DNA from: Prochlorococcus sp. AG-409-L18
Lineage (GTDB): Bacteria > Cyanobacteriota > Cyanobacteriia > PCC-6307 > Cyanobiaceae
Assembly: GCA_003215535.1 (NCBI GenBank)
Contig: QCKG01000009.1
Location: forward strand, 1-64,000
Length of the DNA stretch: 64,000 bases
Direction: 5' to 3'
The translations under genes and the position numbers were made by a program. A model generated the notes under the pieces. The model worked only from the letters and a program-made list of their open reading frames with translations. It had not been told where the DNA came from and searched no databases. The number at the start of each line of letters is the position of its first letter. Position 1 is the first letter of the stretch. Below are positions 1 through 64,000 of this stretch, one piece after another.

Positions 1-63
1 CACAAATGTGCTGGGAGCTTTTCTATTGAAAAAAAGCAAATTCTTGAAAGAATTCAAATTAAG

Positions 64-88
64 GTGCATAAAAGCACTCCTTTTGTTT
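64..88 (+). terminator. weak terminator-like hairpin before cysK
   Basis: A GTGC / GCAC stem closes a six-base ATAAAA loop and is followed by TTTTGTTT, the layout of a weak rho-independent terminator. It would end whatever gene lies upstream of the window. The stem is only 4 bp, extended by imperfect GG/CC pairing, so support is limited. Confidence 0.3.
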
Positions 89-122
89 GGATGGGATGGG
101 GTCATCATCCTCTCCACAATTC

Positions 123-1094
123 ATGCCCATAGCCTCCGATATCACTTCACTAGTAGGGCACACTCCGCTAGTACGGCTCAACCGCTTACCCCAAAATCTT
201 GGTTGCAAAGCCGAATTACTTGCCAAATTAGAAAGCTTCAATCCAACAGCTTCTGTAAAAGACCGAATAGCTCAAGCAATGGTCAAAGCTGCTGAAGAAG
301 CTGGAACTATCTGCCCAGGACGCACTGTATTAATAGAACCCACAAGTGGAAATACAGGGATAGCCTTAGCGATGGTGGCAGCAGCGAAAGGCTATCGCCT
401 CATTCTCACGATGCCAGACACAATGAGTAAAGAAAGGCGTTCAATGCTCAGAGCATACGGGGCAGAGCTGCAGCTAACGCCTGGAGAGACAGGCATCGAA
501 GGTGCTATTGAATTAGCGAAAGATCTAGTGAGTTCAATACCTCATGCTTATCTGCTACAGCAATTTGACAACCCTGCAAATCCTGAAGTCCATCAACAGA
601 CAACTGCTTTAGAAATCTGGGATGCTTGTGACGGCAATTTGGATGGATTAATTGCTGGAGTAGGCACTGGAGGCACAATTACTGGTTGTGCACAAACACT
701 TAAACGCCTCAACCCGAACCTATTGGTTTATGCAGTTGAACCCGAATCCAGTGCTGTCCTATCAGGAGGCCCTGCAGGGGAACATCTTATCCAAGGGATA
801 GGGGCTGGATTCATCCCAAGCGTATTAGACACAACACAGATCGATGAGATAGTGGCCGTGAGTGATGAGCACGCAATGGAATTTGGAAGACGGCTAGCCA
901 GAGAAGAAGGATTACTGAGTGGAGTTAGTAGCGGGGCAGCTGTAGCTGCTGCCATAAAAGTAGGCACTCGAGTGGGAATGGCAAAAAAACGCCTAGTCGT
1001 TATTTTGCCAAGCTTTGGAGAACGATACCTCTCGACACCTATGTTCAATACTTCTACATCAATGCAAATATCAAAGCTCAATGGAAATCTGTAA
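123..1094 (+). CDS. cysK: cysteine synthase (O-acetylserine sulfhydrylase)
   Basis: A PLP enzyme that makes L-cysteine from O-acetylserine and sulfide in the cytoplasm, the last step of sulfur assimilation. Counting from the ATG at 123 the protein has 323 residues, the usual family length. The PLP lysine is in SVKDR (about residue 46), the substrate loop is TSGNTG (about 74-79), and a GTGGT phosphate-binding loop follows mid-protein. The frame is open upstream to a TTG at 87, but homologues begin close to '[17 protein letters not shown]', so the ATG is preferred. A J-domain gene follows 12 bases downstream on the same strand. cysH at 46 kb supplies an earlier step of the same pathway. Confidence 0.95.
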
Positions 1095-1106
1095 CTTTAA
1101 GAAGAA

Positions 1107-1814
1107 ATGACATTTATGAAAACGGATCCATATGAGATTCTTGGACTAAGCCCAACCGCCAATACAGCAGAGATCAAATCTGCATATCGAAAATTGGTCA
1201 AAAAGCATCACCCTGATAAAGGTGGCGACCCCAATAACATCATTAAAATCAATGCCGCGTGGGAACTCTTACGAGATCCTGAAAATCGTTTGGCATACAA
1301 CCAAACCAAACGTCAACAAGTTTCTGTTCGAGAAGAAGCAAACAAGAGAGGAGTACGTAATGCTTCAGCTAGTCATGCAGCCAAAGTCGCCAAAGTACAA
1401 GCTGCGGCTGAAGATCATTCACTGTTGCACTGGTTTGAGACTGTTTATTCTCCCATCGATCGCTTACTAGGACAAATCATCAATCCCTTCTCTTCACAGC
1501 TAAGAGAGCTCTCTGCTGATCCATATGACGATTCGCTAATGGAAGCTTTTTGCTTATATCTTGCACAAAGTCAAAAAAGACTAGAAAAAATTGAGCTAAT
1601 TTATCGGTCAATGACTACCCCAACTTCAATACGTGGATTTGGCTTAAGTCTTTATCACTGTCTTTCGCAAGTCAAAGATGCGTTCAATGAGCTTGAAAGG
1701 TACACAATGGGTTACGTAGATAGTTATCTACACGATGGGAGAGAAATGCTTCGAGAAGCAAAAAAAAGGCGTGAGCGTCTAAAGGACGAACGTCGTAGAT
1801 TACAAACATCGTGA
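1107..1814 (+). CDS. DnaJ-like J-domain protein
   Basis: An N-terminal J-domain (about residues 7-65) carries the HPD motif at residues 35-37, which stimulates the ATPase of Hsp70 (DnaK). It lacks the Gly/Phe-rich, zinc-finger and C-terminal substrate domains of full DnaJ, so it is a type III J-protein with unknown client. The remaining ~170 residues are helical and charged and end in a Lys/Arg-rich stretch that reads as coiled coil. An ATG at 1116 is an alternative start. The stop overlaps the GTG of the next gene by 4 bases, so the two are probably translationally coupled. Confidence 0.85.
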   Translation: MTFMKTDPYEILGLSPTANTAEIKSAYRKLVKKHHPDKGGDPNNIIKINAAWELLRDPENRLAYNQTKRQQVSVREEANKRGVRNASASHAAKVAKVQAAAEDHSLLHWFETVYSPIDRLLGQIINPFSSQLRELSADPYDDSLMEAFCLYLAQSQKRLEKIELIYRSMTTPTSIRGFGLSLYHCLSQVKDAFNELERYTMGYVDSYLHDGREMLREAKKRRERLKDERRRLQTS

Positions 1815-3898
1815 AAGAACGTTGGCGCTTTTGGGGCTTTACGGTCCTGATTTGGCTAATTGCTACATGCATCGATCGTTACTGGTGGCAAAACCACAAT
1901 GGGCTTCCGGCATGGGACCAGGCCGACTATCTAAATAGTGCTCTTGACCATGGACGCGCACTTGGAATGTTACCGGGAGGAGAGTGGCAAGGTTGGAAAG
2001 CCTTGCTAGATCTCTCACCTAAAATCCCGCCTCTAGCATCCCTAGTTAATGGAAGCGTAATTGCTATAGCAGGTGATGAGCCAAATCAAGCCGCATGGAG
2101 CTTGAGTATCTGGAACGGACTGCTTTTAGCAAGTGTTGCCGGTTGGGGATTGCATTTACAAGGAGCAAAATTGGGATTACTGGGGGTCGCTTTTGTAGCC
2201 ATTGCTCCAGCGTTGCTTCAGTTGAGATCAGATTACGTCTTAGAACTACCCCTTACAGCCATGGTGACTCTTGCGATATGGCGCCTTGGATGTTGGTCGC
2301 ACCCCCATAGTGGTGGGGGATGGCGACAGGCACTTATTGCTGCATGTACATGTACAGCGGCCATCTTGATTAAGCAAAGTGCACTGCTCCCTTTGTTCCC
2401 AGCATTGACATGGGCTTCTTTAAGGGCTTTATCAAACCAACAAGCAGCCAAATTGCAACTTGTTGTTGGTTTAGGAGTTTTTGCATTAGGAATACTGCCA
2501 TGGTTTCATCACAACTGGATTACGACGATTGGAGGAACAAATAGAGCCGTCATTGAATCAGCTATTCGAGAAGGTGACCCATCACTATTAACTCTGGAAA
2601 ATTGGATTTGGTATCCCCGCCTGTTAATAGGTCAAATTGGTCCTGTCCTGCTTCTGGTCGGACTAAGCGGATGTGTGCTATGGATACTTATGCAATGTAG
2701 GAGTGGTCTAAACGATCCAAAAAAGAAAAACCATAACGACAACTATGAAGCCTGGAAATGGCTAGTTTTCACTCTTTTCGCGGGTTGGATTTGCACAAGT
2801 TTGAGCCCAAACAAAGACGATCGTTACATTGCACCTCTGCTACCAGCTCTACTACTTTGCTTAGCTCGAGGATGGTTCCAATGGGAATTATGGGCAAAAA
2901 ATATATTCCCTAAACAATCAAGATTTTCAATGCTACTTGCATTAATAGGAGGCCTAGGCATGGCCACACATACAACATTGAAGGAGCACAATGCTCTTTT
3001 AACAACTGGGCCCAAAGGTCCTCTTCAAGCAATTGTTGAAGCTGCAGGAGGAGCTGACCCCAACAAAAGCAAAGCCACCGTCATAGTAGTGCCAAGTACA
3101 CCTGACCTTAATCAGCATAATGTAAGTTATTTCGGACGCAGGAACGGGGGACAATTAGTAGGACGTCAACTCGGAAACAACAGAACTGATATCTCGCCAG
3201 TTTTGGCACAAGCTAAATGGATTATTTTAGCCGAAGGGAATCAAGGGTCAGTCCGGAAAGCCGCAGGATTACTAGATGAAGCTGTACGCAACAGTCAGAT
3301 ATTTACTGAAATTCAGCGTTTCCCTCGAGTCACGGGAGGAAGCTATTCACTATGGCATCGTCGTGATGATGCTCCCAAACCAAAGAGCTTTGTGGCTCAA
3401 TTCAGCACTCTTGCAAAGGGCTTAGAACACGGTCCAAATGGAATAACGCCAGTGTTTTCAAAAATAGCGATTCAACATATGCTTGATGGCCATTTTTTAT
3501 ATCAAGAACAAATCAAAAAGTCGTCTATGAAGAAATTAGAAGGAAGCCCTAATGACATTAATGCGCATTGGAACCTTGCTCTCCTCGCAATATTACGCAA
3601 TAGGCCTGATGAAGCAGCAAAAGAGTTCTCATCATTACAAGACCTTCTCCCTAACAATCCTTGGCCTAGTGCTTATAGGAGCATCGTGACACTCGCGGAC
3701 TGGAATCCCTGGGGTGCCGCAAGAATTGCAGATCAAGCTACAAAGCAACACGCGAACACAGTACTTATAGGACTAGGTGATCTCAATGGATTAATCGGTG
3801 GTGGTTTTTGGCGAGTACCCTCAGCCTCTCATTCAATTCCAAAAGCAATTGAATCAATTGAAAAAACTATGAACAATCCACCATCAGAGAAAAATTAA
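1811..3898 (+). CDS. GT39/ArnT-like membrane glycosyltransferase
   Basis: A 695-residue polytopic membrane protein. After a first membrane segment (about residues 8-20), the acidic 'WDQADYL' lies in the first outer loop, where GT-C enzymes (family 39, ArnT/PMT type) place their catalytic Asp. About ten hydrophobic segments follow to roughly residue 400, then a soluble C-terminal domain with a TPR-like stretch near residues 595-640. GT-C enzymes use a polyprenyl-phosphate sugar to modify lipids or proteins outside the inner membrane. The substrate here cannot be told. GTG start, 4-base overlap with the J-domain gene. Confidence 0.75.
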   Translation: MKERWRFWGFTVLIWLIATCIDRYWWQNHNGLPAWDQADYLNSALDHGRALGMLPGGEWQGWKALLDLSPKIPPLASLVNGSVIAIAGDEPNQAAWSLSIWNGLLLASVAGWGLHLQGAKLGLLGVAFVAIAPALLQLRSDYVLELPLTAMVTLAIWRLGCWSHPHSGGGWRQALIAACTCTAAILIKQSALLPLFPALTWASLRALSNQQAAKLQLVVGLGVFALGILPWFHHNWITTIGGTNRAVIESAIREGDPSLLTLENWIWYPRLLIGQIGPVLLLVGLSGCVLWILMQCRSGLNDPKKKNHNDNYEAWKWLVFTLFAGWICTSLSPNKDDRYIAPLLPALLLCLARGWFQWELWAKNIFPKQSRFSMLLALIGGLGMATHTTLKEHNALLTTGPKGPLQAIVEAAGGADPNKSKATVIVVPSTPDLNQHNVSYFGRRNGGQLVGRQLGNNRTDISPVLAQAKWIILAEGNQGSVRKAAGLLDEAVRNSQIFTEIQRFPRVTGGSYSLWHRRDDAPKPKSFVAQFSTLAKGLEHGPNGITPVFSKIAIQHMLDGHFLYQEQIKKSSMKKLEGSPNDINAHWNLALLAILRNRPDEAAKEFSSLQDLLPNNPWPSAYRSIVTLADWNPWGAARIADQATKQHANTVLIGLGDLNGLIGGGFWRVPSASHSIPKAIESIEKTMNNPPSEKN

Positions 3899-4161
3899 GA
3901 CCAATCTTCTAATTGATCAGTCCGCATCCACACATCAGGGACGGGCATGCGCCAACGTAGTTGAGCATATTCACCCTTAACAGTCAGCAATTCTCCAGGC
4001 CCTTCAAAAATATAGTCAGGTAGTGCTTGATCACTAGCCTCAGACTCAAGACTCTTTTGATAAGCCTTACGATTCACTCGCACCAAAGCTCCTTTCCTAA
4101 AAGTCTTAGGAGCAGGCATAGGCTCAACATTTTCTGTATTAGTTCCCAAATTTTCTGCCAT
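3895..4161 (-). CDS. ndhO: NAD(P)H-quinone oxidoreductase subunit O
   Basis: A small peripheral subunit specific to the cyanobacterial/chloroplast NDH-1 complex, which moves electrons from ferredoxin to plastoquinone in cyclic flow and respiration. The 88-residue form begins 'MAENLGTNTENVEP' and contains 'KGALVRVNRKAY' and 'VPDVWMRTDQLEDW', characteristic of NdhO. An in-frame start at 4209 would add 16 residues, but the 4161 ATG fits the usual length (70-90). It ends 4 bases inside the end of the convergent membrane glycosyltransferase and is divergent from the epimerase gene at 4270, with about 110 bases for both promoters. Confidence 0.88.
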   Translation of the reverse strand: MAENLGTNTENVEPMPAPKTFRKGALVRVNRKAYQKSLESEASDQALPDYIFEGPGELLTVKGEYAQLRWRMPVPDVWMRTDQLEDWS

Positions 4162-4269
4162 TACCCCTGAGTAGATTGCTGCAAGGCTAAAGCCTATCTG
4201 AGATAACAAACAATCAATTGATAACCGTTCTATTCTATTTATTCATACAAGCAATAACTGGGTTGAAAA

Positions 4270-5211
4270 ATGCGCCTACTCCTTCTTGGTTGCTCAGGAT
4301 TTATAGGTAAAGAGTTGGTTCCAATACTTTTAAATTCTGGCCACCAAATCACCCTAGTCAGCAGAAAAGCAGCTCACCAATTCGCCAATGAGATTGAGAA
4401 AGACACTTTAAAAATTTTGCAGCTTAACCCTGCAGATCCTCAAGCTTGGGCAAATCAACCTCTTTTAGACACGCTAAAAAGAGCAGAAGGAGTCATAAAT
4501 TTAGCTGGAGAGCCAATTGCAGACAAACGCTGGACTCAAGGACAATGTATGAAAATTAAAACCAGTCGTCTCAATACCACCAAAGCGTTAATTGATAGCA
4601 TTTCGAAGTTAAAGAAACCCCCTCGTGTCCTCGTCAATGGATCTGCCATCGGCTACTACGGAACTAGCCAAAGCAAAGAATTCACAGAAGACAGTAACCC
4701 AGGAAATGATTTTTTAGCCAACCTGTGTAATGAATGGGAGGCAATTGCCTCTCAAAAACCAAGAGCCACAAGACTGACAATTCTTCGCATTGGAATTGTT
4801 ATAGGGCCTAATGGTGGTGCGCTAGGGAAAATGCTCCCTGTTTTTCGTGCTGGGTTAGGAGGCCCAATTGGTAATGGACGTCAATGGATGAGTTGGATAC
4901 ATCGCACAGATCTATGTCAACTAATTGCAAAAGCCTTAACGAATCAAGCTTGGCATGGAGTGATTAATGGCGTTGCACCTGAACCTATTTCAATGGGCGA
5001 ATTTGCATCTTCCTTAGGTAATTGTCTAGGGCGTCCCAGTTTGTTCCCCGTTCCTGGACCTTTACTCAAATTAATTTTAGGAGATGGTGCAAAAGTAGTT
5101 CTTGAAGGACAAAACGTTAAATCACGCCGTTTGCAGGAATTGCGCTTTAACTTCAAATATCCGAACCTGAATCAAGCGCTTTCTGCTGCCACAGCTCCCA
5201 ATATGAATTAA
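4270..5211 (+). CDS. TIGR01777 family NAD-dependent epimerase (SDR39U1-like)
   Basis: An extended short-chain dehydrogenase with the N-terminal Rossmann motif 'LLLGCSGFIGKEL' (residues 4-16), the family signature 'GVINLAGEPIADKRW' near residue 77, and a C-terminal DUF1731-type segment ('GAKVVLEGQNVKSRRL'). At 313 residues it has full family length. It is homologous to E. coli YfcH and human SDR39U1, whose substrates are unknown. Cyanobacterial members often sit next to ndhO, as here. Confidence 0.88.
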   Translation: MRLLLLGCSGFIGKELVPILLNSGHQITLVSRKAAHQFANEIEKDTLKILQLNPADPQAWANQPLLDTLKRAEGVINLAGEPIADKRWTQGQCMKIKTSRLNTTKALIDSISKLKKPPRVLVNGSAIGYYGTSQSKEFTEDSNPGNDFLANLCNEWEAIASQKPRATRLTILRIGIVIGPNGGALGKMLPVFRAGLGGPIGNGRQWMSWIHRTDLCQLIAKALTNQAWHGVINGVAPEPISMGEFASSLGNCLGRPSLFPVPGPLLKLILGDGAKVVLEGQNVKSRRLQELRFNFKYPNLNQALSAATAPNMN

Positions 5212-5286
5212 CCCAACGAGCTCCATCTCTAACACCTCTCCTCTTCGATAAAGCCTCTTGTGCCTAAGAAGGAATCAACAGTAGGT

Positions 5287-6495
5287 CTAAGTTGGATGAT
5301 TTATCAAATTAGAAATCTCAGATGCGATCAACTGTCCTCCTCCTTCTAATCCAAGACGATCTTTTGCCTGATGCTCACACTCCTTTTGAAAGACAGGGTC
5401 GTTTTTAATTCGTTCAAGTAATTGCAGAATAAGGCTTGCAGTATTGAGAAAAGTAATATCACTACCCAGCTTTCCTTTTGCACTGAATATTGTCGGTCCC
5501 AGCAACCTCCGCTGAGCTTCCGCAAATGAAGAGGTGAATTGTGGCCCTTTCCCGATCAGTTGAACTACTGGCTTAGCAAGTCCTACGGCCTGCTCAGCAG
5601 CAGTACCGGCCATACATAAAAAAATGTCACTACTCTGCAATACCGCTTCAAAAGAGTCCCTATGTACTTTGACAGTGCGTACACCCCTTACCAACAGCCG
5701 AGATGTGTTATCAAATCTAGGCATCTGAACTTCCCAGCCAGAGGTATAAAGCAAGGTCTCCAAAGAATCAAAATCTAATGTCGAAACCAAAGCCAAATCA
5801 ACACTAAAAGAACCACTACTAAATAATTTCTCTGGAAGTCGCTCTACAACACGCAACAACAACAATATATTGGTATCTAATTCAGGACGACGACTACCTG
5901 GGAGCAGACCTAATCTCTGTGCAACAATTGACAACCGAGGCCGAGGTGTAAGGACTGGATCCATAAAGGGATTGCCCAAAAACCTCACAGGACGTCCCAA
6001 TTGACTACTTAAATCATTAGCCGTCAGCTGATCCCGACTATATATTCCCAGAACTTTCTTACTAACCAAGCAGGTTGCACAAGGCCAAGGCAAACGTAAC
6101 TGCCCCTCATAATGACTTGAATATGCTACGAGATAGACAGTGAAGGGACTGCCTGTCAGCCAGGCTGCAAAGACTGGAACGACATCCCCAATAACTACTA
6201 GCAAGTCATATTTACGAACAACCCGAAACAAATAGAAAAAACGCCACGCCAAGTACAACCCTTGGCCTTGTATTAGCTCTGTAAGCCGACCACGCAAACT
6301 TGTGTAACCCAACCCGCCAGTACTGAATTCTCTTGTGTAACCCAAAATCCTTATCCCAACGTCGGAATATGAAATCCCATGCCCAACGAATGGAATGGCG
6401 TGAACTACATGCCCAACTTTCTTGAGAGCCTTCCCAATTAAAGCCCCTGATACATCTTCCCCATGACCATTACTAAGAAGAAGGATTCGGGCCAA
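5287..6495 (-). CDS. lipid-A-disaccharide synthase-related protein (TIGR03492)
   Basis: A 402-residue GT-B-like protein of the cyanobacterial family TIGR03492, distantly related to LpxB. The N-terminus 'ILLLSNGHGEDVSGALIG' is the family signature. A C-terminal nucleotide-sugar pocket is suggested by 'CMAGTAAEQAVGLAKPVVQ', where LpxB and MurG bind UDP-sugars. The acceptor is unknown and it should not be called LpxB itself. It starts 1 base after the stop of the upstream TPR gene, so the two form an operon. Confidence 0.85.
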   Translation of the reverse strand: MARILLLSNGHGEDVSGALIGKALKKVGHVVHAIPFVGHGISYSDVGIRILGYTREFSTGGLGYTSLRGRLTELIQGQGLYLAWRFFYLFRVVRKYDLLVVIGDVVPVFAAWLTGSPFTVYLVAYSSHYEGQLRLPWPCATCLVSKKVLGIYSRDQLTANDLSSQLGRPVRFLGNPFMDPVLTPRPRLSIVAQRLGLLPGSRRPELDTNILLLLRVVERLPEKLFSSGSFSVDLALVSTLDFDSLETLLYTSGWEVQMPRFDNTSRLLVRGVRTVKVHRDSFEAVLQSSDIFLCMAGTAAEQAVGLAKPVVQLIGKGPQFTSSFAEAQRRLLGPTIFSAKGKLGSDITFLNTASLILQLLERIKNDPVFQKECEHQAKDRLGLEGGGQLIASEISNLINHPT

Positions 6496-6496
6496 G

Positions 6497-6916
6497 TCAG
6501 AACTCCAACCAGGCCTTCACTTTTAGTAAGGCCTTCCAATCAGATTTTCGTTCCAATCCATCTTCAATGGAATTTCTTATCTCTTGCTCTAACTCAGGAA
6601 CAACTAACAAAGCTCTCTGAACAAATTCAATATGATCTCTCACCCCTTTGGACTTTGTCTCCAACAGAGCCAAGCTGAGGTTAATTCTTGCTTGGGGATC
6701 CTGGCCATTGAGCTTGACTGCGATTCGAGCTGATCGAAGAGCTTCTTCATTCTGGTCACACAACAACTGAAGCCAGGCCAAACAAGTCCAACCAGCAGCT
6801 TGATTTGGTGCAGATGCAGTAATTAATTCAAAGTCCTTGATCAGCTCAGTAGCCTGAGCACCTGATTGGTACCGAGACATCGCCTTGTCAAACGGACTTT
6901 GTTGGGAGGACTCCAT
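6497..6916 (-). CDS. small TPR-repeat protein
   Basis: 139 residues with two to three degenerate tetratricopeptide-like units ('AAGWTCLAWLQLLCDQNEEA', then 'PQARINLSLALLE'), expected to form a helical protein-protein interaction surface. There is no signal peptide or membrane segment. It is translated just ahead of the TIGR03492 glycosyltransferase (1-base gap), which suggests a partner role. That is inference from context. Confidence 0.7.
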   Translation of the reverse strand: MESSQQSPFDKAMSRYQSGAQATELIKDFELITASAPNQAAGWTCLAWLQLLCDQNEEALRSARIAVKLNGQDPQARINLSLALLETKSKGVRDHIEFVQRALLVVPELEQEIRNSIEDGLERKSDWKALLKVKAWLEF

Positions 6917-6975
6917 TAGGTAATCAAAACTTAGGAGGAATCATCAGATCCCCCACGTTAAAAAACTGGATTCAA

Positions 6976-7368
6976 TCAAACTGCAAAGGAGCTGCCGCAT
7001 CCACAAGTCTGAGTAGCATTTGGATTGGTGAAATTAAAACCTCCACCAATTAAATCGGTGCTGAAATCCAACTGCATTCCATAGATATATAAAAGGCTTT
7101 TGGGATCGCTAGCCACCTTAAAAGACGCCCCATCTGGGGCAGTGTATTCATAGACCTCATCATCATCGTTGATTTCCGCCGCAGAAACAAAGTCCATTGT
7201 GTAACTCATACCACTACATCCGCCGGAGCGAACACCAACACGAAGCAATTGATCACCGTCTTGCTCAGCACATAAACGGGCCAATTGTTTCATAGCAGCA
7301 TCAGTAATCAAGATGCCTTTGCCATCAAGGGCCGTATGAGTCACGGCAGTAGAAATCGGGCTGCTCAT
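6976..7368 (-). CDS. A-type iron-sulfur carrier protein (SufA/IscA/ErpA family)
   Basis: Scaffold/carrier that takes Fe-S clusters from the SUF machinery to apo-proteins. The three ligand cysteines are present: C51 in 'GGCSGM', and C122 and C124 in the C-terminal 'TCGCGSSF'. At 130 residues it has a roughly 15-residue N-terminal extension relative to E. coli IscA, common in cyanobacteria. It is not linked to the suf operon at 56 kb but would work with it. It is transcribed away from crtQ, with about 100 bases between the starts. Confidence 0.92.
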   Translation of the reverse strand: MSSPISTAVTHTALDGKGILITDAAMKQLARLCAEQDGDQLLRVGVRSGGCSGMSYTMDFVSAAEINDDDEVYEYTAPDGASFKVASDPKSLLYIYGMQLDFSTDLIGGGFNFTNPNATQTCGCGSSFAV

Positions 7369-7466
7369 AAATCCAGGCTAATGCCTTTGATCAGTTTATG
7401 GAGAGAAATAGATTTTGCCTAATGCAACTCTGCTTGCCATATTCATAGAGTCAGAAAGTTCCTCTC

Positions 7467-8936
7467 TTGAAATCGTTGAAGGTCGCAATAGTTGGCTCTG
7501 GGCTTGCTGGGCTTACAGCAGCAGTAGATCTTGTTGATGCAGGCCATGAAGTGGATCTGTATGAAGCAAGGCCTTTCCTCGGAGGCAAAGTAGGCAGTTG
7601 GGAAGATGCAGAAGGAAACCATATAGAAATGGGTCTGCATGTTTTCTTCTTCAACTACGCCAATCTATTTGCATTAATGCGAAAGGTAGGAGCAATTGAG
7701 AACCTCCTCCCAAAAGATCACACTCATTTATTCGTAAATCGAGGGGGTGATCTTCGAGCTCTTGATTTCCGCTTCCCGGTAGGAGCTCCTTTCAACGGAT
7801 TAAAAGCCTTTTTTACTACGCCTCAACTGGATTGGATTGACAAGCTTAGGAATGCGCTGGCCCTTGGTACCAGCCCAATCGTAAGAGGTTTGATTGATTA
7901 TGAGGGTGCAATGAACACAATTCGCGCCCTGGACTCAATGAGTTTCCAGAAATGGTTCCTAAGTCATGGTGGAAGTCTTAAAAGTATTGACCGAATGTGG
8001 AACCCAATTGCATATGCCCTTGGATTCATTGATTGTGAAGCTATTTCTGCGCGATGCATGCTGACAATTTTCATGATGTTTGCTGCCCGCACTGAAGCAT
8101 CAAAATTGAATCTGCTCAAAGGTTCACCACATCGGTGGCTAACAAAACCAATTCTTGATTACATAATTTCCAAAGGAGGCAAGCTCCATCTACGTCATAG
8201 GGTGAAAAATATTGAATTTACTGATAAGCCAATCCCTATGGTCACTGGAATGAACCTAGGGACACCAGAAGGAGACATAATGGTCAAAGCAGATAAATAT
8301 CTGGCTGCATGTGATGTCCCAGGCATTCAAAAGCTAATTCCCCAAGAGTGGCGACGATTCCCCCAATTCGCTGGCATTGACAAACTTGAAGCCGTACCAG
8401 TCGCCACTGTTCAACTGAGATACGACGGATGGGTCACAGAGCTTAAAGACAGCACTGCTCAAAGAAATCTTCAATTGCCAACTGGCCTAGATAACTTGTT
8501 ATATACATCTGATGCTGACTTCAGCTGTTTTGCCGACCTAGCACTTACGAGCCCAGAAGACTATCGGCGTAAAGGACTTGGATCTCTACTCCAATGTGTA
8601 CTAACACCAGGAGATCCCTGGATCCCAAAATCTGTTGAAAGCATTGTTGCCCATACAGATAAACAAGTTCGAGAACTATTCCCATCGTCTCGCTCTCTCA
8701 ATCTGATCTGGAGCAATGTCGTCAAGCTTGCTCAATCTCTTTACCGAGAAGCGCCTGGGATGGAACCATATAGACCCAGTCAAGCAACACCTATCAGCAA
8801 TTTCTTTTTAGCGGGGAGTTATACGCGACAGGACTACATAGACTCTATGGAGGGTGCAACGATGAGTGGCCATTTAGCTGCCGCAGCAATGCTCAACAAA
8901 CAAGCAGACCTAGCTACTAATCATTCGGTTACTTAA
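7467..8936 (+). CDS. crtQ: zeta-carotene desaturase
   Basis: FAD-dependent enzyme that turns 9,9'-di-cis-zeta-carotene into neurosporene and then lycopene in carotenoid biosynthesis at the thylakoid membrane. It belongs to the plant-type CrtQ/ZDS family. The FAD-binding GSGLAG is at residues 10-15, followed by '[14 protein letters not shown]' and the ZDS-typical '[19 protein letters not shown]'; the C-terminus has '[18 protein letters not shown]'. 489 residues is full length. The SRPBCC gene starts 2 bases after the stop. Confidence 0.95.
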
Positions 8937-8938
8937 AT

Positions 8939-9397
8939 ATGGGACGTTGGCTTGAACACACAGTCACTAGTGACATCAAAGCGCCAGTAAAGCAGGTTTG
9001 GGCTGTGTGGAGTGACTTGGATGCAATGCCACTGTGGATGAGCTGGATTGAATCCGTCAAAGCAGCAGATGAAGAAGTAAAAACTCTTCCTGACCTTACA
9101 GAGTGGACTTTGGCAGCCAATGGTTTTCGCTTCAAATGGAAAGCAAAAATCAATGAAAGAGTTGATGCTCAAAAATTACAATGGGCATCCGTGGGAGGTC
9201 TACCAACAAAAGGGTCAGTTCGTTTCTATCCAGAGGAAGAAAACCTTACAATTGTGAAGCTAAGTGTTACTTATGAACTGCCAAGAGTTCTAGCCCCATT
9301 AATGGAAGCAAATATTTTAGGAGGAATGGTTACTAATGAGCTACAGGCGAATTTAGATAGATTTCGTGATCTTGTTGAAAGTGGCTATGGCAAATAA
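8939..9397 (+). CDS. SRPBCC family (cyclase/dehydrase-like) protein
   Basis: 152 residues with the START/Bet v1-like fold pattern of the polyketide cyclase/dehydrase family: an N-terminal 'APVKQVWAVWSDLDAMPLW', a central beta-rich stretch and a long C-terminal helix with 'MVTNELQANLDRFRDLVE'. These proteins bind hydrophobic ligands in a central pocket. Its position 2 bases behind crtQ, also seen in other marine cyanobacteria, suggests a link with carotenoid or membrane lipid metabolism, but no activity can be assigned. Its end overlaps the convergent hemD by 13 bases. Confidence 0.85.
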   Translation: MGRWLEHTVTSDIKAPVKQVWAVWSDLDAMPLWMSWIESVKAADEEVKTLPDLTEWTLAANGFRFKWKAKINERVDAQKLQWASVGGLPTKGSVRFYPEEENLTIVKLSVTYELPRVLAPLMEANILGGMVTNELQANLDRFRDLVESGYGK

Positions 9398-10203
9398 TTA
9401 TGACTACTAAGTGCAATTCTACACGCATGAATTAAGCCATCTAAATCATGGGGTTCAGCCTCTTTATCAACTCGGTGAAAATATTTTTTACAGCTAATAC
9501 TAGTCTGTGGTCCAATTGATATTAATTTAACTCTATCAACTTTTTGTTGCCACAAATCACCAAAGCGCATTCTCATTAATTTTGCAGTATGAGCAACGGT
9601 CTTCCCACTAGTGAAGGCAATAGCATCAACTTCTAAATCAAGAAAAGCCCTAGCAGTTTCCTCAGGAATATCTTCTGGGCAGGAAGACTCATAAGCAGCA
9701 ACTTCAACAAGATGTGCCCCAGCTTCTCCAAAAGCCTCTGCCAACACATTTCTTCCTCCACTTTGTACCCGTGGCAAAAGAATCTTGAGGCCAAACCCTG
9801 AAACAGGGAAATGTTGAATTAAGCTATCTGCGACAAAGTTAGGTGGGACAAAATCTGGAATCACTCCGATTTTTTGCAAACAGCTAGATGTTTTTCTTCC
9901 TACGGCAGCAATCTTCAAACTTCTTGGTACGTCACCCAAGCTCTTACCCAATAAATTGAGTCTTTCTTGGACTGCGCGAACCCCATTTGCACTAGAAAAA
10001 ATAATCCAATGAAAAGTTTCTAATTCCTTAAGTGCCTCATCAAGAGGTCCCCAATATTCCGGTGGCCCAATCACCAAAGCCGGGAGATCGAGTGATCTTG
10101 CGCCTAAAGCATTCAAAAGAGACCTAGCCTCTCCTTGTTGTTCTTGAGCACGAGTAACAACAATCGTTTTACCTTGTAAAGAAGCTAAAGGCTCAAATGT
10201 CAT
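9385..10203 (-). CDS. hemD: uroporphyrinogen-III synthase
   Basis: Closes hydroxymethylbilane with inversion of ring D to uroporphyrinogen III, the common precursor of heme, chlorophyll and siroheme. The family is poorly conserved. Diagnostic parts are 'KTIVVTRAQEQQGEARSLL' at the N-terminus, 'WIIFSSANGVRAVQERL' around residue 68 and 'VDAIAFTSGKTVAHTAKLM' in the second lobe. 272 residues is normal. The start overlaps the stop of the upstream GT2 gene by 4 bases. Confidence 0.9.
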   Translation of the reverse strand: MTFEPLASLQGKTIVVTRAQEQQGEARSLLNALGARSLDLPALVIGPPEYWGPLDEALKELETFHWIIFSSANGVRAVQERLNLLGKSLGDVPRSLKIAAVGRKTSSCLQKIGVIPDFVPPNFVADSLIQHFPVSGFGLKILLPRVQSGGRNVLAEAFGEAGAHLVEVAAYESSCPEDIPEETARAFLDLEVDAIAFTSGKTVAHTAKLMRMRFGDLWQQKVDRVKLISIGPQTSISCKKYFHRVDKEAEPHDLDGLIHACRIALSSHNYLP

Positions 10204-11420
10204 TCTTCTAACTCATCCAGCTTGATAAATTCTCTGAGATCGTCCCGAAGTTTTTTCCCCTCTTCAATCCGATCCTGAGAGATCAAAATGTCTATCGCTG
10301 CTAAAAAACTATTTCTAGCATCTTGGATCTTTCCTTGAAGAAAATACACCGAACCTAAGTTCTGATAAGACTCAGAGTGGTTTTGATTAAGCGCTAGAGA
10401 ACGCGAATAAGCCACCTCAGCGCCATAAAGATCATTATTTCGTCGCAACATCAAACCGAGATTGAACCAAACGATTGCAACTTCAGGTGCCCTTTTTGTT
10501 GCAAGAGTTGTAAGTGAAATTGCTTCTTTCAAATCTCCTCTTTTCATTCTCAAAGCCCCAAGGTTCAGAAGAGCGCCAAGATTCAAACGAACATCCAATG
10601 GCAACTCCAAAGCCTTGCGATAAGCCTCTTCTGCTCCCTGCGGATCATTTGGCGTCAATGCAATTCCTAAGTTGAAAAGCAGTTCATATCTCTCATTGAA
10701 ATTATTTTCAGAGTTCTGACAAGTGCGCAAGCCATCCTTCAATAGTTTCAAACCCTTGTGTGTTGAACCTTCAGCAACATCTAGAGCGCCAAGTTTCGCA
10801 CAGGCATAAGGATCTCCAGGATGAAGTGCAAGCCAGTTTTCCATGGCATCTCTAAGAGATTTAGCCTTCAATTTCTTTTGAATTAATTCAGGCCGATATC
10901 CTTGATGAATCAAGGCTGGTTCCAAACAATCTACAATTCGCCATTGAGGCTCGTCTTTCAACAAATCCCTCACACTGTCATCCACTATTGAGTGATAAGG
11001 TCTGCTCCATCTGATCCGAGAATCTCTGCGAAACAACCTACTAACACTGGAGTAAGGAGCCATGGATGCACCCGACTCAAAGCGAAGCAAATTCACAAGC
11101 AAGATATCCTTTTGCGCCATAAACTTCTCCAATTGAGGAATAGAATCAGCCAGTAATCTTTCATCTGCATCCAAAACCAATACCCAGTCACCTTTAACAA
11201 AATTGAGAGCCGCATTTCTCGCAGGCGCAAAATCTCCAGGCCAATGGCAATTCTCAACTCGCGCTCCTGCAGACCTGGCAATCGCAACACTGTCATCAGT
11301 CGAGCCAGTATCTACAACAACCATTTCATCTACAAAATCACGAACAGAATCGAGACAAGCCATCAAGTTCTCAGCCTCATTACGAATAATCATTGACAGG
11401 CTGAGCATCTTCAAGCGCAA
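10200..11420 (-). CDS. family 2 glycosyltransferase with C-terminal TPR repeats
   Basis: An N-terminal GT-A domain (residues 1-~200) has 'SLSMIIRNEAENL', 'VVVDTGSTDDS' and the metal-binding DAD at residues 84-86. The C-terminal half holds about four TPR units, e.g. 'IVWFNLGLMLRRNNDLYGAE' and 'SESYQNLGSVYFLQGKIQ'. GT2/TPR fusions are common in bacteria, often near cell-surface or protein glycosylation genes; the sugar and acceptor are unknown. It lies between nagZ upstream and hemD downstream on the minus strand. Confidence 0.88.
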   Translation of the reverse strand: MRLKMLSLSMIIRNEAENLMACLDSVRDFVDEMVVVDTGSTDDSVAIARSAGARVENCHWPGDFAPARNAALNFVKGDWVLVLDADERLLADSIPQLEKFMAQKDILLVNLLRFESGASMAPYSSVSRLFRRDSRIRWSRPYHSIVDDSVRDLLKDEPQWRIVDCLEPALIHQGYRPELIQKKLKAKSLRDAMENWLALHPGDPYACAKLGALDVAEGSTHKGLKLLKDGLRTCQNSENNFNERYELLFNLGIALTPNDPQGAEEAYRKALELPLDVRLNLGALLNLGALRMKRGDLKEAISLTTLATKRAPEVAIVWFNLGLMLRRNNDLYGAEVAYSRSLALNQNHSESYQNLGSVYFLQGKIQDARNSFLAAIDILISQDRIEEGKKLRDDLREFIKLDELEE

Positions 11421-11443
11421 TGACTAAGCAGAGGTTATAGAAA

Positions 11444-13093
11444 TCAATCAGAAAACTCCTTAAACATTAAAAGACTCAAAGTTGCCTTAGCGCAGTCTGA
11501 ATCAAACAAAGAAGAAATTGCATGGGATTGAGCCTCTGGCATTTGGCCAGGACTATAAGCAGCTGAAATAGATTCATCTAGAGCTTCCAAAAGCTCAAAC
11601 CACAAGTATGGGCATCCATAAACAATCAATCCATCTAAAAGTTCTCGACGCTGCAATTGCTTGACAGCAGAGATCCAAGGCTCCTTTCGATAGGCCGTCC
11701 CGCTAAATGGCCTCCCCCTTATGAAAAGTTGCAAAAGAACTGGACCATGGCCAATGTTATCCAAAGCAAGTGGAGAATTTGGATCATCCTGCCAAGGCGA
11801 AACCCCACTAGGGTGACAGATCAAGCTTCTAAATCCAGCTAATTCAGGTAGATATATCGCAGGAGCTGAAGAGTTAATTAATGGAGAAGAAAAGATACTA
11901 TCAATCCACAAAAGATTAATTCCAGAGACTGTCGATTTGATCTTCCCAGGATTACGAAACTCTAAAGATTTATTAATAAGCTCTTTGGAAAATTGTTTTT
12001 CAGAAATGCTTTCAAAATTAAGACTTTCAGGTGGGAAAAACTCCTTTGAATCAGCACATTTAACTTCTTTAATGCCTTCAAGAGCTAACCTCCTGCGGGA
12101 CAAAGACTCTTCTAAACGACTTAAAGGAATACTTTCTTTTAAAAGAGAGTCAACTATTGCATCTATTGCCTTGTCAGGGCTTTCAGGCATCATAATCAGA
12201 TCAGCTCCAGCAGCAAAAGCCATTACAGCTGCTTCACCAGGTCCAAATTTCTTAGTGATCGCACTCATTATCAACGCATCAGTAACCACTAAACCTTGAA
12301 AAGACAAACTTCCCCTTAATAGATTAGAAATAATTTTGGTTGATAAAGTCGCTGGGTTTATTGGATCAATATTATTTATCAACAAATGTCCCGTCATGAT
12401 GCTGCTCACACCAGCAGCAATAATCGACTGAAAAGGTACTAACTCTAACTCCTCCAATCTAGACATGTTATGTCCCAATATTGGCAGATCTATATGTGAA
12501 TCAACCTCCGTATCACCATGGCCAGGGAAATGCTTTGCACATGAAAGAACACCTTTTGAAGATAACCCCTTATGAAAAGCACAAACAAGTTCTGAAACAG
12601 TTATAGGGTCCTCTCCCCAAGCCCTCAAATTGATTACTGGATTTCTAGGATTACTATTAACATCACAAACTGGAGCCAGTATCCAATTCAAACCACAACG
12701 GTTGGCCTGTTCTCCAATACAACTTCCATAATGTTCAGCCATTTTGAGGGCTGCTTGTGAGTCTTTTTGAAAAATTTTGCCTAAAGAGAGTGGAGGAACC
12801 AACCAAGTGCCCCCAGCAAACCTTTGACCCAATCCTTCTTCTGCATCAGCACACAACAAAAGCGGACGAGCTGCCCATCCCTGAAGTCTTTGGCACCGAT
12901 ATCGCAGTTCACTAGTACTGCCACCAAATAAAATCACACCACCAACCCCTTCTCCAAGCAATCTCTCCAATTGGGAATTAGTTAGCTCCCATAAGGGATG
13001 TTCACGTTCCGAATCACTTGCATGGCCACTGGCACGTACCACCAATAACTCCGCGACCTTCCTTCGAAGGACAGATTTGCTCACTGAAATCAT
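11444..13093 (-). CDS. nagZ: glycoside hydrolase family 3, NagZ-like beta-N-acetylhexosaminidase
   Basis: Cleaves GlcNAc from GlcNAc-1,6-anhydroMurNAc fragments in peptidoglycan recycling. The NagZ-type motif KHFPGHGDT is at residues 187-195 (its His is the general acid/base in this family), and the nucleophile Asp is D272 in 'VVTDALIM'. At 549 residues it is about 200 longer than E. coli NagZ; the C-terminal extension (after ~350) resembles the second GH3 domain but is divergent. No signal peptide is seen. anmK at 38 kb encodes another step of the same pathway. It starts 5 bases after rbfA. Confidence 0.88.
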   Translation of the reverse strand: MISVSKSVLRRKVAELLVVRASGHASDSEREHPLWELTNSQLERLLGEGVGGVILFGGSTSELRYRCQRLQGWAARPLLLCADAEEGLGQRFAGGTWLVPPLSLGKIFQKDSQAALKMAEHYGSCIGEQANRCGLNWILAPVCDVNSNPRNPVINLRAWGEDPITVSELVCAFHKGLSSKGVLSCAKHFPGHGDTEVDSHIDLPILGHNMSRLEELELVPFQSIIAAGVSSIMTGHLLINNIDPINPATLSTKIISNLLRGSLSFQGLVVTDALIMSAITKKFGPGEAAVMAFAAGADLIMMPESPDKAIDAIVDSLLKESIPLSRLEESLSRRRLALEGIKEVKCADSKEFFPPESLNFESISEKQFSKELINKSLEFRNPGKIKSTVSGINLLWIDSIFSSPLINSSAPAIYLPELAGFRSLICHPSGVSPWQDDPNSPLALDNIGHGPVLLQLFIRGRPFSGTAYRKEPWISAVKQLQRRELLDGLIVYGCPYLWFELLEALDESISAAYSPGQMPEAQSHAISSLFDSDCAKATLSLLMFKEFSD

Positions 13094-13098
13094 GGCTT

Positions 13099-13488
13099 CT
13101 AGTCCTTATCGAGAGGAACATCACCCCGATCTTTCCTCTCCTTCTCCAATCTCCCCAACAAGTCAAGAACAGCCGCACCCTTTTCAAGGCCTTCATCTAA
13201 GTGAAATACGACTTCAGGAGCCCTTCTAAGTTGCAATCTTCTTCCCAACTCCCCCTTCAAAAAACCACTGGCTGCATGCAAGCCACGAAGCACATCCTTT
13301 TTTTGATGATCTTCACCAAAAATGCTCACAAAGATCTTGCAATGCTGTAAATCTCCTGAAACTTCTACTTCAGTAATGGTGATCATGCCCATATGGACAC
13401 GTTCATCCCGTATGCCATTAATTAATAGTTCACTCACTTCCCTACGAATCATTGCCGCAACTCGCTCAACTCGACGTCCTTGTGCCAT
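13099..13488 (-). CDS. rbfA: ribosome-binding factor A
   Basis: Binds the 30S subunit and assists 16S rRNA 5'-end maturation. It has the family start '[22 protein letters not shown]', the central '[21 protein letters not shown]', and '[18 protein letters not shown]' at the end. The ATG at 13488 (129 residues) matches homologues; the frame is open to 13536 but the added 16 residues are not family-like. It follows the DUF751 gene by 2 bases and precedes nagZ by 5, so the minus-strand operon is DUF751-rbfA-nagZ-GT2-hemD. Confidence 0.93.
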
Positions 13489-13490
13489 AG

Positions 13491-13706
13491 CTATATAAGA
13501 GATGATGGGAAAACCATTCCGCGCACAACAAGCCAAAGAGTAATAACCCCACTTATCAAAGCCCCAACCAGTGCAATTGCTGTGATGGGATTAGAGCTGC
13601 GTCTAACCAAAGGTTCCAAGACAGCTGTAAAAACCCCAAGGATGATTGTTATCAGATACTTGGGGTAACGAGAAACGTTTGAGAAGAACTCACCCATAAG
13701 ATTCAC
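13491..13706 (-). CDS. DUF751 / Ycf33-like small membrane protein
   Basis: 71 residues with two hydrophobic segments (about 18-30 and 41-62). The pattern '[20 protein letters not shown]' followed by '[12 protein letters not shown]' is the signature of DUF751, a cyanobacterial and plastid (Ycf33) family of unknown function. It heads the rbfA operon. Confidence 0.8.
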
Positions 13707-13755
13707 TCAATATTCACTTTGCTAGCTACTCTGCCTGTCTTTTGGTGGAGTAGCC

Positions 13756-14481
13756 ATGTTGGAACTACATCAATTTCGTCACTCCACCTTCTGCCTCAAG
13801 GTAAGAATGAGCTTGGAAGCAAAAGGACTTAATTACATAGTTCGAGAAATTAGGCCTGGATTAGGGCAACTTGCCTTATTCCGACTATCTGGACAAAGAC
13901 AAGTCCCAGTTCTAGTTGACGGACCAAATGTCCTTACTGATTCCAGCGTGATTATTCGTCATCTGGACACGCTGACACAGGAGCCACAGTTAGTGCCCAA
14001 CAATCCCCAAGAAGCCGCACAAGCCCATCTGCTCGAAGATTGGGCCGATACCACGTTGGCAAGAGCAGTCCGCCTAGCTCTCTTCCAAGCTGCATCCAAT
14101 GATCCAACTTTACGAATTGCTTTATTACCAGAAGACGTGCCCGAATACTTTCAAAAAGTCTTAAGAGGAGTACCATGTGGACTAATTGTCGGATTGTCAG
14201 AGATTCTCAGTCAGGGCGAGCTCGCTTCATTACTAACAAGCCTTGAACAATTATCTCGACTCGTCGAATCTCAATCCTGGTTAATTGGTGAAAAAATGAG
14301 CATTGCAGATATCGCATTAGCAGCCCAATTGTCTTTACTAAAATTTCCACAATCTTCAGGTAAAAACCTTTATGGGAAGGGCTGTCCAGGCTTTTTAGAC
14401 AATCCTGCTCTAACAGCTTTGTTTAATTGGCGCGATCAACTGGAATGTCAGCTATTTCAAAAGAATTCTTCAGCGAGTTAG
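13756..14481 (+). CDS. glutathione S-transferase family protein
   Basis: An N-terminal thioredoxin-like domain (residues 1-~80; 'ELHQFRHSTFCLKVRMSLEA', then 'RQVPVLVDG' with the cis-proline and 'LTDSSVIIRHLD' with the Glu/Ser-type glutathione loop) is followed by an all-helical C-terminal domain ending in 'EKMSIADIALAAQLSLL'. The C13 position at the helix 1 start suggests a Cys-type GST (beta/omega-like). The substrate is unknown. Divergent from the DUF751-rbfA operon across about 50 bases. Confidence 0.85.
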   Translation: MLELHQFRHSTFCLKVRMSLEAKGLNYIVREIRPGLGQLALFRLSGQRQVPVLVDGPNVLTDSSVIIRHLDTLTQEPQLVPNNPQEAAQAHLLEDWADTTLARAVRLALFQAASNDPTLRIALLPEDVPEYFQKVLRGVPCGLIVGLSEILSQGELASLLTSLEQLSRLVESQSWLIGEKMSIADIALAAQLSLLKFPQSSGKNLYGKGCPGFLDNPALTALFNWRDQLECQLFQKNSSAS

Positions 14482-14518
14482 ATGTTCCAAAAAACCTAAA
14501 AACATAAAAACCCTTTCC

Positions 14519-14782
14519 ATGTCGGACCCTTTAATTCGCGCGTGTGACAACTACTTAGTTCTTGAGCCAGGTCAGAGAGAAGAGATCCTCAATATTGAAG
14601 ATACTCTCAAATGGCTTGAGAACTGGCTAGAAAAAATGGATGAGCTCCCTAAAGATTTGCAAGAGCAACCTTCTCGAAGAGAAGCAGCACATCGCTTACT
14701 AGACACAGCATGTGATCTAGAAATCAGTCCTGGCATGACTCTCCAATGGTATGCGGTCCGCCTAGATCCTCCGTCTTCCTAA
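14519..14782 (+). CDS. conserved cyanobacterial hypothetical protein
   Basis: 87 residues, acidic and helical, no membrane segment and no recognised domain. The codon use and clean ATG look genuine. The last ~59 bases lie antisense to the 3' end of the convergent aroK, so the two C-termini share DNA. Function unknown. Confidence 0.65.
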   Translation: MSDPLIRACDNYLVLEPGQREEILNIEDTLKWLENWLEKMDELPKDLQEQPSRREAAHRLLDTACDLEISPGMTLQWYAVRLDPPSS

Positions 14783-15332
14783 GCAAAGGAATCAATCCTT
14801 CCAAAATGGCACTTGCTACTAATTCGGGGGATTCATCAGCAACCAATAAATGCAAGTCAGCTTCTGAATAAAGCGGAATCCTTTCATCCATAAGGGCATC
14901 AAAAGCAACAACTGGGTCACTACTCAAGAGCAAAGGGCGCTGCTCCTCATCAGATTTCAATCGGGCCAATAATCGATCGCGTCCTGGATCTAACCAAACA
15001 ACAATCCCTTGGTGCAATACACCCCAATTCTCGCTTCTTGTAACGACGCCTCCACCTGTAGCCACAACCAATGAGTGTCGCTGACCAATGGAGTTCAAAA
15101 CCTTTTCTTCAACCTCTCGAAAGGCTCTTTCTCCTTCTTCCGCAAAAATCTTCTCAATCGACATACCTGCTAACTGCTCTATTACTGCATCACTATCCAC
15201 AAAGCCATATGAAAGTTCCTTGGCTAAAGGGGGGCCGGTTCGACTCTTACCACATCCCATCATCCCTATTAGATAAATATTGCGACCTCCCAGCCTTGCC
15301 CTGAGAGTTTGAGCGCTTGAAGGGTGTCTCAT
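14724..15332 (-). CDS. aroK: shikimate kinase
   Basis: Phosphorylates shikimate at the 3-hydroxyl with ATP in aromatic amino acid synthesis. The P-loop 'GMMGCGKSRTG' spans about residues 23-33, the Mg/shikimate-binding DSD follows at 46-48, and the glycine triplet 'ATGGGVV' lies mid-protein. 202 residues is slightly longer than the usual 170-190 because of a ~17-residue N-terminal lead and a C-terminal tail. That tail is the part overlapping the 87-residue gene on the other strand. Confidence 0.93.
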   Translation of the reverse strand: MRHPSSAQTLRARLGGRNIYLIGMMGCGKSRTGPPLAKELSYGFVDSDAVIEQLAGMSIEKIFAEEGERAFREVEEKVLNSIGQRHSLVVATGGGVVTRSENWGVLHQGIVVWLDPGRDRLLARLKSDEEQRPLLLSSDPVVAFDALMDERIPLYSEADLHLLVADESPELVASAILEGLIPLLRKTEDLGGPHTIGESCQD

Positions 15333-15384
15333 AAAAAGCGGAAATAATTAAGACTCATTAGGATGCATATGGTCTGAGCCGCTC

Positions 15385-16305
15385 ATGACTGAGATCAACA
15401 TCAAACCAAGCCACGGTAAAGGTAGATCGTGCGTGATTACTAGACGTGCATGCTTTAGTGCAAGTCATCGTTATTGGCTGCCAGAACTATCACCTGATGA
15501 CAATGCTGCTTACTTTGGGTCATGTGCTCTGGCTCCCGGTCATGGCCATAACTACGAGCTAATCGTTTCAATGGCAGGCGAACTGGATGCCAATGGCATG
15601 GTTCTTAACTTGTCAGATGTAAAGAAAGCTATTCGTAGTGAAGTAACTGCTCAACTTGATTTTCGCTTCCTAAATGAAGCTTGGCCTGAGTTTGATCTAT
15701 CCAATCCAGAAGGGTGCCTACCAACAACTGAGGCACTGACCCAAATCATTTGGAAAAGATTGCAATCTCACTTACCTTTAGTTGCACTACGCCTCTACGA
15801 ACAACCGAGCCTATGGGCCGACTATTTAGGAAATGCTATGGACACCTACTTGACGATACGAACTCATTTTGCAGCTGCTCACCGCCTGGCAAGGCAAGAA
15901 CTTAGTCAAGAAGAAAATGAAAAGATCTATGGCAAGTGTGCAAGACCTAATGGTCATGGCCATAACTATCTAGTTGATATCACAGTGAGAGGAATGATTG
16001 ATAATCGTACAGGAATGTTATGCAATCTCTCATCACTGCAGAGCTTGGTAGATGATCTAATTGTTGAGACTTTCGACCATACGTTTCTCAATAAAGATAT
16101 TCCATACTTCAGAAACTGTGTTCCTACTGCAGAAAATATTGCACTTCATATTGCAGATCGATTAACCAATCCAATAAGCGCTATAGGAGCAAGCCTACAC
16201 AAGATCCGCCTCCAAGAAAGTCCAAACAATGCTGCCGAAGTCTATGCAGAAGTACCTCGACTAGAGATAAATCCAAAGACTCTAAACGAAATGGCAACTC
16301 ACTGA
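15385..16305 (+). CDS. tandem 6-pyruvoyl-tetrahydropterin synthase / QueD family protein
   Basis: Two fused PTPS/QueD domains in 306 residues (normal members have ~120-150). Domain 1 (about 17-150) has zinc ligands H28, H53 and H55 and nucleophile position C47; domain 2 (about 155-292) has H166, H191, H193 and C185. The catalytic Asp-His pair is intact in domain 2 (D231-H232, 'FDHTFLN') but reads D92-F93 ('LDFRFLN') in domain 1, so domain 1 may be inactive or altered. The family makes pterins from dihydroneopterin triphosphate or 6-carboxytetrahydropterin for queuosine. Which product is made here is not clear. The RibD-like reductase gene starts 6 bases downstream. Confidence 0.88.
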   Translation: MTEINIKPSHGKGRSCVITRRACFSASHRYWLPELSPDDNAAYFGSCALAPGHGHNYELIVSMAGELDANGMVLNLSDVKKAIRSEVTAQLDFRFLNEAWPEFDLSNPEGCLPTTEALTQIIWKRLQSHLPLVALRLYEQPSLWADYLGNAMDTYLTIRTHFAAAHRLARQELSQEENEKIYGKCARPNGHGHNYLVDITVRGMIDNRTGMLCNLSSLQSLVDDLIVETFDHTFLNKDIPYFRNCVPTAENIALHIADRLTNPISAIGASLHKIRLQESPNNAAEVYAEVPRLEINPKTLNEMATH

Positions 16306-16311
16306 GTCAAA

Positions 16312-17010
16312 TTGAGAACAACTCCATGGATTCGCTTAGTCCTGGCAATAAGTCTTGATGGTCGCCTAGCTCTACCTGAAGGAGGGAGCCAGCACCTTGG
16401 CAATGAGGGAGATCGTGAAGTCCTGGAAGAAGCTCTTGCGTGGTCTGATGCAACTTTATTCGGAGGCGGGACCCTAAGGGCACATAAGAGCACCTGCCTA
16501 ATTCATCAAAAGGAATTAATAAGCCAAAGGCTAATAGAGAATCGTTCAAAGCAACCAATCGCGATAGTTGTCAGCAATCAAAAGAAATTTTGTACTGATT
16601 GGAAATTTTTTCACCAGCCAATCCAAAGATGGTTACTTAGCTCAAAAAGCTCTTCAGCGAACCAATATCCACCAACTGGCTATGACCGTCAATTTCGAAT
16701 TGAAAAATCATGGGAAGAAACTCTTAGGAAACTAGGCAATGAAGGCCTCTCAAAAATAATACTGCTAGGGGGAGCTATCCTTATAGAATCTCTATCTAAA
16801 TCAGATCAGATCGACGAAATACAATTAACCTTAACACCAAAAATAATTGGCGGAAAGCACACATGGATCCCTCCAAAAAATAATAATCTTCCTTTACAAT
16901 TAAGAAATACAGATGCATGGGATCTCAAGAAGATCAAGCCTCTACAAAATAATGAACTTATGCTGTGCTATATAAGGAATCGCTTAACTCAGAGCGAAAA
17001 TGAAGTCTAG
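16312..17010 (+). CDS. RibD C-terminal (dihydrofolate reductase-like) reductase domain protein
   Basis: 232 residues of the RibD_C fold: 'PWIRLVLAISLDGRLALPEG' at the N-terminus, 'SDATLFGGGTLRAH' around residue 45 and 'KIILLGGAILIESL' near residue 145. In riboflavin synthesis this domain reduces the ribosyl side chain of a pyrimidine intermediate with NADPH. There is no N-terminal deaminase domain. It could be the stand-alone reductase or a pterin reductase, given that it follows the PTPS gene by 6 bases. TTG start. Confidence 0.8.
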   Translation: MRTTPWIRLVLAISLDGRLALPEGGSQHLGNEGDREVLEEALAWSDATLFGGGTLRAHKSTCLIHQKELISQRLIENRSKQPIAIVVSNQKKFCTDWKFFHQPIQRWLLSSKSSSANQYPPTGYDRQFRIEKSWEETLRKLGNEGLSKIILLGGAILIESLSKSDQIDEIQLTLTPKIIGGKHTWIPPKNNNLPLQLRNTDAWDLKKIKPLQNNELMLCYIRNRLTQSENEV

Positions 17011-17066
17011 AGAAAATCAAATAATGATAATTAGATTTAAGTTCCAGTTTGTGAAATTGGTCTCCA

Positions 17067-18251
17067 ATGTCTAGCCTAGTTGCGAATTGGCACAAATCTA
17101 TAAAGGAGATTCAGGAATTTGATTGGCAAGCTTTATCCGGAGAGTCTGTTATACCGTTTTATGAATGGCAGTGGCTAGATACACTTGAAAAATCAAGAAG
17201 TGTTTCACCTGAGCAAGGCTGGCAACCTTTACATCTGTCACTTTCGCGTAGCAATAAACTTATAGCAGTAGCACCTCTATATTTAAAAGGGCATAGTTAT
17301 GGTGAGTTTGTTTTTGATCAAGCCTTTGCTCGTCTTGCAGAAAGCTTAAACGTAAAATATTATCCAAAATTACTAGGGATGAGTCCATTAAGCCCAGTAG
17401 AAGGGTACAGATTCTTCATAGATCAAAAAGAAAACAAAGACGAGATCACAAACTTGATGATGAAAATTATCGACAAGTTCGCAATTAAAAATGGGATATG
17501 TAGCTGCAACTTTCTTTATGTAGAGCCATATTGGCGCACACTTGCTGAAAAGTCAGGTTGCTCTACTTGGCTAAATCAACAAAGTCTATGGCTTGCGAAT
17601 GATCAAAAGAATTTCTCTGATTACTTAGCAAGTTTTAATTCAAACCAAAGAAGAAATATTAAGCGAGAAAGAAAATCAGTAAAAGAAGCTGGAGTATTAA
17701 TTTCAACATTAACTGGTGAGGATATTGATACAAATGTAATGAGAAATATGCACAATTTTTATCAGGCCCATTGTGCAAGATGGGGCATCTGGGGTAGCAA
17801 ATATCTTTCAAGAACCTTCTTTGAAAGACTGCCTCTTACAAGCCAACGTGATCATCTTATCTTATTCAATGCTCACAAAGGAAATCCCAAAGATCCAATT
17901 GCTATGTCTCTATGTGTCACCAATAGGGAAAAGCTTTGGGGTCGTTATTGGGGCAGCAAAGAAGAAGTTGAATGTCTGCACTTTGAGGTTTGTTATTACT
18001 CACCAATTGAATGGGCATTAAATAATGGAATCAAGAGTTTTGACCCAGGAGCCGGAGGAAATCATAAACGCCGCAGAGGTTTCCTTGCTAAGCCACATGC
18101 AAGTTTGCACAGATGGTATAACCCACAAATGAAAAAGTTAATTAAAAATTGGCTCCCTAAAGTCAATCAACTAATGCTAGAAGAGATTGATGCGATAAAT
18201 GCTGAATTACCCTTCCACTCAAGCATGCCTCGAATACCATTATCTGGGTAA
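17067..18251 (+). CDS. GNAT-like peptidoglycan biosynthesis-family protein (COG3146/DUF482)
   Basis: 394 residues. 'PFYEWQWLDTLEKS' near the N-terminus, 'LYLKGHSYGEFVFDQAFA' around residue 75, and 'FDPGAGGNHKRRRGF' near residue 330 are typical of COG3146, annotated as 'peptidogalycan biosynthesis protein', a double-GNAT relative of FemX. The biochemical function in cyanobacteria is unproven. The DUF4346 gene follows after 4 bases. Confidence 0.85.
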   Translation: MSSLVANWHKSIKEIQEFDWQALSGESVIPFYEWQWLDTLEKSRSVSPEQGWQPLHLSLSRSNKLIAVAPLYLKGHSYGEFVFDQAFARLAESLNVKYYPKLLGMSPLSPVEGYRFFIDQKENKDEITNLMMKIIDKFAIKNGICSCNFLYVEPYWRTLAEKSGCSTWLNQQSLWLANDQKNFSDYLASFNSNQRRNIKRERKSVKEAGVLISTLTGEDIDTNVMRNMHNFYQAHCARWGIWGSKYLSRTFFERLPLTSQRDHLILFNAHKGNPKDPIAMSLCVTNREKLWGRYWGSKEEVECLHFEVCYYSPIEWALNNGIKSFDPGAGGNHKRRRGFLAKPHASLHRWYNPQMKKLIKNWLPKVNQLMLEEIDAINAELPFHSSMPRIPLSG

Positions 18252-18255
18252 CCCA

Positions 18256-18657
18256 ATGAGTTCCACTATCAAAAATGAACATATTGCGGCATTGGTCCAA
18301 TCAATTGACAAAGAACTTTCCAATCGCTTCATCAAACTAGATCCATCTGGTTATTTCCTTATCCGGTTAGAGCCACCTTCTGCAGAGCTAGTTGTAGAGC
18401 ATTACAGCAACGACTTAGATGACAAAGGCATAGCCATCGATCCTGAGACAGGAGAACCTCTTTCATGTAATCAGGCCAGAAAAAGAATTCCGACAAAAGT
18501 TTTTAAAGGTAGAAGCGCTAAAGAAGTGGGGATAAAGTTGTCGGAGAGTGAAGAGCCTTGCCTTATCAGTCGGCTAGACCATGCCATGTACTTGGGACGT
18601 GAGCTGCAACGTGCTGAGAGCTGCCTGATCAATGGGGAGATTTATATCCAAGATTAA
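18256..18657 (+). CDS. DUF4346 domain protein
   Basis: 133 residues from the ATG at 18256 (start 'MSSTIKNEHIAALVQSID'); an in-frame ATG at 18199 lies inside the upstream gene and is less likely. Recognisable parts are 'KLDPSGYFLIRL', 'EHYSNDLDDKGIAIDPETG' and 'SRLDHAMYLGRELQRAE', matching DUF4346, found alone in cyanobacteria and attached to thymidylate-synthase-like proteins elsewhere. Function unknown. Confidence 0.8.
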   Translation: MSSTIKNEHIAALVQSIDKELSNRFIKLDPSGYFLIRLEPPSAELVVEHYSNDLDDKGIAIDPETGEPLSCNQARKRIPTKVFKGRSAKEVGIKLSESEEPCLISRLDHAMYLGRELQRAESCLINGEIYIQD

Positions 18658-18734
18658 AAACCGTTTGAAAATTTAAAAGAGATCGCATTGTCCTATCCGA
18701 TCTGATCTAATAGTTAGTACATACTGCTTTTGAG

Positions 18735-18827
18735 ATGGGTATCGTTTTTTATCTCGCAATTGTCGGCTCTGGGTTAGTGGCTGCTATTGCTATCAACAAA
18801 TTACTCAAAGCCGTCAAATTGATCTAA
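18735..18827 (+). CDS. 30-residue membrane peptide, PetL-like candidate
   Basis: A single-helix protein: ATG, one hydrophobic segment ('IVFYLAIVGSGLVAAIAI', residues 3-20) and a basic tail ending in 'LKAVKLI'. Size and the tail resemble PetL, the small subunit of the cytochrome b6f complex, which typically ends in a Lys-X-Ile/Leu pattern. The sequence is too short to prove this. It sits alone between the DUF4346 gene and the convergent rimO. The surrounding gap 18658-18953 holds no other gene. Confidence 0.5.
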   Translation: MGIVFYLAIVGSGLVAAIAINKLLKAVKLI

Positions 18828-18953
18828 CGGGAAAGCCTGAGGGATAAGCCTCCCCCTTAGAGGAAAAGTCCTAATGAGCTAATTCGACTGAAAACTTCTC
18901 GTGCAGAAATTCTTAATAGTCCCTTTGATCAACATTTAAAGGGCAATCACTGG

Positions 18954-20354
18954 TCAATTTGTCTTATTAACTCTGAGCGCATCTACAATTTTCTGAGCAC
19001 CCACTAATTCCCCAGTTAAATCATATAAATCAGAACCAGTAATCAAAGCTGGAACCATTTGTCCAACATTCACATCTAAACCAGTTGATCCTTGAGATAG
19101 GAATACTTCCCCATCGACTTCTGGAGCGAAGCGAGCACAACGTCCTATCAACTCTCCTGTGTGAGAATCTTTTCTCTCAATCAATACGTCAACTGTTTTC
19201 CCAACCCATTTTTGGTTATTTGCTGCAGAAATTGATTGCTGCTGAGCTATTAACTGGTCCTTTCGCGCACTCGCAACTTCAACAGGAACATGATTAGGGA
19301 GCAAAAATGCAGGTGTTCCCTCTTCTGGGGAAAAGGTAAATACACCAACATGGTCAAATCGATTCTCTTGTACAAATGATGCTAGATGCTCAAAATGCTC
19401 ATCTTTCTCTCCAGGGAAACCAACAATCAAAGTAGTTCGAAGGACTGCATCAGGCAAAAGATCTCTAATACGGGTAATTAACGAAGCGTTCAAACCTGCC
19501 TGCCAAGGTCTGTTCATCGCCCGCAAAATCTCTGGGTGACTGTGCTGCAAAGGCAAATCAAAGTATGGCAATACATTTGGGATTTCGCTAAAAGCAGCTA
19601 AAACTTCAGGTGTCAGCCCAGTGGGATATGCATAATGCACCCGAATCCATGGAATTTCCACTTCTCCAAGAGCACGCAGGAGATCTCCCAGCCTTGGTTC
19701 TCCATACAAATCAATCCCATAATTTGTAGTGATCTGGCTGATCAAAATTAATTCCTTAACACCTTGATTTGCCAGTTGACGAGCTTCCTCAACAATTGAG
19801 TCGATTGTTCGACTGCGCTGGTTACCTCGTAATTTTGGAATAATGCAAAAAGCACATCGATAGTCACAACCCTCAGCAACCTTTAAATATGCAACTGAAT
19901 TTGCAGTTGTGCGAAGGCGTGGAAGTGTTTCATCTCCAACAAATGTTGGATTCTTACTCACCCGATTGACTCGTTCACCTCGTTCTACTCTTTTCAGAAC
20001 CTCAACGATGTTTTGATAATCTCCAGTGCCAACAATCGCTTTCGCTTCAGGTAACGAATCCAACAACTCTTCCTGAAAGTGCTGAGCCAGACAACCTGAA
20101 ATAATTATCTCTTTCCCTTGATCGGCAAGTTCAACCAGTTTTCGAACAGATGCTTCCCTAGCTTCTTGAATAAAACTACATGTATTCACTACAACAACAG
20201 AGGCATCCATTTCATTACTCGTAACGAGATATCCTGCCTCCGCTAATAAGCCAAGCATATATTCAGTATCCACAAGATTTTTTTCGCACCCAAGATGAGC
20301 AAAAGCCACCATTGGCTTTGTTTGTTCCGCAACGAAATTCATCTTGTGCTTCAT
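18954..20354 (-). CDS. rimO: ribosomal protein S12 methylthiotransferase
   Basis: A radical SAM enzyme that adds a methylthio group to an Asp of ribosomal protein S12. Domain order is UPF0004 (C23, C59, C88 ligate the auxiliary cluster), radical SAM with CxxxCxxC at C163/C167/C170 ('[10 protein letters not shown]'), then a TRAM domain. '[11 protein letters not shown]' after the cluster motif favours RimO over MiaB. 466 residues is full length. Divergent from the VKOR gene. Confidence 0.95.
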
Positions 20355-20465
20355 CCCACAGAAACCTCGGAATCAGTAATCATTGAGGACAAATTCCTTA
20401 ATGCACATTAAACAGAAGCCTGACCTTCCCAAAACTGCCAGAATTTAAAGGTCTTTCCTAAAATA

Positions 20466-21398
20466 ATGGGCAAAACTCGCCTGCAAAGTCGCCGTCGCCA
20501 AGATCAAGGCTCGAAATGGGCAAGAAACGCAATTGCCGTTCTCTCGACCATTGGAATAATCGATACAGGCTCTATTACCTTCCAAAGGTTTGGCTGGCTG
20601 GGGCCCTTGAGCTGTCCTGGCGGAGGTGATGGTTGCGACACAGTACTAAATAGTCCTTGGGGGACTTTATTACAAGGGGATAATTTCAACATTCCCTTAT
20701 CTTTATTAGGCTTAATAAGTTATCTAGTTATTCTTACTTTAGCTTTAATTCCATCACTTCCAAGTCTATCTGCAAATAAAGCTAATTTATCGAGACGAAC
20801 TTGGGCTGGATTATTTGCTGTTTCTTGCTCAATGGCAATTTTCAGCATTGTTTTAATCGGGCTAATGATTTTAAGAATCAAAGCCTTTTGCTTCTTTTGC
20901 ATTATCTCAGGCATAATATCTCTATTATTATTAGTTTTAACGATTATAGGTGGAGTTTGGGATGATCCTGGACAACTAATTTTTAGAGGCATTTTGCTAT
21001 CTCTTGGTATTCTGCTTGGATCACTAATATGGGCATCAGCAATAGACCCAAGCCAATCAAAAAATGGGATGATTCAACAAGGTCAATCTCCAATAATAAG
21101 AACAGAAAGTAATAGTGAAAAAATCAAGCTTGCAAAACACTTAAATGAAAACAACTTTATCCTCTATACTGCGTATTGGTGTCCTCACTGCCATGATCAA
21201 AAAGAATTATTTGGGAAAGAAGCAATTAAGGAGTTGACAGTTATTGAATGTGCAGAGGATGGTCAAGACAATCAACATTCACTATGTATTAGTAAGGGAA
21301 TAACTGGTTATCCTTCTTGGGAGTTTAATGGTGAAATTATATCAGGAGTGAAGTCATTAGAAGAGCTGGCAAAGTTAAGTCAATTCATTGGGGAATGA
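20466..21398 (+). CDS. VKOR-thioredoxin fusion (disulfide-forming membrane oxidoreductase)
   Basis: Membrane enzyme that makes disulfide bonds using quinone as acceptor, replacing DsbB/DsbA. The VKOR domain (about residues 20-190, four to five membrane helices) has loop cysteines C50 and C57 and the quinone-proximal C142-F-F-C145. The C-terminal lumenal/periplasmic thioredoxin-like domain (about 215-310) carries CPHC at 239-242. Fused forms of this type are known from cyanobacteria and plants (LTO1), where they act in photosystem assembly. Full length. Confidence 0.93.
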   Translation: MGKTRLQSRRRQDQGSKWARNAIAVLSTIGIIDTGSITFQRFGWLGPLSCPGGGDGCDTVLNSPWGTLLQGDNFNIPLSLLGLISYLVILTLALIPSLPSLSANKANLSRRTWAGLFAVSCSMAIFSIVLIGLMILRIKAFCFFCIISGIISLLLLVLTIIGGVWDDPGQLIFRGILLSLGILLGSLIWASAIDPSQSKNGMIQQGQSPIIRTESNSEKIKLAKHLNENNFILYTAYWCPHCHDQKELFGKEAIKELTVIECAEDGQDNQHSLCISKGITGYPSWEFNGEIISGVKSLEELAKLSQFIGE

Positions 21399-21414
21399 AA
21401 TCTATAAAATCTTC

Positions 21415-23112
21415 TCAGTTTTTTACAGGCCTTGTATATAAAGACTTGCCTCTCATAATTCTAGTATGGCACTGCCAATATGGAAGAGCTAAAGGAGCAT
21501 CTCTTCTAAAATGCCCCCCTCTACTTTCACGTCGAAATAAGCAGGCCTCTAATAATAATGAACTCGTCAACTGTCTGTGAGAAAGGTCTAAAAGAAGATT
21601 GATATCTTTGCGTAAGGGGTCATCAAAAAAATGGGTTTTCCCATAAGGTTGTTCGTTAAGGAATTTGAGCAATGGTTGTTGGATCAATTCTTGATAATCT
21701 TTCCTGATTTTTAAAAGAGCGTTTTGCATCCCCGAGACCGACCTATTTACTCCGGCCTGTAGCCAACATAGTTGGCGCAAATCTTCAATCGCAGACACTA
21801 AAGATTGTGAATTCTTAAAGCCATTTAATTTCAGTGAGCAATTCTCAATTCTCTCTTCTTGAAACTGGTTCGAACCCATAGATACAGCATTCAGCTGAAT
21901 TTTTGACAACTGTCTCGCAAAAACTAAGCATTCTAAAAGAGAATTACTTGCTAATCGATTAGCACCATGAACTCCTGTGCAGGCGACCTCTCCAACTGCA
22001 TATAAACTTGGTAGTGTTGTAGCCGCATTTAAATCAGTCGCAACACCACCCATCCAATAGTGCGCAGCGGGCGCAACAGGAATTGAAGTCTTAATAGGAT
22101 CTAAACCAAACTCCCTACATCGCTGAAGAATGGTGGGAAAGCGTAATTCAAGTGTTGCCTTAGGAATGGCATGCAGATCAAGACCCATGTTAGTGACACC
22201 TTGACGATGCATCTCTTTCACTAAAGACCTACTGATCTGATCTCTAGGGGCAAGATCTATTCCACTTAAATCTGAAACCGGACTCCGCCCTTTGCTATCA
22301 ACTAAAACTGCTCCCTCTCCCCTTAATGCCTCAGATATCAAAAAACAAGGCGCACCATGAAGCTTTAATGCAGTTGGATGAAATTGAACAAATTCCAAAT
22401 CCTCAATAACAGCTCCCGCTTGCCACGCCAACGCAAGCCCTTCTCCACAAGCCTGCGCAGGATTGGTTGTATTAGCGAATAAATGTCCACCACCCCCTGT
22501 CGCCAAAACAACTATTTTCGCAGAAATCCAATAAAGAAGTGGGCCATCAAGAACTTGGACACCACAGCATCTGTTCTCTTCAATCCACAATTTGGTAACA
22601 CGTACACCTCTCCTATGAACAAGATTAGGGCGCTGCTCAACCTGTTCTTGAAGGACTTCGATCAAAGCTCTGCCGGTTCGATCTTGAACATGCAAGACCC
22701 TTCGATAACTATGAGCGGCTTCTAAAGTCGTTGCTAAATCATCCGATTCGCGATCAAACTGCATTCCCAGTTGTTGAAGACGTTCAACACAATGCGGTGC
22801 TTCCTTAACAAGCATCCGCACGGCATCGCCATCACATAAACCTGCACCGGCCTGAATCGTATCCTCAGCGTGACTAGCGAAACTGTCTTCGGGTCTAGTC
22901 ACTGAAGCGATACCACCCTGTGCCCAACGACTTGAAGAGCGCCTACTCGTATTGCGATTTAACAACAAGACATTCAAATGAGCAGGTAACTCAAGGCATG
23001 TCATTAATCCAGCTGCTCCTGCACCAATAACAACCACATCCCAAGAGGTGGGAGATATCTTTTGGGGTGATAAGAGAGAGCCTCTAGACATGTCTTTAAT
23101 CGGCTTCTGCAA
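21415..23112 (-). CDS. nadB: L-aspartate oxidase
   Basis: FAD enzyme that oxidises L-aspartate to iminoaspartate, the first step of de novo NAD synthesis. The N-terminal FAD motif 'VVVIGAGAAGLMTCLEL' is near residue 26, followed by 'SSSRWAQGGIASV', the substrate-domain 'FVQFHPTALKLHG' and the second FAD segment 'GVHGANRLASNSLLECLVF'. 565 residues matches the family. Convergent with the VKOR gene. Confidence 0.94.
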   Translation of the reverse strand: MQKPIKDMSRGSLLSPQKISPTSWDVVVIGAGAAGLMTCLELPAHLNVLLLNRNTSRRSSSRWAQGGIASVTRPEDSFASHAEDTIQAGAGLCDGDAVRMLVKEAPHCVERLQQLGMQFDRESDDLATTLEAAHSYRRVLHVQDRTGRALIEVLQEQVEQRPNLVHRRGVRVTKLWIEENRCCGVQVLDGPLLYWISAKIVVLATGGGGHLFANTTNPAQACGEGLALAWQAGAVIEDLEFVQFHPTALKLHGAPCFLISEALRGEGAVLVDSKGRSPVSDLSGIDLAPRDQISRSLVKEMHRQGVTNMGLDLHAIPKATLELRFPTILQRCREFGLDPIKTSIPVAPAAHYWMGGVATDLNAATTLPSLYAVGEVACTGVHGANRLASNSLLECLVFARQLSKIQLNAVSMGSNQFQEERIENCSLKLNGFKNSQSLVSAIEDLRQLCWLQAGVNRSVSGMQNALLKIRKDYQELIQQPLLKFLNEQPYGKTHFFDDPLRKDINLLLDLSHRQLTSSLLLEACLFRRESRGGHFRRDAPLALPYWQCHTRIMRGKSLYTRPVKN

Positions 23113-23118
23113 CCCTTT

Positions 23119-23778
23119 TCAAATCAAACCACTAAAGCGTGGCTGAAAAAGTGCAGTCAGCAAAAACAATCCATCAACCCATAAGGTAGTCATCAGTGCA
23201 GCACTAGCGACCAACCATGTTCTTCCAGCTGGAGAATTAAGACTGCTCCGAAGACGCATAAAATGTGCCAAACAAATGATTATGCTTGCAGCACTAAGCA
23301 ATAAAAAGACCGCCTGAATATTCAATAAATGCTCTGCAGTCTGATGAAGAATCTGTGGCGCTTTTTTAATAGGGGCCTGCACTACAACAGGCCATCGATT
23401 CATGACCCCTGTGGTGACCATCATCAGATCGGTTAAAGCAGTCCCCAATAAACACGACATATAAAAACCAGCTCCTAATCGCCAACGGGAAGAAAGGCCC
23501 ACAAAAGCAACTGGTGCAGCAACTGCTTCAACAGGAATATGCAGTATTGGGTGTGCCCTAAGCCATCCCCAAAAAAGACAACCTCCAAGCCAGCTGCCAC
23601 TCACTCCCACCAACAATGAGCCTGAATGCAACCATTTGTCACCACCAAATTGAACTAGAGCAACTCCAATCCCTAAAAGGACAAACGTAAAAAGGCAAGC
23701 CGACAAAGGATGGAAGTGAGCCCAAGGAGCTTGCAAAAAAACTGGCAGTACAACCATTGCACTTGCCCAGAATTGCAA
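23119..23778 (-). CDS. DUF3120-like multi-spanning membrane protein
   Basis: 219 residues with about six hydrophobic segments and 'VFLQAPWAHFHPLSA' at the N-terminus, which I associate with the cyanobacterial family DUF3120. Function unknown. The apparent start is a TTG at 23778. The frame stays open 39 codons further upstream (to 23895) with protein-like composition but no ATG, GTG or TTG, so the N-terminus may be longer than annotated. nadB follows 6 bases downstream. Confidence 0.7.
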   Translation of the reverse strand: MQFWASAMVVLPVFLQAPWAHFHPLSACLFTFVLLGIGVALVQFGGDKWLHSGSLLVGVSGSWLGGCLFWGWLRAHPILHIPVEAVAAPVAFVGLSSRWRLGAGFYMSCLLGTALTDLMMVTTGVMNRWPVVVQAPIKKAPQILHQTAEHLLNIQAVFLLLSAASIIICLAHFMRLRSSLNSPAGRTWLVASAALMTTLWVDGLFLLTALFQPRFSGLI

Positions 23779-24030
23779 AGTCCTAGGGTTTGAAAGATAA
23801 GCCTCTGAAAATTCTGAAGGCTCGATAACAGGAGTGGAATTGCTCAGGGGTTCAGAAATTGCAAAGGTGGAAGAACTTTGATTGGCCTGCTCTAATTAAG
23901 CAAATGGAAAATGAAAGCCAGTAAAACTTCAAGCAAAGATCATGAACTTTAGAAGATCCTCATATCAGGCTTACAAAGCCGATCTCAATAGAGGCCGGGG
24001 AAAAGCTTCTTGCGGGCATCAGGTGGGATT

Positions 24031-24894
24031 TTGACTGACTTTCATTTAGCATCAGAATCTATTGAAGCCTGCTGGCGATTCCTATTACTGGGTGTAATTC
24101 AAGGTTTAACAGAATTTCTACCTATCAGTAGTACTGCACATCTAAAAGTTCTACCAGAAATGATGGGATGGGGTGATCCAGGCGTGTCCGTTACTGCTGT
24201 AATCCAACTAGGCAGTATTTTGGCGGTAATTTCATACTTCAGAAAAGATCTCAAGGAAATTTGGCAAGGAACCGTTTTTGCCGTAAGGCATGAAACTTGT
24301 CACCCCAATAATGCTCGACTATTCATAGCTATTTGCCTAGGTAGCATCCCAATCATCCTAGCTGGCACATTCATCAAACTCTTCTGGTCTGGATTTGAAG
24401 CTTCTCCCTTAAGAAGTATTCCTTGCATTGGATTTGTATCCATCTTGATGGGGCTTTTACTGGCTTTCGCAGAGAAAGTGGGCAGACGCTTCAAAACACT
24501 CCCTTTGGTTTCAGGAAAAGATGGCTTAATTGTTGGCATAGGACAAGTCCTAGCTCTAATTCCTGGAGTGTCTAGGTCTGGCATCACATTGACAACTTCT
24601 CTATTTAATGGGTGGGAACGTCAAGATGCTGCACGTTTTTCTTTTCTATTAGGCATACCAGCAATCTCAATCGCAGGATTAGTTGAACTTAGGGATGCCT
24701 CCCTAACGAGTAGTAATGATGCAGGGATAATCCCTCTTCTTGTTGGAATTTGTTCTTCAGCAATTGTCTCCTGGTTAAGCATTGACTGGCTTTTGAAATA
24801 TCTCCAAAGGCACAACACCCTTATTTTTGTAGCCTATCGCTTGATATTTGGAGTTGTATTGCTGGCATGGTGGTGGCACAACCCTTCAAACTAA
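24031..24894 (+). CDS. uppP: undecaprenyl-diphosphate phosphatase
   Basis: Integral membrane enzyme (BacA family) that removes a phosphate from undecaprenyl diphosphate, recycling the lipid carrier for peptidoglycan. Both family motifs are present: 'QGLTEFLPISSTAHL' near residue 25 and 'PGVSRSGITLTTSLF' in the second half, with eight or so hydrophobic segments. A TTG at 24031 ('MTDFHLASESIEACW') is chosen; a TTG at 24010 would add 7 residues. TIGR03279 follows by 12 bases. Confidence 0.93.
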   Translation: MTDFHLASESIEACWRFLLLGVIQGLTEFLPISSTAHLKVLPEMMGWGDPGVSVTAVIQLGSILAVISYFRKDLKEIWQGTVFAVRHETCHPNNARLFIAICLGSIPIILAGTFIKLFWSGFEASPLRSIPCIGFVSILMGLLLAFAEKVGRRFKTLPLVSGKDGLIVGIGQVLALIPGVSRSGITLTTSLFNGWERQDAARFSFLLGIPAISIAGLVELRDASLTSSNDAGIIPLLVGICSSAIVSWLSIDWLLKYLQRHNTLIFVAYRLIFGVVLLAWWWHNPSN

Positions 24895-24906
24895 ATAACA
24901 GCGCAA

Positions 24907-26313
24907 TTGTCATCTGTGTGGATTGAACCCTCTCCTAATAAAGCGACCGAGTCACTAAAACAAGCATCTGCCAAAGGCAATCCAAAGCCAGCAGTAGTAG
25001 AAGCTGTTGAACCGGGATCAATTGGCGAAGCTTTAGGGTTCGAACCAGGTGACAAGATCATCACCATTAACGGTAAAAAGCCTAATGATTTGATTGATTA
25101 TCAATTTCTAATTGCTGAAGAGGAGTTACATCTAGAAATCGTTGATAAGAAAGGTAAGATTCATAATCTAGACCTTGAGAAAGAAGTTGATGAAGGCCTA
25201 GGGCTATCTTTTACTGAGGCCTTATTTGATGGACTTTTACAATGTAATAACCATTGTCCTTTTTGTTTTATTGACCAGCAACCACCTGGAAAGCGTCAAA
25301 CACTATATCTAAAAGATGATGACTATCGCCTAAGTTTCTTATATGGCTCTTATTTAACGTTAACGAATCTTCAAGAGGCAGATTGGAAGCGTATAGAGAC
25401 TCAAAGACTTTCGCCTTTATTTGTTTCAGTACATGCCACTGAACCAACTTTACGATCCAAATTATTAAAGAACCCGCGTGCAGGCCTTTTAATGGAGCAA
25501 CTAGATTGGTTCTCCAAGCGAAATCTCCAAATTCATGCCCAAATTGTTGTATGTCCTGATATCAATGATGGGGCAGCACTGAAACAGACACTTTTAGACC
25601 TAGCAGAATACGGAAAAGGACAATGGCCAGTGGTGCTGTCCACAGCGATTGTCCCTGTAGGTCTAACAAAATTTAGGCCTCAAGAAGATGGCTTATCCCC
25701 AGTCAAAGAAAGATGTGCCAGGGATGTGATCAATCAAGTAGAACATCTGCAGAATGAATTCCAAGAATCATTAGGCTCACGCTTTGCCTGGCTTTCAGAT
25801 GAGTGGTATCTAATTGCCGGGATGCCTCTTCCGCCTCGAAATGCCTACGAAGAATTACCTCAACAAGAAAATGGAGTTGGAACTATACGAGCTTTTTTAG
25901 AAGCCATGGACCAAGCCACAAAAGCCCTGCCCAAAAAACTCACCAGTCCAAAAACTTGCAGCTGGGTGGTCGGCCAATTAGTAAAAAACGCCTTAACACC
26001 AGCTTGCGATCGATTAAATAAAATCGAGGGTTTAAAAATCTCTTTATTTGGTCTCCCTAGCCCTTATTGGGGACAGGAAAAGGTCGTAACGGGCCTACTA
26101 ACCGGTCAGGACCTTATAGATGGCCTAAAAGGCCTAAAACTTGGTGCAGAATTACTCCTCCCCTCAGTGATGCTTAAAGAGGGTCGACCTGTTTTTCTTG
26201 ATGACATGACATTGCTTGAACTCCGCAATGCACTTGAAGTTCCTATTCGTGTTGTGCATGGAGCGGATGACATCGTGGCTGCAGCGATTGGAGATATAGA
26301 AGAAATTCACTAA
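24907..26313 (+). CDS. TIGR03279 cyanobacterial Fe-S oxidoreductase (PDZ + radical-SAM-like, DUF512)
   Basis: 468 residues. A PDZ-like segment (about 27-80, 'PGSIGEALGFEPGDKIITIN') precedes a CNNHCPFCF cluster motif (CxxxCxxC, near residue 112) and a C-terminal DUF512 domain. This is the cyanobacterial protein family TIGR03279, for which no substrate is known. The cysteine spacing is that of radical SAM enzymes. TTG start right after uppP. Confidence 0.88.
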   Translation: MSSVWIEPSPNKATESLKQASAKGNPKPAVVEAVEPGSIGEALGFEPGDKIITINGKKPNDLIDYQFLIAEEELHLEIVDKKGKIHNLDLEKEVDEGLGLSFTEALFDGLLQCNNHCPFCFIDQQPPGKRQTLYLKDDDYRLSFLYGSYLTLTNLQEADWKRIETQRLSPLFVSVHATEPTLRSKLLKNPRAGLLMEQLDWFSKRNLQIHAQIVVCPDINDGAALKQTLLDLAEYGKGQWPVVLSTAIVPVGLTKFRPQEDGLSPVKERCARDVINQVEHLQNEFQESLGSRFAWLSDEWYLIAGMPLPPRNAYEELPQQENGVGTIRAFLEAMDQATKALPKKLTSPKTCSWVVGQLVKNALTPACDRLNKIEGLKISLFGLPSPYWGQEKVVTGLLTGQDLIDGLKGLKLGAELLLPSVMLKEGRPVFLDDMTLLELRNALEVPIRVVHGADDIVAAAIGDIEEIH

Positions 26314-26337
26314 GCTCCGCTAAGTTCTCGAATTGCC

Positions 26338-28053
26338 GTGCACAGGATCAGTGCAAGAATTATTTTCCTAGCCGGCCTGCTCTTACAAGGGGTCTATACA
26401 GTCCGGGCTGATCAGCCACCTCAAGGCGGGTTAACAGGTAGGGGAAATTCTCCTTTACCTGAAGCAAAGATGGCGATTGGTTCAATGAACAACCAGCAGA
26501 GCTTTTGGGCAAACGCCAATCAAGTTAAAGACTCAAGACCTAAAGCAAATCCAAATTTAATCTCGCCGCCAGCAACTCAACTCAACAAAAAACTATCCAA
26601 TCTGAAGGCACCAAATAACCTATTTCTACCTTTACAACCTAATCAGGTCACAACAAGTGCACTACATCCTTTGACCCTAGAGGAAGTTCAAGAGCTTGTA
26701 GAAGTAAATAACCCAAAGTTGAAATCTATAGAAATTCAAGTTGAACAGGATAAATCTTTATTACTTGCAGCTATTTCAAAATGGTACCCAACAGCCAATC
26801 TCACAGCCAATGGCCTTCCACAATATTTCTCAATAGAGCAGAGTAGAAACCCAGATTTTGGGTCTGATACATCTGGCCAACAGTGGCAAGCTTCTTTATC
26901 ACTTCAGGTGAAATGGAATTTAATTGATCCTGCAAGAGTTCCAGAAATTGCGGCCGCAAGAGACACCTACGAAAAAGCAAAACTTTCCTACTTTATTGCC
27001 TTAAGAGACATCAGATTAGAAGCAATTAGCCGCTACTTTTTATTGCAAAAAGCAGACCAGGGTGTGCGAATTGGCAAAGATTCTATCCGTGCCTCTCTTC
27101 TTAGCCTTAGAGATGCAAAAGCACGCTTCGAAGCTGGGGTAGCTACAAGGTTAGAAGTCTTACAAGCTGAAACGCAACTTGCCCGTGACAAGCAACTACT
27201 CACAAGCAAACTCGGTGATCAAAATATAAATAGAAGACTATTATCTGGATTATTGAATTTACCTCCAAATACTTCGATTACAGCTTCATCTCCAGCTCAA
27301 GTAGTTGGAATTTGGACCAAGTCCTTGCAAGAAAGTATTACTTCTGCATTGGCATTTAGGGAAGAATTAAATCAAATACTGCTAAACATTTCCATTAACA
27401 ACAGCAATGCGAATTTTGCATTGGCCTCAATTCAACCTGTTCTAAGCATTTTTAATACATTAACTGGTTCCACTTTTAAAGGTCAAACAGGAGTTACCTC
27501 TTCTAATAGTGTAGACATGGAGGACTATGGTTCCAGCATCAGTAACTCAGTTGGAGTTAGCGCTACTTGGAACATCTTTGATGGAGGAAGGGCAAAATCG
27601 CTCTATCGATATAACAAGCAACGAGCGAAAGAAGGAGAGGCCGCTTTTGCACTGCAACGCAATAATATTCGTCAAGAAGTAGAACAAAGCTTTTTCAATT
27701 TACGAACAGCAAATCAAGATATTGCAACCTCTACTCGTGAAGTAATAGCTTCACGAGAAGCTTTAAGACTAGCTCGCTTAAGGTTCCAAGCAGGTGTCGC
27801 GACACAACGAGAAGTTGTAAATAGCCAACGTGACTTGACCCAAGCTGAAGTACGTTATTCCAATGCAATTACAACCTATAACATCAGTCTCGCAGAATTG
27901 CGTAGAAGAACGGGGATAGATCACATCAAAGCCTGCAAACCCGAAAGAATGCCTAATGCGAAGCCACAAATTGATGAAGTTATTGATTTCCAAATTGAAC
28001 CATTCCCATTAATTCCAGCTTGTCAAGCATCAACTATTACTAATAAAGAATGA
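26338..28053 (+). CDS. TolC-family outer membrane efflux protein
   Basis: A secretion signal (about residues 1-25, hydrophobic 'IIFLAGLLLQGVYTV') precedes a Pro/Asn-rich linker and two OEP repeats: 'LTLEEVQELVEVNNPKLKSI' opens the first, and 'RLRFQAGVATQREVVNSQRD' is in the second, paralleling 'KARFEAGVATRLEVLQAETQ' in the first. It would form a trimeric outer-membrane channel for type I secretion or multidrug efflux. No inner-membrane partner is encoded next to it. GTG start; the stop overlaps the next gene's ATG (ATGA). Confidence 0.9.
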   Translation: MHRISARIIFLAGLLLQGVYTVRADQPPQGGLTGRGNSPLPEAKMAIGSMNNQQSFWANANQVKDSRPKANPNLISPPATQLNKKLSNLKAPNNLFLPLQPNQVTTSALHPLTLEEVQELVEVNNPKLKSIEIQVEQDKSLLLAAISKWYPTANLTANGLPQYFSIEQSRNPDFGSDTSGQQWQASLSLQVKWNLIDPARVPEIAAARDTYEKAKLSYFIALRDIRLEAISRYFLLQKADQGVRIGKDSIRASLLSLRDAKARFEAGVATRLEVLQAETQLARDKQLLTSKLGDQNINRRLLSGLLNLPPNTSITASSPAQVVGIWTKSLQESITSALAFREELNQILLNISINNSNANFALASIQPVLSIFNTLTGSTFKGQTGVTSSNSVDMEDYGSSISNSVGVSATWNIFDGGRAKSLYRYNKQRAKEGEAAFALQRNNIRQEVEQSFFNLRTANQDIATSTREVIASREALRLARLRFQAGVATQREVVNSQRDLTQAEVRYSNAITTYNISLAELRRRTGIDHIKACKPERMPNAKPQIDEVIDFQIEPFPLIPACQASTITNKE

Positions 28054-28871
28054 ATACGAATCCACGAGCCAAGCCAAATCTAAGTAATGTGCAAATAAAT
28101 AACGTACATCTACTTTTAGATAAAGTCTCTCAAAAACAAAGAAATGATTTTGGCAAGATAGATTCTGATTTAAAGCCAGATGGGACACTGATCACAGCAT
28201 GTGATCGTTGGAGTGATTCAACGATTGTTGAAGGCCTCTCAGAGATCACAAGTTCCGAAGGGATCTTGAGCGAAGAAGGTAATCAAAAGGTGCCCCATTC
28301 CCAAGCTTATTGGGTGGTTGACCCATTAGATGGAACAACTAATTTTGCAGCAGGAATACCCCACTGGGCCATTTCACTAGCCAGATTTGTTGATGGAAAA
28401 CCACAAACTGGATTTTTAGATATTCCTGCATTGAAGCAAAGGATCCTTGCAATAGAAGGACAGGGTGTGTGGCTCAATGGGAAACGACTTACAAGTGAAA
28501 CTCGCAATCAAGCAACTAGTGAGTGTGTTTCTTTATGTAGTCGGTCGATAAGAGTGCTTCAACGAAGGCCAGAAAAACCTTTCCCTGGGAAAATTCGATT
28601 GATGGGTGTTGCCAGCTTAAATATGACAAGTGTGGCAATAGGCCAAACTGTTGCCTCTTTAGAAGCTACGCCGAAAATCTGGGACCTAGCCGCAGCATGG
28701 CTCGTCTTATCAGAACTTGGATGTTCAATTAAATGGTTAGGCTTAAACCCATCAGAACTTCAATCTGGAGAAGATTTGAGTAGTACTAGTTTCCCTGTTA
28801 TTGCAGCTAGTTGCGAAAGAGAATTGGAACGAATGCTTCCTTGGGGAGAAACATTAATGTCAAATTATTAG
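28050..28871 (+). CDS. inositol monophosphatase family protein
   Basis: A Mg2+-dependent phosphatase of the IMPase/FBPase/CysQ superfamily, 273 residues. Metal ligands are the Glu in 'ILSEEGN' (about residue 75), the DPLDGTTNF motif (about 91-99) and the Asp in 'WDLAAAWLVLSE' near residue 211. It may act on inositol-1-phosphate or histidinol phosphate; the sequence does not decide. Start overlaps the TolC stop by 4 bases. Confidence 0.9.
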   Translation: MNTNPRAKPNLSNVQINNVHLLLDKVSQKQRNDFGKIDSDLKPDGTLITACDRWSDSTIVEGLSEITSSEGILSEEGNQKVPHSQAYWVVDPLDGTTNFAAGIPHWAISLARFVDGKPQTGFLDIPALKQRILAIEGQGVWLNGKRLTSETRNQATSECVSLCSRSIRVLQRRPEKPFPGKIRLMGVASLNMTSVAIGQTVASLEATPKIWDLAAAWLVLSELGCSIKWLGLNPSELQSGEDLSSTSFPVIAASCERELERMLPWGETLMSNY

Positions 28872-29017
28872 CTTAAATATTACTTATCCAACAACATCCC
28901 TTCATCAGAAAACCACTACTAACATTCTAATTCTTCATCACTGCAACGACCCACTGTTAATTACTAGAATAAAATCTTCAAGAGGGGCTAGCCTAAGGCC
29001 CAACAGAGGTATACGAC

Positions 29018-29953
29018 GTGGGATTTCGATGGAGAAGTAAAGCTAAATGGTTAATTGGAAGTCTTTGGCGAGCATATGAACGCTGGGCACGCTGCGACTG
29101 TGTAGACCTAAGCGCTGCATTTGCTTATTACACGCTGCAATCATTTTTCCCAATTCTTTTAATCTCTCTATCTGTTGCGTCCTGGTTCCTCGGTCGAGAC
29201 AATGGACTGGATCAACAAATTATTAATTTTGCCGCTCAAGCTTTGCCCCCATCAGTTGTGGGGCTCGTAAATACAACCTTAATCAAACTTGTCAATCAAG
29301 GTTTTGGGGCAGGTCTGCTAGGAGCAGTATTCCTGATGATTACAGCAGGTAATGCCTATCTAACATTGCAACGAGGTAGTGATCGCCTTTGGGAGGATGC
29401 GTTACCAATACCAAAGACCCCTGCACCATGGAGGATTCAAGCATTCAGATTTATTCGAACCCGCATAGAAGCTTTCGTAGTCGTTTTCCTGATTGGACTT
29501 TCAGTTGTCATTGATCAAATAAGCACCAACGTACGCATGATTCCTGGAGCAGTCCTTGATGATCTAACGAAAACAAGTCCTTGGCTCGCCGAATCGCTAT
29601 CAAGAGTGCCCGTTCTAGAAGTGGGGCAATTTGTCCTTCCAATCATTGGCCTATCAGGAATGGCTTTAATGCTTCAAGCATTACTACCAAGCCGAAGAGT
29701 CCCACTGCGCCCTCTCATTCCTGGAGCACTAATGATAGGGACTTTGCTAACTGTTCTAAATCACGCAGTAAGTCGAAGCATTCTCTCTCTTGGCTCACGA
29801 TTTCAGGCATATGGCTTCATCGGTGGAGTTTTAGTTTTAACTCTCTGGGTCTGGATGGTAGGAGTGATTATTTATTTTGGACAATGTTGGAGTGCAGTGT
29901 TTGCAACAATGAATCGTCAGCGGCACGGAGATCCGAACCCTATCAAGCAATAA
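29018..29953 (+). CDS. YihY/virulence factor BrkB family membrane protein
   Basis: 311 residues with about six membrane segments. 'CDCVDLSAAFAYYTLQSFFPILLISLS' region starts the family domain (residues 27-55), and 'FQAYGFIGGVLVLTLWVWM' with 'IYFGQCWSAVFA' ends it. The family's role is uncertain (it was once wrongly called RNase BN). GTG start with AGAGG upstream. Confidence 0.9.
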   Translation: MGFRWRSKAKWLIGSLWRAYERWARCDCVDLSAAFAYYTLQSFFPILLISLSVASWFLGRDNGLDQQIINFAAQALPPSVVGLVNTTLIKLVNQGFGAGLLGAVFLMITAGNAYLTLQRGSDRLWEDALPIPKTPAPWRIQAFRFIRTRIEAFVVVFLIGLSVVIDQISTNVRMIPGAVLDDLTKTSPWLAESLSRVPVLEVGQFVLPIIGLSGMALMLQALLPSRRVPLRPLIPGALMIGTLLTVLNHAVSRSILSLGSRFQAYGFIGGVLVLTLWVWMVGVIIYFGQCWSAVFATMNRQRHGDPNPIKQ

Positions 29954-30000
29954 ATTGTAGTTAAATCAATGGATATAAAAGCACTGTTTCAATAGTTGAA

Positions 30001-30336
30001 ATGGCCAGGTCTAACGCTTTGCTTTGGTTTGCTCTGGCACTAATTATTCTTCTGCCCAGTGCTGCAGGAAGATTACTGCTTGACTTTGCCAGCGGATTAA
30101 TACTTATTTTGATCATAACTCCATTCATACTTGGAGGAATTGGCTGGATAGGCTGGCGCCTTATTCAAAGCAAATTAGTTAAATGTGAAGTTTGCGGCAT
30201 GAGTTCACTCTCAAATTCCATGACATGTCCTATTTGCGGCTCAGAGCGAAGCCAGACAAGCTCATCTGCTAAAGACGAATCCATACCTGCTAGCGCGGCA
30301 ACAATTGACATCAGAGCAGAAGATTCAGATTCTTGA
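30001..30336 (+). CDS. membrane-anchored zinc-ribbon hypothetical protein
   Basis: 111 residues. Two hydrophobic segments (about 5-22 and 30-52) are followed by a four-cysteine ribbon CEVCG...CPICG (about 61-80) that should bind zinc, and an acidic, Ser-rich tail. The topology places the ribbon in the cytoplasm or stroma-facing side. No family name recognised. Confidence 0.7.
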   Translation: MARSNALLWFALALIILLPSAAGRLLLDFASGLILILIITPFILGGIGWIGWRLIQSKLVKCEVCGMSSLSNSMTCPICGSERSQTSSSAKDESIPASAATIDIRAEDSDS

Positions 30337-30353
30337 TTCTCATTTGGTAAGTG

Positions 30354-30387
30354 CTAAATTTTAGTTCACAATAACTAGTAAATTTAG
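30354..30387. terminator. AT-rich inverted repeat between convergent genes
   Basis: CTAAATTT and AAATTTAG form an 8-bp perfect inverted repeat, with an inner TAGT/ACTA pairing. It lies exactly between the 3' ends of the zinc-ribbon gene and xseB, where a bidirectional terminator is expected. The stem is AT-only and lacks a clear T tract. Confidence 0.4.
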
Positions 30388-30390
30388 TAT

Positions 30391-30732
30391 TTATTGAGAA
30401 GATAAATCATTTTTATCCTTCAATTTATCTAGATCAATATTTACAACTTGATGCTCAAGTATATTTAAAAGGTCTTCGCAATGCTCAAGGCAAAGCTTGC
30501 CTTTCATATATTGAATATGAAGTTCATCTAAAGGAACATTGTCATTCTGAAGCTGGTCCATAATTGCATCAAATAAATCAAGAGCTTTCTCATATTTCAA
30601 CTCCTTGATGTTATTCTTTAAGCTATCGATAAATTCCTCAGACTTAGAACTTGAAAGTTTAATAGTTCCTTCCCTAGTATTAGAGTTCACACTCTTACTA
30701 GACTTCTTTGGTTTAGGCTGAGACTTTGTCAC
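30391..30732 (-). CDS. xseB: exodeoxyribonuclease VII small subunit
   Basis: 113 residues. The conserved core (about 35-95) holds 'YEKALDLFDAIMDQLQNDNV', 'LDELHIQYMKGKLCLEHCED', matching XseB, with a Lys/Ser-rich N-terminal extension of ~30 residues absent from E. coli XseB. Several copies bind one XseA to form exonuclease VII, which degrades single-stranded DNA. The start overlaps the xseA stop by 4 bases. Confidence 0.85.
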   Translation of the reverse strand: MTKSQPKPKKSSKSVNSNTREGTIKLSSSKSEEFIDSLKNNIKELKYEKALDLFDAIMDQLQNDNVPLDELHIQYMKGKLCLEHCEDLLNILEHQVVNIDLDKLKDKNDLSSQ

Positions 30733-31886
30733 TTAGATAGCTCCTTGGCTTCATTATTTATAACAGTCGCTTTAATATGCCCATTACCCAGCTGAATAGT
30801 CAAGCTCTCATCAATCTGCACATCTTCTACTTTACTTACTAATTGGCCTAGTTCATTTCTAACAATAGCAAAGCCCCTTCCTAGCCAGCGATCAGGAGAC
30901 AAGGCACGAAGTAATTGATATTTTTGGTGAATTATTTTCTTCTTTTCTGTTAATATAGTCAAAGGTGGAATTGCCTTGAATAAACGAGCTTTCTCCAACA
31001 AATGCTGCTTCTCCTTCCGAATATACCAAGCAAATTTATCATCAAAACGTTTTCTACTTTGCAGACATTGACTAAGCGCTGATTCCCTACTAGGCAATAA
31101 TGCCACAATTGCACCTGTTGGAGTAGATGCACGGTAGTCAGCCACCAAATCAGCAACCGTCAGATCATCCTCATGTCCAATTCCTGTAATTAAAGGGATT
31201 GGACAATTAGCTAAATCTCTACAGAGATCTTCATCATCAAAAACCATCAAATCCTCCCTGCTTCCTCCTCCTCTAGCCAGAACAATTGCTTCAGCTTTTA
31301 GTGAGCTTTGATAAGCAATAATTTTCTTTAAAGCGTAGCTAATCTGTCTGGCTACATCTCCTTGAACAGGAATTGGAATTAATAAGATTTTTGTAAATGG
31401 CCAACGTTCTTTAGCAGTCCTAATCATATCTGCCATCGCAGAGCTTGGAACACTTGTAAGTAAAGCGATAGTCTCAGGATATTCTGGCAAAACTTTTCTC
31501 TTTGAATCATCAATTACACCTTCTTTAGTTAAAACGTCTCTGTTGATTTCAAACTTTCGTAAAACAGTAGAGATGCTGGGGCGAATATCCAAAACTTGAA
31601 CAACTAAACTAGCTCTTGCTTCCCAGAAATTCAGCTTTCCAATAACCAGGACACCGTCAGATTCATTAGGTCTAAAAGTAAGATTTTGTAGAACAGAAGA
31701 CCAGGCAACAGCCGTTATACTTGCTTCACCATCAGTCAAGGTGAGCCATAAATGACCTTTTTTTAACTGAGCTTTAGAAATAGTTGCATCTAATAGAAAC
31801 CGCGGTGCAAAGCCCCGCTTTAGAAGTGTGCCAATAGATGCATTTAGCTCACTTACAGAATATTTCTTTAAATTTTCAGCGGTCAA
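30729..31886 (-). CDS. xseA: exodeoxyribonuclease VII large subunit
   Basis: An OB-fold domain (about 7-105, starting 'YSVSELNASIGTLLKRG') and the catalytic domain with 'ALLTSVPSSAMADMIRT', 'LARGGGSREDLMVFDDEDL' and 'GIGHEDDLTVADLVADYRASTPTGA' region. At 385 residues it is shorter than E. coli XseA (456), with most loss in the C-terminal coiled coil. TTG start, overlapping by 11 bases a small ORF immediately upstream. Confidence 0.92.
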   Translation of the reverse strand: MTAENLKKYSVSELNASIGTLLKRGFAPRFLLDATISKAQLKKGHLWLTLTDGEASITAVAWSSVLQNLTFRPNESDGVLVIGKLNFWEARASLVVQVLDIRPSISTVLRKFEINRDVLTKEGVIDDSKRKVLPEYPETIALLTSVPSSAMADMIRTAKERWPFTKILLIPIPVQGDVARQISYALKKIIAYQSSLKAEAIVLARGGGSREDLMVFDDEDLCRDLANCPIPLITGIGHEDDLTVADLVADYRASTPTGAIVALLPSRESALSQCLQSRKRFDDKFAWYIRKEKQHLLEKARLFKAIPPLTILTEKKKIIHQKYQLLRALSPDRWLGRGFAIVRNELGQLVSKVEDVQIDESLTIQLGNGHIKATVINNEAKELSK

Positions 31887-32052
31887 GATTACGATACAAG
31901 CTACTCCAATAAATTGTGAGAAATAAACTAATAAAAGTCAGTACTTGGCCCCATATATGTTCTAACTGAGTCACGGCAATTGTTAATACAATTAGGGTAG
32001 TGCTGATTATTCGAGCTCCATCCCTACGATTGTCAACAAAAAATCTTCCCAA
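31876..32052 (-). CDS. small membrane protein upstream of xseA
   Basis: A 58-codon frame (TTG at 32052, TGA at 31876-31878) ends 11 bases inside the xseA start. The product has a polar start with 'FFVDNRRDGARII', then two hydrophobic stretches (about 15-29 and 37-48) and a basic end 'SLYRNLDR'. GAGAG precedes the TTG; a CTG at 32064 is an alternative. The amphipathic, gene-like composition and tight overlap with xseA support a real gene. No family recognised. Confidence 0.5.
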   Translation of the reverse strand: MGRFFVDNRRDGARIISTTLIVLTIAVTQLEHIWGQVLTFISLFLTIYWSSLYRNLDR

Positions 32053-32184
32053 GAGATCTCTCAGTAATTAACTTTACTTTGACTGAATTCCTGACACTCT
32101 TTTTATTATTTCTCAATCTGTAACCTAAAGACAAATTCGATTCATTTTAACAACTGTCTCTACCACATAAAATTTTCAGACTTT

Positions 32185-32331
32185 TCAGCCTAAGCCCATC
32201 TGCACCAAAATACCTTGTCCAGTTAAAACCTCAGTGCCAAGGCCGATCACTATTCCCATCATCGCCAAGCGACCATTCCATGTCTCAGCAAAAGTTACGA
32301 ACCCAAAGCGCGGTTCAATATTTTCTGGCAT
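32185..32331 (-). CDS. hli: high-light-inducible chlorophyll a/b-binding-like protein (Hlip)
   Basis: 48 residues with the one-helix Lhc motif: 'FAETWNGRLAMMGIVIGLGT', where E and R of ExxNxR with the following AM form the chlorophyll-binding, membrane-embedded signature. Hlips protect nascent chlorophyll proteins and photosystem II under stress and usually work as dimers. A good ribosome site (AAGAGG) lies 5 bases before the ATG and a TATAAT about 30 bases upstream. It lies in front of the small membrane ORF and xseA, with 132 bases between. Confidence 0.93.
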   Translation of the reverse strand: MPENIEPRFGFVTFAETWNGRLAMMGIVIGLGTEVLTGQGILVQMGLG

Positions 32332-32360
32332 TAAGACCTCTTAGATGAGCTGCTTAGGAA

Positions 32361-32366
32361 ATTATA
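32361..32366 (-). promoter_or_regulatory. hli promoter -10 element
   Basis: The minus strand reads TATAAT, a perfect -10 consensus, about 30 bases before the hli ATG, which leaves a short leader containing AAGAGG. No good -35 box is seen at 16-18 bases spacing, consistent with activation or an extended set of sigma factors for a stress-induced gene. Confidence 0.5.
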
Positions 32367-32522
32367 GGCAACGATTAAGGCTAAAGTTGAATCAAGAGGT
32401 AATTATTAGGAATGCAAAAACTAAATTCAAATACTCTTTAATTTATAAAAAAATATTTAGATGGGTCAAAAGATTCTCCTGATTTCAGTAGCTACATGAG
32501 CTGGGGGAAGGCTAAGTCTAAG

Positions 32523-32912
32523 TCACCGGACATGCTTCGCTCCATCAACTGGGTGATATTCCTCACCAGTCAACTCTTCGTAAATGATTGCAGGGAGTCC
32601 TGTCTCAAACATTGTCTGGAGTGCCTCTTTTAATAAGGGATTCCAGCCACCTGTGCTTACCTTCCCATGACGGACTGTCCAATCCCAAGTGCCTTGTAGA
32701 TCCCTAGGAATTCGCCCCTCTCGATCACGCCGAGCAACTAGGTCTAAAGATTCAACCAAACCCACTTGAACAGGTTTTTTGCCATAAGAAGGCGTGAGAC
32801 TGAGTTCCAGCCTGACAGGATCTTCTTTCAACATTCGCAACCGAAACCTTGGTGGCAGCTTTACAGCTTTGATAACAGCTGCAACGATTCGAGTTCTTTG
32901 ATCCAAAATCAT
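32523..32912 (-). CDS. conserved cyanobacterial hypothetical protein
   Basis: 129 residues, soluble, basic N-terminal half ('IKAVKLPPRFRLRML'), with 'RDLQGTWDWTVRHGKV' and 'EALQTMFETGLPAIIYEELTG' towards the end. I recall homologues in marine cyanobacteria but no family function. ATG start; it lies about 55 bases downstream of the DUF2973 gene. Confidence 0.7.
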   Translation of the reverse strand: MILDQRTRIVAAVIKAVKLPPRFRLRMLKEDPVRLELSLTPSYGKKPVQVGLVESLDLVARRDREGRIPRDLQGTWDWTVRHGKVSTGGWNPLLKEALQTMFETGLPAIIYEELTGEEYHPVDGAKHVR

Positions 32913-32966
32913 TCCCTCTTCGAGTCTTATGAAAATGCCCTAGTTGGACAACTAGTCATAACTAAA

Positions 32967-33242
32967 TTATTCAGCAGATGTTTCTGCGGACTGAGGCGGA
33001 TCCAAATCTCCTGAAAATCGAACTGTAAGTAACTCTTCATCTGTAATTCGCCCTTCTTGGTCCAGTAGCTCAGGGTGAATAGTCAGTTTGCCAGTACGGT
33101 CACCGTTAGATTTATTTGATTTTAGGTGCGCCAAAGTGGATCTCTGATCTGCAAGCCAACCTCTTGACATCACACGAATAGCTTGCCAAAGCACAAAGAT
33201 CAGAACAATGGCGTAGATAAGTGGGAAAACGAAGCTCAACAT
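32967..33242 (-). CDS. DUF2973-like membrane protein
   Basis: 91 residues with one N-terminal membrane helix (about 3-24) and a soluble tail with 'KLTIHPELLDQEGRITDEEL' where the HPELLD...G.I pattern matches the cyanobacterial family DUF2973. Function unknown. ATG start. Confidence 0.72.
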   Translation of the reverse strand: MLSFVFPLIYAIVLIFVLWQAIRVMSRGWLADQRSTLAHLKSNKSNGDRTGKLTIHPELLDQEGRITDEELLTVRFSGDLDPPQSAETSAE

Positions 33243-33556
33243 GACAACGGAATTAGCAGTGAGAAAATTGACCCATCCATTGGAGATATACCTTTATCAT
33301 TGCTCGCCAGGGAGGGATTAGGCCATCTCGCATACATAAAGCCTTAAAAAGTATTTGGAAAAGAAAGCTAAGCCAACAAATCCAAAATTCGCCCTGTCAC
33401 AATAGTTCATCAAATGAGCTCTGTGCCTCAACAAAATAAGCCCATCGTCATGAAGTCCCAAGTCAAATACATAGAAAGGCAATTTGAAATCTTCCTAATT
33501 GATGAAAGAACAATGCTTAGTACCTTCTATGTGACTAATGCTTTCTAGCCTGGGCC
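33243..33556. other. 314-base intergenic stretch with one doubtful ORF
   Basis: Divergent gap between the DUF2973 gene and the Deg protease. The only candidate gene is a 44-codon plus-strand ORF at 33414-33548 (ATG, TAG), product starting 'MSSVPQQNKPIVMKSQ', charged and soluble, with no recognised relatives. The ATG lacks a strong ribosome site. Otherwise I see nothing beyond room for two promoters. Confidence 0.3.
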
Positions 33557-34747
33557 ATGCATAAGTTACTCAAAGACTCATTTACAAAGTGCAGGCGGCT
33601 CTTCAAAGAGGCTGCTCGGTCGAGAAAATCAATTTTATTTCTCGTCTGCGGGATTGGATTGGTCTACATACCTGACATGAATCGCCATCCCTTACATCAC
33701 GTAAGCGCCAAGCCTCTAACAGCAAGTACTAAAAAATCATTTGTTGCTGAAGCAGTAGCAAGAAGTGGACCAGCCGTCGTAACCCTTGAAACTCAGAGAA
33801 CAGTTGTTTCGCAAAACACATCAAGCTTCCCGCCTGAATTGTTGATGGATCCTTACTTGCAACGTTTTTTCGGTGTTCCAAGAATGAAATCTCAGCGCGC
33901 TCAGGTTCAGCGCGGTCAGGGAAGTGGAGTGATTTTTGCGTCTGAAGGGCTTGTTTTGACCAATGCGCATGTCGTGGAAAAAACAGATCGACTAATAATC
34001 GGTATGTCCGATGGGCAACGAGTTCCAGGCCAAGTTGTAGGTCAAGACTCACTCACTGACCTTGCAGTAATTCGCCTAAATGGATCCGGTCCTTGGCCCA
34101 CCGCTCCCTTGGGGAATTCAGACAAGCTGGTTGTAGGGGACTGGGCAATTGCCGTTGGTAATCCGTTTGGACTGGAAAATACAGTCACGTTAGGAATTAT
34201 CAGTAATCTCAATAGGAATGTTGCCCAACTAGGTATATCAGAGAAGCGCGTTGAGTTAATTCAAACTGATGCTGCAATTAACCCTGGGAATTCGGGAGGT
34301 CCTTTACTCAATGCTGAGGGGGAAGTTGTTGGCATAAATACACTTGTAAGATCAGGGCCTGGTGCAGGCTTGGGATTTGCTATCCCAATTAACCGTGCTA
34401 GAGAAATTGCAAAGCAACTTGTAGAAAAAGGACGAGCAATCCATCCAATCATTGGTGTCAGTCTTGGACCAATTAATCGGTTAGGTTCAATAAATTCCAA
34501 GGCCCTAGGTCAAGGCGCAAAAGTCCTTCATGTAATGCGCGGTGGACCTGGAGAGGTAGGGGGGCTTCGAGTAGACGATATAATAATTTCAGCCGGCAGG
34601 AACAAGATAAAAGGGCCTGCAGATGTGGTTAATGCTATAAATCGTCATGGCATAAATAGTCCGCTTAGTTTTGAAATAAAAAGAGGATTAAGAATACTAG
34701 AGCTTTATATCACTCCCCTCGATATGAGAACAGTAATTCGACGCTAG
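33557..34747 (+). CDS. Deg/HtrA family serine protease
   Basis: A trypsin-like S1C protease with one PDZ domain. The catalytic triad is visible: H138 ('TNAHVVEK'), D168 ('TDLAVIRL') and S246 ('GNSGGPLL'). A hydrophobic segment near residues 25-40 is a membrane anchor or signal for export to periplasm or lumen. The PDZ domain covers about 290-390. It degrades or refolds damaged proteins, including in photosystem repair. Cyanobacteria have HtrA/HhoA/HhoB paralogues; which one this is cannot be fixed. Confidence 0.93.
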   Translation: MHKLLKDSFTKCRRLFKEAARSRKSILFLVCGIGLVYIPDMNRHPLHHVSAKPLTASTKKSFVAEAVARSGPAVVTLETQRTVVSQNTSSFPPELLMDPYLQRFFGVPRMKSQRAQVQRGQGSGVIFASEGLVLTNAHVVEKTDRLIIGMSDGQRVPGQVVGQDSLTDLAVIRLNGSGPWPTAPLGNSDKLVVGDWAIAVGNPFGLENTVTLGIISNLNRNVAQLGISEKRVELIQTDAAINPGNSGGPLLNAEGEVVGINTLVRSGPGAGLGFAIPINRAREIAKQLVEKGRAIHPIIGVSLGPINRLGSINSKALGQGAKVLHVMRGGPGEVGGLRVDDIIISAGRNKIKGPADVVNAINRHGINSPLSFEIKRGLRILELYITPLDMRTVIRR

Positions 34748-34857
34748 ATTCAATCAATTTTCGGAAGTTTTTTTGCCCTATAGAAAAGACTGAATCCTTA
34801 TTAAATTAAATAAAGGTAAATCTTGACTATAACTATTATTCTTAAAATCATTATCCT

Positions 34858-36588
34858 TTATAAGGACTTCTTCTTCTTCTTCTCTGATTTTTTCTTTCTT
34901 TGTCGGTCTCTATTAGCCAAGCGTTTAGCTTCTCTTTCAGCTAAAGCCAATTGTTCTTCTAAAAGAAGTTGCTCCTCAGCTTTCTTCTCAAGAAAATAAC
35001 TATAATCACCTCTATAAAAAATCAACTCTCCATCTCTTAATTCAACGATACGATTAGCCACTCTCGATATAAAAAAGCGGTCATGCGAAACTATTAGTGC
35101 AGCACCTTCATAAGCTCTAATAGCATCCTCTAACATTTCTTTTGCAGGAATATCTAAATGATTTGTAGGTTCATCCAAAACCAAAAGATTACATGGCTTT
35201 AAAAGCATTAAAGCCAATGCAAGTCTTGCTTTTTCTCCGCCACTCAATTTTCCTACTTCTTTAAAAACTGATTCATCTCTAAGGCAAAAGCTACCTAAAA
35301 GAGACCTTACTTGAGTCTGTGTCCAATTAGGAACCTGCTCAAACATTGTATCTATAACTGTTTTATTTAGCTCAAGTACCTCTGCCTGATTCTGTTCAAA
35401 ATAACCTGCTCTTACGTTATGCAAACCAAGCTTGGCGACTCCTTCATCTGGTCTCTCGAGACCCATTATTAACCTTAATAAAGTTGATTTCCCTGATCCA
35501 TTTGGACCTATAAATGCAATTCGATTGCCAGGTTCAACATCAAGATTTGCACCTAAAAATAGAATTTTTTCTCCGTAACTATGGGTTAAATCTCTAACAA
35601 CAGCAACTTGCTTACCTGAGCGTGGTGATGGCTGGAATTCAAATTTTGGTGAACTTATAAGTTGTTGTGGAGCCTCAATCTTTTCTACCTTTTCAAGTAA
35701 TTTTTCCCTACTCTTAGCCTGAGTACTTCTCGTTGCACTTGCACGAAAGCGATCTACATAAGCCTGCTGCGAAGCCAGATCCTTCTGTTGACGAATAAAG
35801 GCGGCATGAGTAGCATCATGTTCAACTTTTTTTTGTTCCAGATATGCACTATAATTTCCCAAGTAAGTTCGTGATATTCCTCTTTCAGTACTGACAATTT
35901 GTGTACAAATCTTATCCAAAAAAGCCCGATCATGACTTATTATTACCATGGCAGATGATTGAGAAATTAAATATCCTTCTAACCACTGAATTGTCTCTAA
36001 ATCTAGATGATTTGTAGGTTCATCTAATAAAAGGAGATCCGGATCCTGAAGAAGAATTTTTCCCAACGCAATTCTCATCTGCCAACCTCCTGAATATCCA
36101 CCAACTAATTGATCAGCTTCTTTCGATGAAAAGCCAATCTTTGGAAGTAACTTCTCAATCTGAGCTTCTAATTCATATCCATTTAATGCTTCAAATTGAG
36201 TTTGTAAATTTCCCAAGTCTTTAATCAACCTGTCCAGATGCTCTGGTTCTGCCAAGGCATGTTCCGAGTCCATAGCTTGCTCCACAATTCGCTGTTGCTT
36301 CAAAACCAGCGCCGCTTCAGCAAAAGCTTGAAAAAGCTCTTCTCGAACTGTGCGTGTCGGGTCTACATCAAATTCTTGGTGAAGGTAAGCAATACGTGGG
36401 CTGCCCTGACGCAAAATCTTTCCGCTAGTAGCCTCTTCCAACCCAGCAATAATTTTTAGTTGAGTTGACTTTCCGGCTCCATTGACACCTACCAAGCCAA
36501 TGCGCTCTCCAGCCTTTACTTCCCAAGTGATGTCCCTAAGAACCTCACTAGTGGGATAAATCTTACTAATGCCCTCAAGTCGCAGCAC
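34858..36588 (-). CDS. ABC-F family ATP-binding protein
   Basis: 576 residues with two ABC cassettes and no membrane domain. Walker A motifs are 'GVNGAGKST' (about 34-42) and 'GPNGSGKST' (about 358-366), signature motifs 'YSGGWQMRIALG' and 'LSGGEKARLAL', and two 'LLLDEPTNHLD'-type Walker B regions. The interdomain linker is typical of ABC-F proteins acting at the ribosome (Uup/EttA class). It ends in a Lys-rich tail. Cytoplasmic; exact role not assignable. Confidence 0.93.
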   Translation of the reverse strand: MLRLEGISKIYPTSEVLRDITWEVKAGERIGLVGVNGAGKSTQLKIIAGLEEATSGKILRQGSPRIAYLHQEFDVDPTRTVREELFQAFAEAALVLKQQRIVEQAMDSEHALAEPEHLDRLIKDLGNLQTQFEALNGYELEAQIEKLLPKIGFSSKEADQLVGGYSGGWQMRIALGKILLQDPDLLLLDEPTNHLDLETIQWLEGYLISQSSAMVIISHDRAFLDKICTQIVSTERGISRTYLGNYSAYLEQKKVEHDATHAAFIRQQKDLASQQAYVDRFRASATRSTQAKSREKLLEKVEKIEAPQQLISSPKFEFQPSPRSGKQVAVVRDLTHSYGEKILFLGANLDVEPGNRIAFIGPNGSGKSTLLRLIMGLERPDEGVAKLGLHNVRAGYFEQNQAEVLELNKTVIDTMFEQVPNWTQTQVRSLLGSFCLRDESVFKEVGKLSGGEKARLALALMLLKPCNLLVLDEPTNHLDIPAKEMLEDAIRAYEGAALIVSHDRFFISRVANRIVELRDGELIFYRGDYSYFLEKKAEEQLLLEEQLALAEREAKRLANRDRQRKKKSEKKKKKSL

Positions 36589-36665
36589 TACCAGAAAAAC
36601 ACCATATGTACATCATCGCGCCTTAAACAGTGCAGACTGGCATTAATCCATTCCAAACAACTGTC

Positions 36666-36830
36666 ATGGCAAGACTGGAACAAATCACTGCTCTGGTTTT
36701 GGCTGCAGGCTTAGCTATCCCTAGTTACTGGTTTTTTTGGAGTATGGCCGGTGGTGGTGGCTACGAGAAGAGAGAGATCAAAACGATTCCTCCATTGACC
36801 GAAATAAAAGAATCAAAACAATCTCCTTAG
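36666..36830 (+). CDS. small single-helix membrane protein
   Basis: 54 residues from the ATG at 36666 ('MARLEQITALVLAAGLAIPS'). One membrane helix (about 6-28), a Gly-rich 'AGGGGYEKRE' and a polar tail. An in-frame GTG/other start upstream (36630) adds 12 unconvincing residues. Reads like one of the small conserved cyanobacterial membrane proteins; no function known. Confidence 0.55.
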   Translation: MARLEQITALVLAAGLAIPSYWFFWSMAGGGGYEKREIKTIPPLTEIKESKQSP

Positions 36831-36833
36831 GAC

Positions 36834-37064
36834 TTACAGACCTCCACGAGCCTTAACGACCCATTGCTTTGTCTCATCATCATCAAGACTCCTCAAAAAA
36901 ACTTGAACCTCATCGTGACTTACTGGTAAATCGAGAGTTTGACCTAATTGGCAAATTGCCTCTAAAGCCCCTTGAGGGTCCTGTAATGCCTGACGGAACA
37001 AAGATTGGGTCAGATCAGGATTCCCCTTGATGTGCTTATAGAGCCGTGCAGCATTGCTGCTCAT
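36834..37064 (-). CDS. small helical protein, possible Nif11-like leader peptide
   Basis: 76 residues from the ATG at 37064; a TTG at 37097 would add 11. The order 'NPDLTQSLFRQALQDPQGAL', then a Leu/Val-rich stretch, then 'DEVQVFLRSLDDDE' and a terminal 'ARGGL' recalls Nif11/NHLP leaders of ribosomal peptides, but no core peptide follows the Gly-Gly and no modification enzyme is nearby. It may be an ordinary helical protein. It lies directly downstream of the 117-residue unknown gene. Confidence 0.55.
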   Translation of the reverse strand: MSSNAARLYKHIKGNPDLTQSLFRQALQDPQGALEAICQLGQTLDLPVSHDEVQVFLRSLDDDETKQWVVKARGGL

Positions 37065-37097
37065 ATGAAGTTTTGAAGCTGCATAAACCCTATTCAA

Positions 37098-37451
37098 CTA
37101 AGCAGCATTTGCCTCAATTTTTTGATCAAAAGCTTTTTCCATTTCCATATCTCTCATCCCTTCAGCTGAAGCATCCTTCATGCTTCGGGCATCCATGCAA
37201 AGAACCTTACGCAATTGAGCAAAATTTGCTGCCTGAGAAACTTTCCCTTCTTTACTCGCACCAAATTCGGCACGTTGCAAAACATGATGCAAATGGGTCA
37301 ACAAGTAAGTACTGATAACAGCAGATACCAATACATCTGTATTTTCCTTCTTTCTACGAGTCCTCTTACGGGGAATTTGATTAGTCAAACTCGTTTCTAT
37401 TGAACGGGATGCTTTTGATTTGGCTGATTGTTGAAGTTTGGACTTAGTCAT
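37098..37451 (-). CDS. conserved hypothetical protein, basic N-terminus
   Basis: 117 residues. The N-terminal 40 are Lys/Arg/Ser-rich ('IPRKRTRRKKENTD'), followed by 'LVSAVISTYLLTHLHHVLQRA', a hydrophobic segment too short and polar to be clearly membrane-spanning, then a helical region ending in 'MRDMEMEKAFDQKIEANAA'. No domain recognised. The 76-residue gene follows within about 35 bases, so the pair is likely co-transcribed. Confidence 0.65.
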   Translation of the reverse strand: MTKSKLQQSAKSKASRSIETSLTNQIPRKRTRRKKENTDVLVSAVISTYLLTHLHHVLQRAEFGASKEGKVSQAANFAQLRKVLCMDARSMKDASAEGMRDMEMEKAFDQKIEANAA

Positions 37452-37628
37452 CAGAGCTCCTTGAAAATGAGGCTGACAAATACAAATGATTGGTTCAGGG
37501 GTCCTGCAGAGCCATGAAGGCCACTAATTGCAGAAAAGAGCATTTAGAACCTCACCATAAGCATAGTGATGGATACTATCCTTGCATACCTCTGTACACT
37601 ATGGATTAACCAATACTTTTTGTGGGTA

Positions 37629-37931
37629 GTGGCAACCCGACAACACTCCTCTAATGGGAAGCCGAAGTCCCCACGAGTACAAGTAGTACTCCCTGAAGAA
37701 ACATGCCAAAAACTTGCAACATTGGCTTCTCAAGAATCTCGAACAGTTAGCAACATGGCCAAAGTGCTCATACAGGACGGGCTAAGAAAATACGAGAAAA
37801 GAGCTATGGCTCAAGAAATACCTGCTGCAAACCTTGCAAATACAGAAGGGTTTCGAAATGCTCTAGAAGCCCAAGAGCCAAAGCGCTTAAGAGGGGCCCC
37901 AAGAAGATTGAGGATCTATCGACCAAGTTAA
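37629..37931 (+). CDS. ribbon-helix-helix domain protein
   Basis: The core 'RVQVVLPEETCQKLATLASQ' with 'SNMAKVLIQDGLRKYEKR' fits a beta-strand plus two helices of a CopG/Arc-type ribbon-helix-helix DNA-binding fold. 100 residues from the GTG at 37629; an ATG at 37566 would add a 21-residue hydrophobic lead that is not part of the fold. The basic C-terminus ('RLRGAPRRLRIYRPS') is odd for the family. No toxin or partner gene is adjacent, so it is probably a chromosomal regulator. Confidence 0.7.
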   Translation: MATRQHSSNGKPKSPRVQVVLPEETCQKLATLASQESRTVSNMAKVLIQDGLRKYEKRAMAQEIPAANLANTEGFRNALEAQEPKRLRGAPRRLRIYRPS

Positions 37932-37968
37932 AAGGAATTTTTGCAAAGCCCTAAAAGCACTAATTTGA

Positions 37969-39108
37969 TTATTTAGGTTCTACTCTGACTCCTAAAACTG
38001 CTGGTCTCTTTGCTCCTGTAATAGCAGGAGAATTACCTGGGTATTTCAGAGAATGCCACCAGGCTAAAAGTGCAAAAGCCAAAGCCTCTCTACCTTCAAT
38101 AGCGATTCCCATTTCTTGAATAGGTATAACTCTCATTCCCAAGCATCTATCAATAATTTCTTTCAACATTGCTCGATTACGACAGCCTCCGCCAGCAACG
38201 ATTAATTCAATAGGTTTTGCAGAATATTTTTCTGCAAAATTTCTCAGATCCTGAGCAATAATTGCAGCACTAAAAGCCGTAATCGTTGCAATCACATTGG
38301 CTGAAGATAGAAAAGGCATCTCATTTAAGCGTTTTTCCAAATCTGCAAGACCAAAAAACTCTCTCCCTGTTGATTTAGGTGGTGCTTTTTGGAAAAATGA
38401 TTCTTCCAACCACCGTGCAATTACAACTTCATCAGGTAATCCACTTGTTGCGATTAGTCCATCTCGATCGAAAGCCAGTTCACCATTACTGAGCTTTTGC
38501 ATCGCAAGATCTATCAGCGAATTAGCAGGGCCACAATCCCATCCCATAACTGGGAACGAACGATCTGGTCCGCATCGAGGAGGAATTAGCGTGAGATTAG
38601 ATATCCCGCCCAGATTGAGAACTGCACGCCAACCGCCCACTTTCCCCAACAAAGCGCAATCAGTCATTGGTACTAAGGGAGCACCTTGCCCTCCAAGCAC
38701 CAAATCGGCAGACCTGAAATCATGAATGACAGGCTTTTTAATTAGGTGTGCCAATAATGTGCCGTGAATCAACTGCCAAGTAGCACCTCGTTGCTGTTTG
38801 TGCGGAGGGCGATGCCAAACCGTTTGTCCATGACAGCCAACAAGTTCTGCTTTACCTGCTCGATCGCAAATCAATGCTGCCTGAGCATGTATTTCAGTAA
38901 TGGCCTCTGTAAGTTCCAGCCATTCCTTACTTGTCAATTTCTCTCCCTGACCTGCATTAATTACTTTCTTACTGAGACTTGCAGGGTATGAAACCGACAC
39001 CAAATTGAGCAGAGTCCATTTAGGGTGATTAGGGCAACCTTCAAATTCCGCCAACACTGCATCAACACCATCGGCGCTCGTGCCACTCATGAGCCCCAGC
39101 ACATGCAT
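37969..39108 (-). CDS. anmK: anhydro-N-acetylmuramic acid kinase
   Basis: Opens the 1,6-anhydro ring and phosphorylates anhydroMurNAc to MurNAc-6-phosphate in peptidoglycan recycling. Starts 'MHVLGLMSGTSADGVDAVLA' (the ATP-binding MSGTSxDGxD motif), has 'CHGQTVWHRP', 'LNLGGISNLTLIP' and 'IVAGGGCRNRAMLKEI'. 379 residues is normal. It begins 3 bases after ktrA. With nagZ at 12 kb this covers two steps; I do not see AmpG or MurQ here. Confidence 0.94.
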   Translation of the reverse strand: MHVLGLMSGTSADGVDAVLAEFEGCPNHPKWTLLNLVSVSYPASLSKKVINAGQGEKLTSKEWLELTEAITEIHAQAALICDRAGKAELVGCHGQTVWHRPPHKQQRGATWQLIHGTLLAHLIKKPVIHDFRSADLVLGGQGAPLVPMTDCALLGKVGGWRAVLNLGGISNLTLIPPRCGPDRSFPVMGWDCGPANSLIDLAMQKLSNGELAFDRDGLIATSGLPDEVVIARWLEESFFQKAPPKSTGREFFGLADLEKRLNEMPFLSSANVIATITAFSAAIIAQDLRNFAEKYSAKPIELIVAGGGCRNRAMLKEIIDRCLGMRVIPIQEMGIAIEGREALAFALLAWWHSLKYPGNSPAITGAKRPAVLGVRVEPK

Positions 39109-39111
39109 TAA

Positions 39112-39816
39112 TCAACTCTGAGGAAGTTTTTGAAGATCCTCCATCAGACCCATAACCACAAGAACATGATCCTCTTCAAGCACAAAGGTCGCTGGAGGAT
39201 TGACTGTCAGACGCTTAGTAGGTCCAGCCGCCAAAACATTCACTAAAAAATTCTTTCGAAGATTCAGGTCCCGTAAAGAACATCCAACGAAAATCTCAGG
39301 AACTTTTATCTCATCAATTCCTGTTTGATCATCCAATTCCAAACGTTCTATCAAATTGGGACGAACTAATTCCAAACCCAATCGTTCACCTTGCATTCTT
39401 GAAGGGAAAACCACTCTATCTGCGCCAACCCTAGTCAACATTTTTTCATGTAGGTCACTAGTAGCTCTTGCAATCACTTGGCGGACTCGACTGCCCTCAC
39501 TATCTTTTGCAATCAAAGTAGTGGTGATACTCGCTTCAATAGGCTCACTAATTCCAACAACTACTGTTCCCATTTCCAGGACACCTGCTTCTCTCATTGA
39601 TTCCTCATCAGTCGAATCAACCACTCTGGCCTCAATGGAAGGCTCTAGCTGGCGCAATTCCTCTATAGCCTTTTCAGACGAATCAACTGCCAAAACATCT
39701 GCACCATTTTTCAATAGTTCTCGGCATACCGCACTTCCAAAACGGCCTATGCCAACTACAGCAAAACCGAGTTCCTCTCTCGAATGATTTTGCGACCAGT
39801 GCCACCACTCCCTCAT
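39112..39816 (-). CDS. ktrA: potassium transport NAD-binding subunit (KtrA/TrkA family)
   Basis: Regulatory RCK subunit for a KtrB/TrkH channel. The Rossmann motif 'GFAVVGIGRFGSAVCREL' lies near residue 15, and the TrkA_C domain covers the last ~80 residues ('VGCSLRDLNLRKNFLVNVLA'). 234 residues from the ATG at 39816; a start at 39837 adds 7. It lies just downstream of ktrB, matching the KtrAB order. Confidence 0.88.
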   Translation of the reverse strand: MREWWHWSQNHSREELGFAVVGIGRFGSAVCRELLKNGADVLAVDSSEKAIEELRQLEPSIEARVVDSTDEESMREAGVLEMGTVVVGISEPIEASITTTLIAKDSEGSRVRQVIARATSDLHEKMLTRVGADRVVFPSRMQGERLGLELVRPNLIERLELDDQTGIDEIKVPEIFVGCSLRDLNLRKNFLVNVLAAGPTKRLTVNPPATFVLEEDHVLVVMGLMEDLQKLPQS

Positions 39817-39840
39817 GGCTGCTTCTCGATAAAGCAAACT

Positions 39841-41245
39841 TTAGACATAAAGATCCTCACGGGGATAGCCAATCCGATTCTGATGAAGCTGACGGCCTTT
39901 ATTCACCGCCTCCCATATTGCACTCAGTAATAAAAGGATGCCAAGTCGACCAACAAACATTCCTACTATCAAGACCAATTGTCCAAAATGTCCTAATTGG
40001 CTAGTAACGCCAACATCAAAACCGACTGTTGCGAAAGCTGAAACACAAGTGAAAAGCATTTCCAAGAAAGAAAAAGGCTGCTCCCCCCCCCAAATTGCTC
40101 GTCATACTGAGCAATAAAGCCATAATTAAAACAAATAACAAAGAACCTACGGTAATTCCTACAGCCTTAAGAACGACCTTGTCAGAGATCTGCCGATTGC
40201 GAATAACTACATCATCTTGACCCCTCAAAGTAGACCTTGTGGCTGCCATAAGAGCTGCAACTGTTGTGGTTTTAATCCCACCGCCTGTACCACCGGGACT
40301 GGCTCCAATGAACATCAACGTCATAAGTAAAAGAAGGCCAGAATCAGAAATATTCTCCGGAGAAAGTGGCATATTCGTAAAGCCTGCAGTCCTAGCACTT
40401 ACTGATTCAAACAAGGCGCTCATTAAACGTTCTGTCCACTCGATCCCAGAAAAGAACCCCCCATGTCCAACCGACTCTGTAATTAATAATCCAATGGTGC
40501 CAACCGCAATCAAAAGAAATGATGTTCGTAAAACCAAGCGAGTGTGAAGGCTAAGATTACGTCGACGAAGACTGTAACGATTAGTCCAAAGGTCACTCGT
40601 GACTCTCCACCCCAAGCCACCAAGAACTATCAACAGAATCATCACGATATTCACTACCCAATTCGTTCGATAGTCCTGCATGCTGTTAGACCACAGCCCA
40701 AAGCCTGCATTGTTGTAAGCAGAGATGCTGTGGAACAACGAAGTCCAAACTCTGTCACCCTGATTTGCAATATCGTCAAACCCAAAAAAATAAAGAGTCA
40801 CAGCACCTATCACGATTAAAACAGTTGCAGTAAGTGCAATGCCTCTAAAGGTTCTTCCAACACCCCCAACACCAAATTCATCAAGCGTCTTGCCCCGATC
40901 AAGACGACAACGCAATTCTGTCCCACGCACAACGAAGCCTTGTAAAAAAGTGGTTATGGCCATAAGTCCTAACCCTCCAACTAAAAGCATCATTGCTAAA
41001 ACAAATTGCCCAAATTTCGTCAGGTCCTCGCCGATGTCAATAATCGTCAATCCAGTAACAGTGACAGCAGATGTAGAGGTAAAGAGAGCCTCCCACAAGC
41101 CAACATTAGAACTAGAACAAATAGGAGCAGCAAGAACAAGCGTACCAACAAGAATTACAAGCAAGCCAGTGACAACAGTGAACTGAGGCACTGTCATACG
41201 ACGGTACCAAGACTGTTTGCGATGTATGGCTTGAGTAAATAGCAC
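39841..41245 (-). CDS. ktrB: K+ uptake channel subunit (KtrB/TrkH family), frameshifted
   Basis: Membrane pore of a Na+-dependent K+ uptake system. Four half-pore loops are expected: 'SAVTVTGLT', 'AYNNAGFG' and 'ESVSARTAGF' lie in the first reading frame (GTG 41245 down to about 40092), but the fourth, 'CVSAFATVGFDVG', and the C-terminus are in a second frame (from about 40091 to the stop at 39841). The break is in a run of nine G (minus strand; 40083-40091). With one G fewer the two parts join as a full-length KtrB of ~467 residues. As given, the first frame would end soon after, at 40016, and lose the last filter loop. Partner ktrA follows 3 bases after the stop. Confidence 0.85.
40083..40091 (-). 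repeat. nine-base homopolymer tract at the ktrB frameshift
   Basis: C9 on the plus strand, G9 on the coding strand, at the point where the ktrB frame changes. Such runs are prone to slippage in vivo and to length errors in sequencing. Confidence 0.9.
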
Positions 41246-41350
41246 CTTTTAGTTACCTGATCGACACTCCAAGATTCAAGGATTAGTTGACTTTCACTTT
41301 CAAAACAAAAGCAACGTCGTTACTACTAAATGTTGGCATAGGTTTAGTTA

Positions 41351-43171
41351 TCATGATCCTCCGTATTGCCAAAGAATTAAGCCTGGAACCATAAATGTCA
41401 TGACAAGCGTCAATCCAGCGCCATATCTAGTCACATCCAAGAAACGGTAACGTCCTGGGCCAAAAACCATAAGGTTCGTTTGATAACCCATTGGTGTAAG
41501 AAAAGATTGGCTGGCTCCAAACAACACAGTTAACAAAAGAGCCGAAGGTGGTAAGGACATCCCAGGAGCCAATTGGATCGCCACTGGCACCAAAAGTGCA
41601 ACGGAAGCAGCATTAGTAAGAACCTGCGTAAAAATAGTTGTCGACAAAAAGATAATTAACAGGGCCAAGTAAGTTGGCAATCCTTCTAGCTGGTATTCCA
41701 AGGTACTTGCCAGAGCATCTGCAAGACCAGTGCTTTGCAGCGCAACGCTAAAACTCGAGAGTGATCCCAACAGTAAAAGTACATCTAAACGAATAGAGCG
41801 TTGTACTTCCCCTGGTCGGAGACACCCACCTGCCACCATAGCGATAACAGCCAACAGGACTGATGCAACCAGAGGCAAAGAAGTGATAGTTGGCAAAATC
41901 AACATCGACATAGCAATAGCTATTGCTATGGGCTTTCGTCGGACAGTGGGCAAATCATTTTCTAACTGGTCAAGTACAAGCAGATCATTGTTGGCTTGTA
42001 AACCTCTAATAGAATCCTTAGGGGCTTGAAGCAGCAATACATCTCCTTCTCTTAATACAGCTTGGCCAAGACGTTCTTGAACTGTTTCTTGGCCTCGCCT
42101 GAGGGCAAGCACAGTTGCATTATGTCTTTGCCTAAACCTTAATTCCCGCAGACTTGCTCCCGCCAAAGTGGAGCCAGCAGGAAGAAGTACTTCAACTGTC
42201 TTCTGACTTTCATTGGAAGCAGAAAGATTAGACTGTTTATTGTTAGTAGCATCTGGTTTGGCAAGCTGAATAGTATGTTCCTGCTGCAATCGCAATAAAT
42301 CAGAACGGGTAACTCGGAGAAGCAATCTGTCACCAGGCTCAATCCTTCGATCTGCAAGAGGAGGCAAAAGTCTTTCTTTGCCCCGTTGCAGTTCTAAAAC
42401 ATCAACATCAAAACGCCGCTGTAGGCGACTGTTGTGCAGTGACTGCCCAACCAAATTGGAATCCAATGGAATAGTTACTTCTGTGAAATAGCCTGTTTGA
42501 TCATTGCTACCTACAAAATCATTCGTGTCTCGTCCCCGATCTGGCAATAATGATTGAGGAGCCAATAACAAATAAATCGTCCCTACAAGCCAAATTGGTA
42601 TTCCAATAACCGTAAAGCTAAATAGTTCTAAAGAGCCATAACCCAGTTGCTGACTAATATCACTAACGAGCAAGTTTACTGAACTTCCTAATAGGGTGAG
42701 CGTACCTCCTAAAACTGTTGCGAATGAAAGAGGAAGCAAAACTCTTGACGGTGAAATCTGACGGCGACTACACCACGCCTCAATAACTGGCAACAAAGAA
42801 GCAACAACTGGTGTATTAGGCACAACCCCAGAAATTGGAGCTACAACCAAACCCATTAAGGCAATTAACCGACGAGGAGTTCGTATTCTCTCAGAAGCAA
42901 TTAATTCTCTAAGTCGATCTAAAGCACCACTTCTGAATAGAGCAGCAGACACTGCAAAAAGACCCATCAAGGTTATCAGTGCAGGACTTCCAAAACCTGC
43001 CAATGCTTTTTGTGGTGTTAAAACACCTGTAGCAATTAGCAAGCCCAAACTCAGCAATCCCGTCAGTTCAGGTACTAATGCACCACTAATAAACAGAACC
43101 ACAGCCAAGAACAAAATTGCCAAGGTGACCAGCGCCTGAGGATTCTGCAGAACAGCGCTGAGTTCATTCAT
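41351..43171 (-). CDS. SLC13/DASS-family permease with two TrkA_C domains
   Basis: 606 residues. Two blocks of membrane helices (about 10-205 and 405-606) flank two RCK/TrkA_C regions ('VGQSLHNSRLQRRFDVDVLE' and 'AGASLRELRFRQRHNATVLA'). This is the arrangement of the bacterial SLC13 permeases related to algal SAC1/SLT sulfate transporters. Sulfate or a dicarboxylate as Na+ co-transport substrate is likely but not proven. It lies upstream of ktrB (about 105 bases). Confidence 0.88.
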   Translation of the reverse strand: MNELSAVLQNPQALVTLAILFLAVVLFISGALVPELTGLLSLGLLIATGVLTPQKALAGFGSPALITLMGLFAVSAALFRSGALDRLRELIASERIRTPRRLIALMGLVVAPISGVVPNTPVVASLLPVIEAWCSRRQISPSRVLLPLSFATVLGGTLTLLGSSVNLLVSDISQQLGYGSLELFSFTVIGIPIWLVGTIYLLLAPQSLLPDRGRDTNDFVGSNDQTGYFTEVTIPLDSNLVGQSLHNSRLQRRFDVDVLELQRGKERLLPPLADRRIEPGDRLLLRVTRSDLLRLQQEHTIQLAKPDATNNKQSNLSASNESQKTVEVLLPAGSTLAGASLRELRFRQRHNATVLALRRGQETVQERLGQAVLREGDVLLLQAPKDSIRGLQANNDLLVLDQLENDLPTVRRKPIAIAIAMSMLILPTITSLPLVASVLLAVIAMVAGGCLRPGEVQRSIRLDVLLLLGSLSSFSVALQSTGLADALASTLEYQLEGLPTYLALLIIFLSTTIFTQVLTNAASVALLVPVAIQLAPGMSLPPSALLLTVLFGASQSFLTPMGYQTNLMVFGPGRYRFLDVTRYGAGLTLVMTFMVPGLILWQYGGS

Positions 43172-43184
43172 ACTTTTTTCCTTT

Positions 43185-44867
43185 TTAGTTTTGCACTAAT
43201 AACGATTTTGCTCCACCCCAAAAATAAGATTGAAGCCAAAGCTTTAAACCATTTAACCCTGCTCCTGAGGTAGCAGAGACATACAACACCTTAGGGTCAA
43301 AATCACTAATTAGTTCAAGAGCCTTGAATCCACAACGATCAATCTGATTCGCAACAACTTTACGCTTACCATTTGCGCCTAATGAGTCCAACAATGAATT
43401 AACTGTCTTTAATTGAATTAACCAATCAGGATTAGAAAGATCTACTACAATAAGTAATAAATCTGCCTCTAAAGTTTCTTCTAACGTGGCTCTGAAGGCT
43501 TCCAATAGAGGCTCTGGCAATTCTCTTATAAATCCCACGGTATCTGTAATCAACAATTCCTTTGGTGCATCATCATTCTGAGGGAAGAGTAATCGTCTAG
43601 TTGTAGTATCCAATGTGGCAAAAAGTTTATCTTCTGCCAGTACCTTGCGAGTAGGGCGTAAACAACACAAGGCATTCATTAAAGATGATTTACCTACATT
43701 TGTATACCCAACAAGTGCTACACGGGGCAAAGCATTTCTTCGTTTCCTATATCGAGATCTATGTTTCTTTAACTGAAGCAACTCTTCCCTCAGACGGTCA
43801 ATACGACGAGAAATTGTCCGTCGATCTTTTTCCAACTGTGTTTCACCAGGCCCCCTAGTACCGATACCTCCCCCCTGTCTTGACAAACTTCTGCCCCGTC
43901 CAATTAAACGTGGCATGCGATAACGAAGTTGAGCAAGTTCAACTTGTAAACGTCCAGCACTGCTAGATGCTCGCTGAGCAAAAATGTCAAGAATCAATTC
44001 ACTGCGATCCATAACAGGAGAATCGATAATTTGCTCCAAATTCCTTGCCTGAGCAGGAGTTAGCTCGCGATCGGTGATCACCATTGAGGCTCCTTTACGT
44101 CTTAGCTCAAAAGCACTTTCTTTTAACTTGCCCTTCCCCCAAATGGTTTGGGGATTTGGAGCACCTTTCTTTTGACTCACTATCGAGACCGGGTTTGCAC
44201 CTGCACTACGCACTAAACCCTCTAACTCAGCTAAATCACGGTCACTACGTTTTTTATCAGATGAGGTAAGAGATAAAAGCAGAACACGCTCCTTGAATTC
44301 AGTGGTTAAAAATAATTTCTCAAAATGTGGCGAAGCTTGCAATGGCACAAGACTGAGACAAATTTCTGCCAACTGGTTTGCTTCAACAAGCTTCCACCCA
44401 TTAGCTTGAGAAGAATCGACTTGCCAAAGAGTTGCTGCACTTTGACCACCAGAGTCTGGTTTAGATGCAAAGCGCAACCAAGAAATTGGATTAAAATCAA
44501 GCGCAGTGAGAGCTTCATTAGAGGAAGGTCGTCCTTCTTCGCGATGCCAATTCGTAAGGCAACTGATAAGACGCCATTCCCGTAGTTTTCGGCGATGGAT
44601 TTGAGATATCTCAGTCAAAGCATCTTTTGACTGGTCAAGAGGTCCAACACAAAGTAAACGACATAAGCCTCGGCTATCCAAAACAATATGGAGTGATTTC
44701 TCTAAAGAAACAACTTCTCCAGCAAGACGTTCGAGAGTGATTTGATCAGCTCCCACTTTTTCAGGATGTCTACGATGACTCAACGATTCAAGCCTTCTTT
44801 GTTGAGAAGGTCTCAAACCGTTAAGACGCCCTGCTAAACGTGCTTGCTTCAATCTCCCAGCAACCAA
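43185..44867 (-). CDS. hflX: GTPase HflX
   Basis: A ribosome-associated GTPase that splits stalled 70S ribosomes. The N-terminal HflX domain has 'GAGLNGLKLWL'-like C-terminal and 'VITDRELTPAQARNLEQII', 'RLQVELAQLRYRMPRL' and 'GPGETQLEKDRR' in the middle; the G1 motif is 'GYTNVGKSSLMNAL' and G3 'DTVGFI'. At 560 residues it has an extra ~200-residue N-terminus, usual for cyanobacteria. Its start overlaps the end of ndh-2 by 19 bases. Confidence 0.93.
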   Translation of the reverse strand: MVAGRLKQARLAGRLNGLRPSQQRRLESLSHRRHPEKVGADQITLERLAGEVVSLEKSLHIVLDSRGLCRLLCVGPLDQSKDALTEISQIHRRKLREWRLISCLTNWHREEGRPSSNEALTALDFNPISWLRFASKPDSGGQSAATLWQVDSSQANGWKLVEANQLAEICLSLVPLQASPHFEKLFLTTEFKERVLLLSLTSSDKKRSDRDLAELEGLVRSAGANPVSIVSQKKGAPNPQTIWGKGKLKESAFELRRKGASMVITDRELTPAQARNLEQIIDSPVMDRSELILDIFAQRASSSAGRLQVELAQLRYRMPRLIGRGRSLSRQGGGIGTRGPGETQLEKDRRTISRRIDRLREELLQLKKHRSRYRKRRNALPRVALVGYTNVGKSSLMNALCCLRPTRKVLAEDKLFATLDTTTRRLLFPQNDDAPKELLITDTVGFIRELPEPLLEAFRATLEETLEADLLLIVVDLSNPDWLIQLKTVNSLLDSLGANGKRKVVANQIDRCGFKALELISDFDPKVLYVSATSGAGLNGLKLWLQSYFWGGAKSLLVQN

Positions 44868-46006
44868 GCTCCAGCAGATCTAAGACCTGTTAGTCCTGGC
44901 ATCCTTCCCAAATAAGCTAATCGGCGAATTCGAAACGCCAAAGAGCCTGCAAGTGTAAATCCCAAGCCTGTAATAGTTGCTTCTCCGATTCCTAGGCTCA
45001 GCATTTCTCCGAAATCTCGAAGTTCAAAAGGCTCAAGGCATTTACCACAAAAAATAGCCATCAAATTTCTTGCCACAACCTCACCTTGCTGCATAGCCAC
45101 CTGCGCAGTAGCTGAATATGGGTTGAACTCGTGATAAGCAACATCACCTAATGCAAACACATTTCGTAAGCCAATCACCTTCAAATATTTATCGACAACA
45201 AGTCGCCCATTCTTCAGAAGGTTCTGAGGCAAGCCCAGAGGAATTACAGGTTTCGTGCCAGCCGTCCAAACCACACCCTTATGACTCAAAAAAGAATGAA
45301 TGGTCTCTTCCCTAAGCAGCGTTTGCAATTCAATCTGATCAGAAGAAATCGCAACTACACTGGTATTCAGATGAACTTTTACATTTCGTACAAACAAACT
45401 TCGTTCTGCTTGTACCTGATTAAAAGACTTGCCTTGAGGAAGAATTCTATTACCGCGCTCAATCAAATGCAGCTCCGTTTCACTATCCAAAAGATCTGAC
45501 AATTTACACGCTAATTCGACACCGGTGGCTCCAGCCCCAACAAGAACAATATTTTTAGGCTGATCTCTAGTCAACTTCAATGCTTGTATTTTTTTTCTCA
45601 ATATTTCTATATCTTCTAATCTTTTAAAGCTCAAAGAATACTTTGATACTCCTTGGACTCCAAAATCATTAGTTTGTACCCCAGTCGCTAAAACAAGTTG
45701 AAAATACTCCAATTTGAGCCCTAAAACAGTATTTACACTTTTCTCTCTAGTGTCAATACTCTTGACTGAATCTTGGATCAGAACAATACCTCTATTACTT
45801 AAAAGAGATTGATATGTGGGAGCGACTTCCCAGGTCTTAAGCTCATTACTCAAGAGTTCATACAGTAAGGGGAGAAAAACGAACCGTGGACGCGGTTCAA
45901 TCAAAATAATTGGAGGTCTTAAGGAGACATTACTAAGAGATAGTGCAATCGTTAATCCTGCAAAGCCACCTCCAACAATGATCACAGCACGGGAATTAGA
46001 TGCCAT
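44849..46006 (-). CDS. type II NAD(P)H dehydrogenase-like FAD oxidoreductase
   Basis: 385 residues with two Rossmann folds: FAD motif 'IIVGGGFAGLTIALSL' (near residue 9) and NAD motif 'IVLVGAGATGVELACKLSDL' (near 148), plus 'VFALGDVAYHE' for the FAD. It fits NDH-2 (non-proton-pumping NADH:quinone oxidoreductase), here probably in a redox-sensing or quinone-reducing role. The C-terminal ~60 residues look amphipathic, as in membrane-attached NDH-2. Divergent from cysH. Confidence 0.88.
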   Translation of the reverse strand: MASNSRAVIIVGGGFAGLTIALSLSNVSLRPPIILIEPRPRFVFLPLLYELLSNELKTWEVAPTYQSLLSNRGIVLIQDSVKSIDTREKSVNTVLGLKLEYFQLVLATGVQTNDFGVQGVSKYSLSFKRLEDIEILRKKIQALKLTRDQPKNIVLVGAGATGVELACKLSDLLDSETELHLIERGNRILPQGKSFNQVQAERSLFVRNVKVHLNTSVVAISSDQIELQTLLREETIHSFLSHKGVVWTAGTKPVIPLGLPQNLLKNGRLVVDKYLKVIGLRNVFALGDVAYHEFNPYSATAQVAMQQGEVVARNLMAIFCGKCLEPFELRDFGEMLSLGIGEATITGLGFTLAGSLAFRIRRLAYLGRMPGLTGLRSAGAWLLGD

Positions 46007-46078
46007 GGCTGCAAAGCCTGAGATGATTCAGGAACAATAAACAAGCCACTTGAAAACACGACATTGGAAAATTGAGTA

Positions 46079-46867
46079 ATGACTGATTCCCCCGAACAAC
46101 AATCAATTGAGACACAATCACCAACTGATCAGAGTCAAACCACCTCAATGCTTGAAATCCCACTAGATAAAGCTCGCACACACCTTGGAAAACTTGGTGC
46201 CGAAGAAAGATTGAAGTGGGCATACGAACAATTTGGATCAAGTTTTGTCGCGACAACTAGTTTCGGGATCCAATCTGCGGTCTTACTGCATATGTTGCAA
46301 AAACTCGGGCTTAATACATCCATTCCCGTGATTTGGGTTGATACGGGGTATATGCCTGCAGAAACTTATTGCTATGCAGAAAGACTTACAAAACAACTTC
46401 AATTAGATCTCAGGGTGGCACAAAGTCAAATTTCTCCAGCAAGAATGGAAGCTTTGCATGGACAACTCTGGGGAACAGGCAAAGTTGAAGATCTTGAAAA
46501 ATACCACCTTATTAGGAAAGTAAGACCACTCGAAGACGCACTAAAGAATCTTCAGGCATCCTGTTGGGCCAGTGGTGTCAGAGGCAATCAAACAGACCTC
46601 CGAAGATCTATGACTTACCTAGATGAAATTCGCGGAAGATTCTCACTTAGACCTTTATTGGAGTGGACACAAAAAGATGTTTTTTATTACATGCAAAATA
46701 ATGACTTGCCTCAACATCCACTTTTTGAAAAAGGTTTTTCAACTGTCGGGGACTGGCACTCCAGTGCTCCCGAAGGAGCTGAATCTCAAGGAAGAGATAC
46801 TAGATTTGGAGGGTTGAAACAAGAATGCGGTATACATCTTCCGGGCATGATGGGAGAAGGCATCTAA
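46079..46867 (+). CDS. cysH: phosphoadenosine phosphosulfate reductase
   Basis: Reduces PAPS (or APS) to sulfite with thioredoxin in sulfate assimilation. 'TTSFGIQSAVLLHMLQKL' is the PP-loop (SFG) region, 'WVDTGYMPAETYCYAERL' follows, and the C-terminal catalytic ECGIH motif sits at about 249-253. Only that terminal Cys is seen with no double CC pairs of the 4Fe-4S plant/APS type, which favours PAPS. 262 residues. The next gene starts 2 bases after the stop. Confidence 0.93.
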   Translation: MTDSPEQQSIETQSPTDQSQTTSMLEIPLDKARTHLGKLGAEERLKWAYEQFGSSFVATTSFGIQSAVLLHMLQKLGLNTSIPVIWVDTGYMPAETYCYAERLTKQLQLDLRVAQSQISPARMEALHGQLWGTGKVEDLEKYHLIRKVRPLEDALKNLQASCWASGVRGNQTDLRRSMTYLDEIRGRFSLRPLLEWTQKDVFYYMQNNDLPQHPLFEKGFSTVGDWHSSAPEGAESQGRDTRFGGLKQECGIHLPGMMGEGI

Positions 46868-46869
46868 GA

Positions 46870-47565
46870 GTGGCAGATGTACAAAAGCATCTCCTCATTG
46901 GCAACAGTCGCTGGCACTGGGCGATGCAAGTGTCAGAAGGCTGGCAATTCGCCCATACAGCGCCTGACCCCAAGAAACTAGAAAGTCTGGATATGACTTT
47001 ATTGACCTGGGCAGCAGTGGGGCCAATCCCAGCAAATATTTCCTTAAAACCTACAAATCGTCTAAAAATCAAAGATATCCCACTCCTTGATCTACCACCT
47101 TGGCTCGGCATTGATCGAGCCTTAGGAGCATTAGGTGCATTTAAAAAGGCAAAGGTTCATGGGATTAATAGCCATGGCTTATTAATAGCAGATGCGGGAA
47201 CAGTTCTAAGTCTTACTAAGCTTTCACCTGATGGGGCTTTCCAAGGAGGGCAACTAATGGCCGGGTTACAACTGCAGCTGTCTGCAATGGCCCAAGGTAC
47301 TCAAAACCTAAAACAACCCGGAGAACAATTATTAACCTCCGAAATGTTTCCCAAATCAACTAGCGAAGCCATGCAAAGAGGCAGTCTACAAGCCCTGATT
47401 GGAGCCCTTGTAGAAGCTCATCAATCCACAAAACTACCACTCTGGTTGTGTGGTGGGGATTCAACGCTGATCTTTAATGAACTACAAAAACGAAGAATCG
47501 AAGCATTTCATCATCCCGATCTTGTTTTAGAAGGGATGATAGGTATACATAACACTGTTAATTAG
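46870..47565 (+). CDS. coaX: type III pantothenate kinase
   Basis: First step of coenzyme A synthesis. 231 residues from the GTG at 46870; an ATG at 46825 inside cysH is less likely. 'IADAGTVLSLTKL' supplies the catalytic/ATP residues, 'GGQLMAGLQLQLSAM' follows, and 'LGIDRALGALGAF' corresponds to GADR. The usual N-terminal DxGN reads LIGN, so the family's phosphate-loop Asp is missing. Its last 8 bases overlap the convergent prxQ end. Confidence 0.85.
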   Translation: MADVQKHLLIGNSRWHWAMQVSEGWQFAHTAPDPKKLESLDMTLLTWAAVGPIPANISLKPTNRLKIKDIPLLDLPPWLGIDRALGALGAFKKAKVHGINSHGLLIADAGTVLSLTKLSPDGAFQGGQLMAGLQLQLSAMAQGTQNLKQPGEQLLTSEMFPKSTSEAMQRGSLQALIGALVEAHQSTKLPLWLCGGDSTLIFNELQKRRIEAFHHPDLVLEGMIGIHNTVN

Positions 47566-48031
47566 TGATCAAACCAAGGTCATTAAGAATCTGATCTGCC
47601 ATTATTTCAGCCTTGACTTTCTTATAAATCAATTCAATATTCCCCTTAGAATCAACGACAAATGTATGTCGCATCATTCCCATGTATTCCCGACCCATGA
47701 ATTTCTTTAACCCATAACTTTCATATGCACTAGCCATTGGGCAAGGCTCAGGATCTGTTAGTAGAGGGAAAGGAAGCTGATATTTATTTATAAACTTTAA
47801 ATGAGATCCAGCACCATCTTTGCTAACACCGACAACATGGATTCCATTTGCTTGTAAAGCCGACCATTGGTCTCGAAAATTACAGGCTTCCTTCGTACAA
47901 CCAGGTGTATCGTCTTTAGGGTAAAAGTAAATGACTAGCCTCTTTCCTCTAAAGGAAGAAAGCTTTACAGGGATGTCATCCTGATTGAGGAGAGTGAAAT
48001 CAGGTGCCTGATCACCGATTTGCAAAGCCAT
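47558..48031 (-). CDS. peroxiredoxin (BCP/PrxQ)
   Basis: Thiol peroxidase that removes hydrogen peroxide and organic peroxides. Start 'MALQIGDQAPDFTLLNQDDI'; peroxidatic Cys in 'DDTPGCTKEACNF' and resolving Cys five residues later (PrxQ type). 157 residues from the ATG at 48031, or 159 from 48037. It is transcribed away from the phosphopantetheinyl transferase with overlapping 5' ends. Confidence 0.93.
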   Translation of the reverse strand: MALQIGDQAPDFTLLNQDDIPVKLSSFRGKRLVIYFYPKDDTPGCTKEACNFRDQWSALQANGIHVVGVSKDGAGSHLKFINKYQLPFPLLTDPEPCPMASAYESYGLKKFMGREYMGMMRHTFVVDSKGNIELIYKKVKAEIMADQILNDLGLITN

Positions 48032-48693
48032 TGCCAAAAATACAATTAAATAAGGAAAGCGTACTGGCTCTTTGGCTCTTTCCTATAAAAGCACCTCTAA
48101 AGCCAATTACTTCAGAAGAAAAGAGCTGGGCAAAAACATTGCCACCTAGGCGTTCAAAGCAATACGAACATTCAAGAGGCTATATCAGAAACGCATTATC
48201 AATGCTCTGGGATGTTCACCCTCTCGAAATCCCTGTCAAGGCATTACCTGGAGCTCCACCAGAGCTAGCGCAAGATTGGGGTTATATAAGTTTGAGCCAT
48301 TGCCGAGATGCATTACTCATCGGATGGTCCAAAAACAAACTAGGCGTCGATCTTGAACGGACTGATAGAGCAATTCCCGCTAATCAACTTGCTAATCGTT
48401 ACTTCTCGCAAAAAGAGAAGGCAGAGATCAGCCAACTGAAAGATGAAGCTCTACGAATTGCAGTTCTTGAGCAATGGCTAATCAAAGAAGCAGCTATTAA
48501 ATGGCAAAGGGGGAAACTCTCAAAAGAAGTTTCACAATGGATCTTCCTAAAAGATAGACAGATTGCTTATCACTTAACCCAAAGGCAAAAAGTAGAATTG
48601 CGTCAAATAAATTATGGCTCTTGGTCAATGGCTATAGCATGTAACTTAAAGGATCATCCCATGCGACCAATCCTCTGCGTTGATTCATTATAA
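48031..48693 (+). CDS. 4'-phosphopantetheinyl transferase (Sfp-like)
   Basis: Loads the phosphopantetheine arm from CoA onto acyl carrier proteins. 'KLGVDLERTDRAI' gives the Mg-binding Asp and Glu, and 'LEQWLIKEAAIKWQRGKL' the second motif (WxxKEA). 220 residues from TTG 48031; GTG 48004 gives 229. Members often serve ACP or PKS/NRPS. The start is inside the 5' end of prxQ on the other strand, so the promoters must lie in coding DNA. Confidence 0.85.
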   Translation: MPKIQLNKESVLALWLFPIKAPLKPITSEEKSWAKTLPPRRSKQYEHSRGYIRNALSMLWDVHPLEIPVKALPGAPPELAQDWGYISLSHCRDALLIGWSKNKLGVDLERTDRAIPANQLANRYFSQKEKAEISQLKDEALRIAVLEQWLIKEAAIKWQRGKLSKEVSQWIFLKDRQIAYHLTQRQKVELRQINYGSWSMAIACNLKDHPMRPILCVDSL

Positions 48694-48776
48694 TTAAGCA
48701 AGGGAATTAAAGCCAACCGTCAAATAATTTAAAAAAATATCAATTAATTCTGATGACTACGTTCATAACTTAAAGA

Positions 48777-50978
48777 TTAGCGTCTCTTCCCTATCAATCT
48801 TTTGTGAATTAATTTCTGCGGTAATTTTTTTCCATGAAGAGGTTGAAGTAATCTACGTAACAGGCATATAGCACTAGGAATAGTCTCCTTTTCTAGCAAT
48901 TTTCTATAGTCACTTCCTTCCCCTAACCATCTATTTTCCAGCTCTTTATTTATTGGAAGCATTAAGTTTTCTTCCCATTCTTCCAAATCAACAGTCCATC
49001 CAAAATCCTCCAAAGTTTTTATAAATGTAATTTGCTCTTCTTCATGAAACAACCAGCTATCCTCTAACTGAATAATTTCCCCAAGCAAATCCTCATCGGA
49101 AGAATCAACATATTTAAGGCTACTTATAAGATCAATAGACTTCGCAGGCCCAATACCTGGGTAACTAATTAAGAGTCTTAACCCAGTGTTTGCATGAGAT
49201 TTCTTAGTAATAGAATTCCAGATTGCTTCTCTGTTGCTGCTAGTTAAATCATTGCGATGGAGACGTCCTCCAATCCATTCATAATTAAGTGAAGTTGGCA
49301 AATCATTAATCACCTCAGAACTCTCATCTATTAAGTCTGGTCTCATTATTGAATCAAGCAATTCAAGCTGTGCAGATAAGCGAACCTTATCCTCTTCAGA
49401 ACTGCACATGATGGTTACACCCCCTTCGGGCACTAATTGAAGTGGATGAATTGCCCATAGCAATGAACGACCCCCAACCACCAACACCCGATCATTAGGC
49501 TGCCATGGAACTCCCAGCCATAATCTTTCTAGAAGAGATTGCAACCTTTCTCCTTCTTGACAAAGCTGTCGATAAAACCATTTTTCAACTTCAAGAGTAT
49601 GAAAACCCTTGCCTAAAAGTAATGGATATTCTTCAGGTGACTCAATCGCAGCTGCAAGCTGAGCAGCTCTTCTCTCAAGCATCATCCTTCGACGTTTTCC
49701 TTCCCACCCTTGCTTACCTGGGTTCCAAAAAACTTCTCCCTGTAATTGGTTTGGCAAATACTGCTGGGCAACCCAATGTTCTGCAAATGCATGGGGATAT
49801 CGATAACCGACTCCATCTCCAAAAGCAACGCCATCGCGATGTGCATCTCTCAGATGACTTGGCACTGATTGTTCCTGAGAGGTCCTAATAGTTCTCTGAG
49901 CCTCAAAAAAAGCTAAAACACTATTACTTTTCTCGGTAGCTGCTAAATAAAGAGCAGCTTGAGCAAGCTGATAAAGCCCCTCCGGTAAACCAATACGCTC
50001 AAAAGCTGAAGCACACGCCTCTACTACCACTATCGCCTGAGGATCAGCCAAGCCAATGTCCTCGCCAGCAGCGATGAGCATTCTTCGAAAAATAAACCTA
50101 GGGTTTTCCCCAGCCTCGACCATACGGGCCAACCAAAACAAAGCAGCATCTGGATCAGAGCCTCTTAAAGACTTAATAAATGCACTAATAGTGTCAAAAT
50201 GCGCATCACCCTGTTTGTCATAAAGAACAGCTCGTTCCTGAATCGACTCCTCCACTATTGAAAGGTCAATGGTTATAGAACCTGTTTCATCAGCAGGTGT
50301 GCTTTCAACTGCAAGTTCCAACGCATTTAACAAACTCCTCGCATCTCCATTCGCAACATTCACCAAATGCTTTTCAGCACTTTCACTAAGCCGGATATCT
50401 TGATTTCCGTAACCCTTCTCTGAATCTTGCAAAGCCCTCTTTAAAAGATTGTGCAAATCTTCAGGTTCAAGTGGTTGAAGACGAAAAAGCCTAGAACGAC
50501 TAACTAAAGCTTTATTAACTTCAAAATAAGGGTTTTCCGTCGTAGCACCTATAAGAGTGAGAGTGCCATTTTCTACCCAAGGTAAAAGAGCATCTTGCTG
50601 AGCACTATTGAAACGATGAACCTCATCAATGAACAAAATTGTGCGTTGACTATGCCTATCCAATCGCTGTCTTGCCGCATCTACTTCTCTTCGAAGGTCT
50701 TTCACACCTGCCAAAACAGCATTCAAAACAGTGAAATGTGCTCGTGTATGAGCCGCAACAATCTTTGCCAAAGTCGTCTTCCCTACCCCCGGAGGACCAT
50801 GTAACAAAAGATTGCCAACACGATCAGATGAAATCGCTCTACGCAAAAGCCGACCTTCCGCCAAGATCGCTCCCTGACCGACAAATTCATCCAAAGTTTG
50901 TGGGCGCAAGCGCTCAGCTAACGGAGCATTCCTTGCGAGAGCCTGCTCACCATTAAAACTGAATAAATCCTGCTCCAC
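48777..50978 (-). CDS. rarA: RarA/MgsA-type AAA ATPase fused to an extra C-terminal domain
   Basis: Residues 1-~430 are the replication-associated recombination ATPase: Walker A 'GPPGVGKTTL' at 61-70, 'ILFIDEVHRFNSAQQDALLP' as Walker B, sensor 'GATTENPYFEVNKALVSRSR' and the C-terminal 'RYPHAFAEHWVAQQYLP' of RarA. Another ~300 residues follow. They open with 'DRVLVVGGRSLLWAIHPLQL', reminiscent of a nucleotide/SAM-binding Rossmann start. Stand-alone RarA is ~440 residues, so 733 is a fusion. Function of the extra part unknown. Confidence 0.88.
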   Translation of the reverse strand: MEQDLFSFNGEQALARNAPLAERLRPQTLDEFVGQGAILAEGRLLRRAISSDRVGNLLLHGPPGVGKTTLAKIVAAHTRAHFTVLNAVLAGVKDLRREVDAARQRLDRHSQRTILFIDEVHRFNSAQQDALLPWVENGTLTLIGATTENPYFEVNKALVSRSRLFRLQPLEPEDLHNLLKRALQDSEKGYGNQDIRLSESAEKHLVNVANGDARSLLNALELAVESTPADETGSITIDLSIVEESIQERAVLYDKQGDAHFDTISAFIKSLRGSDPDAALFWLARMVEAGENPRFIFRRMLIAAGEDIGLADPQAIVVVEACASAFERIGLPEGLYQLAQAALYLAATEKSNSVLAFFEAQRTIRTSQEQSVPSHLRDAHRDGVAFGDGVGYRYPHAFAEHWVAQQYLPNQLQGEVFWNPGKQGWEGKRRRMMLERRAAQLAAAIESPEEYPLLLGKGFHTLEVEKWFYRQLCQEGERLQSLLERLWLGVPWQPNDRVLVVGGRSLLWAIHPLQLVPEGGVTIMCSSEEDKVRLSAQLELLDSIMRPDLIDESSEVINDLPTSLNYEWIGGRLHRNDLTSSNREAIWNSITKKSHANTGLRLLISYPGIGPAKSIDLISSLKYVDSSDEDLLGEIIQLEDSWLFHEEEQITFIKTLEDFGWTVDLEEWEENLMLPINKELENRWLGEGSDYRKLLEKETIPSAICLLRRLLQPLHGKKLPQKLIHKRLIGKRR

Positions 50979-51100
50979 CTAGAAAGTCTCTTTCTAAAAG
51001 AATTCATCTATAGCAGTTTTTCTCAACAACTCGAAGGCAACTGTTCATGAAACAAAGTGAAAATCAACTAATCAACCAGAACGCTTCCAACCAAGAGGAA

Positions 51101-52750
51101 TCAAGTAATAACCGTAGGAGAATTCATCCCAGTTCGACTACTGATTTCTGCTAATGCATCTATTTCCCTGATAAGCCTTGAAAGTGCTTCTTGTGGATTT
51201 TGGTCTAGATCACCATTCGCAGAAACATAGCGCTCGAGATAAAGGCGTAATGTCGCACCCTTTGTCCCAGTCCCTGATAGTCGGATAACAAGCCTGGAAC
51301 CATCATCTAAAACAATACGCAAGCCTTGCCTATCAGTAATAGAACCATCAACTGGATCTTGATACAAAAAATTATCGGCACAGCTGACTAGACGCCCAGC
51401 AAAGAATTCACCAGCAAGCGAAGGAAGTTTGGACTCTAATGTTTCATACAGACTGAAAGCTTTCTCCTGAGATATAGCCTCATAGTCATGACGTGAATAA
51501 TAATGACGCCCAAAACGACTCCAATGTTGCTTCATTAAGTCAGCTACTGAGCATTGTTTTTCTGCCATGATCTGAAGCCAAAACAAGACCGCCCAAAGTC
51601 CATCCTTTTCTCTCACATGACTACTACCAGTCCCAAAACTTTCCTCGCCGCACAGTGTTATCTGAGAAGAATCCAATAGATTTCCAAAAAATTTCCAGCC
51701 CGTAGGCGTTTCAAAGCAACTTATTTTCAATTCATCTGCAACAACATCAACAGCAGAGCTTGTTGGCATAGAGCGAGCTACTCCTAACAGACCCTCTGCA
51801 TAACCAGGCACCAAATGAGAATTCGCAGCTAAAACAGCAAGGCTATCGCTGGGATTAACAAAGCAACCATTACCTAAAATCATATTGCGATCACCATCCC
51901 CATCGCATGCAGCTCCAAAACTGTACAAATCACCATTCAACAGGAGATCAGCAAGTTCTTTTGCATAAGTAAGGTTAGGATCTGGGTGCAAGCCACCGAA
52001 ATCTTCTAAAGGAATTCCATTGCGGACAGTACCTTCAGGAGCACCGAGGGATCCTTCAAATAATCGTTTAGCATAGGGGCCAGTTACTGCATTAAGTGCA
52101 TCAAATACAATTGGAAAATCCCTATTAATAAAGTTTTTGATTCGATCAAAATCGAATAGCTTTTGCATTAGTAAAATATAATCTTCAACACCATCAATAA
52201 TTTCAACCTCCATAGCTCCTATCGAATATTTCCCTATATTTCTCAGTGATATATCTTGTGCTGGATAGATCAAATATTCCTCGAGTTTCTGAGTGCATAA
52301 ATAAATATCATTAGTCAAAGATTCTGAAGCTGGTCCACCATTAGATCCATTAACTTTAACGCCGAAGTCTCCATCAGGGCCACCAGAATTGTGACTTGCC
52401 GAAAGAATAATCCCTCCAATTGCTTTATGGGTTCGAATCAGATGTGAAGCGGCTGGGGTGGAAAGAATCCCATCAACAGTAGTTATTACTTTCCTCAAAC
52501 CATGAGCTGCTGCCATCCGCAGGATTACATCAATAGCCCTGCGATTTCCATATCTACCATCCCCACCCAAAACAAGAACTCCTTCTTGAGTCCCAGGAAG
52601 GATTCGTAAAATCGCCTCTATAAAGCTTTCCAGATAATTAGTTTGTTCAAACTGTTTACTGCTCTTACGTAATCCTGAAGTGCCAGGTTTCTGATCAAGA
52701 AAAGGACTTGAAATAGTAATACGGAAAGGATTTGGTTCTAAAGAGACCAC
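51101..52750 (-). CDS. pgm: phosphoglucomutase
   Basis: Interconverts glucose-1-phosphate and glucose-6-phosphate for glycogen metabolism. 'DQKPGTSGLRKSSKQF' opens domain 1, the catalytic phosphoserine is in 'ILSASHNSGGPDGDFGVK' and 'GAACDGDGDRNMI' binds the metal; 'TPTGWKFF' follows. 549 residues from the GTG at 52750 fits the alpha-PGM size of ~545. The longer frame from TTG at 52789 begins with unconvincing residues. Confidence 0.92.
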   Translation of the reverse strand: MVSLEPNPFRITISSPFLDQKPGTSGLRKSSKQFEQTNYLESFIEAILRILPGTQEGVLVLGGDGRYGNRRAIDVILRMAAAHGLRKVITTVDGILSTPAASHLIRTHKAIGGIILSASHNSGGPDGDFGVKVNGSNGGPASESLTNDIYLCTQKLEEYLIYPAQDISLRNIGKYSIGAMEVEIIDGVEDYILLMQKLFDFDRIKNFINRDFPIVFDALNAVTGPYAKRLFEGSLGAPEGTVRNGIPLEDFGGLHPDPNLTYAKELADLLLNGDLYSFGAACDGDGDRNMILGNGCFVNPSDSLAVLAANSHLVPGYAEGLLGVARSMPTSSAVDVVADELKISCFETPTGWKFFGNLLDSSQITLCGEESFGTGSSHVREKDGLWAVLFWLQIMAEKQCSVADLMKQHWSRFGRHYYSRHDYEAISQEKAFSLYETLESKLPSLAGEFFAGRLVSCADNFLYQDPVDGSITDRQGLRIVLDDGSRLVIRLSGTGTKGATLRLYLERYVSANGDLDQNPQEALSRLIREIDALAEISSRTGMNSPTVIT

Positions 52751-52831
52751 GGGTTTTTGGAGGTGAAGGAAAAGACATATCCAAACCAAAGCTGAAACCC
52801 AGAGAAGGGTTGAGCATTTCTAGGCAAGATT

Positions 52832-53002
52832 TCAATGAGGCATCTCTGCGGTGCGAAGCATGGCAATAAACCATAAAGCGCTAAGGAGTAGTGCAACAAC
52901 TACTCCAGGAGCCAAACCTAGACGAGAAATAGTCAATGGGACCACAAGGGGAAAAGCTATTGCTCCCGCTATAGGGGTGAAAGCAACTAACCAACGCAAC
53001 AT
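52832..53002 (-). CDS. small two-helix membrane protein
   Basis: 56 residues from ATG at 53002. Two hydrophobic segments ('LVAFTPIAGAIAFPLVVPL' and 'VVVALLLSALWFIAML') flank a short 'ISRLGLAPG' turn; tail 'RTAEMPH'. Clean gene-like composition between pgm and the DUF4912 gene. A conserved small membrane protein of marine cyanobacteria in my recollection; no function. Confidence 0.55.
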   Translation of the reverse strand: MLRWLVAFTPIAGAIAFPLVVPLTISRLGLAPGVVVALLLSALWFIAMLRTAEMPH

Positions 53003-53027
53003 TCCTAACTAGGAAACAAGAAAAGCA

Positions 53028-54200
53028 TTAAAACCATTCTTCTGCAGCTTGCTCACTAAGATTTGTATTGTCCTCAGGCGTTTTACGCTCAAACTGCATA
53101 GTGACATTGCGTTTTTGCTCTCCATCACTAATAGTTGCTTCAATCGCGTATTGCTGAACACCATCTCTAAAAGGGACCTGCAATCTAAATGTCCCATCAC
53201 TAGCGAGAGGAACATCTTCACCTCCAATAGTTAGTTTTGCTGCAGGGTCGGTAGATCCATAAACGAGCAGTTCCGCATCAGCAACAAGCCAGAACGAACG
53301 CTGTCGAGAGGGCACACCACCAAGACCTGAAACATTGCGACCACTGGCCCATAATCCAGACCCTGAATCAGTAGGCCCACCCTTCTGATCCCTACCTCCA
53401 CCATGCTCCTGGAATTCCTCTGAACCGATTCTTCCTCGTGTGGTTCTAAAATGGGTGGTGGCTGATTGATAAAGACTTTCATGTAAGCCACCAATATTCT
53501 CTGGCTCACGAATTAACTCATTAGCTACTTCCTGAGTGGTAGAGCCAGAAGAGGTACCACCTTCCAAACTAAAAGGTACGAACTGATCAAGGATCTGATC
53601 AGTAGGCTGAATTGATGGAACTCGTGCTTGCGAAGAGACAGCTAGAGAAATCCAACGGCTGCTAGAACGATAACCAAGTTCTACTCGATAATCCCTATCG
53701 CTCAAAGGAATTGGCAAATACCACTCAGTGCTATGACTATCGACAGGAACTTCTTGAAGAGCTTGTTTCAATGCTGAACCACCATCCTTAGCCCCTGTTA
53801 CATCTGACAGTCGCAAAAACAATCGGTTAGCGCCCTGAGAGGCAGCCTCCTCTCGATCAGATTCAGAAATCTCCCAAAAAACATAAGCCCATTGAGGATC
53901 TCTAGGCAGAAAAACTACCCTTGTCTCAAGGCTGCCAGTTGAAGTAGATCCAGAAGATGGATCACGCTTTGCAGAATCTTTTTTTTGAACCAAAGAAATC
54001 TCCTTGATAAGACTGACCTTGCTTTTACGGCTATATAACGGAACACCCAAAGAACTTGCTTTTTGGCGAAGTTGACGCAGTGTTAAACGTGCCAAATCAT
54101 CTTGAGCTTGGATCACGTCTAAAAAACTCCGTATTTGTTTGGGATCAATATCTGTTGTATCTACTCGATTCCGATCGATCTCAGAGTGTGTGGTCAGCAT
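53028..54200 (-). CDS. DUF4912 domain protein
   Basis: 390 residues. The N-terminal 'RLTLRQLRQKASSLGVPLYS' recalls a SAP/Rho N-like DNA-binding helix pair, then 'VVFLPRDPQWAYVFWEISES' is the DUF4912 signature. A Gly/Ser-rich low-complexity segment (about 250-290) precedes a C-terminal immunoglobulin-like 'LTIGGEDVPLASDGTFRLQV' domain. Function unknown. The 200 bases upstream (54201-54401) contain no gene. Confidence 0.8.
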   Translation of the reverse strand: MLTTHSEIDRNRVDTTDIDPKQIRSFLDVIQAQDDLARLTLRQLRQKASSLGVPLYSRKSKVSLIKEISLVQKKDSAKRDPSSGSTSTGSLETRVVFLPRDPQWAYVFWEISESDREEAASQGANRLFLRLSDVTGAKDGGSALKQALQEVPVDSHSTEWYLPIPLSDRDYRVELGYRSSSRWISLAVSSQARVPSIQPTDQILDQFVPFSLEGGTSSGSTTQEVANELIREPENIGGLHESLYQSATTHFRTTRGRIGSEEFQEHGGGRDQKGGPTDSGSGLWASGRNVSGLGGVPSRQRSFWLVADAELLVYGSTDPAAKLTIGGEDVPLASDGTFRLQVPFRDGVQQYAIEATISDGEQKRNVTMQFERKTPEDNTNLSEQAAEEWF

Positions 54201-54401
54201 CTACTGACTCCAAGCCAATCAACAAAAGCCCCTAACAGTGGGTTAAAGTGCCTGCAAATACAGGGGAGATCCTAATTTAATGAACTATCTCTTTACTTTG
54301 ACCAATTGACTGGATTTCTAGCAGGAGTTCCTTCCCCAAAGCTGCGTAGAAGAATTAGATCCAATCAAGGACTGTCAACAATTCGCTGAAGGACCTCTTT
54401 A

Positions 54402-54791
54402 TTAAAGGTCTCTAAAAAGAGAAACACTGTTACTTTTTGAAGCTAGATTTGCCTCTATTAGATCATCTATTTCCAATTCCAAAGGTGTGACACCAATATC
54501 TTCAGCAAGTTTCTCTAATTGATCTCCTGCTCTTTCAAGTTGCTCAAGTAAAATAGAAATAAAAGGTCCTGATTGTTCCAAGATGGGCTGCTCAAGACAC
54601 CACTTCAAACGACTACTTTGTTCAGGTAATTGCCCAACAGAAGAGCCATTGCACATTGTCTTAAAAGTTACAAGACAATGTGCAAGTAAGCGAACATAAT
54701 GTTTTTCTAGTGAAGAAAGTTTAGTTGCCTCAATCTTCCTAAGATCCTCTAAATCTAAGGGACTGGTATTCACACTTATCTCCTTAGGCAT
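54402..54791 (-). CDS. unknown protein overlapping sufR
   Basis: 129 residues, helical, acidic. 'HYVRLLAHCLVTFKTMCNGS' and 'SILLEQLERAGDQLEKLAED' are the most regular parts; two or three scattered cysteines but no cluster motif. It starts 8 bases inside the end of sufR and is therefore translated from the same message. No family recognised. Its position next to sufR suggests an accessory to iron-sulfur regulation, which is inference. Confidence 0.7.
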   Translation of the reverse strand: MPKEISVNTSPLDLEDLRKIEATKLSSLEKHYVRLLAHCLVTFKTMCNGSSVGQLPEQSSRLKWCLEQPILEQSGPFISILLEQLERAGDQLEKLAEDIGVTPLELEIDDLIEANLASKSNSVSLFRDL

Positions 54792-55431
54792 TTGTATTTA
54801 TAGGACTAATATGAAAACCACATGAGTGCCCACTTTCAAGGCGCCATTTCATACGTTGTACATTGCAATCAGGTAATGTACTACGAATAAACTGCAATTC
54901 CTGATCACAAACAGCAGGGTAATTTTCAGCAATAAGCTTTATAGAGCAATGGTTTTCATTTAAATACCAACCTTGCCCATCATCTAATACATGCAGCTCA
55001 GCCATATAACCTTCTTGATTTAATAATTCTACAAGTTTCTCTAACCGTTGAGTTATTTGTCCATGTCCAATCTCACTTCTATATAGGCTAGCTTTCTTAA
55101 TTGATAAGTTAACAAGAATACCTTCCAAAACTGCTTGAGAAAGATTGGCTTCTATAGAACCTAAAAGACCGACTGCGAATTTATCTGATGCATCCTGAAA
55201 TCTTTTATGCCCACAACTTGTCAGCTCCCAAACATTTGAAGGCCGCCCCGGACCTAAGTTCATCAGATTTGACTGCACTAAACCTTCTTGATGAAGGGTT
55301 CTTAAGTGTCGGCGCATAGCCTGAACTGATACACCCAAAAGTTCTGCTAGTTGCAAAGCACTGCTCTCACCGTGCTTCTTAAGCATGGTGAGAGCAGCCT
55401 GTCTGGTTTTATATGGAACCTGGGGCTTCAT
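54784..55431 (-). CDS. sufR: SufR iron-sulfur responsive transcriptional repressor
   Basis: Represses sufBCDS and itself when holding a [4Fe-4S] cluster. The DeoR/ArsR-like winged helix-turn-helix fills the first ~70 residues ('LQLAELLGVSVQAMRRHLRT'). Cluster ligands are conserved C162, C175, C189 with C204 as a fourth Cys: spacing x12, x13, x14, the pattern of cyanobacterial SufR. 215 residues is normal. Divergent from sufB across ~525 bases that hold its operator. Confidence 0.93.
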   Translation of the reverse strand: MKPQVPYKTRQAALTMLKKHGESSALQLAELLGVSVQAMRRHLRTLHQEGLVQSNLMNLGPGRPSNVWELTSCGHKRFQDASDKFAVGLLGSIEANLSQAVLEGILVNLSIKKASLYRSEIGHGQITQRLEKLVELLNQEGYMAELHVLDDGQGWYLNENHCSIKLIAENYPAVCDQELQFIRSTLPDCNVQRMKWRLESGHSCGFHISPINTNA

Positions 55432-55683
55432 TGTTTCTAAACTCTAATCGAAAAAGAAGAATGAAAAACTTACAGCCCTTAACCCTCACTAAATTAACGC
55501 CAAATAATGCTCATCAAGCCAGAACGCGAAGCCTAAAGCCTCTTCAAAAAAAATCAAACCATATCTAACCTCTCTTAAAAGCCTCCAAGGAGTGCTGACG
55601 AGTCATTTCAAAAGCCACAATGGTCTGCTCATTCACAAAAGAGGAAAAATCACAAGGTCCTATGCTGCAAATGGCTGTAACCT

Positions 55684-55725
55684 AAGCTTATGAAACGAAA
55701 CAGTTTTGTTTCGTTTCATAAGCTT
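55684..55725. repeat. 18-bp perfect inverted repeat (42-bp hairpin)
   Basis: Arms 55684-55701 and 55708-55725 are exact reverse complements; the loop AGTTTT lets A and T at its ends pair too, giving 19 bp and a 4-base loop. Each arm holds a doubled GAAAC/GTTTC and an AAGCTT at its outer end. No T tract follows on either strand, so it is not a normal terminator. Confidence 0.9.
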
Positions 55726-55859
55726 CCAGCAATGGGCAACCTTGTTCTGGAATTAAGGATCCAAGGCTTTTTCATCTAGGCACACTCCACGAAAAAGCCT
55801 CCGCCTCGTTTAGAAGACACACCCTAATCACACTTCCTTTTGGGGAACATTTAATAGGA

Positions 55860-55873
55860 CAACCTCAAGGTTG
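55860..55873. promoter_or_regulatory. SufR operator candidate
   Basis: CAAC-CTCAAG-GTTG matches the published SufR recognition pattern CAAC-N6-GTTG of Synechocystis. It is ~85-98 bases before the sufB ATG and directly after a TTAATA -10-like box, where a repressor would block RNA polymerase. Confidence 0.75.
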
Positions 55874-55957
55874 TTCAACACCACCACATCTCCCACTCCC
55901 AGCGTCACACACAATAGGCGCTGCATATCACTTCATAAGGTCCGACTGGCTCAAACT

Positions 55958-57400
55958 ATGAACAGCCAAAATCCAGCAGGAGAAATTGTTTCAAAGCCCT
56001 ATAAATATGGTTTCGTTACAGATATAGAAACTGAAAAAATTGAAAAAGGCTTAACGGAAGAGGTAGTTAGGCTCATATCAAATAAAAAACAAGAACCAGA
56101 ATTTCTATTAAATTATAGGTTAAAAGCCTATAAGCAATGGCTAAAAATGAAAGAGCCAGATTGGGCTGGTTTAGGTTACCCCAATATTGATTATCAGGAT
56201 ATAATTTATTATGCAGCGCCTAAAAATAATCAAAAGAAAGCAAGTCTAGAAGAAGTAGATCCAAAATTACTAGAAACTTTTGACAAGCTAGGGATTCCAT
56301 TAAGTGAACAGAAAAGATTATCTAATGTTGCAGTGGATGCTGTTTTTGACAGTGTTTCCATTGCAACAACTTTCAAAGAAAAGCTTGCAGAAGATGGAGT
56401 CATTTTCTGCTCAATTGGCGAAGCCGTCAAAGAGTATCCAGATCTAATTGAAAAGTATCTTGGCACTGTTGTTCCCCATAATGATAATTTTTTTGCTGCT
56501 TTAAATTCTGCAGTCTTCAGTGATGGATCATTTGTATTTGTTCCGAAAGGTGTTGATTGCCCAATGGAATTATCTTCATACTTTCGAATAAATTCTGGAG
56601 ATACAGGTCAGTTTGAGAGGACATTAATCATTGCAGAAGAGGGGGCATCTGTTAGTTATTTAGAAGGCTGTACTGCCCCAATGTTTGATACCAATACTCT
56701 GCACGCTGCTGTTGTAGAGCTTGTCACTCTTGATAACGCCTCAATCAAATATTCAACTGTTCAAAATTGGTACTCAGGCAATGAAGATGGCATAGGTGGA
56801 ATTTATAACTTTGTCACGAAAAGAGGTCAGTGTAGAGGTAAGAGAAGCAAAATTAGTTGGTCACAAGTTGAAACGGGATCAGCTATTACGTGGAAATATC
56901 CAAGTTGCATACTTCAAGGCGAAGAATCAATTGGTGAGTTCTACTCAGTCGCCTTAACTAATAATCACCAAAAGGCAGATACAGGAACAAAAATGATTCA
57001 TATTGGACCAAAAACTAAGTCCACTATTGTGAGCAAGGGCATTAGTGCTGGGAAATCAAGCAATAGCTATAGAGGACTAGTCCAAATGGGGCCGAAAGCA
57101 ATTGGTGCAAGAAATTACAGCCAATGTGACTCTATGTTGATAGGGGACCAGGCAGCAGCAAATACCTACCCATATATTCGCTCACAGCAACCACAAGCAA
57201 ACATTGAACATGAAGCCAGTACATCCAGGATCTCAGAAGAGCAACTCTTCTACCTCCAAAGCCGAGGGATTGGATTCGAAGAGGCAGTTTCTATGATGGT
57301 TAGCGGTTTCTGTCGTGATGTATTCAACCAATTACCATTGGAATTCGCAGCAGAAGCTGACAAACTCATGGCCTTAAAATTAGAGGGTTCTGTTGGTTAA
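55958..57400 (+). CDS. sufB: Fe-S cluster assembly scaffold SufB
   Basis: Scaffold subunit of the SufBC2D complex. From ATG 55958 (480 residues, '[20 protein letters not shown]'), the usual SufB size; the frame is open to 55871 but that start lies in the SufR operator. Conserved blocks are '[20 protein letters not shown]', '[19 protein letters not shown]', '[20 protein letters not shown]' and the C-terminal '[20 protein letters not shown]'. First gene of the sufBCDS operon. Confidence 0.95.
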
Positions 57401-57461
57401 TTCTATTTAAGAAAAAATCAAGACTTATCTACTCTCACCGCAATGATGATTTTCTTCTAAC

Positions 57462-58250
57462 GTGATAAAACAAGACTCCGATCTGCTTCTAGAAATTTCT
57501 GATCTTCACGCCCGTGTTGAAGATCAACCCATTCTCAAAGGCGTAAATCTCACAATTCGAGCTGGAGAAATCCATGCAGTTATGGGGAGAAATGGTAGCG
57601 GTAAAAGTACCCTTTCAAAAGTGATTGCAGGTCACCCTGCCTACACAATCACCTCAGGAACAGTTCGATTTGAAGGGAAAGATCTTTTATCAATGGAACC
57701 AGAAGAAAGAGCACGGTCAGGGGTTTTTCTTGGCTTTCAATATCCAGTCGAAATCCCTGGGGTCAGCAACCTTGAGTTTCTTCGAGTTGCCACAAATAGT
57801 CGCAGAGTCGAGATCGGAGAAGAAGAGCTTGACACATTTGAATTTGAGGACCTAGTTAAAGAGCGGCTACACATGGTTCAAATGAATCCAGCCTTTTTAG
57901 ATCGCAGCGTTAATGAAGGTTTTTCTGGTGGTGAAAAAAAGCGTAATGAAATTCTCCAGATGGCTCTCCTAGAACCAACAGTTTCCATACTCGATGAAAC
58001 AGACTCCGGGTTAGATATCGATGCTCTTAGAGTTGTCGCCAATGGCGTAAAGAAGCTTGCAAAAGCAAATACCGCAACCGTATTAATAACCCATTACCAA
58101 AGATTACTCAATGAGGTGACTCCTGATTTTGTACACGTAATGGATGCAGGACGAATTTTGCGAACTGGTAATAAAGAACTAGCTATTGAATTAGAACAAA
58201 CTGGATACGATTGGGTTGATAAAGCGTCAAAAAAAAAGGTGGAGAACTAA
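57462..58250 (+). CDS. sufC: Fe-S cluster assembly ATPase SufC
   Basis: An ABC-type ATPase that drives the SufBD scaffold. Walker A 'GRNGSGKST' at 42-50, '[19 protein letters not shown]' signature plus Walker B '[15 protein letters not shown]', the SufC-typical Glu/Asp changes. 262 residues. It follows sufB by 61 bases and is 2 bases before sufD. Confidence 0.95.
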
Positions 58251-58252
58251 TA

Positions 58253-59497
58253 ATGGCGATTGAGCGTCAATGGTTATCTTCACTTCCTTTACCTAATGGT
58301 GCATTGGAAGCTGTTCAACGTCGTGGTAGAGAATTACTTAGAAGCAGTTCAATGCCACAAAATTCACAAGAAGAATGGCGAGTGACAGATATAAATCAAT
58401 TGAATAATCTACTCGCTTTACCTCTTTCATATGCAATCAATAAACCATTAAATACAAATACCAATAGATGGCCAAATGAACCTGTTAATGGTTTAAGAAT
58501 AGTTCTAGATCCTCATGAGAGCTCAATTAACAATCTTGGACTTCCTAAAGGAATAAGTATGCTTTCCGCCTTAGAGCTAGAACAAAACCTTGGCCATACT
58601 CTCGAACAATGTTCCTGCAAGGGAGATTGGCCGGTAGCAATAAACCATGCTTCAGCGAATCAAGTACTAGCTCTAAAAATACAAGGTAGGGACCTTCCAC
58701 CCATAGAATTAGTAATCAAATCAACACCAGATTCATTCAACCCAACAAGAGTCCTTTTAATTCTAGAAGAAAAGGCAAGAATCGATTTACTACAAGTTAT
58801 TTTAGGGGAAAATAATTCCGCAGAAAGTCATATTGTTGAGATTCATCTTGGCCAAGAAGCAGAAATAAACCATGGTTTTCTTGCTTTAGGTGATAATCAA
58901 TCAAGGTTGCTTTCTCATCTAGCAATCGAACAAGAGCCAAGAAGTCATTATTCATTTACTTCTATACAGCACGGATGGTCTTTAGGTCGCATAGAGCCTC
59001 ACATCGTTCAAGTCCATGGACAAGCTAAAACTACATTGAAAGGCCTACAAGTTTCCTCAGATAAACAACAATTAGCAACACATTCATATGTTCGTTTTAA
59101 TGGCCCTGATGGCCAATTGGATCAATTGCAAAAAGCTGCAGCAGAAGGAGAATCTCATTGTATTTTTAATGGGGCAGTTGATGTACCAAGAATTGCTCAA
59201 AAAACAAATGCAGCTCAACTGAGCAGAAACCTATTACTCTCAAAACGTGCTCGAATTGATACAAAGCCTGAACTAAAAATAATCGCAGATGATGTAACTT
59301 GCACTCATGGGGCAACAGTTACTCAACTTCAAGCAGAAGAACTTTTCTATCTTCGTAGTAGAGGAATTGGGCCCAATCAAGCCACTTCTCTTCTCTTCAG
59401 AGGCTACTGTCAAGACATTATTGAAACGCTACCTGTAGAGGCAAATCGCTGGGATTGTCTAAACAATCTTATGAGTACTCTTCCTAATGACGTTTAA
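58253..59497 (+). CDS. sufD: Fe-S cluster assembly protein SufD
   Basis: Partner of SufB in the scaffold, structurally similar but lacking most cluster ligands. 414 residues; conserved C-terminal 'DDVTCTHGATVTQLQAEELF' and 'FYLRSRGIGPNQATSLLFRG' are the SufD core. It ends 11 bases into the sufS start, so the two are coupled. Confidence 0.93.
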   Translation: MAIERQWLSSLPLPNGALEAVQRRGRELLRSSSMPQNSQEEWRVTDINQLNNLLALPLSYAINKPLNTNTNRWPNEPVNGLRIVLDPHESSINNLGLPKGISMLSALELEQNLGHTLEQCSCKGDWPVAINHASANQVLALKIQGRDLPPIELVIKSTPDSFNPTRVLLILEEKARIDLLQVILGENNSAESHIVEIHLGQEAEINHGFLALGDNQSRLLSHLAIEQEPRSHYSFTSIQHGWSLGRIEPHIVQVHGQAKTTLKGLQVSSDKQQLATHSYVRFNGPDGQLDQLQKAAAEGESHCIFNGAVDVPRIAQKTNAAQLSRNLLLSKRARIDTKPELKIIADDVTCTHGATVTQLQAEELFYLRSRGIGPNQATSLLFRGYCQDIIETLPVEANRWDCLNNLMSTLPNDV

Positions 59498-60743
59498 GAA
59501 GCAATCCCTTCCAGAACGAACTCGCGATGATTTCCCAATCCTCTCAGAAGTCTCTTCTGAAGGACAGCCATTGATCTATTTAGATCATGCTGCAACCAGT
59601 CAAAAGCCCATTCAAGTAATAAATTCTCTTAGGCATTATTACAATCATGACAATGCAAATGTGCATCGAGGTGCCCATCAACTCAGCGCAAGAGCTACAG
59701 AGGCATTTGAAGGAGCTCGAGAAATCACAGCAAACTTTATTAATGCATCATCCGCAAAAGAAATTCTTTTCACTCGAAACGCGACTGAAGCAATAAATCT
59801 AGTTGCACATTCTTGGGGCGGTAAAGAGCTCAAAAAAAACGACGAAATACTTTTGACTGTGATGGAACATCACAGCAATCTTGTGCCCTGGCAGTTAATT
59901 GCCCAACAAACAGGCTGTTTGCTGAGGCATGTCGGCATAAACCAGCAGGGAGAGCTGGATCTAGACGACCTAAAGGAAAAGCTCAATGAAAAAACAAAGT
60001 TAATCAGTTTGGTTCATATTAGTAATACTCTTGGCTGCTGTAATCCAATTGCAGAGATTACCGAAATTGCACACAAATATGGGGCTTTAGTACTTGTTGA
60101 TGCGTGCCAGAGCCTTGCTCATCAAACAGTTGATGTGACTACACTCAATATCGATTTCTTGGCTGGTTCATCTCACAAATTATGTGGCCCTACAGGGATT
60201 GGGTTTCTCTGGGCTAGAGAAGAACTACTTGAATCAATGCCGCCTTTTCTTGGTGGGGGAGAAATGATTGAGGAAGTCTTTCTTGATAGTAGTACTTGGG
60301 CTGGTTTACCTCACAAATTTGAAGCTGGAACTCCTGCTATAGGAGAGGCAATAGCAATGGGCGAAGCCTTGAAATATCTTAAACAAATTAGCCTGGAAGA
60401 AATTCAAAGTTGGGAAAAGTTAATCACTACTTATCTCTTGCAAGGCCTGGAATCTATTGATGGAGTAAAAATTTTAGGGCCTCCAACAAATTCTCAATCT
60501 GGCAGAGGAGCGCTTGCGACCTTTTACGTGAAAAATATTCATGCAAATGATATAGCAGAATTACTAGATTCTAATGGAGTCTGCATTAGAAGTGGTCATC
60601 ATTGCTGCCAACCACTTCATCGGTACTATGGTCTACAAGCAACTGCAAGAGCAAGTTTAAGCTTCACAACTACTATCAATGAAATTGATTTCTTTTTAAA
60701 AGAACTTAATTCAGCTATTACCTTCTTAAAGAAACACAGCTAA
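59487..60743 (+). CDS. sufS: cysteine desulfurase SufS
   Basis: PLP enzyme giving sulfur from cysteine to the SUF scaffold. PLP lysine K231 in 'GSSHKLCGPTG', His in 'VMEHHSNLVPWQLIA', catalytic Cys C373 in 'RSGHHCCQP'. 418 residues. Class II (SufS) type. No sufE in the window. The operon ends here; the S9 peptidase is convergent with a 4-base overlap. Confidence 0.95.
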   Translation: MTFKKQSLPERTRDDFPILSEVSSEGQPLIYLDHAATSQKPIQVINSLRHYYNHDNANVHRGAHQLSARATEAFEGAREITANFINASSAKEILFTRNATEAINLVAHSWGGKELKKNDEILLTVMEHHSNLVPWQLIAQQTGCLLRHVGINQQGELDLDDLKEKLNEKTKLISLVHISNTLGCCNPIAEITEIAHKYGALVLVDACQSLAHQTVDVTTLNIDFLAGSSHKLCGPTGIGFLWAREELLESMPPFLGGGEMIEEVFLDSSTWAGLPHKFEAGTPAIGEAIAMGEALKYLKQISLEEIQSWEKLITTYLLQGLESIDGVKILGPPTNSQSGRGALATFYVKNIHANDIAELLDSNGVCIRSGHHCCQPLHRYYGLQATARASLSFTTTINEIDFFLKELNSAITFLKKHS

Positions 60744-62701
60744 ATGCTTAAATGCTTTCTAAAAAATTTCTCAGTCTCTTCTAAAACTTTAATTCTTACA
60801 GCTCCATCTCTAAACCCATGTCCTTCTTCTGAGAAAGTAAATAGCTCTACAGGAATCTTTTTCTTTCTAAGAACAGATACCATACTTTTTGTTTGCTCAG
60901 GAACCACAACTTTATCTTGGAGACCCTGAAAGAAAATTACTGGGCAATTAATCTTTTCTGCATGGTTGATTGGTGACCGATCGTAATAACACTTCTGACT
61001 ATCAGAAAATGTCCCCAACAGATGATCTAAGTACCCCGCTTCAAAACGATGAGTCTCTTTCGCCATAGCAATAAGGTCACTCACTGCATATCGACAGGCT
61101 CCTACATTGAACACATTGGTAAAACACAAACAAGCCAAAGTTGTAAATCCACCCGCACTGCCCCCTTCAATAGCAATTCTCTCTTTATCAGCTTTACCCG
61201 CTGCAATTAAGGCCTCTGCAGCAGCGGCACAATCAAACACATCAACTTCACCCCAACCACCCTTCAACCTTTCCCTGTATGCCCTTCCAAAACCAGTAGA
61301 GCCCCCATAATTCACATCAACAACACCCCACCCTCGAGAAGTCCAAAATTGAATGCTCAGATTTAATCCTCGGCTGGCCATACCAGTAGGTCCACTATGA
61401 CTTTTAACAAGCAATGGACCTGCTCCCTTAGGGGAAAACCTAGGTGGGTAGTACCAAGCATGAGTTGACTGACCCTTAAAACCTTTAAACCAGAATGACT
61501 CAGCAACGCTTATCTCCTTCACATCGAATCCAAAATCAATCACAGGTGTGTGATGCCAGCTCGAAGTGTTTAAATCCACTTCCAAAAGGCCTGAAACTTT
61601 AAGAGCATTACTAGCTATGACTACGGCACGTCCAGATTGAGCATCAATTCCAGAAAGATCATCAAAGGGTTGATGCAAATCATCCACAACGCCATCCTTA
61701 GAAAGAAGTTTGAGTTGCCATTTCGCTTGTTCACAAATAGCGGAAATAATCTTGTCACCTGCTGAGCTGCTAGTTGACATTCCATAGATCCATTGCGGCA
61801 TCGCAACCTCTGCCTTCATAGGCCAAAGGCGACGCCAATTCAATCCAATATCTGGCTTAATCTCTGGGCCAATAAGCATTAAATTCCACCACCCACTGCT
61901 GTCTTCTGCAACAACCAGCTCTCCAGTCTCTAGCCATAGAGGTTGAAAAACTGAAATCCCCGTCGATTGATTAAATCCACTACCCGCCAACAAAATCTTT
62001 TCTCCCAAATCGCCCGAATTGTCGAAACGAGCCCACCACAATTGACTCGAATCCCAAGGCATATCTGGTTGCTGCCATTCAACCCAAACAAGTTGCTGGG
62101 CATCAGGACTAATAACGGCATATCCCAAAAAATCCTTTGGAAAATGAAGAATTTTGGGATGCTGATCAGCCTTATCCAGCGCAAAAGATACTAAAAAATC
62201 CTTTCCATTTTCCTCAAGAACACCAATCCATCGATTTCGCAATAAATCGATGGAACCATCTGCAAGAACCCCACCGCCTTTCAATGAAAGTCGCATAGGA
62301 GAGAGTTTTGGTTTCAACCAGAGTTCACTCGCAATAATTGGCTTTTTCAATACCTCAAAAGGTTGGAACCAAAGACAACCATCGGAATCATCAAGCCAAG
62401 TTAAATAAATATCTTCACCGGAAATTTCTACAGAAACTGCTCCACCGCCATAATCATGCACCCTGCTCCGAAGATTTATGGGAGCCGGAGTTAATTCCTG
62501 TGCAAATAAGTCAGGGCGACCCCATGGCCGAATCAAGGCAGTGGTTCGCCCTCCCTCATTAGGACGCTGCTCCAGCCAAAAAACCCAATCACCTAAAAGA
62601 TGAGGTTCTTTCAGAATCGGAATTTTTCCCAAGACAAAAGAAGCAGCCAAAGGGGGCTTAATGTTTTGAGAGTTCAATGAGTCAATCTCGTTTAGTTTCA
62701 T
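60740..62701 (-). CDS. S9 family (prolyl oligopeptidase-type) peptidase
   Basis: 653 residues: an N-terminal beta-propeller-like domain (about 25-400) and a C-terminal alpha/beta hydrolase. The triad is Ser515 in 'GGSAGGFTTL', Asp596 in 'GLQDKVVVP' and His628 in 'EEGHGFR'. Closest to acylaminoacyl-peptidase/DPP-like S9 enzymes. Cytoplasmic by sequence; no signal peptide seen. Substrate unknown. Confidence 0.9.
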   Translation of the reverse strand: MKLNEIDSLNSQNIKPPLAASFVLGKIPILKEPHLLGDWVFWLEQRPNEGGRTTALIRPWGRPDLFAQELTPAPINLRSRVHDYGGGAVSVEISGEDIYLTWLDDSDGCLWFQPFEVLKKPIIASELWLKPKLSPMRLSLKGGGVLADGSIDLLRNRWIGVLEENGKDFLVSFALDKADQHPKILHFPKDFLGYAVISPDAQQLVWVEWQQPDMPWDSSQLWWARFDNSGDLGEKILLAGSGFNQSTGISVFQPLWLETGELVVAEDSSGWWNLMLIGPEIKPDIGLNWRRLWPMKAEVAMPQWIYGMSTSSSAGDKIISAICEQAKWQLKLLSKDGVVDDLHQPFDDLSGIDAQSGRAVVIASNALKVSGLLEVDLNTSSWHHTPVIDFGFDVKEISVAESFWFKGFKGQSTHAWYYPPRFSPKGAGPLLVKSHSGPTGMASRGLNLSIQFWTSRGWGVVDVNYGGSTGFGRAYRERLKGGWGEVDVFDCAAAAEALIAAGKADKERIAIEGGSAGGFTTLACLCFTNVFNVGACRYAVSDLIAMAKETHRFEAGYLDHLLGTFSDSQKCYYDRSPINHAEKINCPVIFFQGLQDKVVVPEQTKSMVSVLRKKKIPVELFTFSEEGHGFRDGAVRIKVLEETEKFFRKHLSI

Positions 62702-62767
62702 AGATGAATCACTGATACGTTCATAGAACTCCTAAACTCATAATGTTGGTCATTTCAGAAATTATCC

Positions 62768-63373
62768 TTGGCTAGAAGTTTTGCTCAACTGGCACGCAAT
62801 GCAGAAAAAGACAAGGCTTCTATTGCCGTTTCAAAAGATCCTCTCGAATCCCCCCCTCTTGAAATCCATACTCTTGGTCATCGAGTATTACGTAAGTCTG
62901 CTCGGCGAATAAGCAAAGTCGATGAGTCCATTAGAGAATTAGCAAGGGACATGCTCAGAAGCATGTACGCAGCCAAAGGTATTGGCTTGGCCGCGCCACA
63001 AGTGGGAATTCATAAGCAACTGTTAGTAATGGACTTAGATATTGAGAACCCAAGTACACCTCCATTAGTACTTATAAACCCTGAGATCATTGGATCTAGT
63101 GCAAGCGTAGAAACCTATGAAGAAGGCTGCTTGAGTATTCCAGGTGTCTATTTAGATGTTGTGAGGCCTTCAGAAGTCAAAATAAGTTTTAGAGACGAAA
63201 TGGGCCGGCCAAAAAAAATGAACGCTGATGGGTTGATCGCAAGATGCATTCAACATGAAATGGATCATCTCAATGGTGTTCTTTTTGTAGACAGAGTTTC
63301 AGATCAAGAAAGTCTCAACAAAGAATTAATTGAGCATGGGTTCAGAAACGAAGATGTTCATAAACTTTCCTGA
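62768..63373 (+). CDS. def: peptide deformylase
   Basis: Removes the formyl group from new proteins. Three motifs: 'GIGLAAPQ' at 71-78, 'EGCLSIPG' with metal Cys C121, and 'QHEMDHLNG' with H163 and H167 as metal ligands and E164 catalytic. TTG start; the ~30-residue N-terminal extension is usual for cyanobacterial type 1B enzymes. Total 201 residues. Confidence 0.94.
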   Translation: MARSFAQLARNAEKDKASIAVSKDPLESPPLEIHTLGHRVLRKSARRISKVDESIRELARDMLRSMYAAKGIGLAAPQVGIHKQLLVMDLDIENPSTPPLVLINPEIIGSSASVETYEEGCLSIPGVYLDVVRPSEVKISFRDEMGRPKKMNADGLIARCIQHEMDHLNGVLFVDRVSDQESLNKELIEHGFRNEDVHKLS

Positions 63374-63675
63374 TTTTTCCAAATCCATTCAACTTAATTT
63401 TAGATAAGAAAATTAAATGCCAATCCAAGAGTAAGGCCTCGAAATCAGACTTCTACAAATGTCTGAAGTCTCATCCATAACGAAACTCCGATTGAGCAAT
63501 ACAAACGAACAGCCCTGCAACAAAAAAGAAGCCTTAACCAATAAAAAGGGTCAATTCAACAGTATTTCTTCACTTTTCTCATAATTTTCTAAAAAAAGCA
63601 AAAGCAGAGTGCAATTACTCGTTGCTGAAAGCCGCAATATTGACAGACTGATAAAGGATAGTTATCGAGGTATCC
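63374..63675. other. 302-base gap between def and a small gene
   Basis: AT-rich. AGACTTC...GAAGTCT (around 63448-63472) is a 7-bp inverted repeat with an 11-base loop that may end def transcription. No gene, tRNA or known small RNA motif seen. Confidence 0.4.
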
Positions 63676-63819
63676 ATGGCTAAAACCTTTCAAGGCCTGA
63701 GACATTGGCTAGCTGAAGCACTTGAATTCACATTAGGGAATCCAAGCGAAGACAAACATTTACCACCACCTATCGGTCCTCAACCTTTTAGCGACAAGCC
63801 TGAAAAAGTTCGTTTCTAA
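63676..63819 (+). CDS. 47-residue conserved hypothetical protein
   Basis: ATG 63676 to TAA 63819, starting 'MAKTFQGLRHWLAEALEF' with a predicted amphipathic helix (about 5-20) and a Pro-rich charged tail 'LPPPIGPQPFSDKPEKVRF'. A ribosome-site-like GAGG precedes the ATG. Similar small proteins occur in marine cyanobacteria; function unknown. Confidence 0.5.
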   Translation: MAKTFQGLRHWLAEALEFTLGNPSEDKHLPPPIGPQPFSDKPEKVRF

Positions 63820-63846
63820 CCATTAGAGGCCTCAACAACCCTCTAA

Positions 63847-63872
63847 AAGGTAGCTAAAAAAATAGCTACCTT
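63847..63872 (+). terminator. stem-loop terminator candidate
   Basis: AAGGTAGCTA and TAGCTACCTT form a 10-bp perfect stem around an A6 loop. It sits ~28 bases after the 47-residue gene and before the HIT gene, the right place for a terminator. The T tract after it is poor (AATAACTA). Confidence 0.55.
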
Positions 63873-63899
63873 AATAACTAATGCTTGCGTGAATCCTAA

Positions 63900-64000
63900 A
63901 TGACTAGAGACACAGTCTTTAGCAAGATTCTTAATGGGGAGATTCCTTGTGATGAGGTGTATGGAGATGAATATTGCCTTGCCTTTAGAGATATATCCCC
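63900..64000 (+). CDS. HIT (histidine triad) family protein, 5' part only
   Basis: The frame opens 'MTRDTVFSKILNGEIPCDEV' and continues 'YCLAFRDISP', the standard N-terminus of HIT-like nucleotide hydrolases (Hint group: 'IFxKIIxGEIP.....YEDD..LAF.DI.P'). It is cut by the window end before the HxHxH motif, so the catalytic part is not seen. Confidence 0.85.
   Translation, partial: MTRDTVFSKILNGEIPCDEVYGDEYCLAFRDIS

Follow-up and report, generated by a model that had tools for sequence, protein, structure and literature searches.

A gene for a membrane protein with a mononucleotide G run inside it has the classical make-up of a contingency locus. Slippage on homonucleotide runs, those of G and C included, can also bypass a frameshift and yield a functional protein (PMC3812077; PMC5009743). 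For the published workflow behind Prochlorococcus single-cell genomes of the kind considered here, benchmarks gave an average of 3.0 indels per 100 kb (PMC6122165); in benchmarks, indels were fewest in cultured Prochlorococcus marinus (PMC5519541).

In the window analyzed here, a stretch of 64,000 nucleotides from Prochlorococcus sp. AG-409-L18, the reading frame of the potassium channel gene ktrB breaks at a run of nine G residues. We consider it probable that this break is a +1 G slip, made while an intact gene was amplified, sequenced or assembled.

The ktrB locus and its reading frames

The gene is split into two overlapping open frames (Table 1). The initial annotation had described the gene as broken in a nine-base G tract, with one protein restored on removal of one G, and this description proved to be exact. 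Both the tract and the shift are directly visible in the sequence. Instead of a single open reading frame of ~470 residues, which is absent, there is a first frame of 409 residues, the last ~22 of which lie past the G run and are out-of-frame sequence. In profile searches this first frame matched PF02386 (TrkH) at 8e-50, covering profile positions 40–421 of 502, and TIGR00933 at 2e-72. The piece behind the G run (39841–40065) matched PF02386 at 3e-7 in profile positions 437–484. The positions of the motifs bear out the earlier assignment of three selectivity loops to the first frame and of the fourth loop plus the C-terminus to the second. The TrkH/KtrB profile, all four pore loops including their selectivity glycine and a KtrA partner nearby are present.

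Table 1. Features of the ktrB–ktrA region (positions in the window).
Feature	Positions	Strand	Remarks
C9 on the plus strand, G9 on the coding strand	40083-40091	gene on -	frame shifts +1 here
ktrB first frame (TrkH-family K+ channel subunit)	40016-41245	-	409 aa; gene start 41245
ktrB second open frame, C-terminus and loop 4, beginning at the G run and ending at the stop	39841-40101	-	
Selectivity loop 1, VTVTG	41051-41065	-	first frame
Selectivity loop 2, YNNAGF	40700-40717	-	first frame
Selectivity loop 3, ARTAGF	40379-40396	-	first frame
Selectivity loop 4, FATVGF	40018-40035	-	second frame
ktrA-type regulatory subunit, intact, directly downstream of ktrB	39112-39837	-	PF02254 5e-26 (TrkA_N), PF02080 3e-5 (TrkA_C)

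The length of the run is unremarkable by itself; the remarkable part is the break in the frame. From shuffled sequences 0.85 G8 matches per window are expected and two were seen, a number that is reached or exceeded in 22 of 100 shuffles. Genome-wide there are ~34 G runs of at least eight residues, 12 of them at least nine residues long.

We inspected every G or C run of at least eight residues in the AG-409-L18 genome for the gene that contains it. An ABC sugar-type permease is shifted by +1 at a G10 run (C1:157363-157372; L070:2364-2373), with the C-terminus encoded by the continuing frame. An alpha/beta hydrolase is shifted by +1 at a G9 run (C13:22575-22583; L089:2076-2084), with the remainder of the domain in the continuing frame. 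Including ktrB, these were the only three genes noticed to be broken at G runs. The frame is kept across runs of nine and ten in a GluQ-type synthetase, a thioredoxin-reductase-like gene and gltB. Generally bad sequence in the window was rejected as a cause, since shift calls at A/T runs are about as low there as elsewhere; an A9 run at 58229 sits at a gene boundary.

KtrB in relatives and constraint behind the break

KtrB was found in 135 of the 151 family genomes searched, and none of the 134 matching genomes other than AG-409-L18 showed a comparable break. Except for a few fragments at the ends of contigs, their open frames comprise ~458 residues or more (mostly 458–495). Identity to the nearest relative is 84% before the break and 84% behind it. 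The ratio dN/dS amounts to ~0.06–0.07 on both sides, at a dS near saturation, and the second frame, encoding the KtrB C-terminus, is 82–89% identical to relatives with a dN/dS of ~0.07. Equal identity and equal constraint on both sides imply that the break is either recent or not real. An old pseudogene was rejected, as the downstream part shows no decay.

A harmless loss, covered by a backup KtrB or by another K+ uptake gene, was likewise rejected: the genome, which is 90% complete, contains one TrkH gene, and neither a second one nor KdpA or Kup was found.

In the closest relatives (76–84% identity) the site of the G9 run holds five Gs at most, in GG- or GE-type codons, and the surrounding loop varies freely. 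No switch tract is therefore kept in these relatives. This bears on one of the possibilities raised in the initial annotation, a phase-variable switch of K+ uptake, in which reversible changes in the length of the run within a population would turn KtrB, and hence K+ uptake, on and off. A G run within a membrane-protein gene is what such a switch would look like, but besides the short and variable site in relatives, the long coding G runs across the family lie in housekeeping genes and not in surface or variable genes, and it is hard to see what would be gained by turning off what seems to be the sole K+ uptake gene. A literature search on phase variation in Prochlorococcus, judged by the titles listed, gave nothing pointing to such a locus. 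A K+ switch would have been a surprise, and we regard it as scarcely probable at all.

Long G/C runs in draft and finished genomes

We compared G/C runs of at least nine residues in a non-exhaustive sample from 13 single-contig and ~20 multi-contig relatives, grouped by contig number as finished and draft genomes, respectively. Several of the drafts are named as Prochlorococcus single-cell genomes. The coding frame on either side of each run was called by a hexamer model. The background of this classifier is ~2% shift calls at A/T runs and ~2–6% at G/C runs of five, mostly expected at gene boundaries.

The drafts contained 43 clear coding runs of at least nine residues, of which 20 were shifted (18 shifts and 2 probable ones) and 23 intact. 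In the finished genomes only 2 of 26 such runs were shifted, with 24 runs of 9–11 residues intact. The difference is significant (Fisher p = 0.001) and persists if AG-409-L18 is left out (16/37 vs 2/26, p = 0.002), with the qualification that lineage and culture history also set the two groups apart. The fraction of shifted runs increased with length, from 7/25 at nine residues to 10/17 at ten and 3/4 at eleven or more, and the direction was +1 in 17 of the 20 draft cases.

The shifted draft genes include infB, prk, dapB, purH, secD, priA, chlD, menA, icd, ndhD and ndhB-type genes. In prk, dapB, secD, icd and two ndh genes, scans of the two halves hit neighboring parts of a single model. Phosphoribulokinase and IF-2 are both vital to an oxygenic autotroph. 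With such indispensable genes among those shifted, living cells cannot really have carried most of the draft shifts.

Shifts in indispensable genes would also be explained if they were tolerated. RNA polymerase or the ribosome would then slip on the G run, a process with a precedent in the documented bypass of frameshifts on homonucleotide runs, and make enough full-length KtrB for the frameshift in the DNA to be neutral or even regulatory. Such recoding needs no amplification-specific cause and hence does not predict the difference between draft and finished genomes, the latter of which keep the frame in nearly all runs of the same length. Neither the run nor its context is conserved at the ktrB site. 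For ktrB we consider recoding very improbable. We give even less credence to the broader idea that essential genes of wild picocyanobacteria remain functional despite +1 shifts at long G runs, with transcriptional or translational slippage being frequent enough to restore the full-length protein and run length serving as a family-wide expression dial.

The two exceptions among the finished genomes are infB of relative G030, shifted at a C9 run in the N-terminal linker (L109:1496-1504), and rsmI of relative G003, the frame of which changes at a C10 run near the C-terminus (L102:1517-1526). In the case of infB, either the finished genome contains an error or a downstream start is used. The open frame of MutS in G003 comprises just 609 residues, as compared to ~920–1000 in most relatives. 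The longest run seen was a C17 run in G013 (C10; L203:1523), where the coding signal stays in one frame across the run.

The two finished relatives with a shift indicate that such changes may be real or tolerated. For ktrB, the corresponding explanation is a very recent, real frameshift in one cell or clone: replication slippage would have lengthened the run to nine Gs, KtrB would be cut before the fourth pore loop and KtrAB uptake abolished. Long G runs are prone to slippage in vivo, the break is entirely clean and no further lesion accompanies it, and as few as three genes broken at G runs in AG-409-L18 would be compatible with independent mutations. Mutants of this kind would be purged. Against this explanation, ktrB is the only K+ uptake gene found among the families tested. 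The lack of a comparable break in all other family genomes with a match and the excess of shifts in drafts, indispensable genes included, also speak against a real mutation and for an artefact. Loss of mismatch repair was rejected as a cause on the basis of MutS, which is intact in AG-409-L18 (952 aa) and gives no hint of a mutator. Overall, we judge a true mutation to be unlikely, albeit the second choice.

Origin of the ninth G and comparison with known systems

Based on the excess of shifts in drafts, their occurrence in indispensable genes and their rarity in finished genomes, a slip is the most likely explanation and not a biological switch. Among the three possibilities left side by side by the initial annotation (mutation, switch, sequencing error), error is therefore favored, mutation comes second and the switch finds no support.

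We propose the following course of events. The ktrB gene of the cell would be intact, with a G run one base shorter, and KtrB itself would be an ordinary channel subunit of the KtrAB K+ uptake system. The ninth G could have been added by polymerase slippage, either in whole-genome amplification or in library PCR; alternatively, it may stem from base calling or assembly. The added base would then have been fixed in the draft sequence. The assembly of AG-409-L18 is probably that of an amplified single cell, judging from its fragmentation, its completeness and its relatives. At the benchmark rate of indels, a genome of this size would contain about 50 of them.

As a biological feature, the ktrB break is most likely not real. 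It serves rather as a warning: among clear coding G/C runs with nine or more residues in these picocyanobacterial drafts, roughly one in two is frameshifted, and claims of pseudogenes or phase variation at such runs therefore need support from reads.

Compared with described systems, the locus shares with the KtrB of cyanobacterial KtrAB the TrkH profile, the four pore loops and the gene order ktrB–ktrA, and intact KtrB proteins of Prochlorococcus relatives are 76–84% identical to it. It differs in its frame, which shifts by +1 at G9 between loops 3 and 4. With phase-variable contingency loci containing G/C tracts it has in common a mononucleotide G run in a coding region; in contrast to these, the run is not conserved, the gene is a housekeeping gene and a single allele was seen, in one genome of the genus. 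As judged from the assembled sequence, the ktrB break, with a presumed laboratory step behind it, resembles the homopolymer indels of amplified single-cell and draft assemblies: in both, a long G run has one base too many, and such indels become commoner with run length, occur mostly in multi-contig drafts and affect indispensable genes.
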